A DNA stretch of 64,000 nt from Fimbriimonadaceae bacterium (GTDB lineage: Bacteria; Armatimonadota; UBA10988). Below, in pieces: positions 1 through 64,000 of this stretch; the first letter of the stretch is position 1, and each line of letters opens with the position of its first letter. The DNA lies in the NCBI GenBank assembly GCA_020850355.1, contig JADZEX010000018.1, positions 124,001 through 188,000 on the forward strand, in the 5' to 3' direction. Under the pieces are notes generated by a model that made no database searches, was not told where the DNA came from, and was given only the letters and a program-made list of their open reading frames with translations. The position numbers and the translations under genes are program-made.

Positions 1-1731
1 GTAGGTGTTGGTGGCCGGGAAGCCGTACTCCGTGATCGCGAAGGGCTTGCCCTCGACGCGGTGCCGCGCCAGGTCGGGCAGCAGGCCGCCCACCGCGTTG
101 ACCGCGCTGATGTTGTTGACATACCAGTTGCTGCGGTCCCACGGCCGGCCGGGAAAGGCCGGGTGCTGCCAGTAGCCGTGCGTGTCGATCACGTCCAGCC
201 GCGCCATCAGGTTCGGCGTGCTGCAGCCGACGACGGTCCCGATCACCGGGCAGCGCACGCCGAGGTCCTGTTTCAGGTAGCGCTGCAGCCGCTGCCAATA
301 GCGGTCTTCGGTCTCCCACAGGAAGCGCGTCCAGTCGAGCCGCACCTGCCGCGCCCGTTGGCTTTGGGTCGCCACTACCAGGTTACCGAGGCGGCCGCCT
401 TCGAGGCGTTCACCGTCGAGCAGGCCGGCGGTGCCGCCGGGCCGCAGGCTGAGGCCGGCCAGCCAGACGCTGCCGACCCGTTGCGGCGGATCCAGGCATA
501 GCCGCACCCGGTCGTCGTCGACCGGGGGGTAGACCAGCCACCGGAAGGGCTGCCAGGTGGTGCTCAGCTTGAGGCGCTGGTCGCTGCCCAGCGAGCGCCA
601 CGGCTCGTGCGCCATCGCCAGGCTGCCGGTGAGCACCCCCTCGCCGTCGGCGCGGGCCCAGCCGCTGATGGTGTAGGGCTGCTGACCGCGCACCGCCAGC
701 CCGTGCTGCACCAGGCGTACATGCCAGCTCTGGGTGCCCGCGGCAGTCAGGTCGATCCGTACCGCCGCGCCGCCGGCCGGCTCGGGCGGCCCGTCGGTGG
801 TCAGCGCCACGGTGGCCTTGGCCGGCTCGTGCTGCTCCAGCTCCCAGTTGGCCAGCGCGCCGCGCGGACCCGGATTGCGCAGCAACTCGGCACCGACCGG
901 CCGAGCGCCGCCGTCCCAGGCGGCGGCCAGTTTCGCGGTGCTGCCGTAACGCTGCCGCAGCCAGGTGTTCCACTGGCCCTGAAGCTGCTGTTGAAAGACC
1001 GCCGGCAGGCTGTCGACTGTGCCCGCCAGCCAACCGTGCAGCAGGCCGTTCTCGTTGTTGATCTCGACCATCGCCACCGCCGGGTCGGCGGCGTAGGTCA
1101 GCCCGCTGTAGGCGTTGCGATGGCTCAGCAGCAGCCGCGCGTACTCCTCCTGCAGCCGCTGCTGGGCGTCGTCCCAGAAGCCGATCAGGTGGCGCCCCTG
1201 GTAGGGGTTCGGGAGCTGCTCAATCTCCGCGGGCAGCCCGTCCGCGGCGTTGAAGGGGCGGTAGTTGAGCAGACAAAGGTAGCTGTAGATGCCACGCCGC
1301 CGGAGCTGGTCGGTGAAGTAGTCCAACCGGTCCAGCATCGCCGGGTCGAAGGTCCGGGTGTCCTTGACATCGGCCGCCAGCAATCCGTTGGGGGAGCGTT
1401 GCTGGTCGATGATGTGGAACCGCACGATGTTGTTGCCGAACTTGGCCAACCGCGCGGCGACTTTCTCAGCCTGCTCGTGGGTCGGCAGCGCGGCGCTGTA
1501 GGTGAGGTCGATGCCGTGAAGACGCAGCCGCCGGCCGCCGACCTGCAGGTGGCCGTCACGACCGACCACCACGAAGCCGGCGGCGCCGGCCGGCCGCGGC
1601 AGCCAGCCGCTGAGGTCAGTCACGCCGGGCGCGGCATCGTCCCACGGCAGCACGAAGGGGAACAACGGCTCCGGGACGGCCCCGGCCGCGGTGACCAGCC
1701 ACAGCGCCAACAGCAGCCAACCAGCGCGCAT
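1..1731 (-). CDS. Secreted GH5-like glycoside hydrolase with internal CBM-like domain (C-terminus cut off)
   Basis: Putative exported glycan hydrolase of the clan-A (GH5-like) TIM-barrel type. The frame is open to the left edge, so the C-terminus lies outside the window. Reading from the ATG at 1731 gives a signal peptide (MRAGWLLLALWLVTAAGA), a barrel start (LRLHGIDLTYSA), the acid/base candidate Glu in MVEINNENG (about residue 225) and the nucleophile candidate Glu in FAITEYGFP (about residue 565), only a few codons before the edge. Between the two lies a jelly-roll-like segment (about 275-425; WELEQHEPAKATVAL, YTISGWARADG) that resembles a CBM4/9 carbohydrate-binding module. A GGGAG ribosome site precedes the ATG. 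The gene starts 20 bp after the preceding hydrolase, so the two probably form one operon. The substrate is unknown. Confidence 0.8.
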   Translation of the reverse strand, partial: MRAGWLLLALWLVTAAGAVPEPLFPFVLPWDDAAPGVTDLSGWLPRPAGAAGFVVVGRDGHLQVGGRRLRLHGIDLTYSAALPTHEQAEKVAARLAKFGNNIVRFHIIDQQRSPNGLLAADVKDTRTFDPAMLDRLDYFTDQLRRRGIYSYLCLLNYRPFNAADGLPAEIEQLPNPYQGRHLIGFWDDAQQRLQEEYARLLLSHRNAYSGLTYAADPAVAMVEINNENGLLHGWLAGTVDSLPAVFQQQLQGQWNTWLRQRYGSTAKLAAAWDGGARPVGAELLRNPGPRGALANWELEQHEPAKATVALTTDGPPEPAGGAAVRIDLTAAGTQSWHVRLVQHGLAVRGQQPYTISGWARADGEGVLTGSLAMAHEPWRSLGSDQRLKLSTTWQPFRWLVYPPVDDDRVRLCLDPPQRVGSVWLAGLSLRPGGTAGLLDGERLEGGRLGNLVVATQSQRARQVRLDWTRFLWETEDRYWQRLQRYLKQDLGVRCPVIGTVVGCSTPNLMARLDVIDTHGYWQHPAFPGRPWDRSNWYVNNISAVNAVGGLLPDLARHRVEGKPFAITEYGFPATNTY

Positions 1732-1751
1732 CAGCGGCTCCCGCGGCGCCG

Positions 1752-3656
1752 TCACCGCCGCACCCGCAGCACCGTCGCGTCATTCGCCGCCAGCTCGCCG
1801 AGGTGACCGTAGAGCACGTCCTGCAACGCCCAGTCCGCCGCCAGGTGCAGCCGTGGGGGGCGGTCCTGCGGCGACTGGTTGAGCGCCACGATCAGCCGCT
1901 CGTCCGGCCCCAGCTCGTGCTCGGTCAGGGCCACCAGGGGATCGGCGCAGGCGGCCGCCCGGCCCAAGCGAGCCTCGCGTGAGAACTCCTCGTAAACCCG
2001 CCAGGCCGGCGGCGCGTCGGGCGCGTGGAAGACGCCGGGTGTGGCGGTCAGCCAACGTTCCAACGGCAGGTTGCAGAACCAGGTCGCGCCCTCGCCATAG
2101 GGCGCCACGCTGAGCACTGGGTTGCCGTCCGCCTCCCGCCCCAGCACGGTGGCCCGAGTGGGCCGCAGGCGCACCTTGAAGTCACCGCGACAGGGCAGCG
2201 TCGGCGCGCCGCTGAGGCCGTCCAGCACCACTTCGCCCCACTCCCGCCGGCGCTCGCGAGTTTGCGGCTCCAGGCCAAAGAGCGGCTCGAACCCGGCCGG
2301 CAGCCCGGTGTCGAGACTGGCATAGAGCGTCGCCCCGGCCGCGATACGCTGCTCCAACGCCAGCAGTTGCCGCCGCGGGATCATCGCGTGTCCGCTGAGA
2401 CTCGGCAGCAGGTAGAGCGCGGCGTCCGGCAGCGGCTGGGTGGCGTCACGGAAGACCAGGTCAAAGCCCGCCTGCTTCGCCAGGATGAAGCTGCTGTACG
2501 CCACCGCCCAGGGGTCTTGCCCCTCGGTCAGAATGCAGACCGCCTCTCGCCGGGCGGCCGGCAAGCGGTCGAACGGCAGGCCGCCGTGCCAGGCCCGGAA
2601 GGCGCTGATGGTCTCCAGCACCGGCTTCGCTGTCCCATCAACCCGCAGCAGGCCGAGCTCGCGTTCGACGGCGTGCCAGTCGTACGGTGCATGGCGCAGC
2701 TCGGTCTGCTCGTTGGCGCACCACCACAGCAGGCCGTGACAGTCGTTGGCCCAGAGGCTGAAGAGGCACGACCGGATGAACCGCGCCGCGACCTCCTCGC
2801 TGGCGATCATCGGCCCGAGGGTGCCGATCTCCTGGCAGAGACAGGGCTTGCCCCCCAGATCGGCGTAGTAGCGCGACTCCGCGGTGCTGTGCAGGATCGT
2901 CCGGATCGTGTCGACCGGGTCCTGGTCGCAGTGCGGCGTGAAGACCGGGTAGGGATGCGTGCAGAGCAGGTCGCAGAGCTCGCCCTGGTCCGCCATCGTC
3001 CAGGCGCCGGTCGGTGAGAGGCTGTGCATCCCGCTGACCACCGGCCGGGTCGGGTCGGCGGCGCGGATGGCGTTGGCGATGTTGGCCGTCCAGAGGTAGG
3101 TCTGGTCGCGATTGGCGTTGCCCATCACGTTGCACTCGTTGCCCAGGTCCCAGGCGACGACCGCCGGGTGCTCCCGGAACTGGCTGACGAACTCACGCAC
3201 AAAGCGCAGTTGCCAGCGCAGCGACCGGGGATCGGTCAGCGCGTCGAGCGCCGCCAACGCCGGCGGGGCATAGAACCGGCCGCTCATCCAGCCGGTGATC
3301 AGCCCGACCAGGAGGTCCAGCCGGTGACGAGTGGCGCAGTCGGCGAACCAGCCAAAGCGCTGCAACATCGTCGGGTCGAGGCCAGCCTGGCCCACCGCGT
3401 CGTCGGGCAGCGGTTCCTCTCCGAAGCGCATCTCGACCGGCCGGCCACCCGCGGTGCGGAGCTGGTCCAGCGGCTGGAAGTCAGGCCACAGCGGAAACAC
3501 CCGCAGCACCTGCAACCCGGCCGCCGCCAGCCGCTGCAAGTCGGCCTCGACCACCGCCGGCTGCCAATCGCGCCACATCTGCGTCCCGGCATGTGAGGCC
3601 CAGTAGTTGGCCCCCACCACAAACGCCCCAGGGGCCAGCAACTCCGCCACGGCCAT
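1752..3656 (-). CDS. GH5-like glycoside hydrolase (cellulase/mannanase superfamily)
   Basis: Glycoside hydrolase with a clan-A TIM barrel in the N-terminal half. VVAWDLGNECNV (Glu about residue 174) provides the expected acid/base, and KPCLCQEIGTLG (Glu about 276) the nucleophile. FVVGANYWASHAG is the first barrel strand. The C-terminal part (from about 390) looks like the beta-galactosidase trimerisation or glutamine-amidotransferase-like fold seen in GH42-type enzymes (VCILTEGQDPWAVAYSSFILAKQ is visible in shorter pieces). No signal peptide is evident, so it may act on imported oligosaccharides. The start at 3656 is preceded by GAGGAG with 6-nt spacing; the longer upstream frame lacks such a site. 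The linkage and sugar specificity cannot be read from sequence. It is the first gene of a two-hydrolase unit. Confidence 0.8.
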   Translation of the reverse strand: MAVAELLAPGAFVVGANYWASHAGTQMWRDWQPAVVEADLQRLAAAGLQVLRVFPLWPDFQPLDQLRTAGGRPVEMRFGEEPLPDDAVGQAGLDPTMLQRFGWFADCATRHRLDLLVGLITGWMSGRFYAPPALAALDALTDPRSLRWQLRFVREFVSQFREHPAVVAWDLGNECNVMGNANRDQTYLWTANIANAIRAADPTRPVVSGMHSLSPTGAWTMADQGELCDLLCTHPYPVFTPHCDQDPVDTIRTILHSTAESRYYADLGGKPCLCQEIGTLGPMIASEEVAARFIRSCLFSLWANDCHGLLWWCANEQTELRHAPYDWHAVERELGLLRVDGTAKPVLETISAFRAWHGGLPFDRLPAARREAVCILTEGQDPWAVAYSSFILAKQAGFDLVFRDATQPLPDAALYLLPSLSGHAMIPRRQLLALEQRIAAGATLYASLDTGLPAGFEPLFGLEPQTRERRREWGEVVLDGLSGAPTLPCRGDFKVRLRPTRATVLGREADGNPVLSVAPYGEGATWFCNLPLERWLTATPGVFHAPDAPPAWRVYEEFSREARLGRAAACADPLVALTEHELGPDERLIVALNQSPQDRPPRLHLAADWALQDVLYGHLGELAANDATVLRVRR

Positions 3657-3746
3657 GGTCGACTCCTCGCTCGCGGCTTCGCCGCCCCGCCGCCACCTCC
3701 TCGGCCCCGTGGGCCGGCCGAGTCGGCAACTACCGGCCACGCAGGC

Positions 3747-3775
3747 TTGACTCTAGGGCGCCCCACTGCTAGGCT
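3747..3775 (+). promoter_or_regulatory. Sigma-70 type promoter of rpsD
   Basis: TTGACT (3747-3752), a 17-bp spacer and TAGGCT (3770-3775). Transcription would start near 3782, which is downstream of the first in-frame ATG at 3776 and upstream of the TTG at 3809, so the promoter helps to choose the rpsD start. Confidence 0.65.
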
Positions 3776-3808
3776 ATGGGCTTGCCCAAAGCTGAATGGG
3801 AGAGCACG

Positions 3809-4432
3809 TTGGCTCGTTACACCGGTCCGGAGCAGAAGATCTGGCGGCGCCTCGGCGTCGAGAGCGCCCCGCCCTGGGTGCGCGTCAAGCGTGAGACTCC
3901 TCCCGGTCAGCATGGCGGCGGGCGGATGCGTGGCGGCAAGCAGTCCGAGCACGCCAAACAGCTGATCGAGAAGCAGAAGCTGCGCCGCTACTACGGCGTG
4001 CTCGAGAAGCAGTTCCGTCGCTACGTCGCGGCCGCGTCGCGCCAACAGGGCGTCACCGGCCACAACCTGATCCGTCTCCTGGAGCTGCGCCTCGACGCCC
4101 TGGTCTACCGCATGGGCTTCGCCCAGACCCTGCGCGGCGCACGACAGCTCGTCAACCATGGTCACATCGAGGTCAATGGCAAGCGCTGCGACATCCCGTC
4201 GCGCGGCATCGTCCTCAAGGACCGCATCTCCGTGCAGGAGAAGTCGCGGCCGATGCAGGCCATCCGCGTCGCCATCGAGCAGCGCGGCAACGTCATCCCG
4301 CCCTACCTTGCCGTCGATCCGGCGCGCATGGTTGGCGAGTTGATTGCCATCCCTGAGCGCTCCGACATCGAGATCCAGGTCAACGAACGGCTGGTGGTCG
4401 AGTACTACGCTCGCCGCAACGTCCGGGCCTGA
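3809..4432 (+). CDS. rpsD: 30S ribosomal protein S4 (zinc-free form)
   Basis: Primary 16S rRNA-binding protein of the small subunit. It shows the S4 N-terminal signature ARYTGP, the PPGQHGGG stretch, and the S4 RNA-binding domain ([31 protein letters not shown]). The chosen start is the TTG at 3809: it has GGGAG six bases upstream, gives the family-typical start (M)ARYTGP, and fits the promoter at 3747-3775, whose start point falls after the ATG at 3776. The Cys residues of the zinc-binding CxxC form are absent, so this is the C-minus paralogue type. It is monocistronic here, ended by a strong hairpin, and not inside the usual alpha operon with rpsK/rpoA. Confidence 0.97.
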
Positions 4433-4456
4433 GTCTCAACGAGACGTTTTCTTAGG

Positions 4457-4490
4457 ACAGACGCCACCGGGGCTTCCCGGTGGCGTCTGT
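4457..4490 (+). terminator. Strong hairpin terminator after rpsD
   Basis: A perfect 15-bp stem (ACAGACGCCACCGGG pairing with CCCGGTGGCGTCTGT) with a GCTT loop, 24 bases after the rpsD stop. The following U-tract is weak (GTCTT), so terminator function is inferred from stem strength and position. Confidence 0.8.
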
Positions 4491-4507
4491 GTCTTGGGGT
4501 ACCTGCC

Positions 4508-5689
4508 ATGGCGACCGACCGGCCGGCTGACGCTGCGCTGCGAATCGCCTTCGTGCTCGATCGGCTGGCGCTTGGTGGCAGCGAGATCAAGGCCCAGCGG
4601 CTGGCTGGCGCGTTGGCCGAGGCTGGCTGCGAGACCGGTCTCTTCATCTGGAGCGCGACCGCCGCGGACACCACCGGGCCGCCGGCGACGCGGACGCAGC
4701 ATGTCGACAACGGCACCGTCGGCTCCTGGGTCCGGCTGGCCACAGCCCTGCGGAGGTTCCGGCCCGACGTCATCCACACCTCGCTGCAGCGCGCCAACCG
4801 CGCTGCACCGTTGCTCGGCTTGCTGGCTGGCGCGCGGGTGGTCACCAGCAACCTCGGCAACGTCTACCCTGGCCTGACCTGGCGGGCTCGCCTCTGGGAC
4901 GCCCTGGCCCTCCGCGCCACCTCCGGCGGCATCGCGCCCACGGAGGACGTCCGGGCCTGGTGGTCACGTCTGCCCGGCCTGACTGCCGAGCGGATCACCG
5001 TGATCCCGAACCCCGTCCGGCCGCTGCCTGGCTGCGACCGCGCCACCCGGCTGGCGGTCCGGGCGGCACTCGGCATCGGCGAGCACGACCCGCTGCTGCT
5101 CACCGTCGCCGGACTCCGTCCGACCAAGGGCCTGCCCGACCTCCTGGCCGCCGCCACCCGCTGGCCGGCGGCGGCGCGACGCCACGTGGTGATTGTCGGG
5201 AGCGGCGGACTGCGACCGCAGCTCCTGGCGCAGGCCGCCGCCGCCGGCCTGGCGGAGCGCGTGCATCTGGTCGGCGCGACGCCGCACCCCGAGCGCTGGT
5301 ACGCCGCCGCGGATCTCTACCTCCAACCGTCTCACGTCGAGGGCTTCGCCCTGGCGGCGGCCGAGGCGATGGCCGCCGGCCTGCCGGTGATCGCGACCGC
5401 CGCCCCGGGCCTCCGGCTGCTCGTCCGACATGGCCAAACAGGCTGGGTCGTGCCGGTCGGGTCGCCCCGGTCCCTCGCCGAGGCCGTCGACGCCTTGCTG
5501 GCGCAGCCCGCGCTGGCTGCCCGGCTGGGCCGCCAGGCCCGCACCATCGCGCCAGCCCTCGCGCTGCAGCGCGTCGCACTGAGCTACCGGGAACACTGGC
5601 TGCGGCTGCTGGCGGCGGCCGGCACGGCACAGGCCGCTGTCCGTTCCAGGACAGGAGGTAGGCAGGCCGCAGGAGCAGCGCACAGATGA
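4508..5689 (+). CDS. Glycosyltransferase family 4 (GT-B fold)
   Basis: Retaining GT4-type glycosyltransferase, probably for cell-surface polysaccharide or glycolipid. The N-terminal Rossmann domain carries LALGGSEIKAQRLA, the acceptor-side motif. The C-terminal domain shows VAGLRPTKGLPDLL, HVVIVGSGG, a YAAADLYLQPSHVEGFALAAAEAMA stretch (given here in outline) with the EX7E glutamates, and ATAAPG. There are no membrane segments. Length (393 aa) is normal. The gene follows the rpsD terminator and has no obvious partner genes, so donor and acceptor are unknown. The C-terminal 25 residues are low-complexity Ala/Arg and may be non-essential. Confidence 0.9.
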   Translation: MATDRPADAALRIAFVLDRLALGGSEIKAQRLAGALAEAGCETGLFIWSATAADTTGPPATRTQHVDNGTVGSWVRLATALRRFRPDVIHTSLQRANRAAPLLGLLAGARVVTSNLGNVYPGLTWRARLWDALALRATSGGIAPTEDVRAWWSRLPGLTAERITVIPNPVRPLPGCDRATRLAVRAALGIGEHDPLLLTVAGLRPTKGLPDLLAAATRWPAAARRHVVIVGSGGLRPQLLAQAAAAGLAERVHLVGATPHPERWYAAADLYLQPSHVEGFALAAAEAMAAGLPVIATAAPGLRLLVRHGQTGWVVPVGSPRSLAEAVDALLAQPALAARLGRQARTIAPALALQRVALSYREHWLRLLAAAGTAQAAVRSRTGGRQAAGAAHR

Positions 5690-5821
5690 GCCCGGCGGGC
5701 ATGTCCGCGCCTGCTATATTCCGCTTCGAGCCTACGACCGCATCCTGTCACACAAACGCAACCTGTGCCTGTGCTGCATGTGCGCCCAAGGCCGTTACAC
5801 TGGATCGATGGGGAGACGGGC

Positions 5822-6250
5822 ATGGCCTGCGTCCATGATGTCGCCGCGTATCTGGTCCAGAAGGCTGGCAGAATCTCTGCCATGAAGTTGCAGAAGCTGG
5901 TCTATTACGCCCAGGCCTGGTCGCTCGTCTGGGACGAGCGTCCGCTGTTCGAGGAACCCATCCAGGCTTGGGCGAACGGCCCGGTGGTGCCGGTGCTGTT
6001 CGAGGCCCACCGCGGCCAGTTCGAAGTGAACGAGTGGCCGCGCGGCGTTGCTGCCAACCTCGACACGACGGCCCGCGAGACCATCGATGCCGTCTTGGAG
6101 CACTACGGCGGCTGGACCGCGCAGCAGCTCAGCGACTTAGCCCACAGCGAGGACCCGTGGCGAGAAGCGCGCCAGGGCTTGGCGCCGCAAGAGCGAGGCC
6201 AGGCCGAGATCACCACCGCGGCCCTGCACGCCTATTACAGCGGGCTGTAG
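5822..6250 (+). CDS. Panacea-domain (SocA/DUF4065-like) protein, putative antitoxin
   Basis: Small soluble protein with a complete Panacea domain: MKLQKLVYYAQAWSL near the N-terminus, the IQAWANGPVVP motif in the middle, and LSDLAHSEDPWREAR at the C-terminus. In other bacteria proteins of this type act as antitoxins in two-gene modules with unrelated toxins, or as proteolytic adaptors such as SocA. The ATG at 5822 has GGGGAG about six bases upstream; a possible -10 (TACACT, 5796-5801) lies just before it. The stop is five bases before the next gene, so the two are co-transcribed. The antitoxin role is inferred from family and arrangement, not shown. Confidence 0.85.
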   Translation: MACVHDVAAYLVQKAGRISAMKLQKLVYYAQAWSLVWDERPLFEEPIQAWANGPVVPVLFEAHRGQFEVNEWPRGVAANLDTTARETIDAVLEHYGGWTAQQLSDLAHSEDPWREARQGLAPQERGQAEITTAALHAYYSGL

Positions 6251-6255
6251 CGACC

Positions 6256-6690
6256 ATGGCGAATCGGCCGAAGAAGCCCAAGTCGGCGACGCCGCAACCA
6301 CCGTCACGCGTTCCGCAGTCATCGGTGCCGGGCCATCTCCAGCAGACGCCGGCTTGGTCCTTGGCCTCGGCCGACCAAGATGGCCGGTGGTCGTTGTACG
6401 GTCTGACTGCAGCCACTCTCGCCGACCTGCTGCGCCGGCTTGGTGAAATGGAGGCTGCCAGTTGGCAGGACCACCGCCTTCGCGGCAGCCACCAGATTGC
6501 AGTCGGCGATTTGGTCGCGGAAGCTCGCCAGCGCCTCGAGACGTTGGGCCAGGATGACATCGACGAGCTGTTCTCGCTGCGACTCAACGGCAAGCCTCGC
6601 CTGTGGGGCATTCTGGATGGCAGGGTTCTGAAGATCCTGTGGTACGACCCAGACCACGAGGTCTGCCCGTCCCATTTGAGGCACACCTGA
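6256..6690 (+). CDS. Panacea partner protein, putative toxin of a TA module
   Basis: A 144-residue protein with a Pro/Lys-rich N-terminus (MANRPKKPKSATPQ) and a folded remainder. The C-terminal signature LWGILDGRVLKILWYDPDHE is followed by CPSHLRHT. I remember similar endings in uncharacterised proteins encoded next to Panacea or SocA-like genes, but no enzymatic motif is evident and no fold can be named with confidence. It starts five bases after the Panacea gene. The position as second gene in a compact pair suggests it is the toxin. It ends 31 bp before the convergent UroD-like gene. Confidence 0.6.
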   Translation: MANRPKKPKSATPQPPSRVPQSSVPGHLQQTPAWSLASADQDGRWSLYGLTAATLADLLRRLGEMEAASWQDHRLRGSHQIAVGDLVAEARQRLETLGQDDIDELFSLRLNGKPRLWGILDGRVLKILWYDPDHEVCPSHLRHT

Positions 6691-6721
6691 GCGCACCAAG
6701 CGGACGGTAGGCGCGGGTGAG

Positions 6722-7951
6722 CTACTCCCCCACCAGCTCCCGCGCGATCGCCGTCCAGCGGTCGAACCGCTCGGGCTGCTGCTGACAGGTGTGGGTGTCC
6801 TTCAGGATGATCTCCAGGACGTTGTCCCGGCAGACCTCCAGACCATGCCGCAGGTCCTCGCGGATCAGCTCTTCGTCGAACCGGCCGACGAGGTATGACG
6901 GCTGGGGCTTCCAGGAGAAGATCGCCCGCCGACCCATCCGCGGCGCCGCGACTTCGATGTCGGCGAACGGCGACATCGAGATCCGCCGCACATTGGGAAT
7001 CGCCTCGAAGACGTCATCGAGCTTGCGGTGCAGACCCTCGCAGCAGCCGTAGCCGTTCAACGCGAAGGGCTCCAGGACGCGCCGCTCGTACTCCATCACA
7101 AACTCGCGATGAAACTCGGGTGAGACCTCGGACATCTCCTGCGACTCGGCCGACGACCAGAGGTTGTGGGGCTCAACCTGCTGCGGGTCGAGCCGGTCGG
7201 CGTTGGGCGGCTCCGCCAGGTAGCCGTTGCCACCGCTGGAGTGGTAGGTGTTGTCGTGGTTCAGGTCGAACAGGTTGAGCGCCCGGTACTGCTCGACCAT
7301 GCCGCGGTAGCCGGCCTCCAGGCGGGCCATCGCGTCGTGGACCATGTCTGGCTCGGTGTACATGTCGAGCATCACCTGCTCCAGACCGCGCCAGCCGGTG
7401 TAGACGTTCATGAAGTGGAACGAGACGTGGCTGATGCCCACCAGCCGCACGTCCAACAGATCGCCGAACAGCTCCTGGGCCTCCGCCAACCGCCGCGCCG
7501 AGGCCTCCTCGTCGTGGCTGATCTGCGGCATCTGAATCTGCTCGAGGTCGCGGTGCTCGTGGATCACCGGATCGAAGCCCCAGGCGCCGCGGTCGACCGT
7601 CGCGGCGCGGTGTTTGGTGGCCACGCCCCAGCCCGAGTTGTGGATCGCCTTCGACACCGTCCAGTCGGCGTTGACCACGTTGTCGGTGCGGAAGTGTTCG
7701 TACATGTAGATGCGGTGGCGCAGTTCCCACTCGATGCGGCGCGCGGCCTCGTCCTGGCAGACCAGCGCGCTGCCCGGCAACAGCTCGCCCCAGCTTCCCT
7801 CGGGGAACACCAACAGCATCGGCCGCACCGGATCGAGGCGGTTGTGGCGTCGCCACAACTCGCGCCGCTCAGCCATCTGGGGCGTCTCGGCGATCTGTCG
7901 AACCCGTTCGGCCAACCCCCGCAGCACCGCACGATCGGCATCCTGAACCAT
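6722..7951 (-). CDS. Uroporphyrinogen decarboxylase (URO-D) family protein
   Basis: About 409 residues with the overall architecture of distant URO-D family members. The family includes HemE but also corrinoid-dependent methyltransferases such as MtaA/MtbA. Visible pieces are YGCCEGLHRKLDDVFEAIPN and RISMSPFADIEVAAPRMG, which match the conserved second half of this divergent subfamily. The classical HemE N-terminal RQAGR motif is missing, so it is unlikely to be the haem enzyme. The start at 7951 has GGGAG upstream with 7-nt spacing; the reading frame extends further but without a ribosome site. No corrinoid protein gene lies nearby. Function is best left as a methyltransferase-like URO-D protein. 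Confidence 0.75.
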   Translation of the reverse strand: MVQDADRAVLRGLAERVRQIAETPQMAERRELWRRHNRLDPVRPMLLVFPEGSWGELLPGSALVCQDEAARRIEWELRHRIYMYEHFRTDNVVNADWTVSKAIHNSGWGVATKHRAATVDRGAWGFDPVIHEHRDLEQIQMPQISHDEEASARRLAEAQELFGDLLDVRLVGISHVSFHFMNVYTGWRGLEQVMLDMYTEPDMVHDAMARLEAGYRGMVEQYRALNLFDLNHDNTYHSSGGNGYLAEPPNADRLDPQQVEPHNLWSSAESQEMSEVSPEFHREFVMEYERRVLEPFALNGYGCCEGLHRKLDDVFEAIPNVRRISMSPFADIEVAAPRMGRRAIFSWKPQPSYLVGRFDEELIREDLRHGLEVCRDNVLEIILKDTHTCQQQPERFDRWTAIARELVGE

Positions 7952-8012
7952 CCGTCCACTCCCATGCCAGCCGCTGATACACCATTCTTGCCAGCCGCTC
8001 GCCCAACGCAAC

Positions 8013-8043
8013 GACGACCCGCCCGGAGACCGGACGGGTCGTC
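8013..8043 (-). terminator. Hairpin at the end of the exported-protein cluster
   Basis: GACGACCCG pairs with CGGGTCGTC, enclosing an inner CCGG-AGA-CCGG stem. It lies 30 bases after the stop of the PorV-like gene in the sense of the minus strand. No U-tract, so termination is probable but not certain. Confidence 0.55.
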
Positions 8044-8072
8044 ACCGCATCGCGACCAAAGGCCGCAGCCGG

Positions 8073-8918
8073 CTAGAAGTTGGCGATCACGGACAACAGA
8101 TTGAGGTCTGGCCCGGCATCGTTCCGCTGGAAGCCGTAGTCGATGGTGAAGTACTTGTAGGTCAGCGAGACACCGACGCCGAAGGTGTCCTCAGCCACAC
8201 CAGCCCGCAGGGCGATGTTCTGAGTGAGCTGCCGCTCGGCCCCGAAGCGGACCTGGCCGCGGCGGGCGACCCCACCGATGTCGTACCAGTCCAGGCTCAG
8301 CGCCGTCTTGGTGTCGGGTCGGTAGACCGTGCCCACCGTGAAGACGCGCTTGGAGAGCCCCAGGCCGGTGAAGCTCGGCTCGTTGATGTCGAGCACGGCA
8401 AAGCCGAAGGCCCAATCCGGATTCTTCGGCGACTGGTAGAGCGCCCCGAAGTCGAATCCGAACTGCTCGTCCTTGACGGCGCCCGCGGTGACCGTGTGGT
8501 ACCGCAGGTTGACACCGACCGCCAGACCCTCCATCACGAACTGCCCGTAGGTGAACTGGTAGGACTTGTCCACCCGGCCAGTGCCGTCGGAGGCGCGGAG
8601 GTAGTTCAGACCGCCGCCGAACTTGCCCGGCTTGATCGGCTCGATGTAGGCGATGTTGAGATAGTTCTCGCCGCTGCCATTGACCTTCTGGCTGTACGAG
8701 CCCATCCGGGTCTGGACTTGGGCAATCCCCGCGGGATTGAACTGCAAACCCGCCGTGTCGTCGCTCAAGGCTGTGAAAGCGCCCGCCAACCCAATGGTCC
8801 GGGCACTGCCACGGAAGGGGTAGAAGCCCCCGCCGCTCACATCTTGCGCCTGAGCGCCGCCGACGGCCGCAGCAATCATCGCGAGGGCGATCCACCGCGC
8901 GCGCGGCTGGTGGGTCAT
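8073..8918 (-). CDS. PorV/PorQ-like outer-membrane beta-barrel protein
   Basis: Outer-membrane barrel of the PorV/PorQ (UPF0164-like, FadL-related) type, 281 residues. After a signal peptide ending in GGAQAQ comes the family signature ARTIGLAGAFTALSDD followed by a NPAG motif. The rest alternates short amphipathic strands, and the chain ends in Phe (VIANF), the signal expected for BAM-dependent insertion. The ATG at 8918 has a perfect GGAGGT site; the longer frame has none. The gap to the LptD-like gene is 13 bp, so both come from one transcript. PorV in Bacteroidota binds the C-terminal signal of type IX secretion cargo; here three upstream proteins carry FlgD-like C-terminal domains, which makes a similar job conceivable but unproven. 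Confidence 0.8.
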   Translation of the reverse strand: MTHQPRARWIALAMIAAAVGGAQAQDVSGGGFYPFRGSARTIGLAGAFTALSDDTAGLQFNPAGIAQVQTRMGSYSQKVNGSGENYLNIAYIEPIKPGKFGGGLNYLRASDGTGRVDKSYQFTYGQFVMEGLAVGVNLRYHTVTAGAVKDEQFGFDFGALYQSPKNPDWAFGFAVLDINEPSFTGLGLSKRVFTVGTVYRPDTKTALSLDWYDIGGVARRGQVRFGAERQLTQNIALRAGVAEDTFGVGVSLTYKYFTIDYGFQRNDAGPDLNLLSVIANF

Positions 8919-8931
8919 CGGAGACCTCCCT

Positions 8932-10980
8932 TCAGAAGCTGTTGTCGACTTCAAAGAAGAGTCTACCCCTTTCGAGGGAATAGCGCAAGCGCAGTTCCCT
9001 GGCCCCAATCAGCCGGTAGACCCAGAATTCCGTCTCGGCGTACGACCCTGCCGAGCTGCTTTGGTAGAGCGTCTGCCCGGCCAGCCCCCAGTGGCGGGTG
9101 AGCGAATAGTCCACCAGCGCCGAGGCCGACAGGGCATTGTCCTGCAAGTTCCAGGTACCGTAGGCGTACCCGGTCCAGAGCCCCTCCCGGTACAGTTGCC
9201 AACTCGTCGTCAGCATGTGTCGTTCGGGAATGTTGAAACTGCTGTTCCAGTATTTGTCGAACGTGTAGCCCAGCGAGAGGCTCATCGTCCGGCTGACCTG
9301 CTGCCGCCAGGAGGTGTTGAACGTGAAAGCCACTTCGCGGTCGCCGTTGACCGTGTTCTGGAAGCGCAGACCGAGGTACGGCTGGATCGTCCCGCCGCTG
9401 CCGATCCGCCACGGGTTGCGGCTGAAGCTGAGGGCGGCACTTTGGCGGTAGTAGTTCTGGTCGCTGAGGGAATGGCTGTAGGTGAACCCCAGCGAGCCCG
9501 AAAAGCTGCCGTCGAGCGCAGCCAGCCGGACGGGGTTGGATTGCCAGACCACGTTGGCGTTGGCGCTGATGCCGCTGTCGAAGTTCGAGAACCCATTGAG
9601 GTGATCGACATTCGCATTCATGCTGATGTTGCCGGGGCCGGCCGGTGTGTAGAGGGTCGTGCTGCTGTAGAAGTTGTCGTGCCGCGGCCAGGCCAGCGCG
9701 AGGGTCCCGAAAGTGGCCGGTCCAAAGCGCTGCTGGCGGTTGTACTGCACGCCCGGCCGGCTGAACAGCTCGTCGATCACGAAGTCGAAGTCGCCTTTGT
9801 CACCCTTCAGCTCGGCGTGGTGGGCGTAGGCCATCTGGAAACCCGAGGTGCGCCCAAACATGCCGGTGCGGACGCCCCGGGTCAGCCGCAGCTCGTTGGT
9901 GTGCCGGTCCCCAACATCGAAGTAGTACGGGAAGTTGACGATCCACCCATCGCGGGTGCTGTAGTTGACGACCTGCGACAGCGCCGGACCGAGCTGCGCG
10001 TTGTAGCCCAGGCCCTCGAAGTAGTAGGGCAGGCTGAAGACCTTCAACCCGTTCACGAAGAACTTGGCCCGGTCGAAGCGGATCTTCTCGTACGGATAGA
10101 CCAGCGCGGCCTTCGCCTCGATCCAGATCTTCGCCTCACCCAGCTCGAAGAGGTCAAACATCCCGGGCGTCGGTGGCCGGTCTGCCTGGCGGGTCAGGGC
10201 GCGTCCCGTGAACTGAATGGTCTCCCCAAGCTGCGCGCTGTAGATCGCCCCGGTGTGCGTCCGGAGGTCCATCACCAGCGCCTCACCGCGGTACGGCGCC
10301 TTGCTGCCATCGTTGAAGTGCGCGGTGTCGTAGGGCGGCGGCCCGGTCGCCAAGGTGACGCCTTCGGCGAGGTCCTTGGCCAGCAGTAGGTACTCCTGCA
10401 GATCGATCTGGATGCGATTGGCGTGGACCTCGACGCCCTGGTAGGAGACCGAGGCCTTGCCGATCACGTCCATGATCTGATAGGACGGCTCCGGTCCGTA
10501 CCAGATGTAGTCGCCCTTGACGCGCAAAATGTTGTCGAAGGTGCGGCTCGGCCCGCTCAGCGACCCGAAGCTGACCTCCAGGCGGTCCGACTGGCTGCCG
10601 CGATCACCGACCAGAAAGGCGGTCACCACGCTGGTGGTCTCGAAAGTGGTCGAGCGGAGCAGACACTTCGCGAAGCCGCCGCTGACCGGCACTTCCAGGA
10701 ACTGCGACGGCGCGGTCCCGGCGCCGATCACCGACAAGCTGCCCTGCGTCGCCGCGAACTGGACGGTGTACCCGCCGCCGACCAGACCGCCGCCATCCCG
10801 GATCGTGGCGGTGATGGTGATCTCACTCAGCCCGTCGGCCGGGACCTGCTTGCGGTCGGCGTTCAGCGAGACGGTCACAGCAACGGCGGACGGTCCGACC
10901 AACAGCGGCAGCAGCGCCACCAGAACGCTGCCCCACCGCCGGCCGCTACCGCGCATCGCGTGCATCCGTTGTCTATCCAC
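8932..10980 (-). CDS. LptD-like outer-membrane barrel with N-terminal invasin-type Ig domain
   Basis: Exported protein of up to 682 residues. Order: signal peptide (RWGSVLVALLPLLVGPSAVA), a Big-1/invasin-like Ig domain (about 35-145; SLNADRKQVPADGLSEITIT), an OstA/LptA-like segment (about 160-290; GKASVSYQGVEVHANRIQID), then a long beta-barrel with many aromatic-ended strands and a terminal Phe (FFEVDNSF). The fold order fits LptD-like proteins, which deliver lipopolysaccharide to the cell surface, but the Ig domain is not part of normal LptD. Start is uncertain: GTG 10980, ATG 10965 or ATG 10956; the last gives the cleanest signal peptide. It sits between the Fn3/Ig protein and the PorV-like gene. 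It could be a cluster-specific barrel rather than the housekeeping LptD. Confidence 0.75.
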   Translation of the reverse strand: MDRQRMHAMRGSGRRWGSVLVALLPLLVGPSAVAVTVSLNADRKQVPADGLSEITITATIRDGGGLVGGGYTVQFAATQGSLSVIGAGTAPSQFLEVPVSGGFAKCLLRSTTFETTSVVTAFLVGDRGSQSDRLEVSFGSLSGPSRTFDNILRVKGDYIWYGPEPSYQIMDVIGKASVSYQGVEVHANRIQIDLQEYLLLAKDLAEGVTLATGPPPYDTAHFNDGSKAPYRGEALVMDLRTHTGAIYSAQLGETIQFTGRALTRQADRPPTPGMFDLFELGEAKIWIEAKAALVYPYEKIRFDRAKFFVNGLKVFSLPYYFEGLGYNAQLGPALSQVVNYSTRDGWIVNFPYYFDVGDRHTNELRLTRGVRTGMFGRTSGFQMAYAHHAELKGDKGDFDFVIDELFSRPGVQYNRQQRFGPATFGTLALAWPRHDNFYSSTTLYTPAGPGNISMNANVDHLNGFSNFDSGISANANVVWQSNPVRLAALDGSFSGSLGFTYSHSLSDQNYYRQSAALSFSRNPWRIGSGGTIQPYLGLRFQNTVNGDREVAFTFNTSWRQQVSRTMSLSLGYTFDKYWNSSFNIPERHMLTTSWQLYREGLWTGYAYGTWNLQDNALSASALVDYSLTRHWGLAGQTLYQSSSAGSYAETEFWVYRLIGARELRLRYSLERGRLFFEVDNSF

Positions 10981-10983
10981 GGC

Positions 10984-11018
10984 GGCGGCCCGACCCGCGC
11001 GCTGCAGGCCGGGCCGCC
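10984..11018 (-). terminator. Intergenic hairpin inside the exported-protein cluster
   Basis: GGCGGCCCG and CGGGCCGCC form a 9-bp perfect stem around a 17-base loop in the 58-bp gap between the Fn3/Ig gene and the LptD-like gene. It could attenuate distal expression or protect upstream mRNA; there is no U-tract. Confidence 0.35.
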
Positions 11019-11038
11019 AGTGTGCTTCCCAGGCGGCG

Positions 11039-14000
11039 CTACTGGACCGTCACCACCAACTGGCTCTGGACCTGCGTGCCTGGAATGGTCGCCTGGATCA
11101 CGGTCCCAGCCGCAGTGTTGCCCGCGGTGATCTGGAACGTGATCCGCCCGAGCGCATCGGTCGTCCCGGTGCCGGGGATGGTCACCACCTGGTCCGGCGT
11201 GGCGACGAAGTTGACGACGGTCCCAGCGCGCAAGGGGTTGCCCTTGAAGTCGCGCACGACCACCGTCAGCGGCGCCGGCGAGGTGCCCCGCGGGATCGTC
11301 ACCTGATCGGTGCCGAAGTCGATCCGCGCGGCCTGCCCCGGATTCAGGGTCACCACGGTCTGCGACGTGACCTTCTGGCTGGACTGCGTCAGGAAGTCCT
11401 GCGGCGGCGTCTGGAAGTTGGCCGCCGTGGCCTTCAAGACGATCGCGTTCTGCGGCGAGCGGGAGTCGTCACCCGCCTTGTAGATGGCCGCGGCCACCCC
11501 GCCGACCACGCGCGACCAGACGACCACCTTGCCGGTCCCCGGATTGACCGAAACGAACGGGTTGGACTGCACGTTGCCAGCCGCCCGGATCTGGCCATTG
11601 GTGGTGCCCAGCTCGAAGTTGACGCTGAACGAGCCGTCGGGTACCGGTTGGCCGAGGTCGTCGACCACCCGCGCCGTGAGATCCGTGGTCGAGGCGCCAT
11701 CGGCCGTCAGCGTGCTCGACCCGACGGTCAACTGCACCGCCGCGGGCAAGGACGCCACGAAGGAGACGGTCTTCGACTGCAACTCGACAGCATCGGGCAG
11801 TTCCGGCGCCCGCGCCTGCAGGTTGACGTCCAACTGGCTCCCGGCGATCGTCACGACGGAGCTCTGCAGGTCGATCAGCACCTGACCATTGAGGTCAGTC
11901 ATCGCCCGCACCTGTCGCACCGCAGTGTCGAGTTGCTGAGAGTTGGCCGGCAGGTTCACGAACTTCCCGGCGTCCGTCGTCAGGTCCACCTGCACCCCGG
12001 CGGTCGGGCTGTTCGACCCATCGCGCACGGTCACCGTGGCCTGGGTCGTGCTGACCCCGTTGGCCGAGATGGTGGCCCGCGCGACATCGAACGTCATCGC
12101 CGCCGGCGTGGCGTGCGGGATGCCAATGGCGCCCGTGTCCGTCGCCGTACCCTTGCCGAAGTCACCCTCGACACCGCCGCTGCTGACCGCGGAGACCGCG
12201 TAGTAGAAGGCGCGGTTGTTGGTCAGGTTGGTGTCGTCGAGCGACAGCGTCGTCGCGGCCACCTCGCCGACCCGGCTGATCCCGGGCGCCGTGGTGGTGT
12301 TGACCATCGTGGCGTCGATCGGCGACTGGCTGCGGTAGATGCGATAGCTCTGCACGTCACCACCGGGCGACTGCCAGGTGATCCGAACCATCCGATCGAG
12401 ACCAACGGCCCGCACCGCCGCCGGCGGCGCCGGCGCCGGATTGACGGCCAACTGCGAGGTCGCCGTGGTCGGCCCGCGCTGCCCGGTGCTGCTAACGGCC
12501 CGCACCCGGAAGACGTAGGCGCCCTGCGGCAATGGCCCGACCGTGAAGTTGGTCACCGCCGACGGCGAGGTGCCGACGATCTGGAAGCCTGTCAGGTCCT
12601 CCTGCCGGCTGGCCCGCGGATCGCTGCGAGCGACGGTCCCACGACCGGTCGCCGGCCCGAGCCCGCGCACCCACGGCGCCGACCCGGTCGCCGGGCGCAG
12701 TGCCGAGGAGCGGTCGCGCCGCTGCAGCACCTCGTAGAAGTCGATGCTCGCCTCAGGGTTCGGGTCCCAGGTGATCCGGACCCGCCCCAGCGTGTCGATC
12801 TGCTGTGCCGCCACGTTGGTCGGCGCTTGCGGCGCCGCCCCGGCCGAACCGGCCACCGAGACGGCGTTGGAGTCGAACCCGGCCAGCAGGCCGTTGACAT
12901 TCACGATGGTGTAGGGCTGCACGACGTAGCCGTAAGAGACCCCGTTCTGCACCGTGCGGTCGACGTAGTTCTCGATCCGCCCGACGCGCACCAGCTCGTC
13001 CGGGCTGTTGCGCCCGGTGTTCGGCGTGCCGTTAGCCCGCCGGAAGATGATGAAGCCGTCCACGAACTGCGCCGAGGGGCCGGCCGAGTCGTTGAAGTAG
13101 CTGATGCCGCTGGTGGCGGTCCAGCGCAACTGAATGAAGCCGTTGCCGCTGGACGCGGCCAAGGTCGGCGCGGCGCCAATGTTGCTGCCCGCGCGAGCGG
13201 TCGTGGCCGGCGTCGACGGCGCCCCGACGGCGTTGTCGGCACTGATCGCCGCCACCGCGTACTCGTAAATCACGCCCGCCGTGGCCGTGGTGTCGATGAA
13301 CGAGGTGCGGTTCGAGCCAACCTGGGTCGGCGTCGTGTTGGTCTCAGGGTTGACCAGCAGCTCGAACCCGCTGGTCGTCTGGCGACTGCGCGAGCGCACG
13401 GTCTGGCTGCCGGCGCTGCGCCGGTAGACGTTATAGCCAATCGCCGCCGCGGTCGGATCCCAACTCACGCGCACCGAGTCCGTCTCGGCGACGGCGCGCA
13501 CGTTGTTGACCGTCAGCCCACCCGCGCCGCCGCTCTTGCTGCTGCCGACGCTGGCGATCAGGAAGATCGCGGCAATGCCGGCGGCCACGCCGAGCGCGAT
13601 CCAGAGCGGGCTACCGCCGCCCTTCTTCTTACCGGCGGCCGCCGGCACCTCAGGGGTCACTTCGACCGGCGCCAGTTCCGGCGTGTCCAGCAGACTGGCG
13701 ATCACCGTCTGTGCGGCGCGCTGGGCCACATTCTGTTCCAAGAGACGCTTGTCGGCGTCGGTCTTGGCGGTCAGGGTGGCCGACTTCGAGACAGTTCGGC
13801 TGGCCGTGGCCGGCAGATCCGGCTGCGACGGAACGTACCACTCGGTGATCGTCACGCCGACCTTGCCGGTGCCGTTCTCGTTGCTCAACTCCCAGGAATC
13901 GACCGTGCCTTGCAGCACGGTCGTCAGCCCGAGCTTGCGCGCGAAGGCGACCGCCCCGTCTTTGTCGGTCGGCGGCGCCGCGACTTCGGCCTCGGTCAAC

Positions 14001-14305
14001 TCGCCCTGGTCGATCGCCGCCTTGATCAACGGCGACCGCAGGCTGAGCTGCACCAACTCGATCGGGCTCTTGACCCGTGGATCGTCGCGGAAACGCCGCA
14101 GCCCGAGGTCGAGCTCCTTGTTGACGTACTGCACGACGCCGTCGGGCACGCCATCCCCGGTCAAGGGCACCAGGTAGGCCGTCCGGGCGACCGTCTGGGC
14201 CGACGCCTGCCCCTGGGCGCAGGGCAATCCCAAGCCGCCCACGAAGGCCACCAGCGTGAGCCACGCCGCCCGCCGCGCCGCAGGACTCGCCAAGTACCGC
14301 TTCAT
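11039..14305 (-). CDS. Exported protein with TolB/CsgG-like N-domain, TM segment, four Fn3 and three Big-1 domains
   Basis: 1088 residues, no family name. Signal peptide (about 1-37), then a region of about 170 residues resembling the TolB-N/CsgG-type fold (ARTAYLVPLTGDGVPDGV, LGLTTVLQGTVDSWEL). A Lys/Gly linker precedes one membrane segment (PLWIALGVAAGIAAIFLIAS, about 235-255). The remainder is extracytoplasmic: about four fibronectin-III-like domains (270-720) and three invasin-type Big-1 domains (about 750-1088; TISANGVSTTQATVTV, TLTADGASTTDLTARV, VTIPRGTSPAPLTVVV). The same Big-1 type opens the LptD-like protein encoded just downstream. The gap to the preceding gene is 18 bp. The layout suggests an inner-membrane-anchored spacer reaching through the periplasm towards the barrel; that role is inference. 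Confidence 0.75.
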   Translation of the reverse strand: MKRYLASPAARRAAWLTLVAFVGGLGLPCAQGQASAQTVARTAYLVPLTGDGVPDGVVQYVNKELDLGLRRFRDDPRVKSPIELVQLSLRSPLIKAAIDQGELTEAEVAAPPTDKDGAVAFARKLGLTTVLQGTVDSWELSNENGTGKVGVTITEWYVPSQPDLPATASRTVSKSATLTAKTDADKRLLEQNVAQRAAQTVIASLLDTPELAPVEVTPEVPAAAGKKKGGGSPLWIALGVAAGIAAIFLIASVGSSKSGGAGGLTVNNVRAVAETDSVRVSWDPTAAAIGYNVYRRSAGSQTVRSRSRQTTSGFELLVNPETNTTPTQVGSNRTSFIDTTATAGVIYEYAVAAISADNAVGAPSTPATTARAGSNIGAAPTLAASSGNGFIQLRWTATSGISYFNDSAGPSAQFVDGFIIFRRANGTPNTGRNSPDELVRVGRIENYVDRTVQNGVSYGYVVQPYTIVNVNGLLAGFDSNAVSVAGSAGAAPQAPTNVAAQQIDTLGRVRITWDPNPEASIDFYEVLQRRDRSSALRPATGSAPWVRGLGPATGRGTVARSDPRASRQEDLTGFQIVGTSPSAVTNFTVGPLPQGAYVFRVRAVSSTGQRGPTTATSQLAVNPAPAPPAAVRAVGLDRMVRITWQSPGGDVQSYRIYRSQSPIDATMVNTTTAPGISRVGEVAATTLSLDDTNLTNNRAFYYAVSAVSSGGVEGDFGKGTATDTGAIGIPHATPAAMTFDVARATISANGVSTTQATVTVRDGSNSPTAGVQVDLTTDAGKFVNLPANSQQLDTAVRQVRAMTDLNGQVLIDLQSSVVTIAGSQLDVNLQARAPELPDAVELQSKTVSFVASLPAAVQLTVGSSTLTADGASTTDLTARVVDDLGQPVPDGSFSVNFELGTTNGQIRAAGNVQSNPFVSVNPGTGKVVVWSRVVGGVAAAIYKAGDDSRSPQNAIVLKATAANFQTPPQDFLTQSSQKVTSQTVVTLNPGQAARIDFGTDQVTIPRGTSPAPLTVVVRDFKGNPLRAGTVVNFVATPDQVVTIPGTGTTDALGRITFQITAGNTAAGTVIQATIPGTQVQSQLVVTVQ

Positions 14306-14323
14306 CCTTCGACCTGCCTTCCG

Positions 14324-17263
14324 CTACCTGTTGACGACCACGATCCGCTCGGCGACCGCCCGCTGTCCGTCGGCCGTATGCACCAGCACGCGGCAGCGAT
14401 AGGGACCCGCCGGCACCGGCCGCCCGGCATCATCGCGGCCGTCCCAGCCCACCTGATTCTGTCCGGCCTGTCCGGCGAAGCCGGTGGCCACGGTCCGCAC
14501 CCGCCGCCCGGTCGGCGACTCGATCACCACCTCGACCGTGGCCGCCGCTGTCAGGGCGAAGTTCACCGTGACGCTGCGCCCACGGCCCGCCGTGGCCGCC
14601 ATCTGGGGCACCGCCAGCGAACCGCCGGAGCGCCGCTCGGCGATCACCTGGAACTGGCGGGTGCCGCCATAGGGACCGCTATTGTACACGTAACTCGACG
14701 TCGTGCGGAGGTGCCGCCGGGTACCGCTCTGCAAGTCCACCAGCGTGAACTGCACCTCGGCCGGCGCCGAACGCAGATTCCAACGCAGGGTGACGTCCTG
14801 GTTGGGCTGCTCGGAGCGCGCCTCCACCTGCCAGCGCTGGGTCTGCCCCCCGGCGCTGCGGATGTCACGCAGGTAGGCCCCCGCGTCGCGCCCCCAGTCG
14901 GGATGCACCACCGCCAGTTGGAGCGGCAGCAGACCACGTGCCGCCGGCGGCAGATCGACGTCCCGGGCATCGTACCCATCGCGCGACCCGGCGTCCTGGC
15001 CGAGACTGACCACCTGCGCGGTGTGCTGGCCAAGGCTGCCCTGCAGGCCGATCTCCCAGCCCTGCGCGAGCTGCAGGTAGTTGCGGCCCGCGCCGCGGAA
15101 CGGGCCAATCAGGTTGGAGGCCCGGAAGACCAGACTGACCTGCTGGGTGACCCGCAGCCAGTAGCCGCGCCAGGGATTCAGCATCGTGTCGCCGTCGCCC
15201 GAGAAGTCGTACCGCCCCGCGGCATTCGGGTCCGTCGGGTTGGGCGAGTACTCGTAGACCACCGGCCGCACCACCCCGGCGTTGACGGCATCCTCGAAGT
15301 CCCGGACGACGTTGTCGTTGGTGACGACCTCGCAGTCGAACAGCCGCACGGGCACCGTGTAGGGGCACCCCAGTTGGTTCCAGTCCGGCGACAGCGCCAC
15401 CGTGACCGCCTGCGTCGCCGGGATCGCGGCACGGTCGGTCGGCAGGTTGAGCGTCGCCAGCGAGCCGTTGAACAGCCAGAAGCCCTCACCCGGTCGGACC
15501 GTGGTGATGTACGGGTCCGGGAAGAAGGCGTAGGAGCGCGTTTCGGGATTGAAGCGCGCCACCGCGGCCGCTCCGCCGCCGGTCACCCCAAGGCTGCCCA
15601 GGCTGCCGAGGATGTGCTCCAGATCCTGGTTGTCGAAGTCGTACGGCACCGAAATCATGTCAAGCCGTTTGGTGAGGCTCGGGAAAGCCAACTGCGGCAG
15701 GGCCGGGATGCCGATCTCGCGGTCGATCACCTTGCTGTTGAGGCCGTTACCCGACGACGAAACGGTAATCACCCGCGTCCCCGGCGACTGGTTGTCGGCC
15801 GAGCGAACCGTCCAGGAGACCTGCTGTTCGGTCCCCGGCGGCAGCGTCGCGACGGTCTTGGTGGCGGTGTCGGTCGGCCCGGCAAGGGTGAACCCGTCGG
15901 GCAGCGCCAACGAGACTGCCAGGTTCGAGAGCGTCCGCGAGGTGATGTTGTTGAGGTAGGCCACCACCTGGAAGGGGTTCGGCTGCCGATAGACGTTGTC
16001 CGCACTCTCGACCGTGGCAGTGCCGGGGTTGTCGCCGGTCGCCAGCGACAGGCTGAAGGGCGCCTCGACGCTCAGCGTGTAGGGGCTCCCGATGGCACTG
16101 TCGGCGCCCGCCAGGCCGAAGTAGGTGATGAACCGCTTGGTCTGCCCAGGCGACACCGTGACGTTGGTCCAACGGGCGATGCTGCCCCAGTCCTGGTTGA
16201 TCAGGTTGGCCTGCACCGGATTGTAGGAGTAGGCCGCCGTCCCGGCGCGCGAGGCATTGACCAGCATCGCCGCATTCGGCGGACCGGCCGACAGGGCGTC
16301 GCTGCGAATGTCGGCGCCGTCCCAGACGCCACCGACCACCACTCCGGGGTTCAGTTCGTCGTCGAACATCCGCCAGGTGTCTGGAATCTCGCGCAGGCCG
16401 GGATCGTCACTGGCGACCGTCGACGGGAAGCGGAACTCCGTTGCCAGGCCGTCGCGCACCGTGTCGACGTAGAACCGCTGACCATCGTTGGCGGCCCCGC
16501 CGAACTGCCCGTTGACGAAGGTGTTGACCGCCACGACGACATCGGCCAGGGCGATGTTGACGATCTCGATCTCGATCCGAACCTTGTCGCGGATCAGCCG
16601 ATAGCTCTGCCGCACCTCGACCACCGGCTGACTGTCCTCGCCCGCCAACCCGCCGTTGGTCCCAGTGGTGTCGTTGCGGTAGACCCCCGCGCCGGCGGTG
16701 AACCCGCCGCCAGTGGTCGCCGCCGTGGCCAGCGGGGTGTGGTCCTCGCGCAGCCGCCAGGCGAACGACAACCCGGTCGGGCCGTTGGCCGGGTAGCTGA
16801 CGAACGGATCTTCGAGCGGGTCGGAGGTCCGGCTGTAGAGATCCTCGACCTCCCAGACGGCATCCTGGATCGCTGCGGTGGTCCCGCCGGTGCGGGCGAA
16901 GCGGCACTGGATCGTCGAGTAGGTCGAGTAAGGCGCCGCCGGGGTCAGGGCCGCGTTGTCGTCTGCGCTGGTGAACGGATCACCGTTGACGGTCCGGATG
17001 AAGACCCGGCCGCCGCGGTAGTTGCTGTACCCCACGAAGGTCGGCGCCGTGTTGGCGCTGCCGGGGTTGATCGTCCGCACGATCCCCGGCACGCGCATCG
17101 CCAACGACAGGTAGTTGTTCTGGTCGGTGACGAACTGCGTCGCCGGCAGCGTGTTGATGGTGGTGCTGATGCGGTCAGGATACTGCGCCTGGGCCCGCCC
17201 GACCAGGAGGCCGAGGCTGGCTGTGAGAAGCAGTCGCCCGATCCCGGATGCCCGCATGCTCAT
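14324..17263 (-). CDS. Large exported protein with shared C-terminal module and FlgD-like Ig domain (member 1)
   Basis: 979 residues. Signal peptide ending in GRAQAQ. The N-terminal half (to about 430) is unrecognised and beta-rich. A CARDB/DUF11-like domain follows (about 430-510; NPFQVVAYLNNITSRTLSNL). From about residue 533 comes the module shared with two other proteins of the cluster: a repeat-like region (LDMISVPYDF, WNQLGCPYTVPVRLFDCEV), a HPDWGRDAGAYLRDI block, and a C-terminal FlgD-like Ig domain (WDGRDDAGRPVPAGPYR) ending in VVNR. Secretion by Sec is clear; surface attachment through the C-terminal domain is a hypothesis. AGGTG precedes the ATG at 17263. The gap from the upstream gene is 15 bp. 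Confidence 0.75.
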   Translation of the reverse strand: MSMRASGIGRLLLTASLGLLVGRAQAQYPDRISTTINTLPATQFVTDQNNYLSLAMRVPGIVRTINPGSANTAPTFVGYSNYRGGRVFIRTVNGDPFTSADDNAALTPAAPYSTYSTIQCRFARTGGTTAAIQDAVWEVEDLYSRTSDPLEDPFVSYPANGPTGLSFAWRLREDHTPLATAATTGGGFTAGAGVYRNDTTGTNGGLAGEDSQPVVEVRQSYRLIRDKVRIEIEIVNIALADVVVAVNTFVNGQFGGAANDGQRFYVDTVRDGLATEFRFPSTVASDDPGLREIPDTWRMFDDELNPGVVVGGVWDGADIRSDALSAGPPNAAMLVNASRAGTAAYSYNPVQANLINQDWGSIARWTNVTVSPGQTKRFITYFGLAGADSAIGSPYTLSVEAPFSLSLATGDNPGTATVESADNVYRQPNPFQVVAYLNNITSRTLSNLAVSLALPDGFTLAGPTDTATKTVATLPPGTEQQVSWTVRSADNQSPGTRVITVSSSGNGLNSKVIDREIGIPALPQLAFPSLTKRLDMISVPYDFDNQDLEHILGSLGSLGVTGGGAAAVARFNPETRSYAFFPDPYITTVRPGEGFWLFNGSLATLNLPTDRAAIPATQAVTVALSPDWNQLGCPYTVPVRLFDCEVVTNDNVVRDFEDAVNAGVVRPVVYEYSPNPTDPNAAGRYDFSGDGDTMLNPWRGYWLRVTQQVSLVFRASNLIGPFRGAGRNYLQLAQGWEIGLQGSLGQHTAQVVSLGQDAGSRDGYDARDVDLPPAARGLLPLQLAVVHPDWGRDAGAYLRDIRSAGGQTQRWQVEARSEQPNQDVTLRWNLRSAPAEVQFTLVDLQSGTRRHLRTTSSYVYNSGPYGGTRQFQVIAERRSGGSLAVPQMAATAGRGRSVTVNFALTAAATVEVVIESPTGRRVRTVATGFAGQAGQNQVGWDGRDDAGRPVPAGPYRCRVLVHTADGQRAVAERIVVVNR

Positions 17264-17278
17264 CGTCTCACCTCGACC

Positions 17279-20200
17279 CTAGCGCGTCACACGCAGCACG
17301 ACCTGTTGCCGCGCCACCGACCCGTCGACCGCCGTCGCCAGCAACTCCACCCGGTAGACGCCGTTCGGCAACGGCAGCCCGTCGGGACCTCGCCCATCGA
17401 AGCTGAGCGTCGCGCGGCCGGCCTGGGCCTGGCCGCTGACCTCCCGGAGCAGGCGCCCGCCGAGGCTGCGCACGAGCACCTGGAGTTGCGCTTCGCGCGA
17501 CACCGTGGCGCCGACCTGGTAACTCAAGCCTCGTCCGGGGGTCACCCGCAGGTCGCTCAGCAGGAGGCTGGCGCCGCCGCTCTGGGCCGTCACGCGGAGC
17601 AGCCGCGGACTGCCGTCGTGCACCACCTGGTAGCCCGCCGTGCTGCGCAACCGCCGCTGCTGCCCGTTCTGCAAATCGGTCAGCAGCAGTTCGACGCCGG
17701 CCGGCACGGTCTGCAACTGCGGCCAGCTCAACTGCACCGTCGCGGCTGGTCCGGCCAGTTCCAGTTCCCAACTCTGCAGCGCTCCCGGGCCGCGCCAGTC
17801 ACGGACGTAGCGCCCGCTCTCAACGCCCCAGTCGGCGTGCAGCACCCGCAGTTGCAGCCCGCCAGGCAAGACCGGCGGCCCGGCCACATCGGCCGTGTCG
17901 TAACCGTCCGCGGCGCGGCCGCTGGCACCGAGCTGCACCGTGTCACGCAGGTCCCCGGCGGTCGCCTGCAGGGCCACGCTCCAACCACCCAGCGGCTCCG
18001 CCGGCCGGCTCGCGCGGCTCGCCGCGACGGCCCGCGAACCGTTGGTGACGATCAGCGTGAAGTCCTGATTGGCCCGCAGCCAGTGCCCCTGGAGGCGCGT
18101 CAACTGCCCCTCGCCAGCGTTCTGGAAGTCGTACCGCCCGGCGGCGTTGGGGTTGCTCGAGTTCGCCACATAGGTGAATAGGACCCCCGGCGTGAGGCGC
18201 TGGTCGATGGCCTGCCGGAAGGTGATCCGCCGGCCATCGCTCTGCTCCACCTGACAGGCCGCCAGCCCGACCGCCGAGACGTCGAAGGGGTTGGCGATCA
18301 TGTTCCAGCCGGACCCGCCGTCGGGATCCCGGTAGAGCTGAATGCGGTACTCGCTGCCGGTCACCGCGCTCCCCGGCAGCGACGGCAACGGCCGCGACTG
18401 CCGCACCCGCACCCAGTAGCCCAAGCCGGCCGGCGGCTGCGCGACGGTCGGTCGCAGCAGCGTGCTGGCCGCGTCGGGCGGCCGGAAGCCGGCGAAGGAG
18501 TCCGGGAAGACCCGGTACTTGTTGCTGCCGAAGAGGCTGGGCACCCACCGCACGAGGGTGAAGTTGTCGCGCCCGAAGACCAGCGTCGGGTCGCTCAAGG
18601 CGCTGCTCACCAGCCGCGGCAGCGAGAAGGTCTGCACGCCGACCGCCAGCGACGGCACCGCGATCCGGAAGTTGCCGGTCGCCGACGACAGGTTGCCGCT
18701 CAGATCGCGCGCCGCGATCGTGAAGGTGTGACTGGTGACCGTCAGCGCGGCCGGGATCACGTAGGTCAGGATCCCGCTGTTGCTGTCGAAAGTGAAGGCA
18801 CTGGCTGCCACGGCCACGCCATCGACGCTGATGGTGATCGACGTCGGGTTGACGCGTCCACCGGTGTCCCGGTCGACGATGGTGGCCACGATGGTCGGCG
18901 GATTGTCGATGATCGTGGCGCCCGGCAGCGGGCTGCTGATGGTGATCTCAGGCCCGTTCTGGTCCGAGTTGAGCGTCAGCAGACCCTGCACCAGCTCGTC
19001 CCACTGGGTCAGATCGACCAGGTCACAGGAGGTCTGGTAGGCCGTGTCGAAGGCGGTCACGACCTGCGGGAAGTAGATCCCCAGCCCGTTGAAGTTGCCC
19101 ACCGCGAGGTCGCCCGGAACGCTGTTGCGGAGGGCCTGGGGGTTGACCACCGCCGCCGTCAGCGCGGTGCTGACGCCGCTCGCGGCGACCACGACATTCG
19201 GGTCGGTGATCTCGGTGCCGGTCAGTGCCGCGAAGTGCGCCAGGTCGATGCTGGTCGCCGTGAAGTCGCTGGTGCGGCCGGTCTGGACCCTCCCGAGCAC
19301 CCGCAAGAGCGGCGTGGCGTAGTTGTTGAGCGACGCCAGCAACGTGGTTGCGAGGCTGTCGACCGCCGTCTTGACCGCCTCGATCTGGTTCATTCGCAGC
19401 ACGCCCAGCGCGGTGGACTGCGCCCCGCCCAGTTCGTTGCTGCCGGCGCCGTAGCTGCTGTGGAACCGCCCGGCGAAGGTCGTCAGGGTGGTCTCGAGCG
19501 CGATCGCCGTGGTCGGGCGGCTCTGCGTCAGGTCCGCCAGCCAGTCGTTGTACGGGAACCCGCCCAGCGGCCGGTTGAGGAACGGCGCCACGAGGTAGTC
19601 GCAGGTCTCGCGGCACTGGTAGACGACCTCCAAGAGGTCCTGTCCCCCGGCGTCGAGCGCCAGCGCGTCGAGGTTGCTGCCGCGCAGGGCTTTGATCCGC
19701 GTCAAGGCCGAGCGCAGCTCATCGTTGGTGATGAACACCGCGGCGTTGTTCTCGCTGGCGTCGCCGGTCGTCGAGGCATCGAAGATCAGCCCGCGCGAGC
19801 GCGGCTGCCAGCCCTGGCCGGTGTCGTTCAGCACCAGCAGGTAGTGCCGCGCCGGGAAGCGGGCGAAGGCCCACTGGCAGAACTCCACCAGGGTGTCTTC
19901 CTGCCCCATGTCGGTCTCGCCGAGGTCGAGCAGCGCGGGGCTGAAGAGGCGGTAGCCGGCGTCCGTCGCCGCCATCGCATTCGGGTCCACCCCCACCTGG
20001 TTCGGATCCTGCAGCACCAGATAGCGCCGGGTCGTGGTCCAGGACTGACTCGCCTCGTCGCCGTAGTTCACGTCGAGCGTGTCGGCGCCGGTATTGCGGT
20101 CCCATTGCACAACGACATTGACGTCGGCGCTGGAGCCGATGGCCTCCATCTCGTTGAAGTCCCGGATCGAGGCTTCCTCGAGGCTGACCTGCCCCGGCGA

Positions 20201-20320
20201 GTTGTCGCCGTTGTGGTAGACCAGAACGGTCCACTCGACCGTCTGCTGCGCCCGCGCCGCCGGGGCGAGAAGCAGCGTCGCCAGGATCACTGGTGCCGCC
20301 AGGTGACGTGCTGTCCGCAT
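17279..20320 (-). CDS. Clostripain-family (C11) pseudopeptidase with shared C-terminal module (member 2)
   Basis: 1013 residues. After a signal peptide (1-24) comes a clostripain-like region (about 27-450): WTVLVYHNGDN, the FCQWAFARFPARHYLLVLND strand and LDALALDAGGQDLLEVVYQ. In active C11 peptidases these positions hold the catalytic His (in a DHGGGW-type motif) and Cys (in DACLMG). Here they read NDTGQGW (Thr167) and DAGGQD (Gly225), so both catalytic residues are gone. An Ig-like domain (about 470-555; PEITISSPLPGATI) leads into the shared module (about 560-1013) with HADWGVESGRYVRDW and a FlgD-like end (FDGRGPDGLPLPNGVYR, last residues RVTR). Probably a binding or structural protein rather than a protease. 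Confidence 0.8.
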   Translation of the reverse strand: MRTARHLAAPVILATLLLAPAARAQQTVEWTVLVYHNGDNSPGQVSLEEASIRDFNEMEAIGSSADVNVVVQWDRNTGADTLDVNYGDEASQSWTTTRRYLVLQDPNQVGVDPNAMAATDAGYRLFSPALLDLGETDMGQEDTLVEFCQWAFARFPARHYLLVLNDTGQGWQPRSRGLIFDASTTGDASENNAAVFITNDELRSALTRIKALRGSNLDALALDAGGQDLLEVVYQCRETCDYLVAPFLNRPLGGFPYNDWLADLTQSRPTTAIALETTLTTFAGRFHSSYGAGSNELGGAQSTALGVLRMNQIEAVKTAVDSLATTLLASLNNYATPLLRVLGRVQTGRTSDFTATSIDLAHFAALTGTEITDPNVVVAASGVSTALTAAVVNPQALRNSVPGDLAVGNFNGLGIYFPQVVTAFDTAYQTSCDLVDLTQWDELVQGLLTLNSDQNGPEITISSPLPGATIIDNPPTIVATIVDRDTGGRVNPTSITISVDGVAVAASAFTFDSNSGILTYVIPAALTVTSHTFTIAARDLSGNLSSATGNFRIAVPSLAVGVQTFSLPRLVSSALSDPTLVFGRDNFTLVRWVPSLFGSNKYRVFPDSFAGFRPPDAASTLLRPTVAQPPAGLGYWVRVRQSRPLPSLPGSAVTGSEYRIQLYRDPDGGSGWNMIANPFDVSAVGLAACQVEQSDGRRITFRQAIDQRLTPGVLFTYVANSSNPNAAGRYDFQNAGEGQLTRLQGHWLRANQDFTLIVTNGSRAVAASRASRPAEPLGGWSVALQATAGDLRDTVQLGASGRAADGYDTADVAGPPVLPGGLQLRVLHADWGVESGRYVRDWRGPGALQSWELELAGPAATVQLSWPQLQTVPAGVELLLTDLQNGQQRRLRSTAGYQVVHDGSPRLLRVTAQSGGASLLLSDLRVTPGRGLSYQVGATVSREAQLQVLVRSLGGRLLREVSGQAQAGRATLSFDGRGPDGLPLPNGVYRVELLATAVDGSVARQQVVLRVTR

Positions 20321-20365
20321 GACTCGGGCGCCTCCTCTCGCGACGCGCCTCCCCCGCCCCCGGCC

Positions 20366-22399
20366 CTAAGGGGCGGTCGGCGGCTGGTCCGCCGTGGTGA
20401 AGGTGAAGACGCGACTGAAGACCCAGTTTTCCGGCTGCGGCAGCGCCTGGTTGCGGAACCGCGACCGGGCACCAACGCGCCAGAAGTACGACGAATTCGG
20501 CGCGAGCGTCACGAAACCGGCCTGGCCGCTGTTGTACCGGAACGACAGCACCGTCGAGGCCGTCGTCTGGATCGGCGCACTTTCGAAGATCAGCGGCGAG
20601 AAGTTGATGTTCCGCGCGACCTGCAGGACGTACTCGGTGACGCCGAGCTGGCCCTGGTACTCGAAGCTGATGTCGTCGATCCGCTGGGCCTGGTTGTTGT
20701 CGCTCGGCGCGCGCAGCTCCGGCGGCACGATGTAGGTGACCGGCCCGACCGCCGCACTGGCATCGGACAGGCCGATGTCGTTGGACAACCCGAGATCGTT
20801 GTCATCTTCGGGGTTGAGCGTCGTGTCGTAGTTCGGTCCCGGCGGAATGGAGGTCGTCTGCCGCAGCCGCGTGACCGTGCGGTTGTGCCGCGTGACCCGG
20901 ATGTTGCCGCCACTCTGCAGCACCATCCCCTTGGCGCGGGCCCGCAGTTGCGCGGACCGGCTGCGGCTGGCGCGCGGGTCGAACATCCGGTTGCCGCTGC
21001 TGTTGTCGATCAGGCTCGGCGGCGTGAGCACGCTCGGCGGGCCAATCCGGCGGACCTTGTAGAAGTAGGTCTGCCCCGGCTGCGGCGACTGATGCACGAT
21101 CTCGACGTCGACGTCTTCCTCGATCTGGTCCGCGGAATCGCCCTGGATGATCTGGAAACGCACCGGGATGGTGGTCTGGATGTGGTTCCAGGTCGGGTCG
21201 TCGGCGAAGTTGCGCTGCGCGGCCCCGGCGGTGACGCCGATCGCCTCGGACTCAATCGCCGCGAAGTTCTCGGACTGCCCCCGGTAGATGAAGTAGCCAC
21301 CGATGTAGTTGGGCGGGGGAGCGAAGTCGCGGTCACCCCACTGCACCACCACCGAGGGGTTCTGCCCCGGCGTGCTCTGCCGCAGGTAGGCCCCAGTGCT
21401 CGGATCCACGACCGGCGCGTCGCGCACGGTGTTCTCGTTCATCGAGAACAGCAGCAGCAGCAGGCCGACCCCAGCGACGGTGCCCAGCACGCCAGCCAGC
21501 AGGCCCCCGAGGCCCTTGCCGCCGCGCGGCGGGGTGGCCGCCGACGGGCCGCTGACCGTGGTCTCCGGCAGCACAAAGACCTGTCGCAACTGGTCGTTGT
21601 TCTGCACGCCCTGCGGGGCGTCGATGATGTCGGCCTCGGCATCGTCGGGCGAGACCGTGGTCACGCGCACCCGCCCGACCTTGACCTGCACCGTCTGGGT
21701 GGGATCTTCCCGCGAAGTCTGCGCCCGGAAGATGTCGAACAGCATGCCCTTCGACATGCCCGCCCGGCTGCCGCGGTTGAGCAGCGCCAGGCCAGCGGGC
21801 GAAACCGACAGGATGGCGGCCGTCAAGAGCGTCCGCGACTCGATCTGCGTCAAGGCCCGGGCAGTCGCCCGTTCGACCGCGGTGTAGCGCAGCGTCTCGG
21901 GCTCGCCGCCGCCGGTGGCGGTCTCCATGCCGTCCACCACCGCGCCGTTGACGAGGTCACCCGTGGCACCGTCGTAGACTTCGATCCGCAGCACCACGCG
22001 CACCGAGGCCGGCGGACCGGCGCGGTCTTCGATGCTCAGGACGCGGCCACTGAAGACCTCGCGAGCATCGAGTTCCTTGGCCAGCGCGCGGACCTCATCG
22101 GGCTCCAGCGGCGGCTTGATGCCGAGGCGGTTGACCGCGTCGACCACCTGCGACCGCGACCAGACCGTGTACTGGCGCTCCGCGAGTTGCAGCGAGAGCG
22201 TCGACTGGGCGGCCCGACCGACCAGCGCCCCGGCCGCCACGTCGCTCCCGAACTCCAGCACGGCGGCCGTGCGGGCCGCGCGTTCCTGAGCCTGGGCCGG
22301 CGGGGTGGCCACCCACAGGAGGGCGGTCAGGGCCGTCATCAGCAGCCACGCCAGGGGGCGAGTCCCCGGATGTTGCAGCGTCCTCTTTGCCAGTGTCAC
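20366..22399 (-). CDS. Exported protein with TolB/CsgG-like N-domain, FlgT-C-like domain, TM segment and Fn3-like domains
   Basis: 677 residues from a GTG start with GGGAGGT upstream. Signal peptide ending in PPAQAQ. The N-terminal domain (about 45-190; AAVLEFGSDVAAGALV, LAKELDAREVFSGRVLSI) resembles TolB-N/CsgG-type outer-membrane assembly proteins. A FlgT-C-like barrel follows (about 200-275; LLNRGSRAGMSKGMLFDI). One membrane segment (about 300-325; LGTVAGVGLLLLLFSM) precedes fibronectin-like domains (VQWGDRDFAPPPNYIGGYF; YVLQVARNINFSPLIFES). Its plan parallels the 1088-residue protein of the same cluster, so the two look like divergent paralogues. No enzymatic motif. Likely a scaffold between membrane and periplasm. 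Confidence 0.7.
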   Translation of the reverse strand: MTLAKRTLQHPGTRPLAWLLMTALTALLWVATPPAQAQERAARTAAVLEFGSDVAAGALVGRAAQSTLSLQLAERQYTVWSRSQVVDAVNRLGIKPPLEPDEVRALAKELDAREVFSGRVLSIEDRAGPPASVRVVLRIEVYDGATGDLVNGAVVDGMETATGGGEPETLRYTAVERATARALTQIESRTLLTAAILSVSPAGLALLNRGSRAGMSKGMLFDIFRAQTSREDPTQTVQVKVGRVRVTTVSPDDAEADIIDAPQGVQNNDQLRQVFVLPETTVSGPSAATPPRGGKGLGGLLAGVLGTVAGVGLLLLLFSMNENTVRDAPVVDPSTGAYLRQSTPGQNPSVVVQWGDRDFAPPPNYIGGYFIYRGQSENFAAIESEAIGVTAGAAQRNFADDPTWNHIQTTIPVRFQIIQGDSADQIEEDVDVEIVHQSPQPGQTYFYKVRRIGPPSVLTPPSLIDNSSGNRMFDPRASRSRSAQLRARAKGMVLQSGGNIRVTRHNRTVTRLRQTTSIPPGPNYDTTLNPEDDNDLGLSNDIGLSDASAAVGPVTYIVPPELRAPSDNNQAQRIDDISFEYQGQLGVTEYVLQVARNINFSPLIFESAPIQTTASTVLSFRYNSGQAGFVTLAPNSSYFWRVGARSRFRNQALPQPENWVFSRVFTFTTADQPPTAP

Positions 22400-22476
22400 T
22401 GTTCCGACCTCCCTGGGCCGTCGCCCCCGTCTTCGGGAGCGGCGCGCCCGGTCCTCCTCGCGGTCGCCGTCAACGC

Positions 22477-25400
22477 CTACCGTCGATACTGAATCGTCCG
22501 CACCTCACGCACCTGCTCGCCGGTTGGGCTCAGCCCCACCAGCACGATGCGGTAGGCGCCGTTGGGCACCGGCCGGCCCTGTTCGTCGCGTCCATCCCAG
22601 TTCAGCCCGCCGCTCCCGGCGGCCCGTCCGGTCGCGCTCAGGCGGCGCACCACCGCGCCGGCGGCGCCGCGGATCTCGACCGTTAGGTCGAGCGGGGCCG
22701 ACAGCGTCCAGGTGATCTGCCCGCCGCTGCCACGCCCGCCGCTGAAGCCGGCCTGCAGGATCCGCGGGCGGTCGGTGGCCGGTTCGACGACCACCGCGAA
22801 CTGCCGCCGGCCACCGGCCGCGCTGTCGTAGCGGTAACTGCCGGTGTGCCGCAGCGAGCGCCGCTGACCGGTCGCCAGATCCTCCAGGAGCACCCGCTGG
22901 TCACCCGGCACGCTGGCCCCAAGTTGCGGCCAGCTCAGCTCCACCGGCACCCCCGCCTGGTCGCAGCGCACTTCCAGCAACCAGCGCTGGCTGCTCCCCC
23001 GCCCCCGAACGTCGCTGACGTACTGGTCGGCGTAGCGGCCCCAGTCGGGGTGCGGGAAACTGAGCTGCAGGAAGGCCTGCTCCGGCGGGGCCGGCGGCGC
23101 GGCCCGGTCGTGGCGGTCGTAGACCTGCCCGGCGTCGGCCGCGACGCCGAAGCTGGCGCTCGCCTGCAGCTCGCCGGCCTGCGCCTGGATCTGCGCCAAC
23201 CAGCTCTCCGGAGTCGCCGCCTGGCGGGTGCTGCGGGCCGTCGTGACCGACCGCAGAGCGGTCGGCGGGACCCGCAGTTGGACGTTCTGGAACGCCCGCA
23301 CCCAGTAGGCGGTGTAGGGATCGAGCCGGAAGACCTGCTGGTACTGCCCGAAGTTGAGCGTGTACAGCGAGGCATTGACCAGGCCCCGCGCCGCGGCTTC
23401 CTGGAGTGTCAGCTCCTGGCCCTGGAAGAGCACCTTGCAGCCGAACAGATCGACCGGGAAGTCGTAGACATGGCCGATCAGGTTCCACCCGGCCAGCAAC
23501 TGGATGTCGAAGCCGTTGCCGACTTCCGGCGCCCGGATCCCCTCGGTGGTCAGCGGCACGTTGCGCGACAGGCGCAGGAAGTACCCGGTGCCCAGCTTGA
23601 AGGTGTTGGCCGGCTGGTTCGGGTAGTAGATGTAGCGCCGGCCGAGCGTGTCGTAGGCCGCCATCTTGAGATTCGTGGCGGCGTTGCTATCGTCGTCGAT
23701 CAGGGTCTGCAGGTCCGGCGCCGAGGAGGTGTAGTCGAACGGCGCGCTGGTCATCGAGAGCCCGGCGATGAAGGTGTGCAGCGGCTGCAACGAGAAGTTG
23801 ACATCCCGCGTGACGGCGCTCGAGGCGACCGTGATGGCCGTCCGCGTCGGCGCGCTGTAGCCGCGAGCGCTGATCGCCACGTCGTAGGTCCCCGCCGGCA
23901 CGTTGTCGAAGCGGTAGTTGTAGGTGGCGCCGTCGGCCACCGTGAAGCTGGCCGCGCTGGTCACGGTCTGCAGCACCGCGCCGCCGCCGACCAGGTTGAC
24001 GTTGACCCCACCAACGGCTTCGCTGCTGCCCTGCAGGGTGACCTGCCCGACCAGACTGCCCGGCGGGACCGCCTGCAGCGTGAAGTCGACGGTCGTGGTC
24101 TGGTCGCTGGTGACCACCGCGCCGTCGCTGCGGCCCTGTTGGAAGCCGGCGGCAGTGACGACCACGTCGTAGGTCCCGGCACCCAGGTCCAGCCCGTACT
24201 GGCCGCCCGCATTGGTCGTCGCGGTGGCCACGGCCAGGCCGTTGCGCAGGACGGCGATCCCAGCGCCGCTGACCGGCGAGTTGTTCCCGCGAACGGTCCC
24301 GGCAAGGCGCCCGGGGGCCGGCTGCAAGGTCAGATCGACCTGCACCTGGTCACCCGGCACGACCACCACATCGGTCTGCGAGACGCTGCCGAAGCCGGCT
24401 AGCGTGGCCTTCACGGTGTAGGTGCCGCCCGGCACGTTGATCGAGTAGTTGCCGTTGTTGTCAGTCAGCAGCGGCGGGTCGCCCGGCGCCGGGTAGACCA
24501 GCGGGTTGGTGGCGGTGGTCTGCAGCGTCACGGTGATGCTGGCGCCGGAGCGGGCCGCCCCGCTGGTATCGCGGACCGTGCCGTAGATCGTGCCGGTATC
24601 GAACCGCAGCAGCCGAATGGTGAGGTCGGAATCCTGGCTGATCTGGCCGCCGAAGACCGGCTGGTAGGGGCGGTGATCGGCGGTGTATTCGCTGGACACG
24701 ACGTACATGCTGTAGTTGCCGGTCGACAACCCGCGCAGCAGGTAGGTGCCGTCGTTCAGTGAGGTGGTGGTGGACATGATCTGTCCGGTGGGCAAGAAGC
24801 CCTGCCGGGCCACGACCGTCACGCCACCCACCGGCGTCGCGCCGTCGGGTCCCACGACCTTGCCGAGCAGCCCGCCTGTGCGCAGGTAGTCGGAGATGTT
24901 GGTCATCGTCTCGACACGGCTGTTGTGGCAGATCACGTAGTTCGTATTGGGCTCGTAGCCAGAGTAGTAGCGGTAGTTGTTGCGCCAAGACTCAAACGGG
25001 AAGGCACAGTAGATCAGCCGGCTGCCGGTGCCGCTGTCGATGTGCCGCAGCATCGCCGTGGCCCCGCCGTTGCTGTAGTTGAGACTGGCGGTGGCCCCGT
25101 TGGTGGCGGTGATGTCGTCGATGAACCAGCCGTTCGGGCAGCCGTCGCCGGCCCAGTTCGGACCGCCACCAAACCAGCCGGCGTTGATCCGCAGCAGCGA
25201 ATCGCCGGCGCTCGGCGGATGGTATTCGCCATGCCACAACGACCAGCGGTAGAAGTCGGGGTAGAGGTCGTCGATGATCGGGTTGCGGTCCGCCGGCATC
25301 TGCGGATAGACCGCCCGCTCGATGGCATTGAGGCCGCCCGCGTTGGTGAAATCCCGCCGCAGTTGACCGGACTGCACGGTCTGGTTGACGACGTCGCTGC

Positions 25401-27828
25401 TGGCGTCCGAGACGAAGGTCGCCCGGAGCGCACTGCTCAGGAAGGTATTGGCCTGCGTGCCGTTCTTGGTGAGCGCCCAGGCGATGTCCTGGCCGGTCAC
25501 GAAGAGCCGCCCGCCGGATCCCTGGAAGCTGGTCAACGCGCTCTGGACGTCCGCATCCAGGAGGGTGCCGGGATGCACGAAGAGGTTCCCGGTGTAGGGG
25601 GCCACCCAGACCACCATGCGGTCCGCGTCCTGCGCCGGGACGGGACTGCCGGAGGGCTGCGTCAGGGGCAGCGGCGCATAGGCGTTGTAGGTGGAGGCAT
25701 CGACCGGGCCGCGGCAGAGCACCCGCCAGACCGCCAGCCGGTCAGCCTGGGCCGGACCGCCGAACGGCTGCAACCCGCCAAGCCGTTCGCAGAAGGCCTC
25801 ATCACCGGTGGTGTAGCCAAGTGGTGGGTTGAAGCTGACCCCTCCGAAGTAGGGGTTGGCAAACCGATGCACCGTCGGCGGATTGGCGCCGACCAACTGG
25901 AAGCCCGGCAGGCCCGCCTGGGTCAAGCTGTTGTCGTCGTCGGTGCCGAAGTACCAGTGTTCGGTCGGCAGGGCCGCCGGCCAGAAGCGGTTGAGCGTGG
26001 TCTGGTCGGTCCCGGCAAAGTCCGCGACCTGGAACTTCTGGCCGCAGGCGTAGTCGCTGACGAACAGAATCTTGCGCGTCAGGTCCAACTGCCGGGCCGT
26101 GAAGCCAGTGACGTGGTCGTAGCCGATCACGTGGAACGGTGCGGCGAAGCCCTGTTGCATCCCCCGGAGCGGGTTGTCGCCCCCGCCCGGCCGGCTGTTG
26201 CGCCCGAGGTCCAGGTCGACCGGCACGTTGCCGCGGCTGTCGAACGGGACGATGTCCAGGTAGTAGTCTTCGGCCGCTGGCGGTACGACCCAGTCCGCGG
26301 AGTAGACCATGTCGCCGCCGACGTCGTCGCCATGGCTGCCGTCATCATACAGCCGGATGCCCACCACGTTGCGCACCCAGTTGACCAGGGAGGCGCGCGT
26401 GATGGTCAGGCTGGTTGGGTCGATGGCGCCGTAGGTCGTTGGGTTGACGACCAGTTGCTCGCACTCGATGTTGAGGAAGCCCATCGCGACGCGATCGCCG
26501 CCGCTGGAGTTGATCACGCCCTGGTTGCCACCGTCGCCGGTGATCGTGGCACTGCGTTGGAACACCGGTCGCTCGGCGTACCGCACGACGGCGTAGACTT
26601 CGGCCACGCCACTGCCGATGTCGAAGACCGGCGCAGCGATCTTGACGGTCGCACCGGGGAAGGTCTTCTGCGGCGTGACGCTCGGCAGCGCCGCTTCCAG
26701 GCCATCGCTCAGGATCGGCGGCGAGAAGTCGAAGATGGCGATGGTGTAGAGCTCGTAGTTGCCCGCCTGATTGCCGGTGTAGACGCAGTAGTTCTGCGTC
26801 GCGGACTGCTGCGGCAGGGCGAACGGTTCGCTCTGGTCCCCCGGCGAGGTCCCGCTGAGGTCACTGAAGACGATGTCGCCGGTGCCACTGATGCTGTCGC
26901 CGTCGCCGTCGACGACCTTCACATCGCTGCTCGGGTTGCCCTCGTCGTCGGCGTAGAGCACATGGTAGTTTTGGTTGTAGACCCCGACCTGGCCCGTCAC
27001 CGTGGCGATGTCGGCGTTGATGGTGGTCCCGGTGACGTTGACCCAGGCCGGCTCGGTCTGGTCGCCAACCCCGCCGACGACCTTGGTCCAGGTGTTCTCA
27101 GCCACCGCCGCCCCGCCCGGGCCGGGGATCGAGGTGACCATGTAGACATCGTAGGCGCCGTCGCGCTCGCTGGCGAACAGGATCCGCCCCGACTCCGGGA
27201 ACCAGGCCGGCGCGAGGTTGTTGAAGGGGGTATCGGTGACCCGCTGCAGGACCCGGTTGTTGGGGTCGACCGCAATCCAGTAGATGTTGGTCGCCAGGTC
27301 GGCGCCGATCCGCGCGGCGAAGGCCAGCCGGGCGCCGTCGAAGCTGAAGGCCAGCCCGGTCGGCGTGCCGACCTGGTCGCTGACGAGGCTCTCGACGTTG
27401 GTGCGCAGGTTGCGAATGTAGATGGCGCTGCCGCGGACGTAGGCCAGCTCGGTGCCGCCCGGGCTCCAGGCCGGATAGCGCTCGTCGCCAGACAGGTTGG
27501 AGATCACCTTCGGCGTGAAGGCGGCCCCGCTGTCGGGATGCGAGCCGTCCCGGCGGCAGGTGTAGATGTCGTAACTGCCGGCGCGGTTCGAGGCGAAGGC
27601 GATCACGGTGCCGTCGGGCGACCAGCAGGCATCGCGATCATCACCCGCGCTGCGAGTGATGTTGACGTCGGGCGTCGGCGGAGTCCCCGCCTGGCGTCCG
27701 GCCGGTCGACTCGCCGCCGGCCGCATCCAACTCGGACCGTCTGGCCCGATCGGCTGCCGGGCCCCGGCTGCCGTGGCCGCCAGCACCAGCATCAAGCCCC
27801 AGCACTGCCGCCCTTGCCTCACGCGCAT
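22477..27828 (-). CDS. Giant exported protein: TolB-type propeller, CarboxypepD_reg repeats, shared C-terminal module (member 3)
   Basis: 1783 residues, first gene of the cluster. Signal peptide to about 23. A WD40-like/PD40 propeller (about 50-290) has typical TolB repeats (SPDGTVIAFASNRAGSYDIY, YPAWSPGGTELAYV, ILFASERDGAYDVYMV). The middle (about 290-940) is beta-rich and unassigned, with GGRLFVTGQDIAWAL and other secreted-enzyme-like pieces but no identifiable active site. Four carboxypeptidase-regulatory-like domains follow (about 975-1340; LLGKVVGPDGATPVGGVTVV, GTIYGTVRDTSGAARSG, GRLAGTVRGNNSPVSGAG, GSLVGQVTLQGSSEAVGG). From about 1354 comes the shared module (SAPFDYTSSAPDLQTL, HPDWGRYADQYVSDVRG) and the FlgD-like end (WDGRDEQGRPVPNGAYR, last residues QYRR). 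GGAGGT precedes the ATG. Confidence 0.8.
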   Translation of the reverse strand: MRVRQGRQCWGLMLVLAATAAGARQPIGPDGPSWMRPAASRPAGRQAGTPPTPDVNITRSAGDDRDACWSPDGTVIAFASNRAGSYDIYTCRRDGSHPDSGAAFTPKVISNLSGDERYPAWSPGGTELAYVRGSAIYIRNLRTNVESLVSDQVGTPTGLAFSFDGARLAFAARIGADLATNIYWIAVDPNNRVLQRVTDTPFNNLAPAWFPESGRILFASERDGAYDVYMVTSIPGPGGAAVAENTWTKVVGGVGDQTEPAWVNVTGTTINADIATVTGQVGVYNQNYHVLYADDEGNPSSDVKVVDGDGDSISGTGDIVFSDLSGTSPGDQSEPFALPQQSATQNYCVYTGNQAGNYELYTIAIFDFSPPILSDGLEAALPSVTPQKTFPGATVKIAAPVFDIGSGVAEVYAVVRYAERPVFQRSATITGDGGNQGVINSSGGDRVAMGFLNIECEQLVVNPTTYGAIDPTSLTITRASLVNWVRNVVGIRLYDDGSHGDDVGGDMVYSADWVVPPAAEDYYLDIVPFDSRGNVPVDLDLGRNSRPGGGDNPLRGMQQGFAAPFHVIGYDHVTGFTARQLDLTRKILFVSDYACGQKFQVADFAGTDQTTLNRFWPAALPTEHWYFGTDDDNSLTQAGLPGFQLVGANPPTVHRFANPYFGGVSFNPPLGYTTGDEAFCERLGGLQPFGGPAQADRLAVWRVLCRGPVDASTYNAYAPLPLTQPSGSPVPAQDADRMVVWVAPYTGNLFVHPGTLLDADVQSALTSFQGSGGRLFVTGQDIAWALTKNGTQANTFLSSALRATFVSDASSDVVNQTVQSGQLRRDFTNAGGLNAIERAVYPQMPADRNPIIDDLYPDFYRWSLWHGEYHPPSAGDSLLRINAGWFGGGPNWAGDGCPNGWFIDDITATNGATASLNYSNGGATAMLRHIDSGTGSRLIYCAFPFESWRNNYRYYSGYEPNTNYVICHNSRVETMTNISDYLRTGGLLGKVVGPDGATPVGGVTVVARQGFLPTGQIMSTTTSLNDGTYLLRGLSTGNYSMYVVSSEYTADHRPYQPVFGGQISQDSDLTIRLLRFDTGTIYGTVRDTSGAARSGASITVTLQTTATNPLVYPAPGDPPLLTDNNGNYSINVPGGTYTVKATLAGFGSVSQTDVVVVPGDQVQVDLTLQPAPGRLAGTVRGNNSPVSGAGIAVLRNGLAVATATTNAGGQYGLDLGAGTYDVVVTAAGFQQGRSDGAVVTSDQTTTVDFTLQAVPPGSLVGQVTLQGSSEAVGGVNVNLVGGGAVLQTVTSAASFTVADGATYNYRFDNVPAGTYDVAISARGYSAPTRTAITVASSAVTRDVNFSLQPLHTFIAGLSMTSAPFDYTSSAPDLQTLIDDDSNAATNLKMAAYDTLGRRYIYYPNQPANTFKLGTGYFLRLSRNVPLTTEGIRAPEVGNGFDIQLLAGWNLIGHVYDFPVDLFGCKVLFQGQELTLQEAAARGLVNASLYTLNFGQYQQVFRLDPYTAYWVRAFQNVQLRVPPTALRSVTTARSTRQAATPESWLAQIQAQAGELQASASFGVAADAGQVYDRHDRAAPPAPPEQAFLQLSFPHPDWGRYADQYVSDVRGRGSSQRWLLEVRCDQAGVPVELSWPQLGASVPGDQRVLLEDLATGQRRSLRHTGSYRYDSAAGGRRQFAVVVEPATDRPRILQAGFSGGRGSGGQITWTLSAPLDLTVEIRGAAGAVVRRLSATGRAAGSGGLNWDGRDEQGRPVPNGAYRIVLVGLSPTGEQVREVRTIQYRR

Positions 27829-28155
27829 GGCAGACCTCCATCACCCGCGCACCAAGCCGTGTCGTACCGCTCGACAGGGGCGTGACGCGTTCGGGTCGAG
27901 GGTCCCGCGGCCTGGGGGGGAGCGAACCGCGGTGCCGACCGGTTGGCGGCCGGTCGGCGGACACCCTCGGAGCTGTCTGCCCGAACGTTGATCATGTTCC
28001 CGAGTCGCGAGCCCTTCTAAACCTGTCGCCAAGACCGTCGTTCCACACGGCGGGTGGGAGCCGCAGGGTTAGACACCACGGCTGCGCTCAGGTCGCACCC
28101 GGCGCGGATCATTTTGAACCGATCCGCGCCGGTGGGCCCGCATTGGTTCCGCCGG
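27829..28155. other. Intergenic region upstream of the exported-protein cluster
   Basis: 327 bp between the giant exported protein and the S1-protein gene, both on the minus strand. It must hold the cluster promoter, but I could not place a convincing -35/-10 pair. The only clear element is the S1 terminator hairpin at 28099-28132. Confidence 0.6.
28099..28132 (-). terminator. Terminator hairpin after the S1-protein gene
   Basis: A 12-bp perfect stem (CCGGCGCGGATC with GATCCGCGCCGG) around a 10-base loop, 24 bases past the S1-protein stop on the minus strand. Stem strength and position support termination; no long U-tract. Confidence 0.7.
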
Positions 28156-29775
28156 TTAGTTCTCCGCCCCTTCGGCCGTCTCCTCTGTCGACTCCGACTT
28201 CGCCGCGCCGCTGCCGGAATCCTCCGCGAAGAGGCCGCGCAGCTTGTCACCGAGCAGATCCCCCAGCGTCCGCCGGGCGGGCGGCGACTGGTCGCTGACG
28301 GTGAACTCGCGGTCGCGGTCGTCGTCGCGGTCGCGGTCGCGCCGGCGGTCGCGCCGGCTGGCCTGCTGCGGGCGGGATTCGCCGCGGTCGTCCTCGTCGT
28401 CGCCGTCGGCGCGCTGCCGGTCGCTGTAGCGCCCGCGGGCCAGCGGCACGCGCTGGCCGCCGCCACCCCGCGAGCGGTCTTCGCCGCCCTCGCGCCGCTC
28501 GGCGCCGGGGGTGCTGGCCAGCATCAGATGCATCTCGCGCTCGGCGCAGATCAACCGCTCGATGCGGACCTCGACCTCGTTGCCGAGCTCGTAGGGCGAA
28601 GCGGCTGGAGCGGCCTCGGCCGGCGCCTCGGAGACCACCTCCACCGCCGCTGCGACGACCGCCTCGCCCTCCGGCGCGGCGACCTCGGCGGCGGCCTCCG
28701 CAGCGACCTCGCCGACGACTTCGGCGGCGACCTCGGCGGGCGGCTCGGCGACCGGCGGCGCGGCGGCCTCGGCGAGCAGCGCCGGGCGCTGGTCGTCGGG
28801 CAGCGGCACGAACATGTCGACGCCGACCGGCAGGCGCACCACCAGGCCGTCGGACAACTGCCGCGTGATCCGGACGCGCAGCGTCTGGTTCTCGCGGTAG
28901 ATCTTCGGAATCTCCCGCCACGGGTCGGCCTGCAACTGGCGTAGCCCGAGCGAGATGCGGTTCTCGTCCTTGTTGAGCTTGAGAACCATCACCTCACACG
29001 GCTCGCCGACGCGCAGCATCTCGCCGGGATCGTCGATCCGGTTCCAGGACATCTCGCTGATATGCAGCAGCCCGTCGACGCCGCCGATGTCGACGAACGC
29101 GCCGAAGTCGGTCAGCCGGCGGACCACGCCGCGGCAGACCTTCCCTTCGCGCAGCGCTTCGAGGGTCACCGCGCGCTCCGCGGCGCGCTCTTCTTCGACC
29201 ACCGAGCGGTGCGACAGAACCACCCGCTTGCGCTTCCGCTCGACCTCGATCACCCGCAGTCGGAGCGTCTGGTCGATGTACTTGTTGAGGTTCCGCGGGC
29301 GCCGCACGCTGACGTGCGAGGCCGGCACGAAGCCCTGGCCGTAGAGCCCGAGATCGACCAGCAGGCCGCCCTTGACGGCGTCGATCACGCGGGCCTCGAG
29401 GACCTCGCCCTGCTCCTGTTTGACAATGATGTCTTCCCAGGCCCGCTCGGCATCGGCCAGCCGCTTGCTGACGATCAGTTGCCCGTCGTCATCGTGCCGC
29501 GCCACGCAGACCTGGACCCGCCCACCGACGGTGATCTCATCCCGGATCACGTCGATTTCGGGCTTCGGAATCATGCCCTCGGACTTGGTGCCCACGTCAA
29601 CCATGGCGCACTGGTCGGTGATCTGGACCACGACGCCTTCGACGAGATCGCCTTCGCGCAGCTCCTGGAGCGGCTTGGCGGCCTCGTACTGGGCCATCAG
29701 TTGATCCATCGTCAGCATCATGTCCTCGCCATCGCCGGCCGGCGCGTCGAGCACATCGTCACGGTCATTGCTCAT
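28156..29775 (-). CDS. rpsA: S1 RNA-binding-domain protein (ribosomal protein S1 homologue) with split last domain
   Basis: 539 residues. Three good S1 domains: about 40-105 (GDLVEGVVVQITDQCAMVDV), 125-195 (GLLVDLGLYGQGFVPASHV) and 215-283 (GKVCRGVVRRLTDFGAFVDI). A fourth begins at about 303 (DGLVVRLPVGVDMFVPLP), is interrupted by about 60 residues rich in Ala, Glu and Val, and resumes at about 405 (LGNEVEVRIERL). The C-terminal tail is Arg/Asp/Gly-rich and probably disordered. In bacteria S1 recruits mRNA to the 30S subunit. The start at 29775 has only a weak ribosome site, as is common for S1 genes. It has its own strong promoter and a leader of about 157 nt, which leaves room for autogenous control. 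Confidence 0.9.
   Translation of the reverse strand: MSNDRDDVLDAPAGDGEDMMLTMDQLMAQYEAAKPLQELREGDLVEGVVVQITDQCAMVDVGTKSEGMIPKPEIDVIRDEITVGGRVQVCVARHDDDGQLIVSKRLADAERAWEDIIVKQEQGEVLEARVIDAVKGGLLVDLGLYGQGFVPASHVSVRRPRNLNKYIDQTLRLRVIEVERKRKRVVLSHRSVVEEERAAERAVTLEALREGKVCRGVVRRLTDFGAFVDIGGVDGLLHISEMSWNRIDDPGEMLRVGEPCEVMVLKLNKDENRISLGLRQLQADPWREIPKIYRENQTLRVRITRQLSDGLVVRLPVGVDMFVPLPDDQRPALLAEAAAPPVAEPPAEVAAEVVGEVAAEAAAEVAAPEGEAVVAAAVEVVSEAPAEAAPAASPYELGNEVEVRIERLICAEREMHLMLASTPGAERREGGEDRSRGGGGQRVPLARGRYSDRQRADGDDEDDRGESRPQQASRRDRRRDRDRDDDRDREFTVSDQSPPARRTLGDLLGDKLRGLFAEDSGSGAAKSESTEETAEGAEN
28309..28357. repeat. Short tandem GGTCGC repeat coding the Arg/Asp-rich S1 tail
   Basis: Repeated GGTCGC/GTCGTC units, encoding alternating Arg and Asp in the S1-protein tail. 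Such tracts can change length by slippage in steps that keep the frame. Confidence 0.7.
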
Positions 29776-29938
29776 GCCAACTCACTCTGTGGACCGGCTC
29801 GCAGCCGGGATGCGTTCTGCGCAGACTCCCGCCCGGGGTGGTCGTCGCGCCCAGGCACACTCCTGGCAGCGCAGCAACTAGTCCGGGGACTCGGTAGAAC
29901 GAACTCCGAGATGTGGGGCGACCCTCCGCAGTCGCCGG

Positions 29939-29967
29939 AGTATAGCATAGCGCAAGAGGATTGTAAA
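29939..29967 (-). promoter_or_regulatory. Sigma-70 promoter of the S1-protein gene
   Basis: On the minus strand TTTACA (29967-29962), 17-bp spacer, TATACT (29944-29939). It is in an unusually AT-rich stretch of the 213-bp gap after polA, and predicts a leader of about 157 nt. Confidence 0.8.
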
Positions 29968-29988
29968 CTGCCGATCTGCGCTGCGGCG

Positions 29989-32637
29989 CTAGTCGCCGGG
30001 CAGCTCCTGGAGGGCGCCCCAGCGCTCCCCGACGGCCACCTTGACCTCCAGCGGGACATCCAGCTCGGCGGCCTGGCACATCGCCTGGCGGACCAGCCGG
30101 GCGGCCGCCGGGGCGGCCGCGGCGGGGGCTTCCAGAAGCAGTTCGTCGTGGACCTGCAAGAGCAGCCGGACGCCTGGCGCCTGCGTCGGCAGCAGCTCCG
30201 CCAGGCGCAGCATAGCGCGCTTGATGAGGTCGGCGGCGGCGCCCTGGATGGGCATGTTGATGGCGGCCCGCTCGGCGCCCTGCCGCACCGCCGGGTTGCC
30301 GGCCCGCAGGTTGGCGAGCGGGCGGCGGCGGCCGAAAATGGTCTGCACCCAGCCTTGCTCGCGGGCCCGGGCGATGGTCTCGACGGCGTACCGTTTGACG
30401 TTCGGGAAGCGTTCGAAGTAGGCCTCGATCAGGGCCTGCGCCTCGCCGCGGCTGAGGTCCAGGCGTTGCGCCAGGCCGTGGGCGCCGATCCCGTAGGCGA
30501 CGCCGAAGTTGAGCACCTTGGCCATCCGGCGCTGGGCGCTGCTGACGGCCTCGGGCGGCACCCCGAAGATGGCGGCCGCGGCGGTGGCGTGGATGTCCTC
30601 CCCGCGGCGGAAGGCCTCTTTGAGGGTGGCGTCGGCGGCGACGTGGGCGAGCACCCGGAGCTCGATCTGGGAGTAGTCGGCGGCGATCAGCAACTGTCCC
30701 GGGGCGGCCCGGAAGAGGTTCCGGAAGCGGGGGCCCCAGTCGCCGCGGATCGGGATGTTCTGCAGGTTCGGCCGCGCCGAGCTGAGCCGCCCGGTGGCGG
30801 TGCCGGTCTGGTCCAAGACGGTGTGGATCCGACTTGTCGCCGGGTCGGTCAGCGCCAGCAGGACTTGGGTGTAGGTCGACTGCAGCTTGGTCAGCTCGCG
30901 GTACTCCAGCAGGTGGTCGATCACCGGATGCAGGGTCCGCAGCTCGGCGAGGGTGGCGGCGTCGGTGGAGTAGCCGGTCTTGGTCTTCCGCCCGGCCGGC
31001 AGGCCGAGCGTCTCGTAGAGCAGCACGGCCAGTTGCTTCGGCGAGTCGACGTTGAGGTCGGGCCCGGCGGTTTGGCGCACGGCGGCCTGTGCGGCGGCGG
31101 CGGCGGTGCCGAGTTCGGCGTCGAGCGCCGCGACGGCCGGCAGGTCGACCGGCACGCCAGCCGCCATGATCGCGGCCAAGAGCGGCGCCAGCGGCAGTTC
31201 CAGCTCCTGGTAGATCGTCAGCAGGTGGGCCGCGACGAGCTCCTCGCGCAGCAGCGGTTCGACCCGCAGGGCGCAGTCGGCGGCCGCGCAGGCCCGCCAG
31301 GCGCCGGGATCGGGGTGCCCCGCGGGCGGCTCGCCGGGCGGCCCGGCGAGGTGGCGCGCGGCCAGCCGCAGGGGCTCTCGGTCGGTCCGTTCGGGGTCCA
31401 GCAGCCAGGCCGCCAGGCGCAGGTCGCCGCGGACCTGGGCCAACTCGGCGGCGGCCGCGCCGAACTCGCGATAGAGCGGCTGCAGGTCCGCGGCGACGAC
31501 GGCCCGGCCGGCCCGCAGCGCGGCCCGGACCGTCTCCAGGCGGGCCGCTTCGGGGCCGCCGACCGCCTCGGCGAAGAGCCCCAACTGGCGCCCGCCGGGG
31601 GGGGCCAGGGGCAACAGCCAGGCGTGCTGCGGGGAGGTCGCCACGGCCAGCCCGGGCTGGTCCTCGCGCCAGGCCAGCCCGACCACCGGGGCGGCTGCGA
31701 CGGCGGCCGCGACGCTGGCGGCCTGGGCGTCGCTGCTGACGGTCTGGTAATGGACCCCGCTGGGCGGGGTGGTCACCCGGATCGTCAGCCGGCGGGCGAG
31801 CTGGTGCAGTTCCAAGCGGGCCAACAGCTTCGCGGCGGCGCCCTCGTCGGCGTCGCGCCGCCGCAGGTCGGCCGGGCCGAGCGGCACCGGGGCGGTGCGG
31901 CAGACCGTCGCCAGATCGCGGCAGAGGCGTGCCGTGGCGGCTTCGGCGCGGAGGGTCTCGCCCTTCTTGCCGGGGATCTCGGCGACGTGGGCCAGCAGGT
32001 TCTCGAGGTCACCGTACTGCTGCAGCAACGCGCTGGCGGTCTTCTCGCCGATCCCGCGGACCCCGGGCAGGTTGTCGCTCTTGTCGCCGACCAGGCCCTT
32101 CCAATCGGGCAGCCGCAGCGGTGGGACGCCGAACCGTTCGAGCACCGCGGCGGGGGTGAAGCGGTGGATCTCGCCGACCCCGCGGGCCTGGGTGGCCAAG
32201 ACGGTGACGCGCTCGTCGACCAGTTGGCAGAGGTCGCGGTCGGCGGTCACGATGCCGACCTGGTAGTCGTCGCGGGCGAGTGTCGCGAGGGTCGCCAGGA
32301 TGTCGTCGGCCTCATACCCCGGCAGCCGCACGACCGGCCAGCGCAGCGCCGTCGCCAGCTCCTCGACCAGTGGGAACTGCGCGATCAGGGCCGGGTCGAG
32401 CGGATCGCGGTGGGCCTTGTAGGGCTCGAAGGCGGTGTGCCGGAAGGTCGGCTCGGGCGTGTCGAAGGCCAGCCCCAACGCCGCCGGGCGCTCGTCTTCG
32501 AGCAACCGCAGGAGCATCTGGGCGAAGCCGAAGACGGCCCCGGTGGGCGTCCCGTCCCGCGTCGTGAGCGGCCCGACGGCGTGGAAGGCCTGGTGGATCA
32601 GGCTATGGGAGTCGACCAGCAGCAGCAGCTCAGCCAT
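29989..32637 (-). CDS. polA: DNA polymerase I, 3'-5' proofreading site degenerate
   Basis: 882 residues, normal length. N-terminal 5'-3' exonuclease/flap domain (about 1-290) with YEADDIL, TADRDLCQLV and GLVGDKSDNLPGVRGIGEKT. The middle domain (about 310-470) keeps the exonuclease fold length but lacks its acidic residues: where FDTET is expected it reads VVGLAWREDQPG. C-terminal polymerase domain has motif A (LIAADYSQIELRVLAH), motif B (RRMAKVLNFGVAYGIG) and motif C (LLLQVHDELLLEAP). It should therefore polymerise and remove RNA primers but not proofread, like the Thermus enzyme. The ATG follows the sppA stop after one base (TGAGATG), so the two genes are co-transcribed. Confidence 0.97.
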   Translation of the reverse strand: MAELLLLVDSHSLIHQAFHAVGPLTTRDGTPTGAVFGFAQMLLRLLEDERPAALGLAFDTPEPTFRHTAFEPYKAHRDPLDPALIAQFPLVEELATALRWPVVRLPGYEADDILATLATLARDDYQVGIVTADRDLCQLVDERVTVLATQARGVGEIHRFTPAAVLERFGVPPLRLPDWKGLVGDKSDNLPGVRGIGEKTASALLQQYGDLENLLAHVAEIPGKKGETLRAEAATARLCRDLATVCRTAPVPLGPADLRRRDADEGAAAKLLARLELHQLARRLTIRVTTPPSGVHYQTVSSDAQAASVAAAVAAAPVVGLAWREDQPGLAVATSPQHAWLLPLAPPGGRQLGLFAEAVGGPEAARLETVRAALRAGRAVVAADLQPLYREFGAAAAELAQVRGDLRLAAWLLDPERTDREPLRLAARHLAGPPGEPPAGHPDPGAWRACAAADCALRVEPLLREELVAAHLLTIYQELELPLAPLLAAIMAAGVPVDLPAVAALDAELGTAAAAAQAAVRQTAGPDLNVDSPKQLAVLLYETLGLPAGRKTKTGYSTDAATLAELRTLHPVIDHLLEYRELTKLQSTYTQVLLALTDPATSRIHTVLDQTGTATGRLSSARPNLQNIPIRGDWGPRFRNLFRAAPGQLLIAADYSQIELRVLAHVAADATLKEAFRRGEDIHATAAAAIFGVPPEAVSSAQRRMAKVLNFGVAYGIGAHGLAQRLDLSRGEAQALIEAYFERFPNVKRYAVETIARAREQGWVQTIFGRRRPLANLRAGNPAVRQGAERAAINMPIQGAAADLIKRAMLRLAELLPTQAPGVRLLLQVHDELLLEAPAAAAPAAARLVRQAMCQAAELDVPLEVKVAVGERWGALQELPGD

Positions 32638-32638
32638 C

Positions 32639-33676
32639 TCAGTGGGCCGTCAGGCGCGGGGCGCCGACCGGGCAGACATACCAGATCGGCGGCACCGTCC
32701 CCGGGGCTGGCAACCCGCCCAGGGCGGCGGCGGGCAGCGCGCCAAGGGCGCCGGACTGCCGCGCCTGGCTGGTTGCCAGCAGTTCGTCGAGCAGGCTGCC
32801 GCTGCCGTACCGCAGCAGGTTCGGCTCGGCGCTGGCCGGCAGCTTGGCGAGTTGCTGGGCCAGCTTGACGGCGTCCCAGAAGCCCCCCAGGGAGTCCACC
32901 AGGCGGACCTGCTTGGCCTGCTCCCCGGTGTAGACGCGGCCCTCGGCCAGCTTGCGGACCTGCGCCTCGGGCAGCCGGCGGCCGCGGGCGACATCCTTCA
33001 CGAACTGGTCGTAGGTGTTGTTGATCAGGGCCTGCAGCAGCGCCCGTTCGGCGGCGGTCATCGGCCGCTCCAAGGAGCCGACGTCCTTCCACTTGCCGGC
33101 CTTGATGGTGGCGGGCTTGACGCGAATCCACTCCAGCAGGCCGGAGATGTCGTACCCCGCCATGATCACGCCGATGCTGCCGGTGAGCGTCGAGCGGTTG
33201 GCGACAATCTGGTCGCAGGCGGCGGCGACGTAGTAGCCGCCGCTGGCCGCGAGGTCGGCCATCGAGGCCACGAAGGGTTTGCGAGTCGCCTCGCGGGCGG
33301 CCAGGATGGCCTCGAAGATCTCCTGGCTGGCCGCCGCCGAGCCGCCGGGGGAGTTGATCCGAATCACCACGGCCTTGACGTTCTTGTCTTTGGCGGCTTT
33401 GCGGATCAGCTCGACGGTCTTCTCGCCGCCGCCGCTGCTGCCGCCCAGCAGGCTGCTCTCGCCACCGGCGGTGATCAGGCCGGAGAGCGGAATCACGGCA
33501 ATCCGGTCGCGTCCCAGGGCGCCCCCGCCGGCGCCGCCGCGGCCCGACCCGGCGAGGGTCACCAGGGCGACCAGCAGACTGAAGCCGAGGAAGCCGAACA
33601 GCGCCACGCCCAGCACGACCAGCAGCAGGGAGCGCGGGCGGCGGGGCGGGCGACCGGGGGGCGGTGGTGACGTCAT
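32639..33676 (-). CDS. sppA: Signal peptide peptidase SppA (S49 family, short bacterial form)
   Basis: 345 residues. A single N-terminal membrane anchor (LLLVVLGVALFGFLGFSLLV) and one S49 domain. Visible motifs: VVIRINSPGGSAAAS, the nucleophile region DLAASGGYYVAAACD (Ser) and the Lys-containing TIKAGKWKDVGS. It degrades remnant signal peptides in the cytoplasmic membrane, as a homo-oligomer with one domain per chain. The start at 33676 has AGAGGA upstream and directly precedes the anchor; the longer frame adds only basic residues. The gene is followed by polA with one base between. Its upstream region contains a hairpin and a -10 box overlapping that of the divergent rhomboid-like gene. Confidence 0.92.
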   Translation of the reverse strand: MTSPPPPGRPPRRPRSLLLVVLGVALFGFLGFSLLVALVTLAGSGRGGAGGGALGRDRIAVIPLSGLITAGGESSLLGGSSGGGEKTVELIRKAAKDKNVKAVVIRINSPGGSAAASQEIFEAILAAREATRKPFVASMADLAASGGYYVAAACDQIVANRSTLTGSIGVIMAGYDISGLLEWIRVKPATIKAGKWKDVGSLERPMTAAERALLQALINNTYDQFVKDVARGRRLPEAQVRKLAEGRVYTGEQAKQVRLVDSLGGFWDAVKLAQQLAKLPASAEPNLLRYGSGSLLDELLATSQARQSGALGALPAAALGGLPAPGTVPPIWYVCPVGAPRLTAH

Positions 33677-33727
33677 CGCAATCCTCTGGCGACCGCTTCG
33701 CCGTCGCGGGCCGCGGCTCCTGCGCCA

Positions 33728-33745
33728 CCTGGGGTTCACCCCAGG
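33728..33745. repeat. Hairpin in the sppA leader
   Basis: CCTGGGG-TTCA-CCCCAGG, extendable by TGCG/CGCA outside. It would lie in the 5' leader of sppA, about 50 bases before the ATG. Role unknown. Confidence 0.5.
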
Positions 33746-33787
33746 CGCAGGGCCGCGCTGTTGCCGCGCTGGCCGTCGCCGATAGGC

Positions 33788-33795
33788 AGTATAAT
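33788..33795. promoter_or_regulatory. Overlapping divergent -10 boxes
   Basis: The plus strand reads TATAAT (33790-33795), serving the rhomboid-like gene. The minus strand reads TATACT (33793-33788), serving sppA. No good -35 for either, so only one may fire at a time. Confidence 0.5.
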
Positions 33796-33831
33796 GACAG
33801 CGGGCGTCGCCGATGGCGCCCGGAGGGCGCG

Positions 33832-34566
33832 ATGGCGACGCAGGTTAGTTTCGGTCCGCGGTTCACCCCACGCAGCGCCCCGGTCACCTTCTGGCTGTTG
33901 GTGACCTTCGCGGCCCTCCTGCTGCTGCGCTTCGCCAGCAGCGCCGGGCCTGGCGGAGCGGCCCTGGACATGGCCCTGGCCTATCAGCCCGGCGCCTGGC
34001 TGCAGCGGCCCTGGACCTTGCTGACGTGGCCCTTGCTGAACTTCATGGGGCCCTTCTGGGCGCTCCTGGCGGGCTGGTTCTTCTGGTGGGTCGGCAGCGA
34101 CCTGGAGCGCTGGTGGGGCTCGCGAATCCACGGCGCCTTCCTGCTCGGGATCACCGTCACCACGGCGCTGGCGGTGAGTCTCGGCGCGGCGCTGCTGCCG
34201 CAGGCGACGGTCAACCTGCTGGGCGCCCTGCCGCTGGGTGAGGCGTTGCTCTGTGTCTGGGGCCTCCGCAACCCGCGGGCGACGGTGATCCTGCTGATCG
34301 TGCCGGTCACCGGCACGGTGCTGGTGGCGCTGGCCGTGGCGACGGTCTGGTTCGCCTACGGCGTGGTCGGCGGGTTCTTCGCCTGCCTCGGCAGTTGCGG
34401 CGTGGCGGCGCTCTACTGGTGGCGCGGCGAACGGCTGCACGCGCTGCTGCGGCGGCTGCCACCGGATCCGGCCAAACGCACGGCGCGGCGGCGTGACCAG
34501 CGGTTCGAGCAGATCATGAAGCAGTCCGGGCTGCGGCTGGTCGACGACGAGGACGAGCGGCGCTGA
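33832..34566 (+). CDS. Rhomboid-fold membrane protein lacking catalytic residues
   Basis: 244 residues with about six hydrophobic segments. Typical rhomboid features are present: a membrane-proximal WPLLNFMG stretch, then WFFWWVGSDLERWWGSR, matching the GxxLExxWGS loop. The active-site GxSG is replaced by GALPLG (in VNLLGALPLGEALL), and no His suits the dyad in the later helix. It is thus a rhomboid pseudoprotease in prediction. The C-terminus is basic and cytoplasmic (FEQIMKQSGLRLVDDEDERR). ATG at 33832 has GGAGGG five bases upstream. It converges with pyk, the stop codons one base apart. Clients are unknown. Confidence 0.7.
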   Translation: MATQVSFGPRFTPRSAPVTFWLLVTFAALLLLRFASSAGPGGAALDMALAYQPGAWLQRPWTLLTWPLLNFMGPFWALLAGWFFWWVGSDLERWWGSRIHGAFLLGITVTTALAVSLGAALLPQATVNLLGALPLGEALLCVWGLRNPRATVILLIVPVTGTVLVALAVATVWFAYGVVGGFFACLGSCGVAALYWWRGERLHALLRRLPPDPAKRTARRRDQRFEQIMKQSGLRLVDDEDERR

Positions 34567-34567
34567 G

Positions 34568-35992
34568 TTAGGCTTCGATCTCTTCGACCCGCACCAGGTT
34601 GGTGGTCCCGCTGCGGCCGAACGGGACCCCGGCGATCAGCACCACCTTGTCCCCGGGCTGGACCATCCCGGCCGCCCGCAGGTGTTCGTTGGCGACGCTG
34701 GTGAGGCGGTCGCTGTCGGCCGGGTCGGGACAGGTCAACGGCTCCAGCCCCCAACTGAGGGTGAGCTGCCGAGCGACCTTGCGGAAGGGGGTCAGGGCGA
34801 CGACCCGCGCCGCGGGCCGATGCCGGGCCAGCCGCCGCGCGGTGGCGCCGGTCCAGGTGAAGCTGGCGACCACCGCCGCCGGCAGGATCTGCGCCAGCCG
34901 ACAGGCGCTGTGGCTGACCGCCGCGCCGATGCTGGGGCTCTCCTGAGCCTCGAACTGGAATAACCGCTGGCGGTACCGCGCGCTGGGCTCGACCTCGGCG
35001 GCGACCTGGGCCATCATCCGCACGGCGGCGACCGGGTACGCGCCGATAGCGGTCTCGCCCGACAGCATCACGGCGTCGGCGCCGTCGAAAATGGCGTTGG
35101 CGACATCGGAGACTTCGGCGCGGGTCGGCCGCGGGTGCTGGATCATCGACTCCAGCATCTGGGTCGCCACGACGACCGGCTTGCCGGCGGCGAGGCAGGC
35201 GTCGACCAGCCGCTTCTGCACCACCGGCACCGCGGCCGGTGGCAGCTCGACGCCGAGGTCACCGCGGGCGACCATCAGGCCATCGGCCACCGCCAGCAGC
35301 TCGGCGCCGCGCTCGACCGCGCTGGGCTTTTCGATCTTCGCCATCAACAGGGCGGGCGAGCCAAGGCGCTGCAGCTCAGCGCGGCAGGCTTGCAGATCGT
35401 CGACTCTCCGGACGAACGACAAGGCCACCCAGTCGACGCCGAGCTCGACCCCCACCGCCAGGTCGGCCAGGTCCTTGGCGCTGAGCGCCGGCACGCTGAG
35501 GTCGCTGCCGGGGACATTGATCCCCTTGTGGTTGCCCAGCGGCCCGCCGTGGACCACCTCGCAGACCAGCGCCGCGGACTCGCGGGCCGTTACCCGCAGC
35601 TCCAGCAGCCCGTCGGCCAGGAGCAGCGACTCGCCGGCTGCGACCTCGTCGATCAGCTCGGGCAGGGTCACGCCGACGCGGCTGGCGTCGCCGGGGGCGG
35701 TGTCACGGGTGAGTCGGATGGTGGCCCCGGGACGCAGCTCGACGGGCGGGGCCGCCAACGTCGCGGTGCGGATCTTGGGGCCCTGCAGGTCCTGTAAGAG
35801 TCCGAGCGGCCGCCCGGCGCGCTGCTCGGCGGCCCGCACGGCGGCGGCGCGGGTGCGGTGTTCGGCGGCGGTGCCATGGCTGAAGTTCAGCCGGAAGACG
35901 TCGACGCCGGCGGCAACCAGCTCGTCGAGGCGGCCGGGCGGGTCGGTGGCAGGGCCGAGGGTGGCGACGATCTTGGTCCGGCGGTGGTCCAC
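34568..35992 (-). CDS. pyk: Pyruvate kinase
   Basis: Final enzyme of glycolysis: phosphoenolpyruvate plus ADP to pyruvate plus ATP, in the cytoplasm. Family motifs are complete: RTKIVATLGPAT at the N-terminus, FRLNFSHG, the B domain, LMAKIEKPSAVE, ARGDLGVELP, the signature VATQMLESMIQHPRPTRAE, and DAVMLSGETAIGAYP. The C-terminal regulatory domain is present. Length is 474 residues if started at the GTG at 35992, which has AAAGG eight bases upstream and begins right at VDHRRTKIVATLGP; the longer frame adds about 22 unrelated residues. It is likely monocistronic and converges with the rhomboid-like gene. Confidence 0.96.
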   Translation of the reverse strand: MDHRRTKIVATLGPATDPPGRLDELVAAGVDVFRLNFSHGTAAEHRTRAAAVRAAEQRAGRPLGLLQDLQGPKIRTATLAAPPVELRPGATIRLTRDTAPGDASRVGVTLPELIDEVAAGESLLLADGLLELRVTARESAALVCEVVHGGPLGNHKGINVPGSDLSVPALSAKDLADLAVGVELGVDWVALSFVRRVDDLQACRAELQRLGSPALLMAKIEKPSAVERGAELLAVADGLMVARGDLGVELPPAAVPVVQKRLVDACLAAGKPVVVATQMLESMIQHPRPTRAEVSDVANAIFDGADAVMLSGETAIGAYPVAAVRMMAQVAAEVEPSARYRQRLFQFEAQESPSIGAAVSHSACRLAQILPAAVVASFTWTGATARRLARHRPAARVVALTPFRKVARQLTLSWGLEPLTCPDPADSDRLTSVANEHLRAAGMVQPGDKVVLIAGVPFGRSGTTNLVRVEEIEA

Positions 35993-36077
35993 AGCGACGA
36001 CCTTTCTGGTGCGCGGCCAGGCGCGGCGGCCGTTGCCGCCAAGGGCTCCGCCGGGCATTGTACCTGAGGAGGACCTG

Positions 36078-36434
36078 ATGCAACGCAGTTGGCAGAGCGC
36101 CGGGGCGCTGCTGGCCGGGCTGGCGGTGCTGCTGGGCGCGTTCGGGGCCCACGGGCTGCGGGACCACCTGACGCCGGAGCGGCTGGCGGTCTACGAGGTC
36201 GCGGTGAGGTACCAGATGTACCACGCCCTGGGGATTCTGCTGGCGGTGGCCCTGCTGCGCCAACCGGGCCGCGCGGCGGGCTGGTTCGCGGCGGGGATCG
36301 CGTTGTTCAGCGGCAGCCTCTACGCCCTGGCCGCCAGCGGCGTCGGCCCGTTGGGGGCGATCACGCCGTGCGGCGGGGTCTGCTTCGTGGTCGGCTGGTG
36401 GCGCCTGGCCAGCAGCGCGCGGCGATCCGATTGA
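36078..36434 (+). CDS. DUF423 family small membrane protein
   Basis: 118 residues with four membrane helices. Family hallmarks: LGAFGAHGLRDHLTPE followed by YEVAVRYQMYHALGIL, and the FSGSLYALA and GPLGAITPCGG motifs in helices 3-4. DUF423 (YgdD-like) proteins occur widely in inner membranes but have no established function. GAGGAGG lies six bases before the ATG. The gene is divergent from pyk and followed by the promoter of the acetyltransferase gene, whose -35 starts at the end of this frame. Confidence 0.9.
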   Translation: MQRSWQSAGALLAGLAVLLGAFGAHGLRDHLTPERLAVYEVAVRYQMYHALGILLAVALLRQPGRAAGWFAAGIALFSGSLYALAASGVGPLGAITPCGGVCFVVGWWRLASSARRSD

Positions 36435-36458
36435 CGGGCCGTGGGGGCGTGCTAGACT
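36431..36458 (+). promoter_or_regulatory. Promoter of the Eis-like acetyltransferase/murJ unit
   Basis: TTGACG (36431-36436), 16-bp spacer, TAGACT (36453-36458) preceded by the extended -10 element TGC. The predicted start is near 36465, giving a leader of about 17 nt. Confidence 0.65.
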
Positions 36459-36481
36459 CGCAGCCGAGGTCGCCCAACCCG

Positions 36482-37636
36482 ATGATGCTCTACCGCCGCC
36501 GCCGCCCCGACGAGACCGCGGCGGTGCTCGACCTGGTGGCCCACGTCTTCGACGACAACCCCTTCGCCCGGGACTCGCAGGTGCGCGCCGACGTGGCGGT
36601 CGAGCCAGACTTCGGCCCTGCCAGCTCGTTGGTCGCCGTCGACACGCTCGGACGCCTGCGGGGGCATCTGGCGCACAAGCCGTTGGGCGTCACGCTGGCT
36701 GGCAAGCGCTTGCCGGTGGGACGGTTCGGCTCGGTCTGCGTCCACCCTGACGAACGCCGCCGCGGGATCGGGGCGCGGCTGTTGCAACTGGCCGAACTGG
36801 CCTGTGGGGAGGTCGCGGCGTACATCCTCAACCCCGCGCAAGACGCCTACGTGCAGCGCTTCTACGAGGCGCAGGGCTACGTGGCCGCCAGCCGCACGCG
36901 GTCGCAGGTGCAGCTCGACCCGGTCCGCCTGAGCGCCCTGCCGGCGCCGCCGACGCGGGCCGCCACGGCGGCCGACCAGGCCGCCCTGGAACAGCTCTAC
37001 GAGCGCCACTACGGGCCGCAAGCGGGGAGTGTCCGGCGCGCCGCGAGCTGGTGGCAGGCGCGGCTGGCGGGCCGCCGGCTGCTCTGGTCGCCGCCGCTGC
37101 GGTGGGAAGTCTGCGACGGGCCGCAGGGCCCGCTGGCCTACGCCGTGCGCTGCGATGGCGACCAGCAGCAGGTCTGGGAGTGGGCAGCCGCCCCGGCGGC
37201 CCCGGAGGCGGCGCTGGCGGTGCTGGCGGGGATTACCTGGAACGCGCCAGACCCCGTGCTGCACATCGCGCCGGACGATCCGCTGTGGGCGCTGGCCGCG
37301 CCGCTGGTGACGGCGGACATTACCCCGCCGCCGGACCCGGTGATGCTGAAGGCGGCCCGGCTGGAGCTGCTGCGGCCGTTGCTGCAAGGCATCCTCCACG
37401 CCGCAGGCGCCGAGTTGGACGGCGACGCGGCCGGCGCCACGGTCCGCGGCGAGGGCGTGGTCTTGCGGCTGAGCTGGTCGCACCTGCTGGCGTTGGTCTA
37501 TGATGGGCGGCCCTTGGAGCGCTGGGTCGCGGCCGGCTTGGTCGGTTGCCAGCCCGCCGGCAGCGCGGCGCTGGCAGTGGCGGCCGGCTGGTTGCCACTC
37601 CGCGCCAGCACCCGGAGGGCGACCGATGCCTGGTGA
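36482..37636 (+). CDS. GNAT acetyltransferase with Eis-like three-domain layout
   Basis: 384 residues. The N-terminal GNAT domain has the acetyl-CoA loop VCVHPDERRRGIGARLLQLA, followed by YVQRFYEAQGY. The middle (about 155-290) resembles the second, degenerate GNAT domain of Eis proteins, and the C-terminal 90 residues resemble a small SCP2-like domain (VVLRLSWSHLLALVYDG). Eis family enzymes acetylate aminoglycosides or peptides, but the natural substrate here is unknown. The end overlaps murJ by 11 bases, so the two are translated from one message. Start ATG 36482 or 36485. No strong ribosome site is seen, in keeping with its short leader. Confidence 0.8.
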   Translation: MMLYRRRRPDETAAVLDLVAHVFDDNPFARDSQVRADVAVEPDFGPASSLVAVDTLGRLRGHLAHKPLGVTLAGKRLPVGRFGSVCVHPDERRRGIGARLLQLAELACGEVAAYILNPAQDAYVQRFYEAQGYVAASRTRSQVQLDPVRLSALPAPPTRAATAADQAALEQLYERHYGPQAGSVRRAASWWQARLAGRRLLWSPPLRWEVCDGPQGPLAYAVRCDGDQQQVWEWAAAPAAPEAALAVLAGITWNAPDPVLHIAPDDPLWALAAPLVTADITPPPDPVMLKAARLELLRPLLQGILHAAGAELDGDAAGATVRGEGVVLRLSWSHLLALVYDGRPLERWVAAGLVGCQPAGSAALAVAAGWLPLRASTRRATDAW

Positions 37637-39239
37637 GTCCAGCGCCAGCCGCACCAGCCGGGCCGTACTCTGGGCGGCCGTGGTGACGATCACCGGGATC
37701 TTTGGCAGCCGGCTGTTGGGGCTGGTCCGGGTGATGGTGCAGTCGAGCGCGTTCGGCGCTGAGAACGCCGGGATCCTACGGGCCGCCTTCGACATTCCCG
37801 ATTTGCTGTTCTACATCGTCGCCGGCGGGGCGCTGCGCTCGGGGTTCGTGCCGATCTTCACGGAGCTGCTGACGCTCGGCCGTGACGATCCGGCGAAGCG
37901 GGCGCAGGCCTGGAAGCTGTTCAGCACGCTGGTCAGCCTGGTGGCGCTGGCCAGCGCCGGGCTGGTGCTGCTGGGCTGTCTCGGCGCACGGCCGCTGGCG
38001 CAACTGGTCAGCGGCGGCTGGTCCGACCGCGGGTTCAGTGAGGACTCCATCGAGCAGGTCATCTGGCTGACCCGGATTCTGCTCCCAGCGCAGATCTTCT
38101 TGCTGGTCGGCGGGGTCTTCAGCGGCACGCTGGACTCGCTGAAGCGGTTCAGCGTGACGGCGGCCGTGCCGAACTTCTACAACCTCTGCATCATCGGCGC
38201 GATGCTCTGGCTCGGTGAGCGGCACGGCATCGCCTCGGCGGCCTACGGCACGGTCTGCGGCGCGCTGCTGGGGCACCTCGTCTGGCAGGCCTGGGCGCTC
38301 TGGCGGACCCGCGCCGAGAGCGGCTGCAGTTACCGCCCGAGCCTCAACCTGGGCGACCCGACGGTCCGGCGGGTGATCCGCATCGCCGCGCCAATCGTGC
38401 TGGGGCTGTGCGTCGCCGAGATCAACCTGAAGGTCAGCACCTGGGTGATGGCGATCTTCGGCGAGGCCGCGCGCAACCACTTCGACAACGCCTCGCGCGT
38501 GGCCCGGCTGCCCGACGGCATCTTCGGCGCCGGCTTTGGGATTGCGCTGTTCCCTTTCCTCAGCGAAATGGCCGCGCTCGGCAAGACCGGTGAGTTTCGG
38601 CGGCAGGCCGAGCAGATCCTGCGGCTGGCGACGATCTGCACGCTGCCCAGCGTGGCGCTGTTCTGTGCCGCCGCGGCGCCGCTGATCGACCTGCTGTTCG
38701 GCCGCGGGCGGTTCACACCGACCGATGTGCAGGCCTGTGCGCAGTTGCTGCCGCTGTTCGCCCTGGGGATCGTGCCGATCACCTTGCAGGTGGTCCTGAC
38801 GCGCGCCTTCTACGCGCAGCAGGACAGCCGCACGCCGGTCAAGGTCGGCGCGGCGGCGGTGCTGCTGGGGGTGGTCGCCAATGTCGCCCTGGCGCGGGTG
38901 CTCGACCGTTACGGCCCGCCGCTGGCGCTGGCGCTGACTTCGACGGCCAACGTCGCCGGGCTGCTCTGGTTGTTCGGCCGGCGCTTCGGCTACGACGACG
39001 CGCCGCGGCTGTGGAGCGTGCTGTGGCGCGGCGCGCTGGCCGCGGTCGGGGCCGGCCTGGCGACCTGGGGCGGGCTGCAGGCGCTGGAGCTCGGCCGGGC
39101 GGCGGCGACCGCGCTGGCGACGGTGGTCTGCCTGGGCACTTACGCGGTGCTGTTGCACCTGCTGCGGGTGCCCGAACTGCGCGAGGCGCTGGCGCTGCTG
39201 CGGCGGCGCGGCCGGCGGGGGAGCGCCCCGACAAAGTGA
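37626..39239 (+). CDS. murJ: Lipid II flippase MurJ
   Basis: Membrane protein of 537 residues with about 14 hydrophobic helices, of the MOP/MVF superfamily, that moves lipid II to the outer face of the cytoplasmic membrane for peptidoglycan synthesis. Family motifs are clear: ITGIFGSRLLGLVRVMV in helix 1, FDIPDLLFYIVAGGALRSGF, FVPIFTELLTLG, LPDGIFGAGFGIALFPFLSE and TRAFYAQQDSRTPVKVG. The ATG at 37626 lies inside the end of the acetyltransferase gene. A bidirectional hairpin follows the stop directly. No other murein gene lies nearby. Confidence 0.95.
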   Translation: MPGESSASRTSRAVLWAAVVTITGIFGSRLLGLVRVMVQSSAFGAENAGILRAAFDIPDLLFYIVAGGALRSGFVPIFTELLTLGRDDPAKRAQAWKLFSTLVSLVALASAGLVLLGCLGARPLAQLVSGGWSDRGFSEDSIEQVIWLTRILLPAQIFLLVGGVFSGTLDSLKRFSVTAAVPNFYNLCIIGAMLWLGERHGIASAAYGTVCGALLGHLVWQAWALWRTRAESGCSYRPSLNLGDPTVRRVIRIAAPIVLGLCVAEINLKVSTWVMAIFGEAARNHFDNASRVARLPDGIFGAGFGIALFPFLSEMAALGKTGEFRRQAEQILRLATICTLPSVALFCAAAAPLIDLLFGRGRFTPTDVQACAQLLPLFALGIVPITLQVVLTRAFYAQQDSRTPVKVGAAAVLLGVVANVALARVLDRYGPPLALALTSTANVAGLLWLFGRRFGYDDAPRLWSVLWRGALAAVGAGLATWGGLQALELGRAAATALATVVCLGTYAVLLHLLRVPELREALALLRRRGRRGSAPTK

Positions 39240-39240
39240 A

Positions 39241-39267
39241 AAGCCGCCGGCGCGGGGCCGGCGGCTT
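39241..39267. terminator. Bidirectional terminator between murJ and the HU gene
   Basis: AAGCCGCCGGC and GCCGGCGGCTT form a perfect 11-bp stem with a five-base loop, between two convergent genes. The A/T ends give a short U-run in both directions. Confidence 0.85.
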
Positions 39268-39294
39268 GCCTCCTAGCGATGCCGATCTCAGAAC

Positions 39295-39579
39295 TCAGAT
39301 GGCGTCCTTGAGTTCCTTGCCGGGCTTGAAAGCCGGGGACTTGCTGGCCGGGATGTTCATCGGCTTCTGGGTCCGCGGGTTGACACCCTTGCGCTCGGCG
39401 CGCTCGCGCACCTCGAACGTCCCGAAGCCGATCAGGCGAACCTTCTTGCCGGCCTTCAGGGCGCTCACGATCTCGTCGAGCAGGGCGTCGACCACGGCGG
39501 CGGTCTGCGCCTGGCTGAGATTGGCGCTCTTCGCGACGGCGCTCACCAGGTCTTTCTTGCTGACACTGTCTGCGGCCAC
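39295..39579 (-). CDS. hup: HU-type DNA-binding protein
   Basis: 94 residues, the standard length. Histone-like dimeric protein that bends DNA and compacts the nucleoid. The N-terminus has KKDLVSAVAKSANLSQAQT, the core has VRLIGFGTFEVRERAER, and the DNA-binding arm shows GVNPRTQKPMNIPASKSPAF with the intercalating Pro. The start is a GTG with a near-perfect AAGGAGGTG ribosome site six bases upstream, consistent with high expression. A consensus promoter lies 62 bases before the start. Monocistronic. Confidence 0.97.
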   Translation of the reverse strand: MAADSVSKKDLVSAVAKSANLSQAQTAAVVDALLDEIVSALKAGKKVRLIGFGTFEVRERAERKGVNPRTQKPMNIPASKSPAFKPGKELKDAI

Positions 39580-39640
39580 GTAGGCACCTCCTTAGAGAGT
39601 AACGAACCATTCTACGGCAGGGGCCCATTGGGCCGCGGCG

Positions 39641-39669
39641 ACTATAGCACCCCGGTTTGGGGGTGTCAA
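39641..39669 (-). promoter_or_regulatory. Consensus promoter of the HU gene
   Basis: On the minus strand a perfect TTGACA (39669-39664), 17-bp spacer, TATAGT (39646-39641). Leader about 55 nt. The best promoter in the window. Confidence 0.9.
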
Positions 39670-39749
39670 GCGTCGCACGCTGCCGCGATCTCGCCCCACA
39701 AGCCGCTTTGCGCCGGGCCGCCGGATTCCTCCCGCCGGTTCCGGATTTC

Positions 39750-39778
39750 TTGAGCGGACCGCCCAGCCGTGGCAAAAT
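39750..39778 (+). promoter_or_regulatory. Promoter of the MscS-type channel gene
   Basis: TTGAGC (39750-39755), 17-bp spacer, CAAAAT (39773-39778). The start point would be near 39785, after the GTG at 39769 and before the GTG at 39805, supporting the shorter protein. Confidence 0.5.
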
Positions 39779-39804
39779 GCCGCCGGAGCGACAGGAGTTG
39801 CGCC

Positions 39805-41637
39805 GTGACCGGACCGGGCCGAGCGCTCTGGATTCTGCTGGCAGTGGTCGCCGGCCAACCCACCCGAAGTGCCGCCGATCCGCTGCTGGAGCGGACTCAG
39901 CCACCGCCAGGCGGGTCGCTGCCGAGCGCTGCCGGGGCGTTGCCCGGGGATGCCCCGGCAGCCACCGTCGCCGACTCGCCGGCCAGCGCCCGGCCGCCCG
40001 CCGCGCCAGGGCCGGCCACCGCTCCTGCCGCGCTCCCCGCCTGGGGCGCCGTGGCGGCAGATGAACCGAGGCTGAATGCGGCCTGGCCAGCGAGTTGGTG
40101 GCAGCGCCAGCCGAGCCTGACGACGGCCACGCGCCGCCTCTGGACCGACGGCGAGCTGGCCCGCTGGGTGGCCCGGCTGGCGGCCTCGGACGACCCGCTC
40201 GGGGCGGCCCTGGCCTGGGGCCTGCTGGCGGCGTTGCTGCTGGGGGCCCTGGTGCAGTGGACGGTGCAGCGCGGCTGGCCGCTGGCCGCGGGCGAGATGC
40301 TGCGGCAACGGGTTGCCGTGGCGCTGGCTGCCAGTGCCCGCCGTCACAGCGGCGCCGCGGCCGGGCTGCTGGCGTTGGCCTGGGCGGTGCAGCCCGGGGA
40401 GCTGCTGCCGGCCAGCAGCCGGGCCCCGTTGGTGGTGGTCGAGGCCTGCTTCGGCTGGTTGGCGGTGCGCTGGCTGTTGCAGGCCGGATTATCGCCCGGC
40501 CCGCCCGCCGCGCCGCTGCTAGGCTGCGCCCCGCACCTGGCCCGGCCGCTGGCTCGGCGAGCCAGCCTGCTGCTGGCGGTGCTGCTGGGCGCAGCGCTAG
40601 TGCAGCGGCTGCAGCAGCCGTTGGAGATCCCGGCGGACCTGGTCTGGAGCCTGCGGGCGGCCGCCGGGACGCTGGTGCTGGGGATCTGGTGGAGCCTCGA
40701 CCGCCTGCTGGCGCCGGACTGGCCGGCCGGTCTGACCGCCTGGCGACGGCTGCCGCGGTGGCTCTTGCTGTTGGCGCTGCTGGCCGAGGCGGCGGGCTGG
40801 CGGCCGCTGGCGGCGCAGCTCCTGCTGGCCCCCCTCGGCGGGCTGCTCTGGCTGCCGCTGCTCGGGTTGCTGCGCCGGCTGGGTGAAGAGGTCCTGGATC
40901 AGCTCGACCGCGGGGTCGCCGGGTGGGCGCAGGCCTGGCGCAGCGGGCTGGGCGTGGCCGCCGACCAGCGCTGGCCGGGCAGTTCGTGGCTGCACCTGGC
41001 GCTGCAGGTCAGCCTCTGGCTGGGCGGCGGCCTGGGGTTCCTGCGGCTGCTGCTGCCGAGCCCGGCCTACCAGTCCGTGCTGACGCGCGCCGAGGCCGGC
41101 TGGCGGGTCGGCAACCTGCCGCTGGCACCGCTCAAGCTGGCGCTCGGGCTGCTGGTGCTGGCGCTGCTGCTGGCCGCGGCGGGCTGGCTACGGGCGTTCC
41201 TGGAGCAGCGCTGGCGAGCCCACGGCCGCTGGGACGCCGCCGCGTTGGAGGCCGCCCTGACGGTCAGCTCGCACGCCGCGCAACTGGTCGCGGTAACCAT
41301 TGCGCTGGCGGTCGCCGGGCTCGACTTGACCAAGCTCACGGTGGTCGTCGGCGCCTTGTCGGTGGGGCTCGGGTTCGGGCTGCAGAACATCGTCAACAAC
41401 TTGATGGCCGGGCTGATTCTGCTGTTCGAGCGGCGCATTCGAATCGGCGATCGGATCAAGGTCGGCGACGCCGAGGGCGTCGTTGCGGCGTTGGCGGTGC
41501 GCTCGACCGAGCTGCGGCTGGCCGACGGCACGCGGGTGATCCTGCCGAACTCCGATCTGATCACCAAGCCGGTGTTGAACTACGGCGAGCCCCCGGCGGA
41601 GCCGGCCGGGGAGGCTCTGGAAGAGGGGGGAGAGTGA
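39805..41637 (+). CDS. Large MscS-family mechanosensitive channel
   Basis: 610 residues. Signal peptide (TGPGRALWILLAVVAG), a Pro/Ala-rich periplasmic stretch to about 110, some ten hydrophobic segments, and the MscS core at the C-terminus. The pore helix and cytoplasmic beta domain are recognisable: VVGALSVGLGFGLQNIVNNL, then GLILLFERRIRIGDRIKVGD and VILPNSDLITKPVLNY. The cytoplasmic cage is shortened: the chain ends soon after the beta domain, without the full alpha/beta vestibule of MscS. These channels release solutes on hypo-osmotic shock. Start GTG 39805 chosen for AGGAG at 7-nt spacing and the promoter position. The last codons overlap the 3' end of RNase P RNA on the other strand. Confidence 0.85.
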   Translation: MTGPGRALWILLAVVAGQPTRSAADPLLERTQPPPGGSLPSAAGALPGDAPAATVADSPASARPPAAPGPATAPAALPAWGAVAADEPRLNAAWPASWWQRQPSLTTATRRLWTDGELARWVARLAASDDPLGAALAWGLLAALLLGALVQWTVQRGWPLAAGEMLRQRVAVALAASARRHSGAAAGLLALAWAVQPGELLPASSRAPLVVVEACFGWLAVRWLLQAGLSPGPPAAPLLGCAPHLARPLARRASLLLAVLLGAALVQRLQQPLEIPADLVWSLRAAAGTLVLGIWWSLDRLLAPDWPAGLTAWRRLPRWLLLLALLAEAAGWRPLAAQLLLAPLGGLLWLPLLGLLRRLGEEVLDQLDRGVAGWAQAWRSGLGVAADQRWPGSSWLHLALQVSLWLGGGLGFLRLLLPSPAYQSVLTRAEAGWRVGNLPLAPLKLALGLLVLALLLAAAGWLRAFLEQRWRAHGRWDAAALEAALTVSSHAAQLVAVTIALAVAGLDLTKLTVVVGALSVGLGFGLQNIVNNLMAGLILLFERRIRIGDRIKVGDAEGVVAALAVRSTELRLADGTRVILPNSDLITKPVLNYGEPPAEPAGEALEEGGE

Positions 41638-41973
41638 GCCTGTAAGCCGGTTTCTGTCGCAGACGGTCATCTCTCTGCGACGGCCGTTGCCGGCCGCCTG
41701 ATGCACCCTACCCGTGGGATCGGCGGGCCGCGTCAACTCCCACTGCTTGGGCTTGCTCCGGGCGGGGTTTGCCGAGCACGGCCGGTCACCCGGCCGCCTG
41801 GTGGGCTCTTACCCCACCGTTTCACCCTGACCGCGGCGAACCGCGGCGGTCTGTTCTCTGTGGCACTGGCCGTCAGGTCGCCCTGCCTGGAAGTTATCCA
41901 GCGCCCTGCCCTGTGGAGACCGGACTTTCCTCACCCGGCTTGCGCCGGGCGCGACCGTCCAGCTCACTCTCCC
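41628..41973 (-). ncRNA. rnpB: RNase P RNA (bacterial A-type)
   Basis: Catalytic RNA that matures tRNA 5' ends. On the minus strand it starts GGGAGAGTGAGC (41973-41962) and ends with the complementary GCTCACTCTCCC (41639-41628), the P1 helix. Conserved core elements are present: GAGGAAAGTCC near the 5' end (41934-41923), GGGTGAAACGGTGGGGTAAG in the middle, ACGGGTAGGGTGCA (about 41717-41703) and ACAGAAACCGGCTTA close to the 3' end. Length of about 346 nt is usual. The extended -10 seven bases before the 5' end fits transcription from the first G. The 3' end overlaps the stop region of the convergent channel gene. Confidence 0.96.
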
Positions 41974-41979
41974 GGCCCC

Positions 41980-41985
41980 ATCATA
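41980..41985 (-). promoter_or_regulatory. Extended -10 box of rnpB
   Basis: On the minus strand TGG-TATGAT, ending seven bases before the RNA 5' end at 41973. No convincing -35. Confidence 0.65.
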
Positions 41986-41994
41986 CCACGCCGG

Positions 41995-42023
41995 TTGCCG
42001 CTGACCGGTCGCCGTGCTACCGT
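41995..42023 (+). promoter_or_regulatory. Promoter predicting a leaderless hydrolase mRNA
   Basis: TTGCCG (41995-42000), 17-bp spacer, TACCGT (42018-42023), with extended TGC. The ATG at 42030 is seven bases after the -10, so the start of transcription and translation would coincide. Confidence 0.55.
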
Positions 42024-42029
42024 CGGCGC

Positions 42030-44300
42030 ATGGACATCGTGACCCTGCGGGCCCAGTTCACCGATCCGCCGGCCGACTGCCGGCCGTGGCCGTTCTGGTT
42101 CTGGAACGACGCGCCCGACGAGGCGTCGGTCGCCGCACAGATCGCCGACTTCACGGCGCACGGCGTCGGCGGTTTCGTGATCCACCCGCGGTTGGGACTG
42201 GCCCGCGAGGTGGGCTACCTGTCACCGCGCTGGTTCGCGCTGTGCGCCACGGCCTGCCGCGAAGCCGCCCGGCTCGGGCTGCGGGTAGTGTTGTACGACG
42301 AAGGCATGTACCCCAGCGGCTGCAGCCACGGCGAGGTGACCCGCGATCACCCCGAGCTGCGCAGCCGTGGGCTGCAGCGGGTCGGCACCGACCTGCCGGG
42401 AGGGCGGGTGCGTTACTGGCGGGCCGTGGCGGGGGAGTGGTACGACGATCAGGTGGTCGCCGTGCTGGCCACGCCGCTGCGCGACGGCCGGCCCGATTAC
42501 CGCCAGACCCGCCGCCTGGCCGCCGACTCTCGGCAACTCGTGCGGCTCGAGCTGCCGGCGGGCACCTGGCGGGTGGAGGCCTTCCTTAGCGTCCCGAGCG
42601 GCGGCCACGCGCGGGGCGTGCATGTTGGTGAGGACGACCTCGACGCGGGCGCGCCGCCGGCCGCCGACCTGCTCAACCCGGCCGCCACGGCCCGCTTTCT
42701 GGAGACCACCCACGCGCGCTACCAGGCCGCGCTGGGTCAGTGGTTCGGCAGCACGGTGCAGGCGATCTTCGTGGACGAGCCAGGGGTCTTCGGCCGCGGG
42801 GCCCGGCGGGGCGGGCTGCGGCCTTGGACCGCTGGTTTGGAGGCCGACCTGGCGGGGCAGCTCGGCGCCGACCCGCTGCCACTGCTACCGGCGCTGTGGG
42901 ACGAGACCCACCCCGCCGCGGCCCGGCTGCGCGCGGCGCTCGACGAGGCGGTCGACCGGCGGCTGCGGCGCACCTTCTACGAACCGCTGGCGGCGTGGTG
43001 TGCGGCGCACGGCATCGCGCTGGTGGGACACCCCGCTGACAGCGACGATCTGGGAGCGCTGGCGGTCTTTCAGTGGCCGGGCCAGGACATGGTCTGGCGC
43101 TACGTGGAGCCCGGGCCAAAGGCTACCAGCGGCCCCCACAGCACGGCGGCGCGGGTCGCCACGAGTGCCCAACGCGTTTGGCGGCGGGCACGGTCGGCCA
43201 CCGAGGTGGCCGGCGCCTACGGCTGGCAGCTCACCGCCGACGAGCTGAAGTGGCTGTTCGACTGGCACCTCGCCCGCGGCAACGACCTGCTGATTCCGCA
43301 CGCCTTCTACAGCAGCGTGCGCGGGCCGCGGGAGTACGAGCGCCCGCCCTGCCTCGGGCCGCACAACCTCTGGTGGCCGCACTGGCGCCTGTTTGGAGAC
43401 TACGTCGGGCGAGTGGTGGCCCTGCGGCGTGCCGCGGCGCCGCAGGCGCGGGTGGCGGTCCCGGCCCCGGGCGGCCGCGCGCCGTGGGAGCCGGGCGCTA
43501 TCTTGGAGCAGCGCCAGGTCGACTTCGACTACGTCCCCGCCGACGACCCGCGCCTGGCCGACTACGCCGTGGTGGTGCGCGACCAGGCGGCGGCCGCGGC
43601 CTGCGAAGAGCGCGTCGTGCTGCCCCAACCAGCGCTGCCGCAACTGCGCGCCTGGCGAGGTGAGGTGGCCGGACGGACGGTGGTCTACCTCGGCAACGAG
43701 GGCGAGGTGGCCTTGCGCGGCGAGTTGCGGCTGCAACCGGTCGGCGCGGTCGAGCGCTGGGATCCGTGGACCGGCGAGGTGCGGCCCTGGCCAGCGACGG
43801 TTGCGGCCGGGCAGCTCTGCCTGCCGCTGGAGCTGGACCGCCGGGAGTGCGTCTGCGCGGTGGTCGACCCCACCGGCCAGCCGCTGGCGCCGCGGCCGGG
43901 CGCCCCCGCCTGGGGCCGCTGGGGCGAGCTGACCGGCTGGGAGTGGGAGCGTGCCGGGCGCTGGGAGCCGGCGCCGCTCGGCGACTGGTGTCAACAGCGC
44001 GACCTGGAGACCTACAGCGGCACGATCCGCTATCGCAGCAGCCTCGAGGTGCTGGCCGGTCGCTACCGGCTCGACCTCGGCCGAGTCGGCGACTGGGCGA
44101 CCGTGCAGGTGGCTGGCAAGGCGCTGCCGCCCCGGCTCTGGGCGCCGTTCGTCTGGGAGTTCGACCTGCCGGCCGGGCGGCACGAACTGCTGGTGGCCGT
44201 GACCAACAGCCGGGCCAATGAGCTGCTCGGCGCCCTGCGGCCGAGCGGGCTGCTGAGCGCGCCGGTGTTGCAGCAGGCGGCGGCACCTGCCGGCGGCTGA
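42030..44300 (+). CDS. Glycoside hydrolase-like protein (GH106/GH42-like TIM barrel plus jelly-roll)
   Basis: 756 residues, no signal peptide. The N-terminal barrel begins with RPWPFWFWNDAPDEASV and contains VGGFVIHPRLGL, LRVVLYDEGMYPSG and the acidic strand AIFVDEPGVFG (Glu near residue 250). Further conserved sites are GHPADSDDLG and the KWLFDWHLARGNDLLIPHAF stretch. The C-terminal 150 residues look like a GH2-type sugar-binding sandwich (YRLDLGRVGDWATVQVAGK; FDLPAGRHELLVAVTNS). Such proteins are widespread as rhamnosidase-like or unclassified glycosidases. The upstream in-frame extension overlaps rnpB and is not real. Substrate unknown. The gene is divergent from rnpB. Confidence 0.75.
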   Translation: MDIVTLRAQFTDPPADCRPWPFWFWNDAPDEASVAAQIADFTAHGVGGFVIHPRLGLAREVGYLSPRWFALCATACREAARLGLRVVLYDEGMYPSGCSHGEVTRDHPELRSRGLQRVGTDLPGGRVRYWRAVAGEWYDDQVVAVLATPLRDGRPDYRQTRRLAADSRQLVRLELPAGTWRVEAFLSVPSGGHARGVHVGEDDLDAGAPPAADLLNPAATARFLETTHARYQAALGQWFGSTVQAIFVDEPGVFGRGARRGGLRPWTAGLEADLAGQLGADPLPLLPALWDETHPAAARLRAALDEAVDRRLRRTFYEPLAAWCAAHGIALVGHPADSDDLGALAVFQWPGQDMVWRYVEPGPKATSGPHSTAARVATSAQRVWRRARSATEVAGAYGWQLTADELKWLFDWHLARGNDLLIPHAFYSSVRGPREYERPPCLGPHNLWWPHWRLFGDYVGRVVALRRAAAPQARVAVPAPGGRAPWEPGAILEQRQVDFDYVPADDPRLADYAVVVRDQAAAAACEERVVLPQPALPQLRAWRGEVAGRTVVYLGNEGEVALRGELRLQPVGAVERWDPWTGEVRPWPATVAAGQLCLPLELDRRECVCAVVDPTGQPLAPRPGAPAWGRWGELTGWEWERAGRWEPAPLGDWCQQRDLETYSGTIRYRSSLEVLAGRYRLDLGRVGDWATVQVAGKALPPRLWAPFVWEFDLPAGRHELLVAVTNSRANELLGALRPSGLLSAPVLQQAAAPAGG

Positions 44301-44357
44301 GGCGCCGCGTCAGACTGCTGCCAGCAAGGTACACCTCGCCAGCGGAGGCAGTGGCGC

Positions 44358-45029
44358 GTGGCGACTCTCGTCAAGGAATACTTCAACTGGTTGGCGGCGA
44401 TGTACGACGAGACCACGGCGGCCTGCGCCTGGTCGGCGCCGGGGCATATCGCCAACGCCGCATTGCCGCTGCTGCACGCCGGCCAGGCCGTGCTCGACCT
44501 GGGCTGCGGCACGGGCCAGTCGCTGGCACCGTTCGTCGATCATGGCTGTCGCTGCATCGGACTCGACTTCGCCCCGGCGATGCTGGCCGAGGCGCACCGC
44601 AAGGTGCCGCAGGCCCTGCTGGCGCGGGCCGACCTCGACGAGCCGCGGGGCTGGCCGGTGCGCGAGCGGGCCTTCGACCTGGCGATCTCGGCCGGCGTCT
44701 ACGAGTGCCTCGACGACCCGGTCGGCTTCCTGGCAAGGGTCCGCACCCACCTGCGGCCCGGCGGGGCGCTGGTCTTCACCTTCGATGAGTTCGTGCCCGG
44801 CCACCCCGCCCAGGGCGTGCGAGTCGGCCGCGCCGACAGCGGCATCCCGAATCCCATCGCCGAGCTGACCGGCTGGCATCTCCGGCGGCACAGCATCGAC
44901 CGCGTCGGGGCCTGGCTCGAGGCGAATGGCTTCGTGCTGCACTGGCACCACCAGATCGAGGCCGACATCCACAGCCACTTCCAGGTGCCGGTCTACTACC
45001 GGCTGGTCGTGGCCCAGGCCACCGACTGA
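44358..45029 (+). CDS. Class I SAM-dependent methyltransferase
   Basis: 223 residues from a GTG start with GGAGG nine bases upstream. The Rossmann-type fold has motif I VLDLGCGTGQSLAPF, then CIGLDFAPAMLAEA (motif II) and FDLAISAGVYECLDDP (motif IV region). This resembles small-molecule methyltransferases of the UbiE/Methyltransf_25 type. The substrate-binding C-terminus (WHLRRHSIDRVGAWLEANGF) gives no clear hint of the acceptor. It lies 57 bp after the hydrolase gene and may be co-transcribed with it, though a promoter could exist in the gap. Confidence 0.85.
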   Translation: MATLVKEYFNWLAAMYDETTAACAWSAPGHIANAALPLLHAGQAVLDLGCGTGQSLAPFVDHGCRCIGLDFAPAMLAEAHRKVPQALLARADLDEPRGWPVRERAFDLAISAGVYECLDDPVGFLARVRTHLRPGGALVFTFDEFVPGHPAQGVRVGRADSGIPNPIAELTGWHLRRHSIDRVGAWLEANGFVLHWHHQIEADIHSHFQVPVYYRLVVAQATD

Positions 45030-45076
45030 ACTCCGTCGGGCCAGCCAGGGTTGATCCTACTGCAAGCGCGGCTGCC

Positions 45077-45105
45077 TTGTGGCGGCGGCCGGCAGGTGGT
45101 AACCT
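45077..45105 (+). promoter_or_regulatory. Promoter predicting a leaderless CAAX-protease mRNA
   Basis: TTGTGG (45077-45082), 17-bp spacer, TAACCT (45100-45105), with extended TGG. The ATG at 45112 is seven bases after the -10. No ribosome site is seen. Confidence 0.5.
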
Positions 45106-45111
45106 CGCGCC

Positions 45112-45867
45112 ATGAAAGAGCGGTCGGCATCGCCAACCCAGACCCCCGGTCCGGTGGTCGCCTACTTCCTGGCCACCCGCGGGGCGTGGTACAGCTTCCT
45201 GTTCGCACTGCCGATCCTGCTCGGCTACGAGCTGTTGCTGTTCGTCTTTCGCCCGCGCTGGGTCAACGGCGCCGACGCCTTCCTGGATCGCCTGCTGGCA
45301 CCGCTGGGCCTGCAGCACAGCCTCTGGGGCTGGCCGCTGCTGATCGTGATCTGCGGCCTCTGCTGCTGGTACTTCGACGGCGCCCGCAAGCGGCTCGCCG
45401 GGCAGCAGTTGCAGGGCCGCTTCTTCTTGGGCATGTTCACCGAGAGCTTCGTCTACGCGCTCTTCCTGGGCGGTGTGGTGACCCGCCTGATGCGCCTGAT
45501 GGCCGGCGACTGGCAGCTCCAGATCGGCGGCAGCGGCGGGGTGCTGAACTCCGTGATCCAGTCGCTGGGCGCCGGCCTCTACGAGGAGCTGGTCTTCCGC
45601 GTCTTGCTAATGGGCCTGCTGCTGCTGATCTTGATGAAGGGCTGCAAGGCCGACCAGGTGATCTCCTGGGTGGTCGCCGTGGTGATCAGCTCGCTGGTCT
45701 TCTCGGCCGTCCATTACGTCGGGCTGGGCAGCGACGCGTTCAGCCTGGAGAGCTTCATCTTCCGCTTCCTGGCTGGCGCGGTGCTGGCCAGCCTCTACGC
45801 CGCCCGCGGTTTCGGCATCGCCGTCTGGACGCACGCGCTGTACGACCTGATGGTGATGCTGCGGTAG
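45112..45867 (+). CDS. CPBP family (CAAX/Abi-type) intramembrane metalloprotease
   Basis: 251 residues with about seven membrane helices. The catalytic EExxxR motif is in LYEELVFRVLLMG (Glu near 158-159), the following helices carry the HYVGLG histidine and the last has WTHALYDLM, the HxxxD/N-type motif. Bacterial members cleave membrane proteins or peptides; some give bacteriocin self-immunity. No bacteriocin gene is nearby, so the target is unknown. The start is directly preceded by a promoter instead of a ribosome site. A second family member is encoded at 60.8-61.4 kb. Confidence 0.88.
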   Translation: MKERSASPTQTPGPVVAYFLATRGAWYSFLFALPILLGYELLLFVFRPRWVNGADAFLDRLLAPLGLQHSLWGWPLLIVICGLCCWYFDGARKRLAGQQLQGRFFLGMFTESFVYALFLGGVVTRLMRLMAGDWQLQIGGSGGVLNSVIQSLGAGLYEELVFRVLLMGLLLLILMKGCKADQVISWVVAVVISSLVFSAVHYVGLGSDAFSLESFIFRFLAGAVLASLYAARGFGIAVWTHALYDLMVMLR

Positions 45868-46053
45868 CCGGGTGCAAGGCGCGACCCCGATGGGCGCGAT
45901 CCCGGGGGTTCCACGATGCTCCACCACCGGCTTCAAACCTGCACCTTATCGGAGTGAGGCGCTTGGTGGGCGCCCGTCTGCCGGACCGGCCGGGACCGTC
46001 GCCGATTGCCCAGCGGGCTGCGGCGCCGTGGCCGGCGTCGCAGGACGCGCCAG

Positions 46054-46069
46054 ACACTCGCGCGAGTGT
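46054..46069. repeat. 16-bp palindrome in the 255-bp gap between CAAX protease and M24 peptidase
   Basis: ACACTCGCGCGAGTGT, a perfect palindrome between two convergent genes. It could be a bidirectional terminator stem or a protein site. Apart from this the gap (45868-46122) shows nothing recognisable. Confidence 0.5.
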
Positions 46070-46122
46070 GACCACGGGACCCGGCTCTGCAGTTGCACCG
46101 CGACTGAGCGGGCGGCGCTGGC

Positions 46123-47211
46123 TCAGATCACCTGCAGCGTGGCCGGCTTCGGGGCCTGCGAGAGGGACTCGCAGCCGTCGGCCGTGACCAGCACCAGGTC
46201 CTCGATGCGCACCCCGCCGAAGCCCTCGACATAGACGCCCGGCTCGACCGTGACGATCTGGCCGGCGACGAGGTCCTGCTCGGCGGTCACCGCCAGCCGC
46301 GGGCCTTCGTGGATGTCGAGGCCGACGCCGTGGCCGAGACCGTGGCCGAAGTGGTCGCCGTGGCCGGCGGCCGTGATCAGGTCGCGGGCGACCGCGTCGA
46401 CGTCCTGGCCCTTGACGCCTGGCCGGATGGCGGCCAGCGAGGCGATCTGGGCGGCGTAGACCAGCTCGTAGATGGCCTCCTGCTCGGGTGAGCAGTGGCC
46501 GATCGCGACGGTGCGGGTGAGGTCGCTGCAGTAGCCGTCGTAGAGGGCGCCGAGGTCGAGGGTCAGCAGGTCGCCGGCTGCCAGCGGCCGGTCGGTGATC
46601 GGCGCGTGGCACAGCGCGCTGTGCGGGCCGCCGGCCAAGATCATATCGAAAGAGGGCTTGGTGGCGCCGAGGGTTAGCAGGTAGTACTCCAACTCGGCCT
46701 TCAACTGCCGCTCGGTGAGACCCGGCCGGGCCAGCTCGAGGGCCCGCGCCATGACCTGGTCGCCGATCCCGGCGGCGCGCCGGAGCTTCGCCAACTCGGC
46801 TTCGTCCTTGACTTCGCGCAGCCCTTCGACCAGGCCACTGACCGAGACCAGGCGGTGCTCGTTCCAGCCGCTGGTCGCCCGCAGGCGGGCCCAGGCGCTG
46901 TAGCCGATCTGGTCGCTCTCGAATCCGACCTTGCGCCAGCCGGTGGTCTCCAGTTGCTCCGCCGCAAGGTCCATCAGCCCCTTGCCCGGGGCCTGCTCGA
47001 CAAACTCCCAGGCGGGTGCCTGCTCGCCGACCTGGGAACGGTAACGGAAGTCGGAGATCAGGATCTGCCGCTCGGCGCCGACCAGCAAGGCGCCGCTGCT
47101 GCCGGTGAAGCCGCTGGTCCAGGCGTAGTTGGAGCGACCGGTGACCAGCAGGCCATCCAGTTCCTTCTGCTTCAGAGCCGCCCGCACCCGCTCCAGCCGT
47201 GTCTCCGCCAT
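46123..47211 (-). CDS. M24 family aminopeptidase P/Xaa-Pro dipeptidase
   Basis: 362 residues in two domains. The N-terminal creatinase-like domain (about 1-130; LDGLLVTGRSNYAWTSGFTG) is followed by the pita-bread metallopeptidase. The full set of metal ligands is present: Asp in LTLDLGALYDGYCSD (two Asp), His in HGLGHGVGLDIHEGP, Glu in TVEPGVYVEG and Glu in GVRIEDLVLV. It removes residues before Pro, probably in the cytoplasm. Start is ATG 47211 (AGGTG upstream) or GTG 47220, three residues longer. A divergent promoter pair separates it from the isocitrate-lyase-family gene. Confidence 0.92.
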   Translation of the reverse strand: MAETRLERVRAALKQKELDGLLVTGRSNYAWTSGFTGSSGALLVGAERQILISDFRYRSQVGEQAPAWEFVEQAPGKGLMDLAAEQLETTGWRKVGFESDQIGYSAWARLRATSGWNEHRLVSVSGLVEGLREVKDEAELAKLRRAAGIGDQVMARALELARPGLTERQLKAELEYYLLTLGATKPSFDMILAGGPHSALCHAPITDRPLAAGDLLTLDLGALYDGYCSDLTRTVAIGHCSPEQEAIYELVYAAQIASLAAIRPGVKGQDVDAVARDLITAAGHGDHFGHGLGHGVGLDIHEGPRLAVTAEQDLVAGQIVTVEPGVYVEGFGGVRIEDLVLVTADGCESLSQAPKPATLQVI

Positions 47212-47239
47212 GCCGCTCACCTGGTTCCTTCCGGGCCCC

Positions 47240-47268
47240 AGGGTAGCAAGCGCACCAGTCGTTGGCAA
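47240..47268 (-). promoter_or_regulatory. Promoter of the M24 peptidase gene
   Basis: On the minus strand TTGCCA (47268-47263), 17-bp spacer, TACCCT (47245-47240), which puts the start point near 47233. Confidence 0.5.
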
Positions 47269-47273
47269 GCGGC

Positions 47274-47302
47274 TCGACAGCCCGGCGGGTCGACGGTATG
47301 CT
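47274..47302 (+). promoter_or_regulatory. Promoter of the isocitrate-lyase-family operon
   Basis: TCGACA (47274-47279), 17-bp spacer, TATGCT (47297-47302). Start near 47309, leader about 15 nt carrying the AAGGAG ribosome site. Confidence 0.7.
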
Positions 47303-47323
47303 CTGCCGCAGAAGGAGCCCAAC

Positions 47324-48202
47324 GTGGCGCAGCGTGCGGCCCGGCAGCGGCTCCGAGCGTTGCTGTCCCGGCCCGAACCGGTGGTGACGCTCGGCGTCCA
47401 CGATGTCTTCAGCGCCTTGCTGGCCGAGCAGGCCGGGATCGAGATGCTGTTTCTGGGCGGCTTCGGCACCGCCGCCAGCCTGCTGGGCCTGCCGGACCTG
47501 AACCTGCTGACCAGCACCGAAATGGCCGACGCGGTGCGCCGAACCACGGCCCGGGTCGGGATCCCGGTGATCGCCGACGGTGACACCGGGCATGGCGGGG
47601 CCCCGCAGGTCGAGCGGACGGTGCGGCTGCTGGAGGCCGCTGGCGCCAGCGGGGTGATTCTCGAGGACCAGGTCTTCCCGAAGCGCTGCGGGCACTTCGC
47701 CGACAAGCAGGTGGTCCCGTGGGACGAGATGGCGCGCCGCCTGCGGATCGCGCTGGCCAGTCGCGAGGACCCCGACTTGGTGCTGGTGGCCCGCACCGAC
47801 GCGCGGGCCACCGCCGGTCTGGACGAGGCGATCGACCGCGCCAACCGGGCCGGCGAACTGGGCGCCGACGTGGTCTTCATCGAGGCCCCACAGAGCCGCG
47901 CCGAGCTGGAGCAGATCGCGCGGCGGGTGCGTTACCCGCTGCTGGTGAACATGCTGACCGGTGGCCAGACCCCAATCCTGCCAGCGGCCGAACTGGGCGC
48001 GCTGGGTTACCGGATTGTGGTGGCGCCGATCGAGTCGTTGCTGGTTTGCGCCACGGCGCTGCAGCACCTGCTGGCTGAACTACGGCGCTGCGGCCGGGTG
48101 GATCACCTCGCCGCGGCCGGCATGATGTCCTTTGGGACCGTCACAGAAGTGCTCGACCTGCCGCACTACCTGACCGCGGCAGACGAGCGGGAGAGACGCT
48201 GA
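47324..48202 (+). CDS. Isocitrate lyase/PEP mutase family enzyme (methylisocitrate-lyase-like)
   Basis: 292 residues, TIM-barrel C-C lyase. Diagnostic residues are all there: the metal site in IADGDTGHGG (Asp85, Asp87), VILEDQ (Glu114) and the catalytic loop KRCGH (Lys120-His124), with Cys122 as acid/base. VLVARTDARA is the next conserved strand. It might act as 2-methylisocitrate lyase, oxaloacetate decarboxylase or a phosphonate mutase; the KRCGH loop favours a lyase. No propionate-pathway genes (prpC, prpD) lie in the window. GTG start with AAGGAG upstream. Its TGA overlaps the ATG of the next gene by one base. Confidence 0.85.
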   Translation: MAQRAARQRLRALLSRPEPVVTLGVHDVFSALLAEQAGIEMLFLGGFGTAASLLGLPDLNLLTSTEMADAVRRTTARVGIPVIADGDTGHGGAPQVERTVRLLEAAGASGVILEDQVFPKRCGHFADKQVVPWDEMARRLRIALASREDPDLVLVARTDARATAGLDEAIDRANRAGELGADVVFIEAPQSRAELEQIARRVRYPLLVNMLTGGQTPILPAAELGALGYRIVVAPIESLLVCATALQHLLAELRRCGRVDHLAAAGMMSFGTVTEVLDLPHYLTAADERERR

Positions 48203-48867
48203 TGTTGGTTTGCAGCCAGTGCGGCACGCTCATCCAGGTGGCGGGCCATGCCTGCCCGGCCTGTGGGCACAAGGGCTCGATCGACCGTCGCTTCTGGCAC
48301 GGCGAGGTGCTGGAGCCGCCCGGCACGACCGACCTGGCGACCGCGCATGTCAGCGCCGCCGGGACGCTGCCCGAAGAGCAGCGCGCCTGGACCCCCTGGC
48401 TGGCGGCGGCACTGCTGCTCCTGCCGTGCGGCGCGGTGTACGTCGCGGCTACCAATCTGCGCCGGATCGGCGCCGCGCCGAAGGACGCCGTCAGTTACCT
48501 GCCGACCGCCTTCCTGGCGCAGACCCTGGTGACTGCGGCGGCCGGGGCGCTCGGCCGCAGCCAACCGCTGGCGGCGCTGGGCCTGCTGGCGGCCTTCAAC
48601 GTGCTCGTCGCGGCGCTGCTGGTCCGCTGGCAGGCGGCCCCGGTGGCGGCTCGGCGGGCCGAGTTGCCGGGACGCCACAGCCCCGGGACCGATGCCCTCG
48701 GCACCTTGCTGGTGGCGGTGCTGGTGGGCTTGCTGGTGAGCGGCGTGACCTTCCGGTTGGGCGACCGGCTGGCGGACGGCGAGATCTCGAGTCTCGTCCG
48801 CCAGGCGCTGCCCGCCCCGCCGGCGCCCGCCGCACCTCATGAGATGGTGATGCCGCCGATGGGCTAG
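48202..48867 (+). CDS. Zinc-ribbon membrane protein
   Basis: 221 residues, unrecognised. The N-terminus has a zinc ribbon (LVCSQCGTLI, CPACGH; two CxxC pairs), followed by about four hydrophobic helices (PWLAAALLLLPCGAVYVAAT; AFLAQTLVTAAAGALG; LAALGLLAAFNVLVAALLV; TLLVAVLVGLLVSG). The ribbon should face the cytoplasm. It is translationally coupled to the lyase gene (TGATG) and followed after seven bases by a TPR gene, so the three form one operon. Confidence 0.75.
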   Translation: MLVCSQCGTLIQVAGHACPACGHKGSIDRRFWHGEVLEPPGTTDLATAHVSAAGTLPEEQRAWTPWLAAALLLLPCGAVYVAATNLRRIGAAPKDAVSYLPTAFLAQTLVTAAAGALGRSQPLAALGLLAAFNVLVAALLVRWQAAPVAARRAELPGRHSPGTDALGTLLVAVLVGLLVSGVTFRLGDRLADGEISSLVRQALPAPPAPAAPHEMVMPPMG

Positions 48868-48874
48868 CCTGGCG

Positions 48875-50362
48875 ATGTTCGATTCGACGTGGTACCCACC
48901 GTTGCTGACGCTGGCCATCTTCGTGGTGGCCCGCGACGCCTGGTGCCATGCCTGGTACCCGGTGCGCGCCCGCGTCCACGCCGAGCAGGGCGAATGGGCG
49001 CTGGCCTGCCTGGCCTGGCAGGCCTACCTCGATGTCTGGACCCTCACCGGCGGCCCTGGCAAGCTGGCCGCCCGGCTGCAGCTCGGCCGTTGCGAGCTGA
49101 ACCGCGGCAATGCCGCAGCCGCCCTGGCGCACTGCGAGGCGCTGCTGCAGCGGCGGCTTGGTCACCTGGAGGCGGGTGTGCAGCGCCTCCGCGCCGACAG
49201 CCTGACGCGGCTCGGCCGCCACGAGGAGGCCGCAGCGGCGAGCGAGCGGGCGGTCGAGCTGGGCGGCGGCCGCGCGGAGCACTCGCTGGCGCTGCTGTCC
49301 GACGAGATCCGGGCGCACGACGCCGCCGGCCGCTGGCGCGAAGGGTTGACTGCCCTCGAAGCGTTGGCCGAGACGGCCCTCAAACTGGTCAGTGAGGAGC
49401 CGCTGCTGCAAATTCGCGCGCGGCTGGCCCGCCGGCGGCTGGAGCTCGGCTTCTACGAGGCCGCCGCGATGACCGCCGAGTCGGTGCTCGCCCGGGCCGG
49501 CCTGGAGCCATCGCTGCAGTTGGCGGCCCAAGCAGTGACGGCGCGGGCCTACCTGGCGATGGACCGCCTCGACCAGGCGCGCCGCGACGCCGAGGCGGCC
49601 TGGCGGCGGGCCTGCGAGATCGGCGACCGGGAGGCCATTTTGGACACCGGCCTGACGCTGGCCGAGGTCGCCCAGCACCGCGGCGACTACGTCGGCGCGA
49701 TGCGCCAGTTGCAGGAGGTGCGCGAGGTCGGCGGGCACGGCCGTTGGCTGGCGGCCCTCGGGGAGGCCGAGCTGCTGGCCGAGTGGGGCCGCCACGCCGA
49801 GGCCGGCCGCGCCTTCGAGCAGGCCCGGGCCAACTTGCCGCAGGTTGCGGAGGCTGGCCCGCACCCGGCGCTCTTGGCCGCCCTCTGGGAGGCCGGCGCG
49901 CGGGCTGATCAGGACCCCACGGCGGCCCTGCAGATCCTGCGGCCCCACCTGGAGTCGCCCTGCCCCGACCCGCGGCTGCGCGTGCGCCGGGCGGCACTGG
50001 CAGCCTGGCTGCTGACCGTCGCCGACGATCCCGCCGCCGCCGAGCAGGTTGAGGCGATGCAGGCCGGCGCCGCCGACTTTGCCCACGACCGGCACCTGCT
50101 GGTGGAGTGCGACCTCGCCGCAGCCCAGATCGCGCAGTACCAAAACCGCCCGGCCGACGCCGCCAACCTGCTGCGGAGCGCGCTTGAGCGGCCGTGCCAG
50201 AAGCTTGGGCGGGCGGCCATCCTGCTGGCGCTCGGCGACCTGGAGCAGCGCCTCGGGCGCCTCGATGCCGCCACCACCGCCTGGGCCGAAGCCGCCGCCG
50301 GTCACGCCGAAACCGAAGCCGTGGTGCTGGCTCGGCAACGCCTGCAGGTGGGCGCCGCCTGA
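48875..50362 (+). CDS. TPR-like helical-repeat protein with N-terminal membrane segment
   Basis: 495 residues. An N-terminal hydrophobic helix (WYPPLLTLAIFVVARDAW) may anchor it. The rest is a long array of helical hairpins of TPR type (GEWALACLAWQAYLDVW, GRHEEAAAASERAVELG, GDYVGAMRQLQEVREVG, GRHAEAGRAFEQARANL). No catalytic domain. It is probably a scaffold for a membrane complex, perhaps with the zinc-ribbon protein encoded seven bases upstream. It converges with the SGNH esterase gene. Confidence 0.75.
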   Translation: MFDSTWYPPLLTLAIFVVARDAWCHAWYPVRARVHAEQGEWALACLAWQAYLDVWTLTGGPGKLAARLQLGRCELNRGNAAAALAHCEALLQRRLGHLEAGVQRLRADSLTRLGRHEEAAAASERAVELGGGRAEHSLALLSDEIRAHDAAGRWREGLTALEALAETALKLVSEEPLLQIRARLARRRLELGFYEAAAMTAESVLARAGLEPSLQLAAQAVTARAYLAMDRLDQARRDAEAAWRRACEIGDREAILDTGLTLAEVAQHRGDYVGAMRQLQEVREVGGHGRWLAALGEAELLAEWGRHAEAGRAFEQARANLPQVAEAGPHPALLAALWEAGARADQDPTAALQILRPHLESPCPDPRLRVRRAALAAWLLTVADDPAAAEQVEAMQAGAADFAHDRHLLVECDLAAAQIAQYQNRPADAANLLRSALERPCQKLGRAAILLALGDLEQRLGRLDAATTAWAEAAAGHAETEAVVLARQRLQVGAA

Positions 50363-50393
50363 GCCGCTATGGGCTGTGGCACGTCAAACCGCC

Positions 50394-50420
50394 GCGCCCT
50401 CCGACCGGCGGTCAGGGCGC
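50394..50420. terminator. Hairpin between convergent TPR and SGNH genes
   Basis: GCGCCCT and AGGGCGC with an inner GACC/GGTC pairing. It overlaps the stop region of the SGNH gene and follows the TPR stop by 32 bases. Confidence 0.55.
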
Positions 50421-51173
50421 TGGGCGCAGCCAGCCGGCCAACGGGCAGTCCGGCAGCTCGCGCATCGCCGCCGCCAGGACCGCCGCCGTGACCGCGGCGC
50501 CGGCTGGCGTGGTGTGGGTGTGGTCGGTCGGCCCAAAGTACTCGGCGGCGACGCGGTGCTGGCCCATGGCCTCGTAGCGTTGCGCCACCAGGTCGTTGAG
50601 ATCGAGCCAACGGGCCCCCGCCGCCGCGGCCGCTTCGCGCGACCAGAGTCCATAGTCGGGGGTGTTGCGGGCCACGCGCCCATCGACCCAGAGGTTGCGC
50701 GGCACCGGCGAGAGGACGAGCACCGCGGCGCCGGCGGCCTGGGCCTCGGCCACGTACCGCCGCAGGTACCAGCCGTAGGTATGCACCACTTCCACTTCGC
50801 CGGTGGCGGGGTCGGTGACCTCGGCGGTCTCGTCGCCGTTGCCCTTCAGCGACGCGCGGCGCCGGGGGTCGCTGAGGCCACCGCCATCGTTGTGGCCGAA
50901 CTGCAGCAGCACCCAGTCACCCGGCCGCAGCAGCGCGCGGAGCTGGTCCCACAGCCCTTCGCGCAGAAAGGTGCGACTGCTGCGTCCGCCGCGGGCGCGG
51001 TTGACCACCTGCACTTGCGCCGGATCCCAATGCTCGGCGAAGGGCCGCCCCCAGCCCTGCTGGCCGGCGGTGGAGTTGCTGACGGTCGAGTCACCCACCA
51101 GGTAGATGGTCGGCAACGCTGCCGGCGGGGCGGCGAGCAGCGCGAACACGCAGAGCAGCCCGGACCAAGGCAT
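50412..51173 (-). CDS. Secreted SGNH hydrolase, rhamnogalacturonan acetylesterase-like (CE12)
   Basis: 253 residues with a signal peptide (GLLCVFALLAAPPAALP). SGNH blocks: I YLVGDSTVSN (nucleophile Ser), II RGGRSSRTF (Gly), III LLQFGHNDGG (Asn), V DHTHTTPAG (Asp and His). This set and spacing match carbohydrate esterases that remove acetyl groups from pectin-like polymers. It agrees with the other polysaccharide-active enzymes of the window. The ATG is preceded by GGGAGG. A parS-type site lies 33 bases upstream of the start. Confidence 0.88.
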   Translation of the reverse strand: MPWSGLLCVFALLAAPPAALPTIYLVGDSTVSNSTAGQQGWGRPFAEHWDPAQVQVVNRARGGRSSRTFLREGLWDQLRALLRPGDWVLLQFGHNDGGGLSDPRRRASLKGNGDETAEVTDPATGEVEVVHTYGWYLRRYVAEAQAAGAAVLVLSPVPRNLWVDGRVARNTPDYGLWSREAAAAAGARWLDLNDLVAQRYEAMGQHRVAAEYFGPTDHTHTTPAGAAVTAAVLAAAMRELPDCPLAGWLRPAP

Positions 51174-51206
51174 CGCGGTCCTCCCGCGGCCGCTGGCGGG
51201 GCGACG

Positions 51207-51222
51207 TGTTTCACGTGAAACA
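51207..51222. promoter_or_regulatory. parS site 1 (ParB-loading site)
   Basis: TGTTTCACGTGAAACA, a perfect 16-bp palindrome identical to the bacterial parS consensus. It lies in the 67-bp gap between the SGNH gene and the TPR gene. Confidence 0.9.
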
Positions 51223-51240
51223 CGCCGCCCGACAGACTGT

Positions 51241-51867
51241 CTAGTGCTGCGCCCAGAACACCAGCAGCGCGCTCAGCAGGCCGAGCAGGGCCACGATCCC
51301 GCCGCCGCAGCCGGCCTTCTTGCCAGCCTTGGCGTCGCCGCCCTTCCGCAGCTCGGCCGCCGCCGCCATGACGTCGGACGTGGCGGTCTTCTTGGCCGGC
51401 TTGGCACCGAAATCGAAGTCCAGGCCGGTCAGGTCGATCCCGCCGAGGCCACCGCCCGGTGCCACCGCCGAGCTGCCATCTTTGGTGATCTGCTCGGCTG
51501 CCTTGGCCGTCTGCTCGAAGGCGGTCTTGGCCTTGGCGTGGTTCGGGTCGTTCAGCAGCGCTACATTGAACTGGCCGTGCGCCTCCCGCAGGCGGTCCTG
51601 CTTGGCGATCGCGAAGCCGAGGTAGTAGGCCGCGTCGGCCGAGGAGCCGTCGAGTTCGGCGGCGCGCTCGAAAATGCGCTCGGCGTCTTGCCAGCGCTCA
51701 CGCTTGGCCTGCGCCAGACCGAGGTACATCGTCAGCCGGAAGTTCTCTTTGTCGTACTCGATGGCCTGCCGTAGTTGCGGCACGGCCGCTTCCATGTCAC
51801 CGCTCTTGAACGTGTCGATCGCTCGTTGGGTGACCTCCTCCGGGGTCGGGAGCGCGCTGTCCGCCAT
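51241..51867 (-). CDS. TPR protein with C-terminal membrane anchor
   Basis: 208 residues. Three TPR repeats at the N-terminus (about 10-115; RAIDTFKSGDMEAAVPQLRQ, LAQAKRERWQDAERIFERA, AKQDRLREAHGQFNVALLN), a flexible Gly/Lys linker (about 130-185), and a C-terminal hydrophobic helix (CGGGIVALLGLLSALLVFWA) that reaches almost to the end. This is a tail-anchored layout with the TPR part in the cytoplasm and no signal peptide. GAGGAG precedes the ATG and a perfect TATAAT lies 34 bases upstream. Function unknown. Confidence 0.75.
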   Translation of the reverse strand: MADSALPTPEEVTQRAIDTFKSGDMEAAVPQLRQAIEYDKENFRLTMYLGLAQAKRERWQDAERIFERAAELDGSSADAAYYLGFAIAKQDRLREAHGQFNVALLNDPNHAKAKTAFEQTAKAAEQITKDGSSAVAPGGGLGGIDLTGLDFDFGAKPAKKTATSDVMAAAAELRKGGDAKAGKKAGCGGGIVALLGLLSALLVFWAQH

Positions 51868-51900
51868 CGGGGTGTCTCCTCACTGCCTCAACTGGCGCCC

Positions 51901-51906
51901 ATTATA
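51901..51906 (-). promoter_or_regulatory. -10 box of the tail-anchored TPR gene
   Basis: TATAAT on the minus strand, 34 bases before the ATG; no good -35 at 16-18 bp. Confidence 0.5.
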
Positions 51907-51955
51907 ACCAACCGGCGCGCTGCGCGCTACCGCCCCGGCGGCGGCGAGGCCGACC

Positions 51956-51984
51956 TTGCGAGCGGACCCGGACTGTGGTAGCGT
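51956..51984 (+). promoter_or_regulatory. Promoter of the agarase-like hydrolase
   Basis: TTGCGA (51956-51961), 17-bp spacer, TAGCGT (51979-51984). Start near 51991, leader about 12 nt. Confidence 0.5.
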
Positions 51985-52002
51985 CCCCCGGCGGAGAGTC
52001 AC

Positions 52003-53997
52003 GTGAGCGAGCGCAGCGCCTGGGAGTTGACGCAGCGACTGGGTGACCTGCTGCCGATCGAAGGCCCGGCCGCCCTGCCCGGCGCGCGGGGCTACCGCGC
52101 CAGTGCCGTGGGCGATGGGCTGGCCTGGGCCGTGCCGGCCGGCAGCCTCAGCAGCGGCGACGAAGTCGGCTGCGACCTGCTGCTGGAGGGCACCCACCTG
52201 GCGGTCTTCCAGCTCACCTTGCAGGCCGGCGCCGGGGGTCCGGCGTTCCACCTGACCTTCTCGCTGCTCAACCAGTGTCAGGCGCGGCTGCGGCTGGCGT
52301 TGACACACCTCGATCAGAACCGCTGGTCGCTCGGCCGCGAAGGAGCTTGTCTGAAGCGAATGTGCGGCGGCGACCGACTGGACCCCGCCAGCATCGACCG
52401 GGCGACGTTGCAGGTGATCCGCAAATCGGCCGAGCCAGTGTGCTTCTGCCTCACGCCACTGGGCGGCGGCCCGGCCCAGCCACCATTGACCAGCCCGCTG
52501 CTACCGGCCGGGCCGCTGCTCGACGAGCTGGGACAGAGCCGGCTGCACACCTGGACGGGGCGGACGCGCAACGCCGCGGCGCTGGCGGAGCGCCTGCAGG
52601 CCCAGGCCGCCGCGGCCCCAGCACAGGCCTGGCCCGCTTCGTGGAGCCGCTGGGGTGGCTGGTCGGCGCAGCAGCGAGAGGCCACGGGGTGGTTCCGGCG
52701 CGAGCACGATGGGCAGCGCTGGTGGCTGGTCGACCCGGCGGGGCATCCCTTCTGGTCAACCGGCCTGGACTGCGTCGAGGTGCGCACCGAGGCCAAGTTC
52801 GATCTCCTGGAAGCGGCCCTCAGCGAGCTACCCGACGACGACGGCAGCGGCCTGATCCGCTACGGCGACGCCGCGCGCGGGGGCCAGGCGGTGAACTACC
52901 TGGCCGCCAACTTCCGCCGGGTCTTTGGCGACGGCTGGCTGGTGCAGTGGGAACAGCTTGCCCTCGCCGAGTTGCGCCGCACGGGCTTCAACACCGTCGC
53001 CAACTGGTCCCGCTGGGAGACCGCGGCCGCGGCGGGCTTCCCCTATGTCCGGCCGCTGCACTTCGCGCCCACTCGCACGCAGCTGGTCTTCCGGGACTTC
53101 CCCGATGTCTTCCACCCCGGCTTCCTGGCCGACGCCGGCGAGTTCGCCGAGCAGCTCCACCCGACGCTGACCGACCAGGCGCTGATCGGCTACTTCCTGA
53201 TGAACGAGCCGACTTGGGGCTTCGCCAAGCAGACCCCGGCCGAGGGGATGCTGCTGAACTACCCCGCCGGCCCGGCGCGCGTCGCCTTCGCCGAGTTCCT
53301 GCGCCGGCGCTACCCCGACGACACGGCCCTGCGCGCCGCCTGGGGGCCGACCGCCAGCTTCGAGCAGGCGGCCGGCGGGGCCTGGCCCGGGCCCTACGGT
53401 CCCGCTGCCTCCGCCGACCTGGCCGACTTCAGCTCGCACCTCGTGAAGCGCTACTTCGATCGGCTCAGCGCCGCCTGCCGGCAGGTCGACCCGCACCACC
53501 TCAACCTCGGCGTGCGCTACTACACCGTGCCGCCGGGCTGGGCCCTGGCCGGTATGCGGACCTTCGACGTGTTCAGCCTGAACAGCTACACCGACCAGGT
53601 CCCCGCCGACCGCCTGGCCCCGCTGGCCGAGCGCCTGGAGATGCCGGTGCTGATCGGCGAGTGGCACTTCGGCGCCCTCGATGCCGGGCTCCCGGCGACG
53701 GGCATCGGCCACGTCGCTGACCAGGCTGCCCGCGGCCAGGCTTACCGGGTCTACCTCGAAGACGCCGCCGCGCAGCCCTGGTGTGTTGGCGCCCACTGGT
53801 TCACGCTCTACGACCAGAGCGCTCTCGGCCGCTTCGATGGCGAGAACTACAACATTGGCTTCGTGGATGTCTGCCACCAGCCCTACGAACCCCTCGCCGC
53901 GGCGGCCCGCGCCGCCCACGAGGTCCTCTACGCGGTGGCAGCCGGCGAGCAGCCGCCCTACGACCAACGGCCGGAGTACCGGCCGAGGTTGTTCTGA
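52003..53997 (+). CDS. Beta-agarase-like glycoside hydrolase (GH50/GH42-like)
   Basis: 664 residues, no clear signal peptide. The N-terminal 200 residues form a CBM-like sandwich. The catalytic barrel begins with GWFRREHDGQRWWLVDPAGH and PFWSTGLDCVEV, the typical opening of agarase-type enzymes. The acid/base candidate is in GYFLMNEPTWGF (Glu near 401) and the nucleophile candidate in MPVLIGEWHFG (Glu near 553). FNTVANWSRWE is a conserved barrel strand between them. Start GTG 52003 with GGAGAG upstream. Polymer specificity cannot be told. Confidence 0.78.
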   Translation: MSERSAWELTQRLGDLLPIEGPAALPGARGYRASAVGDGLAWAVPAGSLSSGDEVGCDLLLEGTHLAVFQLTLQAGAGGPAFHLTFSLLNQCQARLRLALTHLDQNRWSLGREGACLKRMCGGDRLDPASIDRATLQVIRKSAEPVCFCLTPLGGGPAQPPLTSPLLPAGPLLDELGQSRLHTWTGRTRNAAALAERLQAQAAAAPAQAWPASWSRWGGWSAQQREATGWFRREHDGQRWWLVDPAGHPFWSTGLDCVEVRTEAKFDLLEAALSELPDDDGSGLIRYGDAARGGQAVNYLAANFRRVFGDGWLVQWEQLALAELRRTGFNTVANWSRWETAAAAGFPYVRPLHFAPTRTQLVFRDFPDVFHPGFLADAGEFAEQLHPTLTDQALIGYFLMNEPTWGFAKQTPAEGMLLNYPAGPARVAFAEFLRRRYPDDTALRAAWGPTASFEQAAGGAWPGPYGPAASADLADFSSHLVKRYFDRLSAACRQVDPHHLNLGVRYYTVPPGWALAGMRTFDVFSLNSYTDQVPADRLAPLAERLEMPVLIGEWHFGALDAGLPATGIGHVADQAARGQAYRVYLEDAAAQPWCVGAHWFTLYDQSALGRFDGENYNIGFVDVCHQPYEPLAAAARAAHEVLYAVAAGEQPPYDQRPEYRPRLF

Positions 53998-54110
53998 GGG
54001 AGGGCCGGCACCGCTCCCCTCCGTCGACGTGAGGTCCGCAGCAAGTGCGTGACACAGGGCGGCCGAGCTGGGCCGCAAACTGGCAGCAGGCTCCGCTGCC
54101 ATGCACCGCG

Positions 54111-54157
54111 GCGCACCACGCGGGCGTCCTGGACACTATGGCGCACCACACGGGCGT
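54111..54157. repeat. 30-bp-spaced direct repeat in the gap before the HIT gene
   Basis: GCGCACCACGCGGGCGT (54111-54127) and GCGCACCACACGGGCGT (54141-54157), 16 of 17 bases identical, spaced one 30-bp period. It lies upstream of a -10 (TATGAT, 54196-54201), so it may be a binding site pair for a regulator. Confidence 0.55.
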
Positions 54158-54218
54158 GGTTCGCGCGGTGGCTGGTTGCACCGTCCGACCCGTGGTATGA
54201 TGGGTGCCGGAGCAGTCC

Positions 54219-54764
54219 ATGACTGGTGGCTCGCAGTCACCTCCAACAGAATGCCAGGTCTGTTGCTCGAATGCCGGTCGCCGACGGATCTCGCCAGGTG
54301 TTCAGATCTACCGTGGGAGCCATTGGCTGGTGGAACACGGCTACCCCTGCTCGCGTCCGGGCTGGGTGGTGGTGGTGCTGGCCACACATGCCGAGGCGCT
54401 CCATGATATTCCCCCCGAAGCAGCCACGGAGTTGGGGCAGTTGCTGCTGGCAGTTGGCAGCAGCCTACGCGAGGTGATGGGGTCCACGAAGGAGTATGTC
54501 TCCTGCCTGTCGGACTTGACTGGCTTCGAACACATTCACTTCCACCTCGTGGCGCGCCTCCCGACCGACGCGGGCCAGGTCGCAGGCAAGCAACTGCTGG
54601 TGACCCTCCGGGCCGCTGACGGCGTGGTCCCGGCCGGCGTCCGCCGGGATATCCAGCGGCTGTGTCGGTCGCTCCGCCCAGCGGTGACCCGCCGGATGGC
54701 GGCGTACGCGGCAGGCGAAACTGCACGGCCAGGCTTGGTGCCAGCGCAGGCCGCTGCGGGGTAG
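54219..54764 (+). CDS. HIT-like nucleotide-binding protein
   Basis: 181 residues. The HIT motif is intact (HIHFHLVA, His105-His107-His109), following GWVVVVLATHAEALHDI and an alpha-helical region. An N-terminal Cys cluster (CQVCC) could bind zinc, as in many HIT proteins. HIT enzymes hydrolyse or transfer nucleotides such as Ap4A or aminoacyl-AMP. ATG 54219 is chosen because GGAG lies six bases upstream and the -10 at 54196-54201 places transcription after the alternative GTG at 54204. It converges with the nucleotidyltransferase gene, the stops one base apart. Confidence 0.8.
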   Translation: MTGGSQSPPTECQVCCSNAGRRRISPGVQIYRGSHWLVEHGYPCSRPGWVVVVLATHAEALHDIPPEAATELGQLLLAVGSSLREVMGSTKEYVSCLSDLTGFEHIHFHLVARLPTDAGQVAGKQLLVTLRAADGVVPAGVRRDIQRLCRSLRPAVTRRMAAYAAGETARPGLVPAQAAAG

Positions 54765-54765
54765 A

Positions 54766-55782
54766 CTAGATGGTCAAGTACTCGAGCATGGCCTCTCCCC
54801 ACTGCTCGCGGTGCGCGTAGACGAAGCGGGTCAGTTCGGCGCTGACCACACCGGCCGTGACCCGCATCTGGCGGTACGCTGGCGACCGGTACCGTTCGTC
54901 GTAGCCATACTGCAGGGTGTTGCGTGCCGCGTCGTCGTGGATTGCCTCCAAGAACAAGTCGTAGGCGGCGAGCAGACGTCGGTACCCATCGTCGTGGAGA
55001 GCCCGGTAGACCGCGCAGATGCGCTCGAGCGGTGTCAGGTCCAGCATTGAGCGCAGATAGTCCGGTCCGTTGCTCTGGCGACTGTAGTTGAGCAAACGCA
55101 ACAGCAGGCCGGCATACATCACCACACGGCTATGCCGGAGTTTGCTGTGTCGCAACGCCCACTTCTCGCGTTCGTTCCAGAACTGGAACTGGTAGTTGAC
55201 GCAAATGGTCCGGAAGTACCTGATAGCATCATTGAGCAGGTAGACAGGGGCCTTGTGGCGTTCACGCTCCACGAGACCCAGGTAGTGCTCAAGGAGGGCG
55301 TCCGCGGCCTGGCGGCAGGCATCTGGGCCGTAGACCACTCGGCACTCCATCAACATCAGCAGACGCTGGGCGATCATGTCGAGCGTGTCTTCGCCGGCAC
55401 CGGCCACCGCCAGCAGTCTCGCCAGGTCCTGATGCCGATCCGGTGCAAACACGCCTTTGGGGTTGGGGCACGCCATTCCCAGCGCTTGCACCACCTGGGC
55501 GGTGGTCGCATAGACGGCTTGAATGACGTCCGCTTCCAACGGGCGCAGCGTCACCACGAGGAAGTCCAGGTCGGACACCTCCGAAGCCTCAAGGCGACCG
55601 TAACTGCCGGCCACCGCGAGACCCAGGTCGCGGCACTGGTCGCCACTCAGGGCTGCGGCCAGAGCGGCCTGCAATACCTGCAGCCGCTCTCGCGAAAAAG
55701 CCCACGCCGCGGCGAGGCGCGGGAAGGCCGCCAGAGGCTCGTCGCCGCCCAGGAAGTGCTCCGCAATCTGCAGCCGTGTCAT
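54766..55782 (-). CDS. Nucleotidyltransferase-fold protein (GlnD/DUF294-like)
   Basis: 338 residues. The polymerase-beta-type nucleotidyltransferase motif is complete: AGSYGRLEASEVSDLDFLVV (Gly59-Ser60, Ser70, Asp71, Asp73). A helical C-terminal region (about 130-338) has no recognised domain; it includes YLLNDAIRYFRTICVNYQFQ. Members transfer NMP groups to proteins, RNA or small molecules. The amino-acid composition (more Tyr, Asn, Gln) and looser codon use than neighbours suggest acquisition by transfer. Weak -10 (TAGGAT, 55814-55809). It may pair with the convergent HIT gene. Confidence 0.8.
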   Translation of the reverse strand: MTRLQIAEHFLGGDEPLAAFPRLAAAWAFSRERLQVLQAALAAALSGDQCRDLGLAVAGSYGRLEASEVSDLDFLVVTLRPLEADVIQAVYATTAQVVQALGMACPNPKGVFAPDRHQDLARLLAVAGAGEDTLDMIAQRLLMLMECRVVYGPDACRQAADALLEHYLGLVERERHKAPVYLLNDAIRYFRTICVNYQFQFWNEREKWALRHSKLRHSRVVMYAGLLLRLLNYSRQSNGPDYLRSMLDLTPLERICAVYRALHDDGYRRLLAAYDLFLEAIHDDAARNTLQYGYDERYRSPAYRQMRVTAGVVSAELTRFVYAHREQWGEAMLEYLTI

Positions 55783-55904
55783 GGTAAGCCTGCCCTGGCG
55801 CGCCGCACATCCTACCGTTCTTGCCGCGCTCGCCTGACCCGACGCCAGGCAGTCTGTCGAGGTTCCAGCAGCACATCTAATGTCACCGAGTATGTCGGCG
55901 GCCG

Positions 55905-57299
55905 CTACTCCTTCCCAGCCCCCGCCTTGCCGCCGATGTCGGCCGCGTCGGTGGTGGGCAGGTGCTGCGCCAGGGCCGCCTTGGTGGCCGCGTGCTCCGG
56001 CCGGGGGGCGAGGTTGGTGTACTCCAGCGGGTCGGTCAGCTCGTCGTACAGCTCCTCGTCACCGTTGGCGTAACGGATGTAGCGCCACTGCGCCGTACGA
56101 ATGGCGTGGTTGCGGTAGAGGTAGGTCGTCAGCGCGGGGCGGTCCCAGGGGCGGAGCGGCCGTTCGAGCAGCGGGCGGAGACTCGGGGCCGTGACATGCT
56201 CGGGAGTCGGCAGGTCGCAGAGGTCGCAGAGCGTGGGGTAGATTCCCATGAAGTCGACCGGCTGCGCGCAGGTGCCGCCGGGGCGGGTGACGCCGGGCAC
56301 GACCCACAGGTGGGGGCTGCGGGTGGCTTCCTCCCAGAGCGCGAACTTCCGCCAGTGCGATTTCTCGCCGAGGTGCCAGCCGTGGTCGCTCCAGAGACAG
56401 ACCAGGGTGTTGTCGCGGTGCGGGCTGGCGTCGAGCGCGGCGATCAGCCGGCCGATGTTCAGGTCGGTGTAGGCGATGCAGGCCAGGTAAGCTTGCACCG
56501 CTTCCTTCCAGCGCCCCGACTCGAGGATCTTGGCGTGGTCGCCGTCTGGCTTGGCCATCCGGCGGCCGGCTGGTGGCACATCGTCCAGGTCGTCAGCCTT
56601 CCAGGGCGGGAGCTGGATGCCGCTCAGCGGGAACAGGTCGAACCACTTCCGCGGCACCGCCCAGGTCATGTGCGGGATCTGGAAGCCGCAGGCCAGGAAG
56701 AACGGCTGGCGCTGCGGCTGGCCGAGGCGTTGGATGGTCCAGTCGGCGAAGGCATAGTCGCGGAGGTCCTCGTCGCGGCAGTCGAGCGGGGCGAAGCGGA
56801 TCCCGCCAATGCCGCCCTGGGCCTTGTTGCGGGCGTCGTTCGGCAGGTCGCCGGGACCGAGGTACTCGTCCCACTCCGGCCGCCGGGCATAGGATTCGTG
56901 GTAGATCTTGCCGGTCCCCCGGACGCTGTAGCCGGCGCGCCGGAAGGCCGCGGTCAGGGGCTGCTCGACCGGGACCACCGTGCGCCAGTCGTTGTTGTTC
57001 TCATAGACGCCGGTCTGGTGCGGCCGCAGTCCCGACATCAGCGCCGCCCGTGAGGCGTTGCAGACCGGCGCGGCGCAGTAGGCGTTGGTGAAGTTGACCC
57101 CGCGCGCCGCCAGGGCGTCGAGGTGCGGCGTCTTGGCCTGCGGGTGGCGCCCCAGACTGCCGATCCAGTGGTTCAGATCGTCGATGGCGATGAACAGCAC
57201 GTTGGGCCGGCTGGCCGAGCGGCCGTGCCGCAGGACTCCGAAGCTGCAGGCCGTGCCGGCGGCCGCTGACAAGAAGGTTCGGCGCGAGAGTTGGCGCAT
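55905..57299 (-). CDS. Tat-exported sulfatase (iduronate-2-sulfatase-like)
   Basis: 464 residues. The N-terminus MRQLSRRTFLSAAAG is a twin-arginine signal, so the enzyme is exported folded. The sulfatase motif CNASRAALMSG (Cys80 to Arg84, C-x-A-S-R) carries the Cys that is converted to formylglycine. Metal ligands are in FIAIDDLNHW (Asp40, Asp41) and in CLWSDHGWHLGEK. It cleaves sulfate esters from polysaccharides in the periplasm or outside. No FGE gene is in the window. Last gene of a series purA, GH99-like, EamA, sulfatase; 22 bp follow the EamA stop. Confidence 0.93.
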   Translation of the reverse strand: MRQLSRRTFLSAAAGTACSFGVLRHGRSASRPNVLFIAIDDLNHWIGSLGRHPQAKTPHLDALAARGVNFTNAYCAAPVCNASRAALMSGLRPHQTGVYENNNDWRTVVPVEQPLTAAFRRAGYSVRGTGKIYHESYARRPEWDEYLGPGDLPNDARNKAQGGIGGIRFAPLDCRDEDLRDYAFADWTIQRLGQPQRQPFFLACGFQIPHMTWAVPRKWFDLFPLSGIQLPPWKADDLDDVPPAGRRMAKPDGDHAKILESGRWKEAVQAYLACIAYTDLNIGRLIAALDASPHRDNTLVCLWSDHGWHLGEKSHWRKFALWEEATRSPHLWVVPGVTRPGGTCAQPVDFMGIYPTLCDLCDLPTPEHVTAPSLRPLLERPLRPWDRPALTTYLYRNHAIRTAQWRYIRYANGDEELYDELTDPLEYTNLAPRPEHAATKAALAQHLPTTDAADIGGKAGAGKE

Positions 57300-57321
57300 C
57301 GAGTGGCTCCCAGCCGCCGCC

Positions 57322-58200
57322 CTATTCGGCAGCGCTGGCGCCGGGCCCTTCCGCCGGCTGCCGCGCGATCAGCAGCGTCGCGCCCAGCACCAGCAGCCCA
57401 CCCCAGCACTGGGCCCCGCGCGGCGCCTCGCCGAGCAGCAGCCAGGCCGCCGCAATGCCGTAGACCGGCTCCAGGGCGGCGCTGACGCCGACCAGTCCGA
57501 CGCGCAGCAACGGCAGCGACCAGGTGAACAGACCGTGCGCGCAGCCCGTGAAGACCACCCCCAGCAGCACCAGCCAGGCGGCCTCGGGTGCGGTCAACGC
57601 CGTCAGCTGGCGGCCCGCCAGGGGCAGCAGCAGCACTCCGCCGACCAGCATCTGGCCGCCCGCCAGGCTGAGTGCCGGGACCGCCTGGCGGAGGCGCCGG
57701 TTGAGCAAGGTCAGCCAGGCGAAGGTCGCGCCCGAGGCGATCCCAGCCGCGGCCGCCGCGCCAGCGGTGCCGCTCGGACGCCAGTCGGGCACCACCCACA
57801 CCAGGCCGAGCATAACCAGTGCCACGGCCAGCAGATCGACGCGGGCCAGCGGCTGGCGCAGCCAGCCCCAACCGAGCAGCAGCACAAAGGCCGGGTAGCT
57901 GGCGAAGGTGAGCAGCCCAAGCGCCACCCCACCGCGCTGGATCGCCGCGAAGAAGAGCCACCAGTGCAGGCCGAGCAAGGCGCCACTGGCCGCCAGGAGC
58001 GGTCCCCGGCCACGCCAGGCGGCCCACGGCGACCGGCCCTGGGCGGCCAGCAGGAGCGTCAGGGCGAGGCCGCCGAGCAGGGCCCGCAGGGCGCTGATCA
58101 AGAGCGGCGGCGCGGTGACCTGCCGGCCCACCAGGCCGGCGAGACCGAACAGCAGGACAGCCGTCTGCAGCGCCAGCAGCGCCTGTCGGGTCGGACTCAC
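57322..58200 (-). CDS. EamA/DMT superfamily transporter
   Basis: 292 residues with ten membrane helices arranged as two EamA repeats (1-140 and 150-285). Repeat 1 shows LLGLHWWLFFAAIQRGGVAL, repeat 2 GCAHGLFTWSLPLLRVGLV followed by ALEPVYGIAAAWLLLGE, the standard end motif. Family members export amino acids, nucleotides or other metabolites; the substrate is unknown. The GTG start overlaps the stop of the GH99-like gene by four bases (GTGA). Confidence 0.9.
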   Translation of the reverse strand: MSPTRQALLALQTAVLLFGLAGLVGRQVTAPPLLISALRALLGGLALTLLLAAQGRSPWAAWRGRGPLLAASGALLGLHWWLFFAAIQRGGVALGLLTFASYPAFVLLLGWGWLRQPLARVDLLAVALVMLGLVWVVPDWRPSGTAGAAAAAGIASGATFAWLTLLNRRLRQAVPALSLAGGQMLVGGVLLLPLAGRQLTALTAPEAAWLVLLGVVFTGCAHGLFTWSLPLLRVGLVGVSAALEPVYGIAAAWLLLGEAPRGAQCWGGLLVLGATLLIARQPAEGPGASAAE

Positions 58201-59291
58201 GGTGCGGCGGGCCGCAGCGCCGCTGCCACAGCCCGGATCCGGGCGTCGCCCTCGCCGTGGGTCGGCGTCAGCCAGCCGCCCTCGTCGTTCTCGTTCCAGG
58301 CGTACAGAATCATCGCCTGCGCCGGGCAGGTCTCCGGGTTGGCTCGGGTCCAGGCCAGCGCCTCTCGGACGTGGGCGGTGAGCTGCTCCGGCGTCGCGTT
58401 GACCGCATCGCGCAGCGGCTGCTGCTGCTCGGGCGGCGTCGGGTCAGGCTGGGGCGTGAGCTTTGGGAACCAGGTCGGCGGGCGCTCGATTCGCGGGCGG
58501 GTGTCCCAGCCAGTGGTGGCGAAGGTGATGGTCTGCAGCTTGTGCTGTTTGACCAGCTCCCAGTGCCGCTGCCGCACCTGCGCGGTGAGATCGGCGTAGG
58601 ACAGCATCGCGCCGGCGTACTGCCCACCTGCGGCGTAGGCCGACCAGGCGTCGAACCCCAACTCGGCCAGGATCGCCGCGTCGTTGGGCGGCCACCAGCC
58701 CATGAAGGCGAGGTACGGCCGGCCGAGCCCGGCCGCCACCGCCTGGTCGCCCAGGCTGACGAAGTCGGCCTTGGTGAGCTGGTTTGGCTTGCCGAAGATG
58801 AACAGCAGCGGCCGGTTGCCCAGGACCTTGACGTAGTCGGCGGTCTGGAAGTGCTGCACCAGCCGCGGCCAGAAGGCCACCCCACGTCCGTCGAGACGAC
58901 CACCCTCCTCGACGAAGCAGTAGCGCAGCCCCTGCCGGACCGTGGACGCCTGATAGCGCCGCCGGGCGATCGTCAGGTTGCCCTCGTCGCCGTAGTCGAC
59001 GAAGGCCCAGTAGTCGAGCCCGGCCTCGACGGCGAGGGCGATTTCGCGGTCGATGGTCTCTTGCTGGTCGCCATTCAGGCGCACCGCGTCGGGGCCCAGG
59101 ATCTCGGCAAACCAGGGCAGCCGCCACTGGTACTTGCGCTGCCCGAGGGTCGACTCGACCTGGTCAACCGGCTGGCCCTCGCCATACCAGCAGTCCCAGC
59201 GGATGGCACCGACCAGCACCCGGCCCGCGTCGGCCGGCGCCACGCCGGCCTGCAACAGCGCAGTCAGCGCCAGGCAGGAACTCCACCCCAT
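58197..59291 (-). CDS. Exported GH99/WbsX-like glycoside hydrolase
   Basis: 364 residues with a signal peptide (SSCLALTALLQAGVAPADA). The body is a TIM barrel of the WbsX/GH99-like group: AIRWDCWYGEG, LDYWAFVDYGDEGNL, NRPLLFIFGKPNQL, YLAFMGWWPPND and the C-terminal ILYAWNENDEGGWLTPT, where AWNEWGEG is usual. Such proteins act on, or build, extracellular polysaccharides. The ATG at 59291 has GGAG seven bases upstream; the ATG two codons earlier would sit on that site. It starts 22 bp after purA. Confidence 0.8.
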   Translation of the reverse strand: MGWSSCLALTALLQAGVAPADAGRVLVGAIRWDCWYGEGQPVDQVESTLGQRKYQWRLPWFAEILGPDAVRLNGDQQETIDREIALAVEAGLDYWAFVDYGDEGNLTIARRRYQASTVRQGLRYCFVEEGGRLDGRGVAFWPRLVQHFQTADYVKVLGNRPLLFIFGKPNQLTKADFVSLGDQAVAAGLGRPYLAFMGWWPPNDAAILAELGFDAWSAYAAGGQYAGAMLSYADLTAQVRQRHWELVKQHKLQTITFATTGWDTRPRIERPPTWFPKLTPQPDPTPPEQQQPLRDAVNATPEQLTAHVREALAWTRANPETCPAQAMILYAWNENDEGGWLTPTHGEGDARIRAVAAALRPAAP

Positions 59292-59313
59292 CGCCATTCT
59301 CCGCGCGCTGGCT

Positions 59314-60654
59314 TCACCGCCGCGGGGCGATCTCTTCTGTGGCTGGCAGCGGCAGCACCTGCTCCCGGCGCGGGCCGACGCAGACGTAGGCCACCGGGCC
59401 GCAGGTGGCCGCGAGCCGGGCGACGTAGGCGCGCGCGGCGGCCGGCAGGTCCGCCCAGTCGCGGCAGTCGGCCAGGCTGCTGCGCCAACCCGGCTGCATC
59501 TCGCAGACCGGTTGGCAGGCGGCCAGGTCGACCGCCTCCGCCGGCGGGGTGGTGAGCCGTTGGCCGTCCAAGTCGTAAGCCACCACCAGGGGAATCTCGG
59601 CCAGGTCGCTGAGCACATCGAGCCCGGTGACCGCCAGTCCGGTCACGCCGCAGCGCCGGGCGGTGTAGCCAGCCAGCACCAGATCCAGCCAGCCACAACG
59701 CCGCGGCCGGCCGGTCGAGGTTCCGAACTCCTGCCCCCGCTCGCGCAGCCGCGCCGCCGCGAGGTCGTCGGCCTGGCTCGGGAACGGCCCGGCGCCAACG
59801 CGCGAACCGTACGCCTTGAGCACGCCGATCACCCGGTCGACCCGCGCATCGCGCAGGCCACTGCCGACACCCAGCCCGAGCGGGGTGCAGGCGCTGGAGG
59901 TGACGTAGGGATAGGTCCCCAGGTCGACATCCAGCAGCGCCGAGTGGGCGCCTTCGAAGAGCACCGTCTGGCCGTCCGCCAGCGCGGTGTCGAGCCAACT
60001 GGCGGTGTCGGCGAGGTACGGCGCCAGCCGCGCCGCGCACGGCTCCAGCGCCGCCAGCACGGCCGCCACCTCGAACGGCTCAAAGGCGCTCCCCGACAGC
60101 GCTGCGAGCGTCGTCAGCAGGGCGTTTTGGAGCGTCACGATGGCCGCGATCTTCGGCGCCAGGCGGTCGAGGCGGCGCAGCTCACCGGCGCGGATGGCGG
60201 TCAGTCGGTGGGCCTTGGCCGCGTAGGTCGGCCCGATGCCGCGTCCGGTCGAGCCGATCACCGGCAGTCCGAGCCGGCCGGCGGCCGCTTCCAGGAGGCG
60301 CTCCTCGGCCTTCTGCCAGGGCATCACCAGGTGTGCCCGGTCGCTCACCAACAGGCGGCCCGTCAGGCTGATCCCACGCTCGGCGAGCTGGTCGATTTCG
60401 GCCAGCAGTTGCTGCGGATCGAGCGCCACACCGTGGGCCACGACGTTGGTGGTGCCCGGAGTGATCACCCCCGAGGGGAGCAGGTGCAGGGCGAAGCGGG
60501 ACTCGCCGAGTCGGACGGTGTGGCCCGCGTTGGCGCCTCCGTTGAACCGCACGACGACGTTGGCGGTGGCCGCCAGGTGGTCGACCAGTTGGCCCTTGCC
60601 CTCGTCGCCAAACTGCAGGCCGACCACGCAAGTGTGGCGGACGGACTCGTCCAT
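59314..60654 (-). CDS. purA: Adenylosuccinate synthetase
   Basis: Joins IMP and aspartate with GTP to give adenylosuccinate, the first step to AMP. 446 residues. The GTP loop is GDEGKGQ (Gly16-Gln22), followed by RFNGGANAGHTV. Other motifs: STGRGIGPTYAAKAHR, LFEGAHSALLDVDLGTYPYV and STGRPRRCGWLDL. GGAG lies six bases before the ATG. A good promoter is inside the 3' end of the upstream CAAX-protease gene, so purA has a leader of about 167 nt with a GC-rich palindrome. Confidence 0.96.
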   Translation of the reverse strand: MDESVRHTCVVGLQFGDEGKGQLVDHLAATANVVVRFNGGANAGHTVRLGESRFALHLLPSGVITPGTTNVVAHGVALDPQQLLAEIDQLAERGISLTGRLLVSDRAHLVMPWQKAEERLLEAAAGRLGLPVIGSTGRGIGPTYAAKAHRLTAIRAGELRRLDRLAPKIAAIVTLQNALLTTLAALSGSAFEPFEVAAVLAALEPCAARLAPYLADTASWLDTALADGQTVLFEGAHSALLDVDLGTYPYVTSSACTPLGLGVGSGLRDARVDRVIGVLKAYGSRVGAGPFPSQADDLAAARLRERGQEFGTSTGRPRRCGWLDLVLAGYTARRCGVTGLAVTGLDVLSDLAEIPLVVAYDLDGQRLTTPPAEAVDLAACQPVCEMQPGWRSSLADCRDWADLPAAARAYVARLAATCGPVAYVCVGPRREQVLPLPATEEIAPRR

Positions 60655-60673
60655 GGTGCTCTCCGTCACGACC

Positions 60674-60689
60674 CGGACCCGCGGGTCCG
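60674..60689. repeat. GC-rich palindrome in the purA leader
   Basis: CGGACCCGCGGGTCCG, a perfect 16-bp palindrome 20 bases before the purA ATG, close to the ribosome site. It may be an operator or a hairpin that hides the ribosome site. Confidence 0.5.
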
Positions 60690-60820
60690 TGGCGGCCCGG
60701 CAGGCCGGTAGAGCACGGCCGGGCACTGGCTGCAAGCCGGAGCTTTGCCTTTTGCCGACCGGTCGTGACGTTGGGAGGTCGGTGATCCGCACCCTTGCGG
60801 GAGGCTCGCGGGCTGTCCGC

Positions 60821-61426
60821 TTAGGGCAGTGTAGCACCGCCGCGGACGCCTGCCAACTGCTCCCACGACCGCTCGCCGCGGGCCCCGGCAACCAGCGCTG
60901 CGCAGAGCCAAAGGTCGTGCACCGCGTGGACCAGCATCACCACCGGCAGGCTGCGGGTGACGACGTAGAGCCCGCCGAGCAGCACGCCCTCGACAAAGAC
61001 CGGCAGCAGCAGCGGCCGGAGCCGCCGGTCGGGCTGGTCGTGGAGCCCGGCGAAGAGCAGCGCCGTGACCGCCACCGCGAGGCGCGGGGAGCCGGTCAGC
61101 CGCTGCAGGCTGAGCTGCAGGAGGCCCCGGAAGAACAGCTCCTCCGCCGCCGCCAGCAGCGCCACGGCCCAGCGGTCGGCGGCCGTGTGGCTGGCGTAGA
61201 GCTGCCCCAGCGCCGTCAGCCGCGCGGCGTGCGCCGGGCCGTCGCGTGCCAGGAGCTGGCGGTGGATGGCGCGCGTCAGCAGCAGCAGCAACGCCAGCCC
61301 GCCCAGCAGCGGCAGCAGCGCGAGTCGCCCACAGGGCCCGCGGAAGCCGACCGGGAGCGTCGCCAAGACCAACAGGTTGGCCGTCAGCAGCGCCGTCCAC
61401 CAGCGTCGTTTCACGTGAAACAGCAT
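60821..61426 (-). CDS. CPBP family (CAAX/Abi-type) intramembrane protease
   Basis: 201 residues with about six membrane helices. The EExxxR motif is EELFFR (95-100), the next helix has ALLFAGLHDQP and the last MLVHAVHDLWL, the usual His/Asp positions. It is shorter than the other family member at 45.1 kb. Its N-terminus MLFHVKRR is encoded by a parS-type site, which constrains these residues. It starts three bases after the stop of the polytopic glycosyltransferase, so both are co-transcribed. Confidence 0.85.
   Translation of the reverse strand: MLFHVKRRWWTALLTANLLVLATLPVGFRGPCGRLALLPLLGGLALLLLLTRAIHRQLLARDGPAHAARLTALGQLYASHTAADRWAVALLAAAEELFFRGLLQLSLQRLTGSPRLAVAVTALLFAGLHDQPDRRLRPLLLPVFVEGVLLGGLYVVTRSLPVVMLVHAVHDLWLCAALVAGARGERSWEQLAGVRGGATLP
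60828..60856 (-). promoter_or_regulatory. Promoter of purA inside the CAAX-protease gene
   Basis: On the minus strand TTGGCA (60856-60851), 17-bp spacer, extended TGC, TACACT (60833-60828). Start near 60821. Confidence 0.7.
61407..61422. promoter_or_regulatory. parS site 2
   Basis: CGTTTCACGTGAAACA: 15 of 16 bases of parS with the 14-bp core GTTTCACGTGAAAC intact. It codes for residues 2-6 of the CAAX protease. Confidence 0.8.
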
Positions 61427-61429
61427 CGC

Positions 61430-63025
61430 TCACCTCGGCTCCAGGCGCTCCAGTTCGGACGGCAGCCCCGGCCCCGGCTGGCGGCGGTAGCGCTGGTCCA
61501 GCCAGGCCGCCAGCTCGCCGCGACCGATCCGATGGGTGCCGGCGAGCATCTCGAAGTTGCCGAGCAGCCGCGCCGGGTAGGGGTCGCGCAGACCCTCGAC
61601 GTAGAGCGGACCACCCGCGGCGGCCAGCGCCAGAGTCGGCGACAGCCAGCGTTCGAAGGCCGCACCCTCGAGCTCTTCTGGCGGCTGGTAGACCAGGTCG
61701 ATCACCCCGACGTCGGGTCGCACCTGGTGCACCAGCCGCAGCGCCGAGTTGCCGCACAGCACCAGGCTGGCACGGCTCGGCAACTGCGCCGCAACCTGCC
61801 GCGCGACGACCCACTCGTGGCCCCAGCGGGGGTACAGCGGACTCGGCAGGCTGGTCGGCAGGTTGGTCGCCAGCAGCGCGACCAGAGAGGGCCAAAGCAG
61901 CCAGCGACCACTGCCGGCGGCCAGCCGCCAGGCCGCCGCCAGCAGCAGCAGGGGGTAGAGCGGCAGCCAGTACTGCGGATCGCTGCCGAGCCAGATCAGG
62001 TTGAACACGGCCTGCACCGCGAAGGCCCAGGTGAGGATACCGCCGGCCGCGGTGCGCCGGCGCGGCCACCAGCCGGCGAGCGTCCACCAGCTCAAGGCGG
62101 CAGCGGTCAGGCCGTTGCGCAGCAGCGTCAGCCAGGCGGTCGGATCGACCAGCACCGGTTCCCCGCGCAACACCGCCTTGACGGCGGTCTCGCCAGCGCT
62201 GACCGGCCAGACCAGGCGGCCCAGACCGATCAAAGCGCGCAGCGCGCCGAGCACCCCACGCGCGGCGGCGAGGCCCTTGGAGTCTTCGTGGTGCAGCACC
62301 CACGACACGAACGCCGCCGGCGCCAGGACCGCCTCGCGCCAGGCCGCCAGCAGGTAGCAGGCACTCAGCAGAACGACCGTCGTGGCGCCGAAGGCCAGCG
62401 CCGCCCGCCGCCCGCCACGGGCCGCGGCCACCAGCAGGGCCGGCAGCAGCACCACCAGATTCAGCGCCAGCAAGACCCCGCCGGCCGCGCAGACCGCCGC
62501 CAGCGCAGCGCTGCGCGCGCCTGGCCGGCCGCCCTCGCGCGGCCACAGCAGCCACAGCGCCGCCAGCTCCAGCGGCAGTGGGGTGATCCCGGTCTCGACC
62601 GTCCGCGCGTGCGCCCAGGGGTTGGCCGACAGCACGAACACCGCGACCAGCGCGCCAGCGCTGCGGGCGGAGAGGCCGGCAAGCTGCGCCAGCCGCCACA
62701 GCAGCCCGGCGCTGAGCCCGCCGCAGAGCGCGTTGCAGAGCTGCGGCGGGACCTGCTCCGGGCCCTGCCACCCGAGCATCTGCCAGCCCTGCAGCCAGAG
62801 CCGCAGCCACGGCGTTTGGAACAGGTGGTAGGCCCGCAGCCCGCTGCCGCTGCCCAGCAGCAGCCCGGTCTCCTTCAGACCATCGCCATCGGCCGCGACG
62901 TAGCAGGACGTCAGCGCATACCAGAGGGTGACCAGTCCGACGATCCGCCAGGCCACGACGGCCGGGGCCGGGCCAGGTGCGGCCGGATCGCCGGGGGCTG
63001 TTTCACGTGAAACAGAAGCGCTCAC
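61430..63025 (-). CDS. Polytopic membrane glycosyltransferase (GT39/PMT-like, GT-C fold)
   Basis: 531 residues with about 12 membrane helices. The layout is GT-C: first helix IVGLVTLWYALTSCYVA, then a large first loop with DGDGLKETG (acidic residues expected for metal or acceptor contact), and a soluble C-terminal domain (about 400-531; ASLVLCGNSALRLVHQV). Such enzymes use polyprenyl-phosphate sugars to glycosylate lipids or proteins at the outer face. The GTG start at 63025 overlaps the stop of the previous gene by four bases; a longer frame runs inside that gene and is not real. Codons 6-11 contain a parS site. Confidence 0.75.
   Translation of the reverse strand: MSASVSRETAPGDPAAPGPAPAVVAWRIVGLVTLWYALTSCYVAADGDGLKETGLLLGSGSGLRAYHLFQTPWLRLWLQGWQMLGWQGPEQVPPQLCNALCGGLSAGLLWRLAQLAGLSARSAGALVAVFVLSANPWAHARTVETGITPLPLELAALWLLWPREGGRPGARSAALAAVCAAGGVLLALNLVVLLPALLVAAARGGRRAALAFGATTVVLLSACYLLAAWREAVLAPAAFVSWVLHHEDSKGLAAARGVLGALRALIGLGRLVWPVSAGETAVKAVLRGEPVLVDPTAWLTLLRNGLTAAALSWWTLAGWWPRRRTAAGGILTWAFAVQAVFNLIWLGSDPQYWLPLYPLLLLAAAWRLAAGSGRWLLWPSLVALLATNLPTSLPSPLYPRWGHEWVVARQVAAQLPSRASLVLCGNSALRLVHQVRPDVGVIDLVYQPPEELEGAAFERWLSPTLALAAAGGPLYVEGLRDPYPARLLGNFEMLAGTHRIGRGELAAWLDQRYRRQPGPGLPSELERLEPR
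62999..63014. promoter_or_regulatory. parS site 3
   Basis: TGTTTCACGTGAAACA, perfect consensus, within the first codons of the polytopic glycosyltransferase gene (coding SVSRET). Confidence 0.9.
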
Positions 63026-64000
63026 GGCCCCGCCACCTTCTGCTTCGCATCGTCGGCCGCCGGGCCGCTGAGTCCGGCGTCGAGCGCCTGTTGGTAACCC
63101 TCCTTGGCCTCGGCGCGCCGCTGCAGCTCCCACAGCGCGTCGGCCCGACGGTACAGCGCCATCGCCAGGTTGTAGCTGCGGAACTCGCCAGCGGGGAGCA
63201 CCCGGACCGCGGTCAGCAACTCCTCGGCCTCGGCCAACGAGCGCTCCCAAGCCTCCAACACGTAACTGGTGAGGCTCATCCGGAAGAGCGCCAGGCAGGT
63301 GAACTGCCGCACCTCGGCGCCCGCCCCGGCGGCGGCCAACAGCTTGCGGCTGGCGGCGAACTGCTCCCAGGCCGCGGCGTACTGCTTCTCCTGGTACAGC
63401 CGCAGCCCCTCAGCATAGGCCCGCCGCGAATCGTTCAGCGGGGTCGCCGCCGGCCCGTCGGGAGCCTCGACCTCCGGCAGGTCCCAGATGGTCACCTCAC
63501 CGGCGGCGGTGACCGCGGCCAACTGGCGGCCCGCCGGGTCGAAGGTCACCGCCGCCGCCGTGACCGCCGGTTGCAACGCCACGATCTCCTGCTCGCGCCG
63601 CCAGAGCACCGCCGTCTGGCCGGCCAGGGCGAGGTCGCCGTGGACCGACCAGGCCGCGGCGCGGGCCGCCGGCAGCTCTTGCTCGACACACTGCGCGCCA
63701 ACTTCAAGCAGTCTGGTGGCGGTGGGCTGCAGCAGCACCAGCGCCGGGGTGATCGGCGAGACGACCACCTCGTCGGCGGTCGCCGCGTGGCTGCCGACCA
63801 GCGTGCGGTCGGCGGCGTCGAAGAGCGTGACCGTGTCGGCGGTCAGCGTCGCCAGGCCGTCGCCACCCGCGAACAGCCGCTGCGCCCCGGCGCTGCCGGC
63901 GAGGTGCGCCAAATCGCCGGCGACCGGCGAGCCGATGAACAGGTTGCCCTCACGGGGCAGCACGGCGACCCGTTGGTGGCGACCGGCGAAGCACGCGTCG
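63022..64000 (-). CDS. WD40-like/TPR protein (N-terminus beyond window)
   Basis: The frame is open to the right edge, so the start is missing; 326 codons are visible. The N-terminal visible part is propeller-like (LTADTVTLFDAADRTLVGSH, LALAGQTAVLWRREQEIVAL, AVTAAGEVTIWDLPEVE: WD40-type blades). The C-terminal 130 residues are TPR-like (AYAEGLRLYQEKQYAAAWEQ, ADALWELQRRAEAKEGYQQA). WD40 plus TPR proteins serve as scaffolds; in some lineages they hang from a kinase domain, which would lie outside the window. Its TGA overlaps the next gene start (GTGA). Confidence 0.7.
   Translation of the reverse strand, partial: DACFAGRHQRVAVLPREGNLFIGSPVAGDLAHLAGSAGAQRLFAGGDGLATLTADTVTLFDAADRTLVGSHAATADEVVVSPITPALVLLQPTATRLLEVGAQCVEQELPAARAAAWSVHGDLALAGQTAVLWRREQEIVALQPAVTAAAVTFDPAGRQLAAVTAAGEVTIWDLPEVEAPDGPAATPLNDSRRAYAEGLRLYQEKQYAAAWEQFAASRKLLAAAGAGAEVRQFTCLALFRMSLTSYVLEAWERSLAEAEELLTAVRVLPAGEFRSYNLAMALYRRADALWELQRRAEAKEGYQQALDAGLSGPAADDAKQKVAGP

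Follow-up and report, generated by a model that had tools for sequence, protein, structure and literature searches.

The window analysed here, a stretch of 64,000 nucleotides (C19:124001-188000) from the draft genome of a Fimbriimonadaceae bacterium (G000), raises the question why parS, the loading site of ParB, should occur in it three times and at gene borders. With up to three mismatches allowed, the 16-bp sequence TGTTTCACGTGAAACA matched the window at exactly three positions (51207, 61407 and 62999), where 0.01 matches are expected by chance. The exact 14-bp core is present in all three. The three sites reported earlier by a sequence-only reading of this DNA are thereby confirmed.

The first site (51207..51222), a perfect 16-bp palindrome, is intergenic and lies in a 67-bp gap between two minus-strand genes, one defined by gene calling (50412..51173) and the other encoding a TPR-repeat protein according to Pfam (51241..51867). 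The second site (61407..61422; CGTTTCACGTGAAACA, 15 of 16 positions, with the exact core) makes codons 2-7 of the gene of a CAAX-protease-like (Rce1/CPBP) membrane protein (60821..61426, minus strand; PF02517, E 2e-16). The ATG of this gene is found at 61426, 3 bp past the preceding stop codon (TGA GCG ATG CTG TTT CAC GTG AAA), and the N-terminus MLFHVKRR is encoded by the site. The third site, again perfect (62999..63014), directly follows a GTG which overlaps the upstream TGA (GTGA). If this GTG at 63025 is the start, the site provides the first codons of a large membrane protein gene (61430..63025, minus strand) with the N-terminus MSASVSRET; our home-made gene caller put the start later, at 62956. 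For this membrane protein no match was obtained in the Pfam and NCBIfam family search. The location at gene junctions, which had been pointed out before, holds for all three sites, and the statement that parS dictates N-termini (FHVK, SVSRET) is right if those two starts are used.

Two tRNA predictions fall into the same region. ARAGORN placed a tRNA-Ala (GGC) at 61094-61185 of the window, on the same (minus) strand inside the CAAX-protease-like gene, which is probably a false positive. A tRNA-Ser (GCT) at 48867-48965 (plus strand) extends across the predicted start (48875) of a 495-aa ORF, so that either the tRNA or the ORF start is wrong.

The scale of the phenomenon had been overlooked, as the genome contains 156 copies and most of them are located outside the window. 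The source genome (6.67 Mb in 117 contigs, completeness 95%, contamination 2%) was searched as a whole for the core GTTTCACGTGAAAC. This revealed the 156 exact cores, or 166 if one mismatch is allowed, compared to a composition-based expectation of about 0.002. The same pattern reversed gave 0 matches in the whole genome. The palindrome TGTTNCACGTGAAACA, which characterizes chromosomal ParABS systems, is thus represented three times in the window and 156 times genome-wide. A contig could be assigned to 153 of the 156 sites: 55 are on C96, 40 on C46, 22 on C22, 8 on C19, 7 on C59 and 21 on thirteen others. The 31 sites off the four main contigs (C96, C46, C22 and C19) are not placed relative to the origin. 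In the 476 kb of C96, C46 and C22 the parS core is the commonest 14-mer of any kind (117 copies), and the next palindromic 14-mer has 6 copies.

Could the count be inflated because a metagenome-type draft was wrongly assembled or binned? The genome is split into 117 contigs, and C46 and C59 overlap at their ends by 127 bp, within an array. However, the tetranucleotide profiles of the tested site-bearing contigs correlate at 0.98-0.999 and the contamination estimate is 2%. Almost all sequences flanking the groups of sites are unique, so they do not represent a duplicated assembly of one array, and an artefact as the source of the count is hardly credible. The shared end comprises the final 127 bp of both contigs (C46:91839-91965 and C59:38256-38382) and belongs to a parS array with a 25-bp pitch. 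It is a typical k-mer overlap, by which both contigs enter the same unseen continuation, either a repeat or a strain variant.

The distribution of the sites is far from even. C96 starts with rpmH, short rnpA- and yidD-like ORFs, a yidC-like and a jag-like gene, parA and parB, while C46 starts with dnaA, dnaN and recF. The identity of ParA, ParB, DnaA and DnaN is backed by Pfam or NCBIfam; the other names on C96 are a reading of the sequences. The orders rpmH...parAB and dnaA-dnaN-recF are the classic gene order around oriC. Because both contig starts display it, we infer that oriC lies between the starts of C96 and C46, which do not overlap, and that the coordinate on either contig would then roughly equal the distance from oriC. 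These two contigs make up 4% of the genome and carry 95 of the 156 sites (61%), a clustering near oriC as expected for ParABS, provided that the link deduced between the contigs is correct. Counted per 20 kb, C96 contains 10, 13, 6, 4, 6, 4, 10, 0 and 2 sites, C46 contains 11, 8, 12, 4 and 5, and C22 contains 6, 3, 1, 3, 6, 0, 2, 1, 0, 0 and 0. The site-bearing stretch reaches to 134 kb on C96 and to 92 kb on C46 and thus covers at least 226 kb. A compact region of 5-40 kb with about 1-25 sites, which is typical of chromosomal ParABS rather than defining, is clearly exceeded by at least 226 kb and 156 sites. This departure makes the system of G000 a variant of ParABS and not a non-member.

In this draft assembly C22 and C19 are unplaced relative to C96 and C46. 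The contig of the window, C19, is a sparse outlier with 8 sites in 213 kb and not the origin itself. The previous proposal that the right side of the window is origin-proximal is therefore unsupported, since oriC would lie between C96 and C46 and C19 is not linked to them. A plot of GC skew, which had also been suggested, was uninformative. The skew is close to zero on C96, C46, C22 and C19, even beside dnaA and parAB, so that the orientation of C19 and C22 is not readable from it. A chromosome that has a defined origin usually shows such a skew, and its absence could mean frequent rearrangement or multiple origins.

The genome encodes a single ParB-family protein (TIGR00180 above cut-off). 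Its gene, parB (C96:4828-5727), comprises PF02195, PF17762 and PF23552 (ParB_N, HTH_ParB, ParB_C), corresponding to the CTPase-type N-terminal domain, the HTH and the C-terminal dimerisation domain of ParABS proteins. Both CTP-pocket motifs, GERRWR(A) and ENLQR, are present, and the protein aligns to the Spo0J/ParB structures 1vz0, 6t1f and 6sdk. Directly before it lies parA (C96:3995-4828), which encodes a Walker-type ParA (KGGVGKTT; PF13614, E 1e-57). SMC (TIGR02168) is encoded on the contig of the window (C19:102232-105834). Judged by their sequences, ParA, ParB, SMC and DnaA are canonical. The assumption that the organism uses ParABS agrees with this full ParABS-SMC gene set. Neither a random genome-wide distribution of the motif nor a lack of parB, named beforehand as grounds against that assumption, was found: the distribution is non-random and parB is present. 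A DUF4446 gene (L085:6020-6508 on C96) is located two genes downstream of parB and may belong to the segregation neighbourhood.

As the sites lie between genes, the motif might instead serve as an operator for a different DNA-binding protein (a regulator or a Noc-like factor) and not as a loading site of ParB. This is highly improbable, because the core is exactly that of canonical parS and the only ParB-family protein is of the parS type. In Caulobacter numbering, Q173 and R201 mark Noc specificity (PMC7383237), whereas the protein of G000 has the parS-type R and G at these positions. Moreover, two exact copies and a third, degenerate one are found just before parA, where the related genome G001 also has a site. 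Nucleoid occlusion by Noc at NBS sites was considered separately and is excluded by the R and G residues, by the parS motif and by the score of the NCBIfam Noc model on this ParB (235.6, under the cut-off of 315).

The operator idea also conflicts with the gene context of the sites. Gene calls were made with the home-made caller, which assigned 94% of the DNA as coding. Nevertheless at least 118 of the 125 sites on the four main contigs are fully intergenic. In the dense regions (C96 0-140 kb, all 92 kb of C46 and C22 0-90 kb) about half of the gaps of at least 100 bp carry sites (9/20, 9/19, 14/26 and 9/23), compared to 2/15 in distal C22 and 3/46 in C19. Convergent gaps are occupied much more often than divergent ones (17/37 versus 8/72, p 8e-5). 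Such a preference is expected if ParB complexes must avoid promoters, while the avoidance of divergent promoter gaps is the opposite of what operators do.

A neighbouring site within 300 bp was found for 112 of the 125 sites. The sites form groups of 2-6 with a spacing mostly of 42-68 bp and centred near 55, and 55 groups were counted over the four main contigs. No convincing signal of helical phasing was seen in the spacing within groups. On C96 and C46 one group follows the next after about 1-13 kb, apart from a single gap of 27 kb.

Arrays of this kind might also stem from a mobile or palindromic repeat scattered through the genome (REP-like, or brought in by a phage or plasmid) which happens to contain the parS core, in which case their number would reflect copying and not centromere function. 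Some arrays of G000 are indeed clear tandem duplications (C46:8849, 28893 and 59153). In the more distant genome G119 several arrays on different contigs share 58-bp units which are 87-99% identical, so copying contributed there. For G000 the idea is mostly refuted. With the core masked, flank similarity of any kind was seen in no more than two pairs of groups, in one of them over 31 bp, and the base preference outside the core (first base A in 85%, the second modest) ends about 2-3 bp out, so that the shared sequence beyond the core which marks REP- or MITE-like repeats is missing. No viral contig contains more than one closely spaced pair of sites. The concentration at oriC and the avoidance of divergent promoter gaps also argue against copying. 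We regard a mobile repeat as a very unlikely explanation overall, and for G000 an origin from mobile elements is rejected on account of the unrelated group flanks. Within the few tandemly duplicated arrays of G000, whose pairs are non-independent, the spacers differ at 90 of 531 positions (17%) and the cores at 2 of 168. The spacers diverge while the cores stay fixed, which indicates that the core is kept as its surroundings drift. In G119 no pair of spacers within one array passed the threshold for this comparison.

To which extent is the expansion shared by relatives? In the phylum comparison GTTNCACGTGNAAC was searched in 291 genomes. G000 has 161 matches and G119 has 90, followed by genomes with 14 and 12 and the remainder with 0-9. 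Genomes of the same family contain only 1-2 sites each, while G119 belongs to another family of the phylum. From this contrast, parS expanded at least twice. G119 resembles G000 in its 90 sites, in arrays with a pitch of about 58 bp and in a ParB which has also lost the glutamine described below. It differs in a G instead of an A next to the core and in the homologous repeat units shared between its arrays. The comparison with G119 covers the sites, their arrays and ParB. The arrays of G119 (L244-L253) contain up to 10 sites and many are situated at contig ends. This suggests that the arrays break the assembly and that the true count exceeds 90.

In the relatives parS sites often adjoin parAB. 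In G001 parA is immediately preceded by a variant site, TGTTGCACGTGCAACA, and a second site lies just beyond the gene that follows parB; this arrangement probably resembles the ancestral state. The two G001 variants, TGTTGCACGTGCAACA and TGTTGCACGTGAAACA, frame parAB at L183:661 and L183:2646, and G000 retains one hybrid of them, GTTTCACGTGCAAC, before parA at C96:3862. Synteny with G001 and G003 is confined to the block yidD-yidC-jag-parA-parB and the next gene; consequently most of the gaps with arrays have no ortholog for comparison.

A residue of ParB may be connected with the expansion. Q162 of Caulobacter contacts parS and is conserved in both ParB and Noc (PMC7383237). Among 43 ParBs of the phylum, 40 have Q at the equivalent position; the three exceptions are G000 with A, G119 with L and G022 with G. 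That the two most expanded genomes are among these three has a probability of 0.003 if taken alone, but the link was noticed post hoc and some shared changed column is expected by chance in about 1 of 6 cases. The position is the sole one of 50 conserved columns which is changed in both G000 and G119. G022 has lost the glutamine and yet possesses only 6 sites, and the Actinobacteria among the named genomes have His at this position with low or high parS numbers. The ParB of G119 also lacks the contact serine S172. We hypothesize that the lost contact would weaken loading at each site and that this would be offset by the number of sites. At three further near-invariant positions the ParB of G000 also deviates; one of these is the D of ENLQRED, found in 41 of 41 relatives and replaced by N in G000.

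How unusual is this number compared to known systems? When 45 named genomes were searched in the same way, 0-8 sites were obtained, except for Streptomyces sp. BR123 with 25, and the published high end is 20-23 (PMC7333895). In our literature search, which did not reach most subscription papers, no count above about 25 sites came up. The count of G000 is some seven times the highest reported count found and is accordingly the largest found, not with certainty the largest. The ParABS system of Streptomyces (20-25 sites in the oriC region) has the same parS core and many sites over a wide region. It reaches only about one sixth of the number in G000, its sites are mostly singles or pairs, and groups in half of the longer intergenic gaps, a feature of G000, are absent from the Streptomyces listing. 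Myxococcus xanthus has 22 parS sites in 3 kb (PMC3899335), a similarly dense multi-site array near parAB, which however is one compact cluster with the variant core TGTTCCACGTGGAACG in contrast to the 55 groups of G000. Bacillus and Caulobacter share parAB near oriC, the same type of site and SMC, but have about 5-10 parS sites.

Taken as a whole, the three sites of the window are very probably peripheral members of a greatly expanded regional ParABS centromere. One ParB would load at about 156 identical predicted parS sites, and ParB-CTP clamps would do so at every group. In model species ParB spreads over 10-15 kb (PMC5815017, PMC9242446). Adjacent ParB domains should therefore fuse, and the merged spreading zones would give a continuous domain at least about 230 kb long. 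ParA would move this domain and SMC would load along it. Starting from the sites linked to parAB, the set of sites probably expanded outwards by local tandem duplication and by repeated fixation of new sites, which probably could persist only close to oriC and at a distance from promoters. In Caulobacter additional parS sites are tolerated only if they lie no more than about 500 kb from the native cluster (PMC5815017), and the concentration near oriC matches such a zone. More tentatively, each site could be a weaker loader because of the lost parS contact of ParB. The most far-reaching version is a truly regional centromere, in which about half of the longer intergenic gaps across hundreds of kb around oriC are ParB loading stations and which evolved independently at least twice in the phylum together with the loss of a ParB contact residue, many weak loaders replacing few. 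We put this forward with somewhat less than even confidence.

The variation in the number of parS sites, their clustering and the cause of centromere expansion are questions raised in reviews (PMC7333895, PMC5815017). G000 represents a natural experiment on the growth of a bacterial centromere, run to an extreme at least twice, for which the close relatives with 1-2 sites are the likely starting state. In most bacteria parS is confined to 5-40 kb, and according to the SMC-collision view loop extrusion is hindered by widely spaced loading sites (PMC8357415). This view is challenged by dozens of predicted loading stations over hundreds of kb in a genome with a standard SMC. The correlation with the ParB residue would offer a testable trade-off between the strength of a loader and the number of sites.
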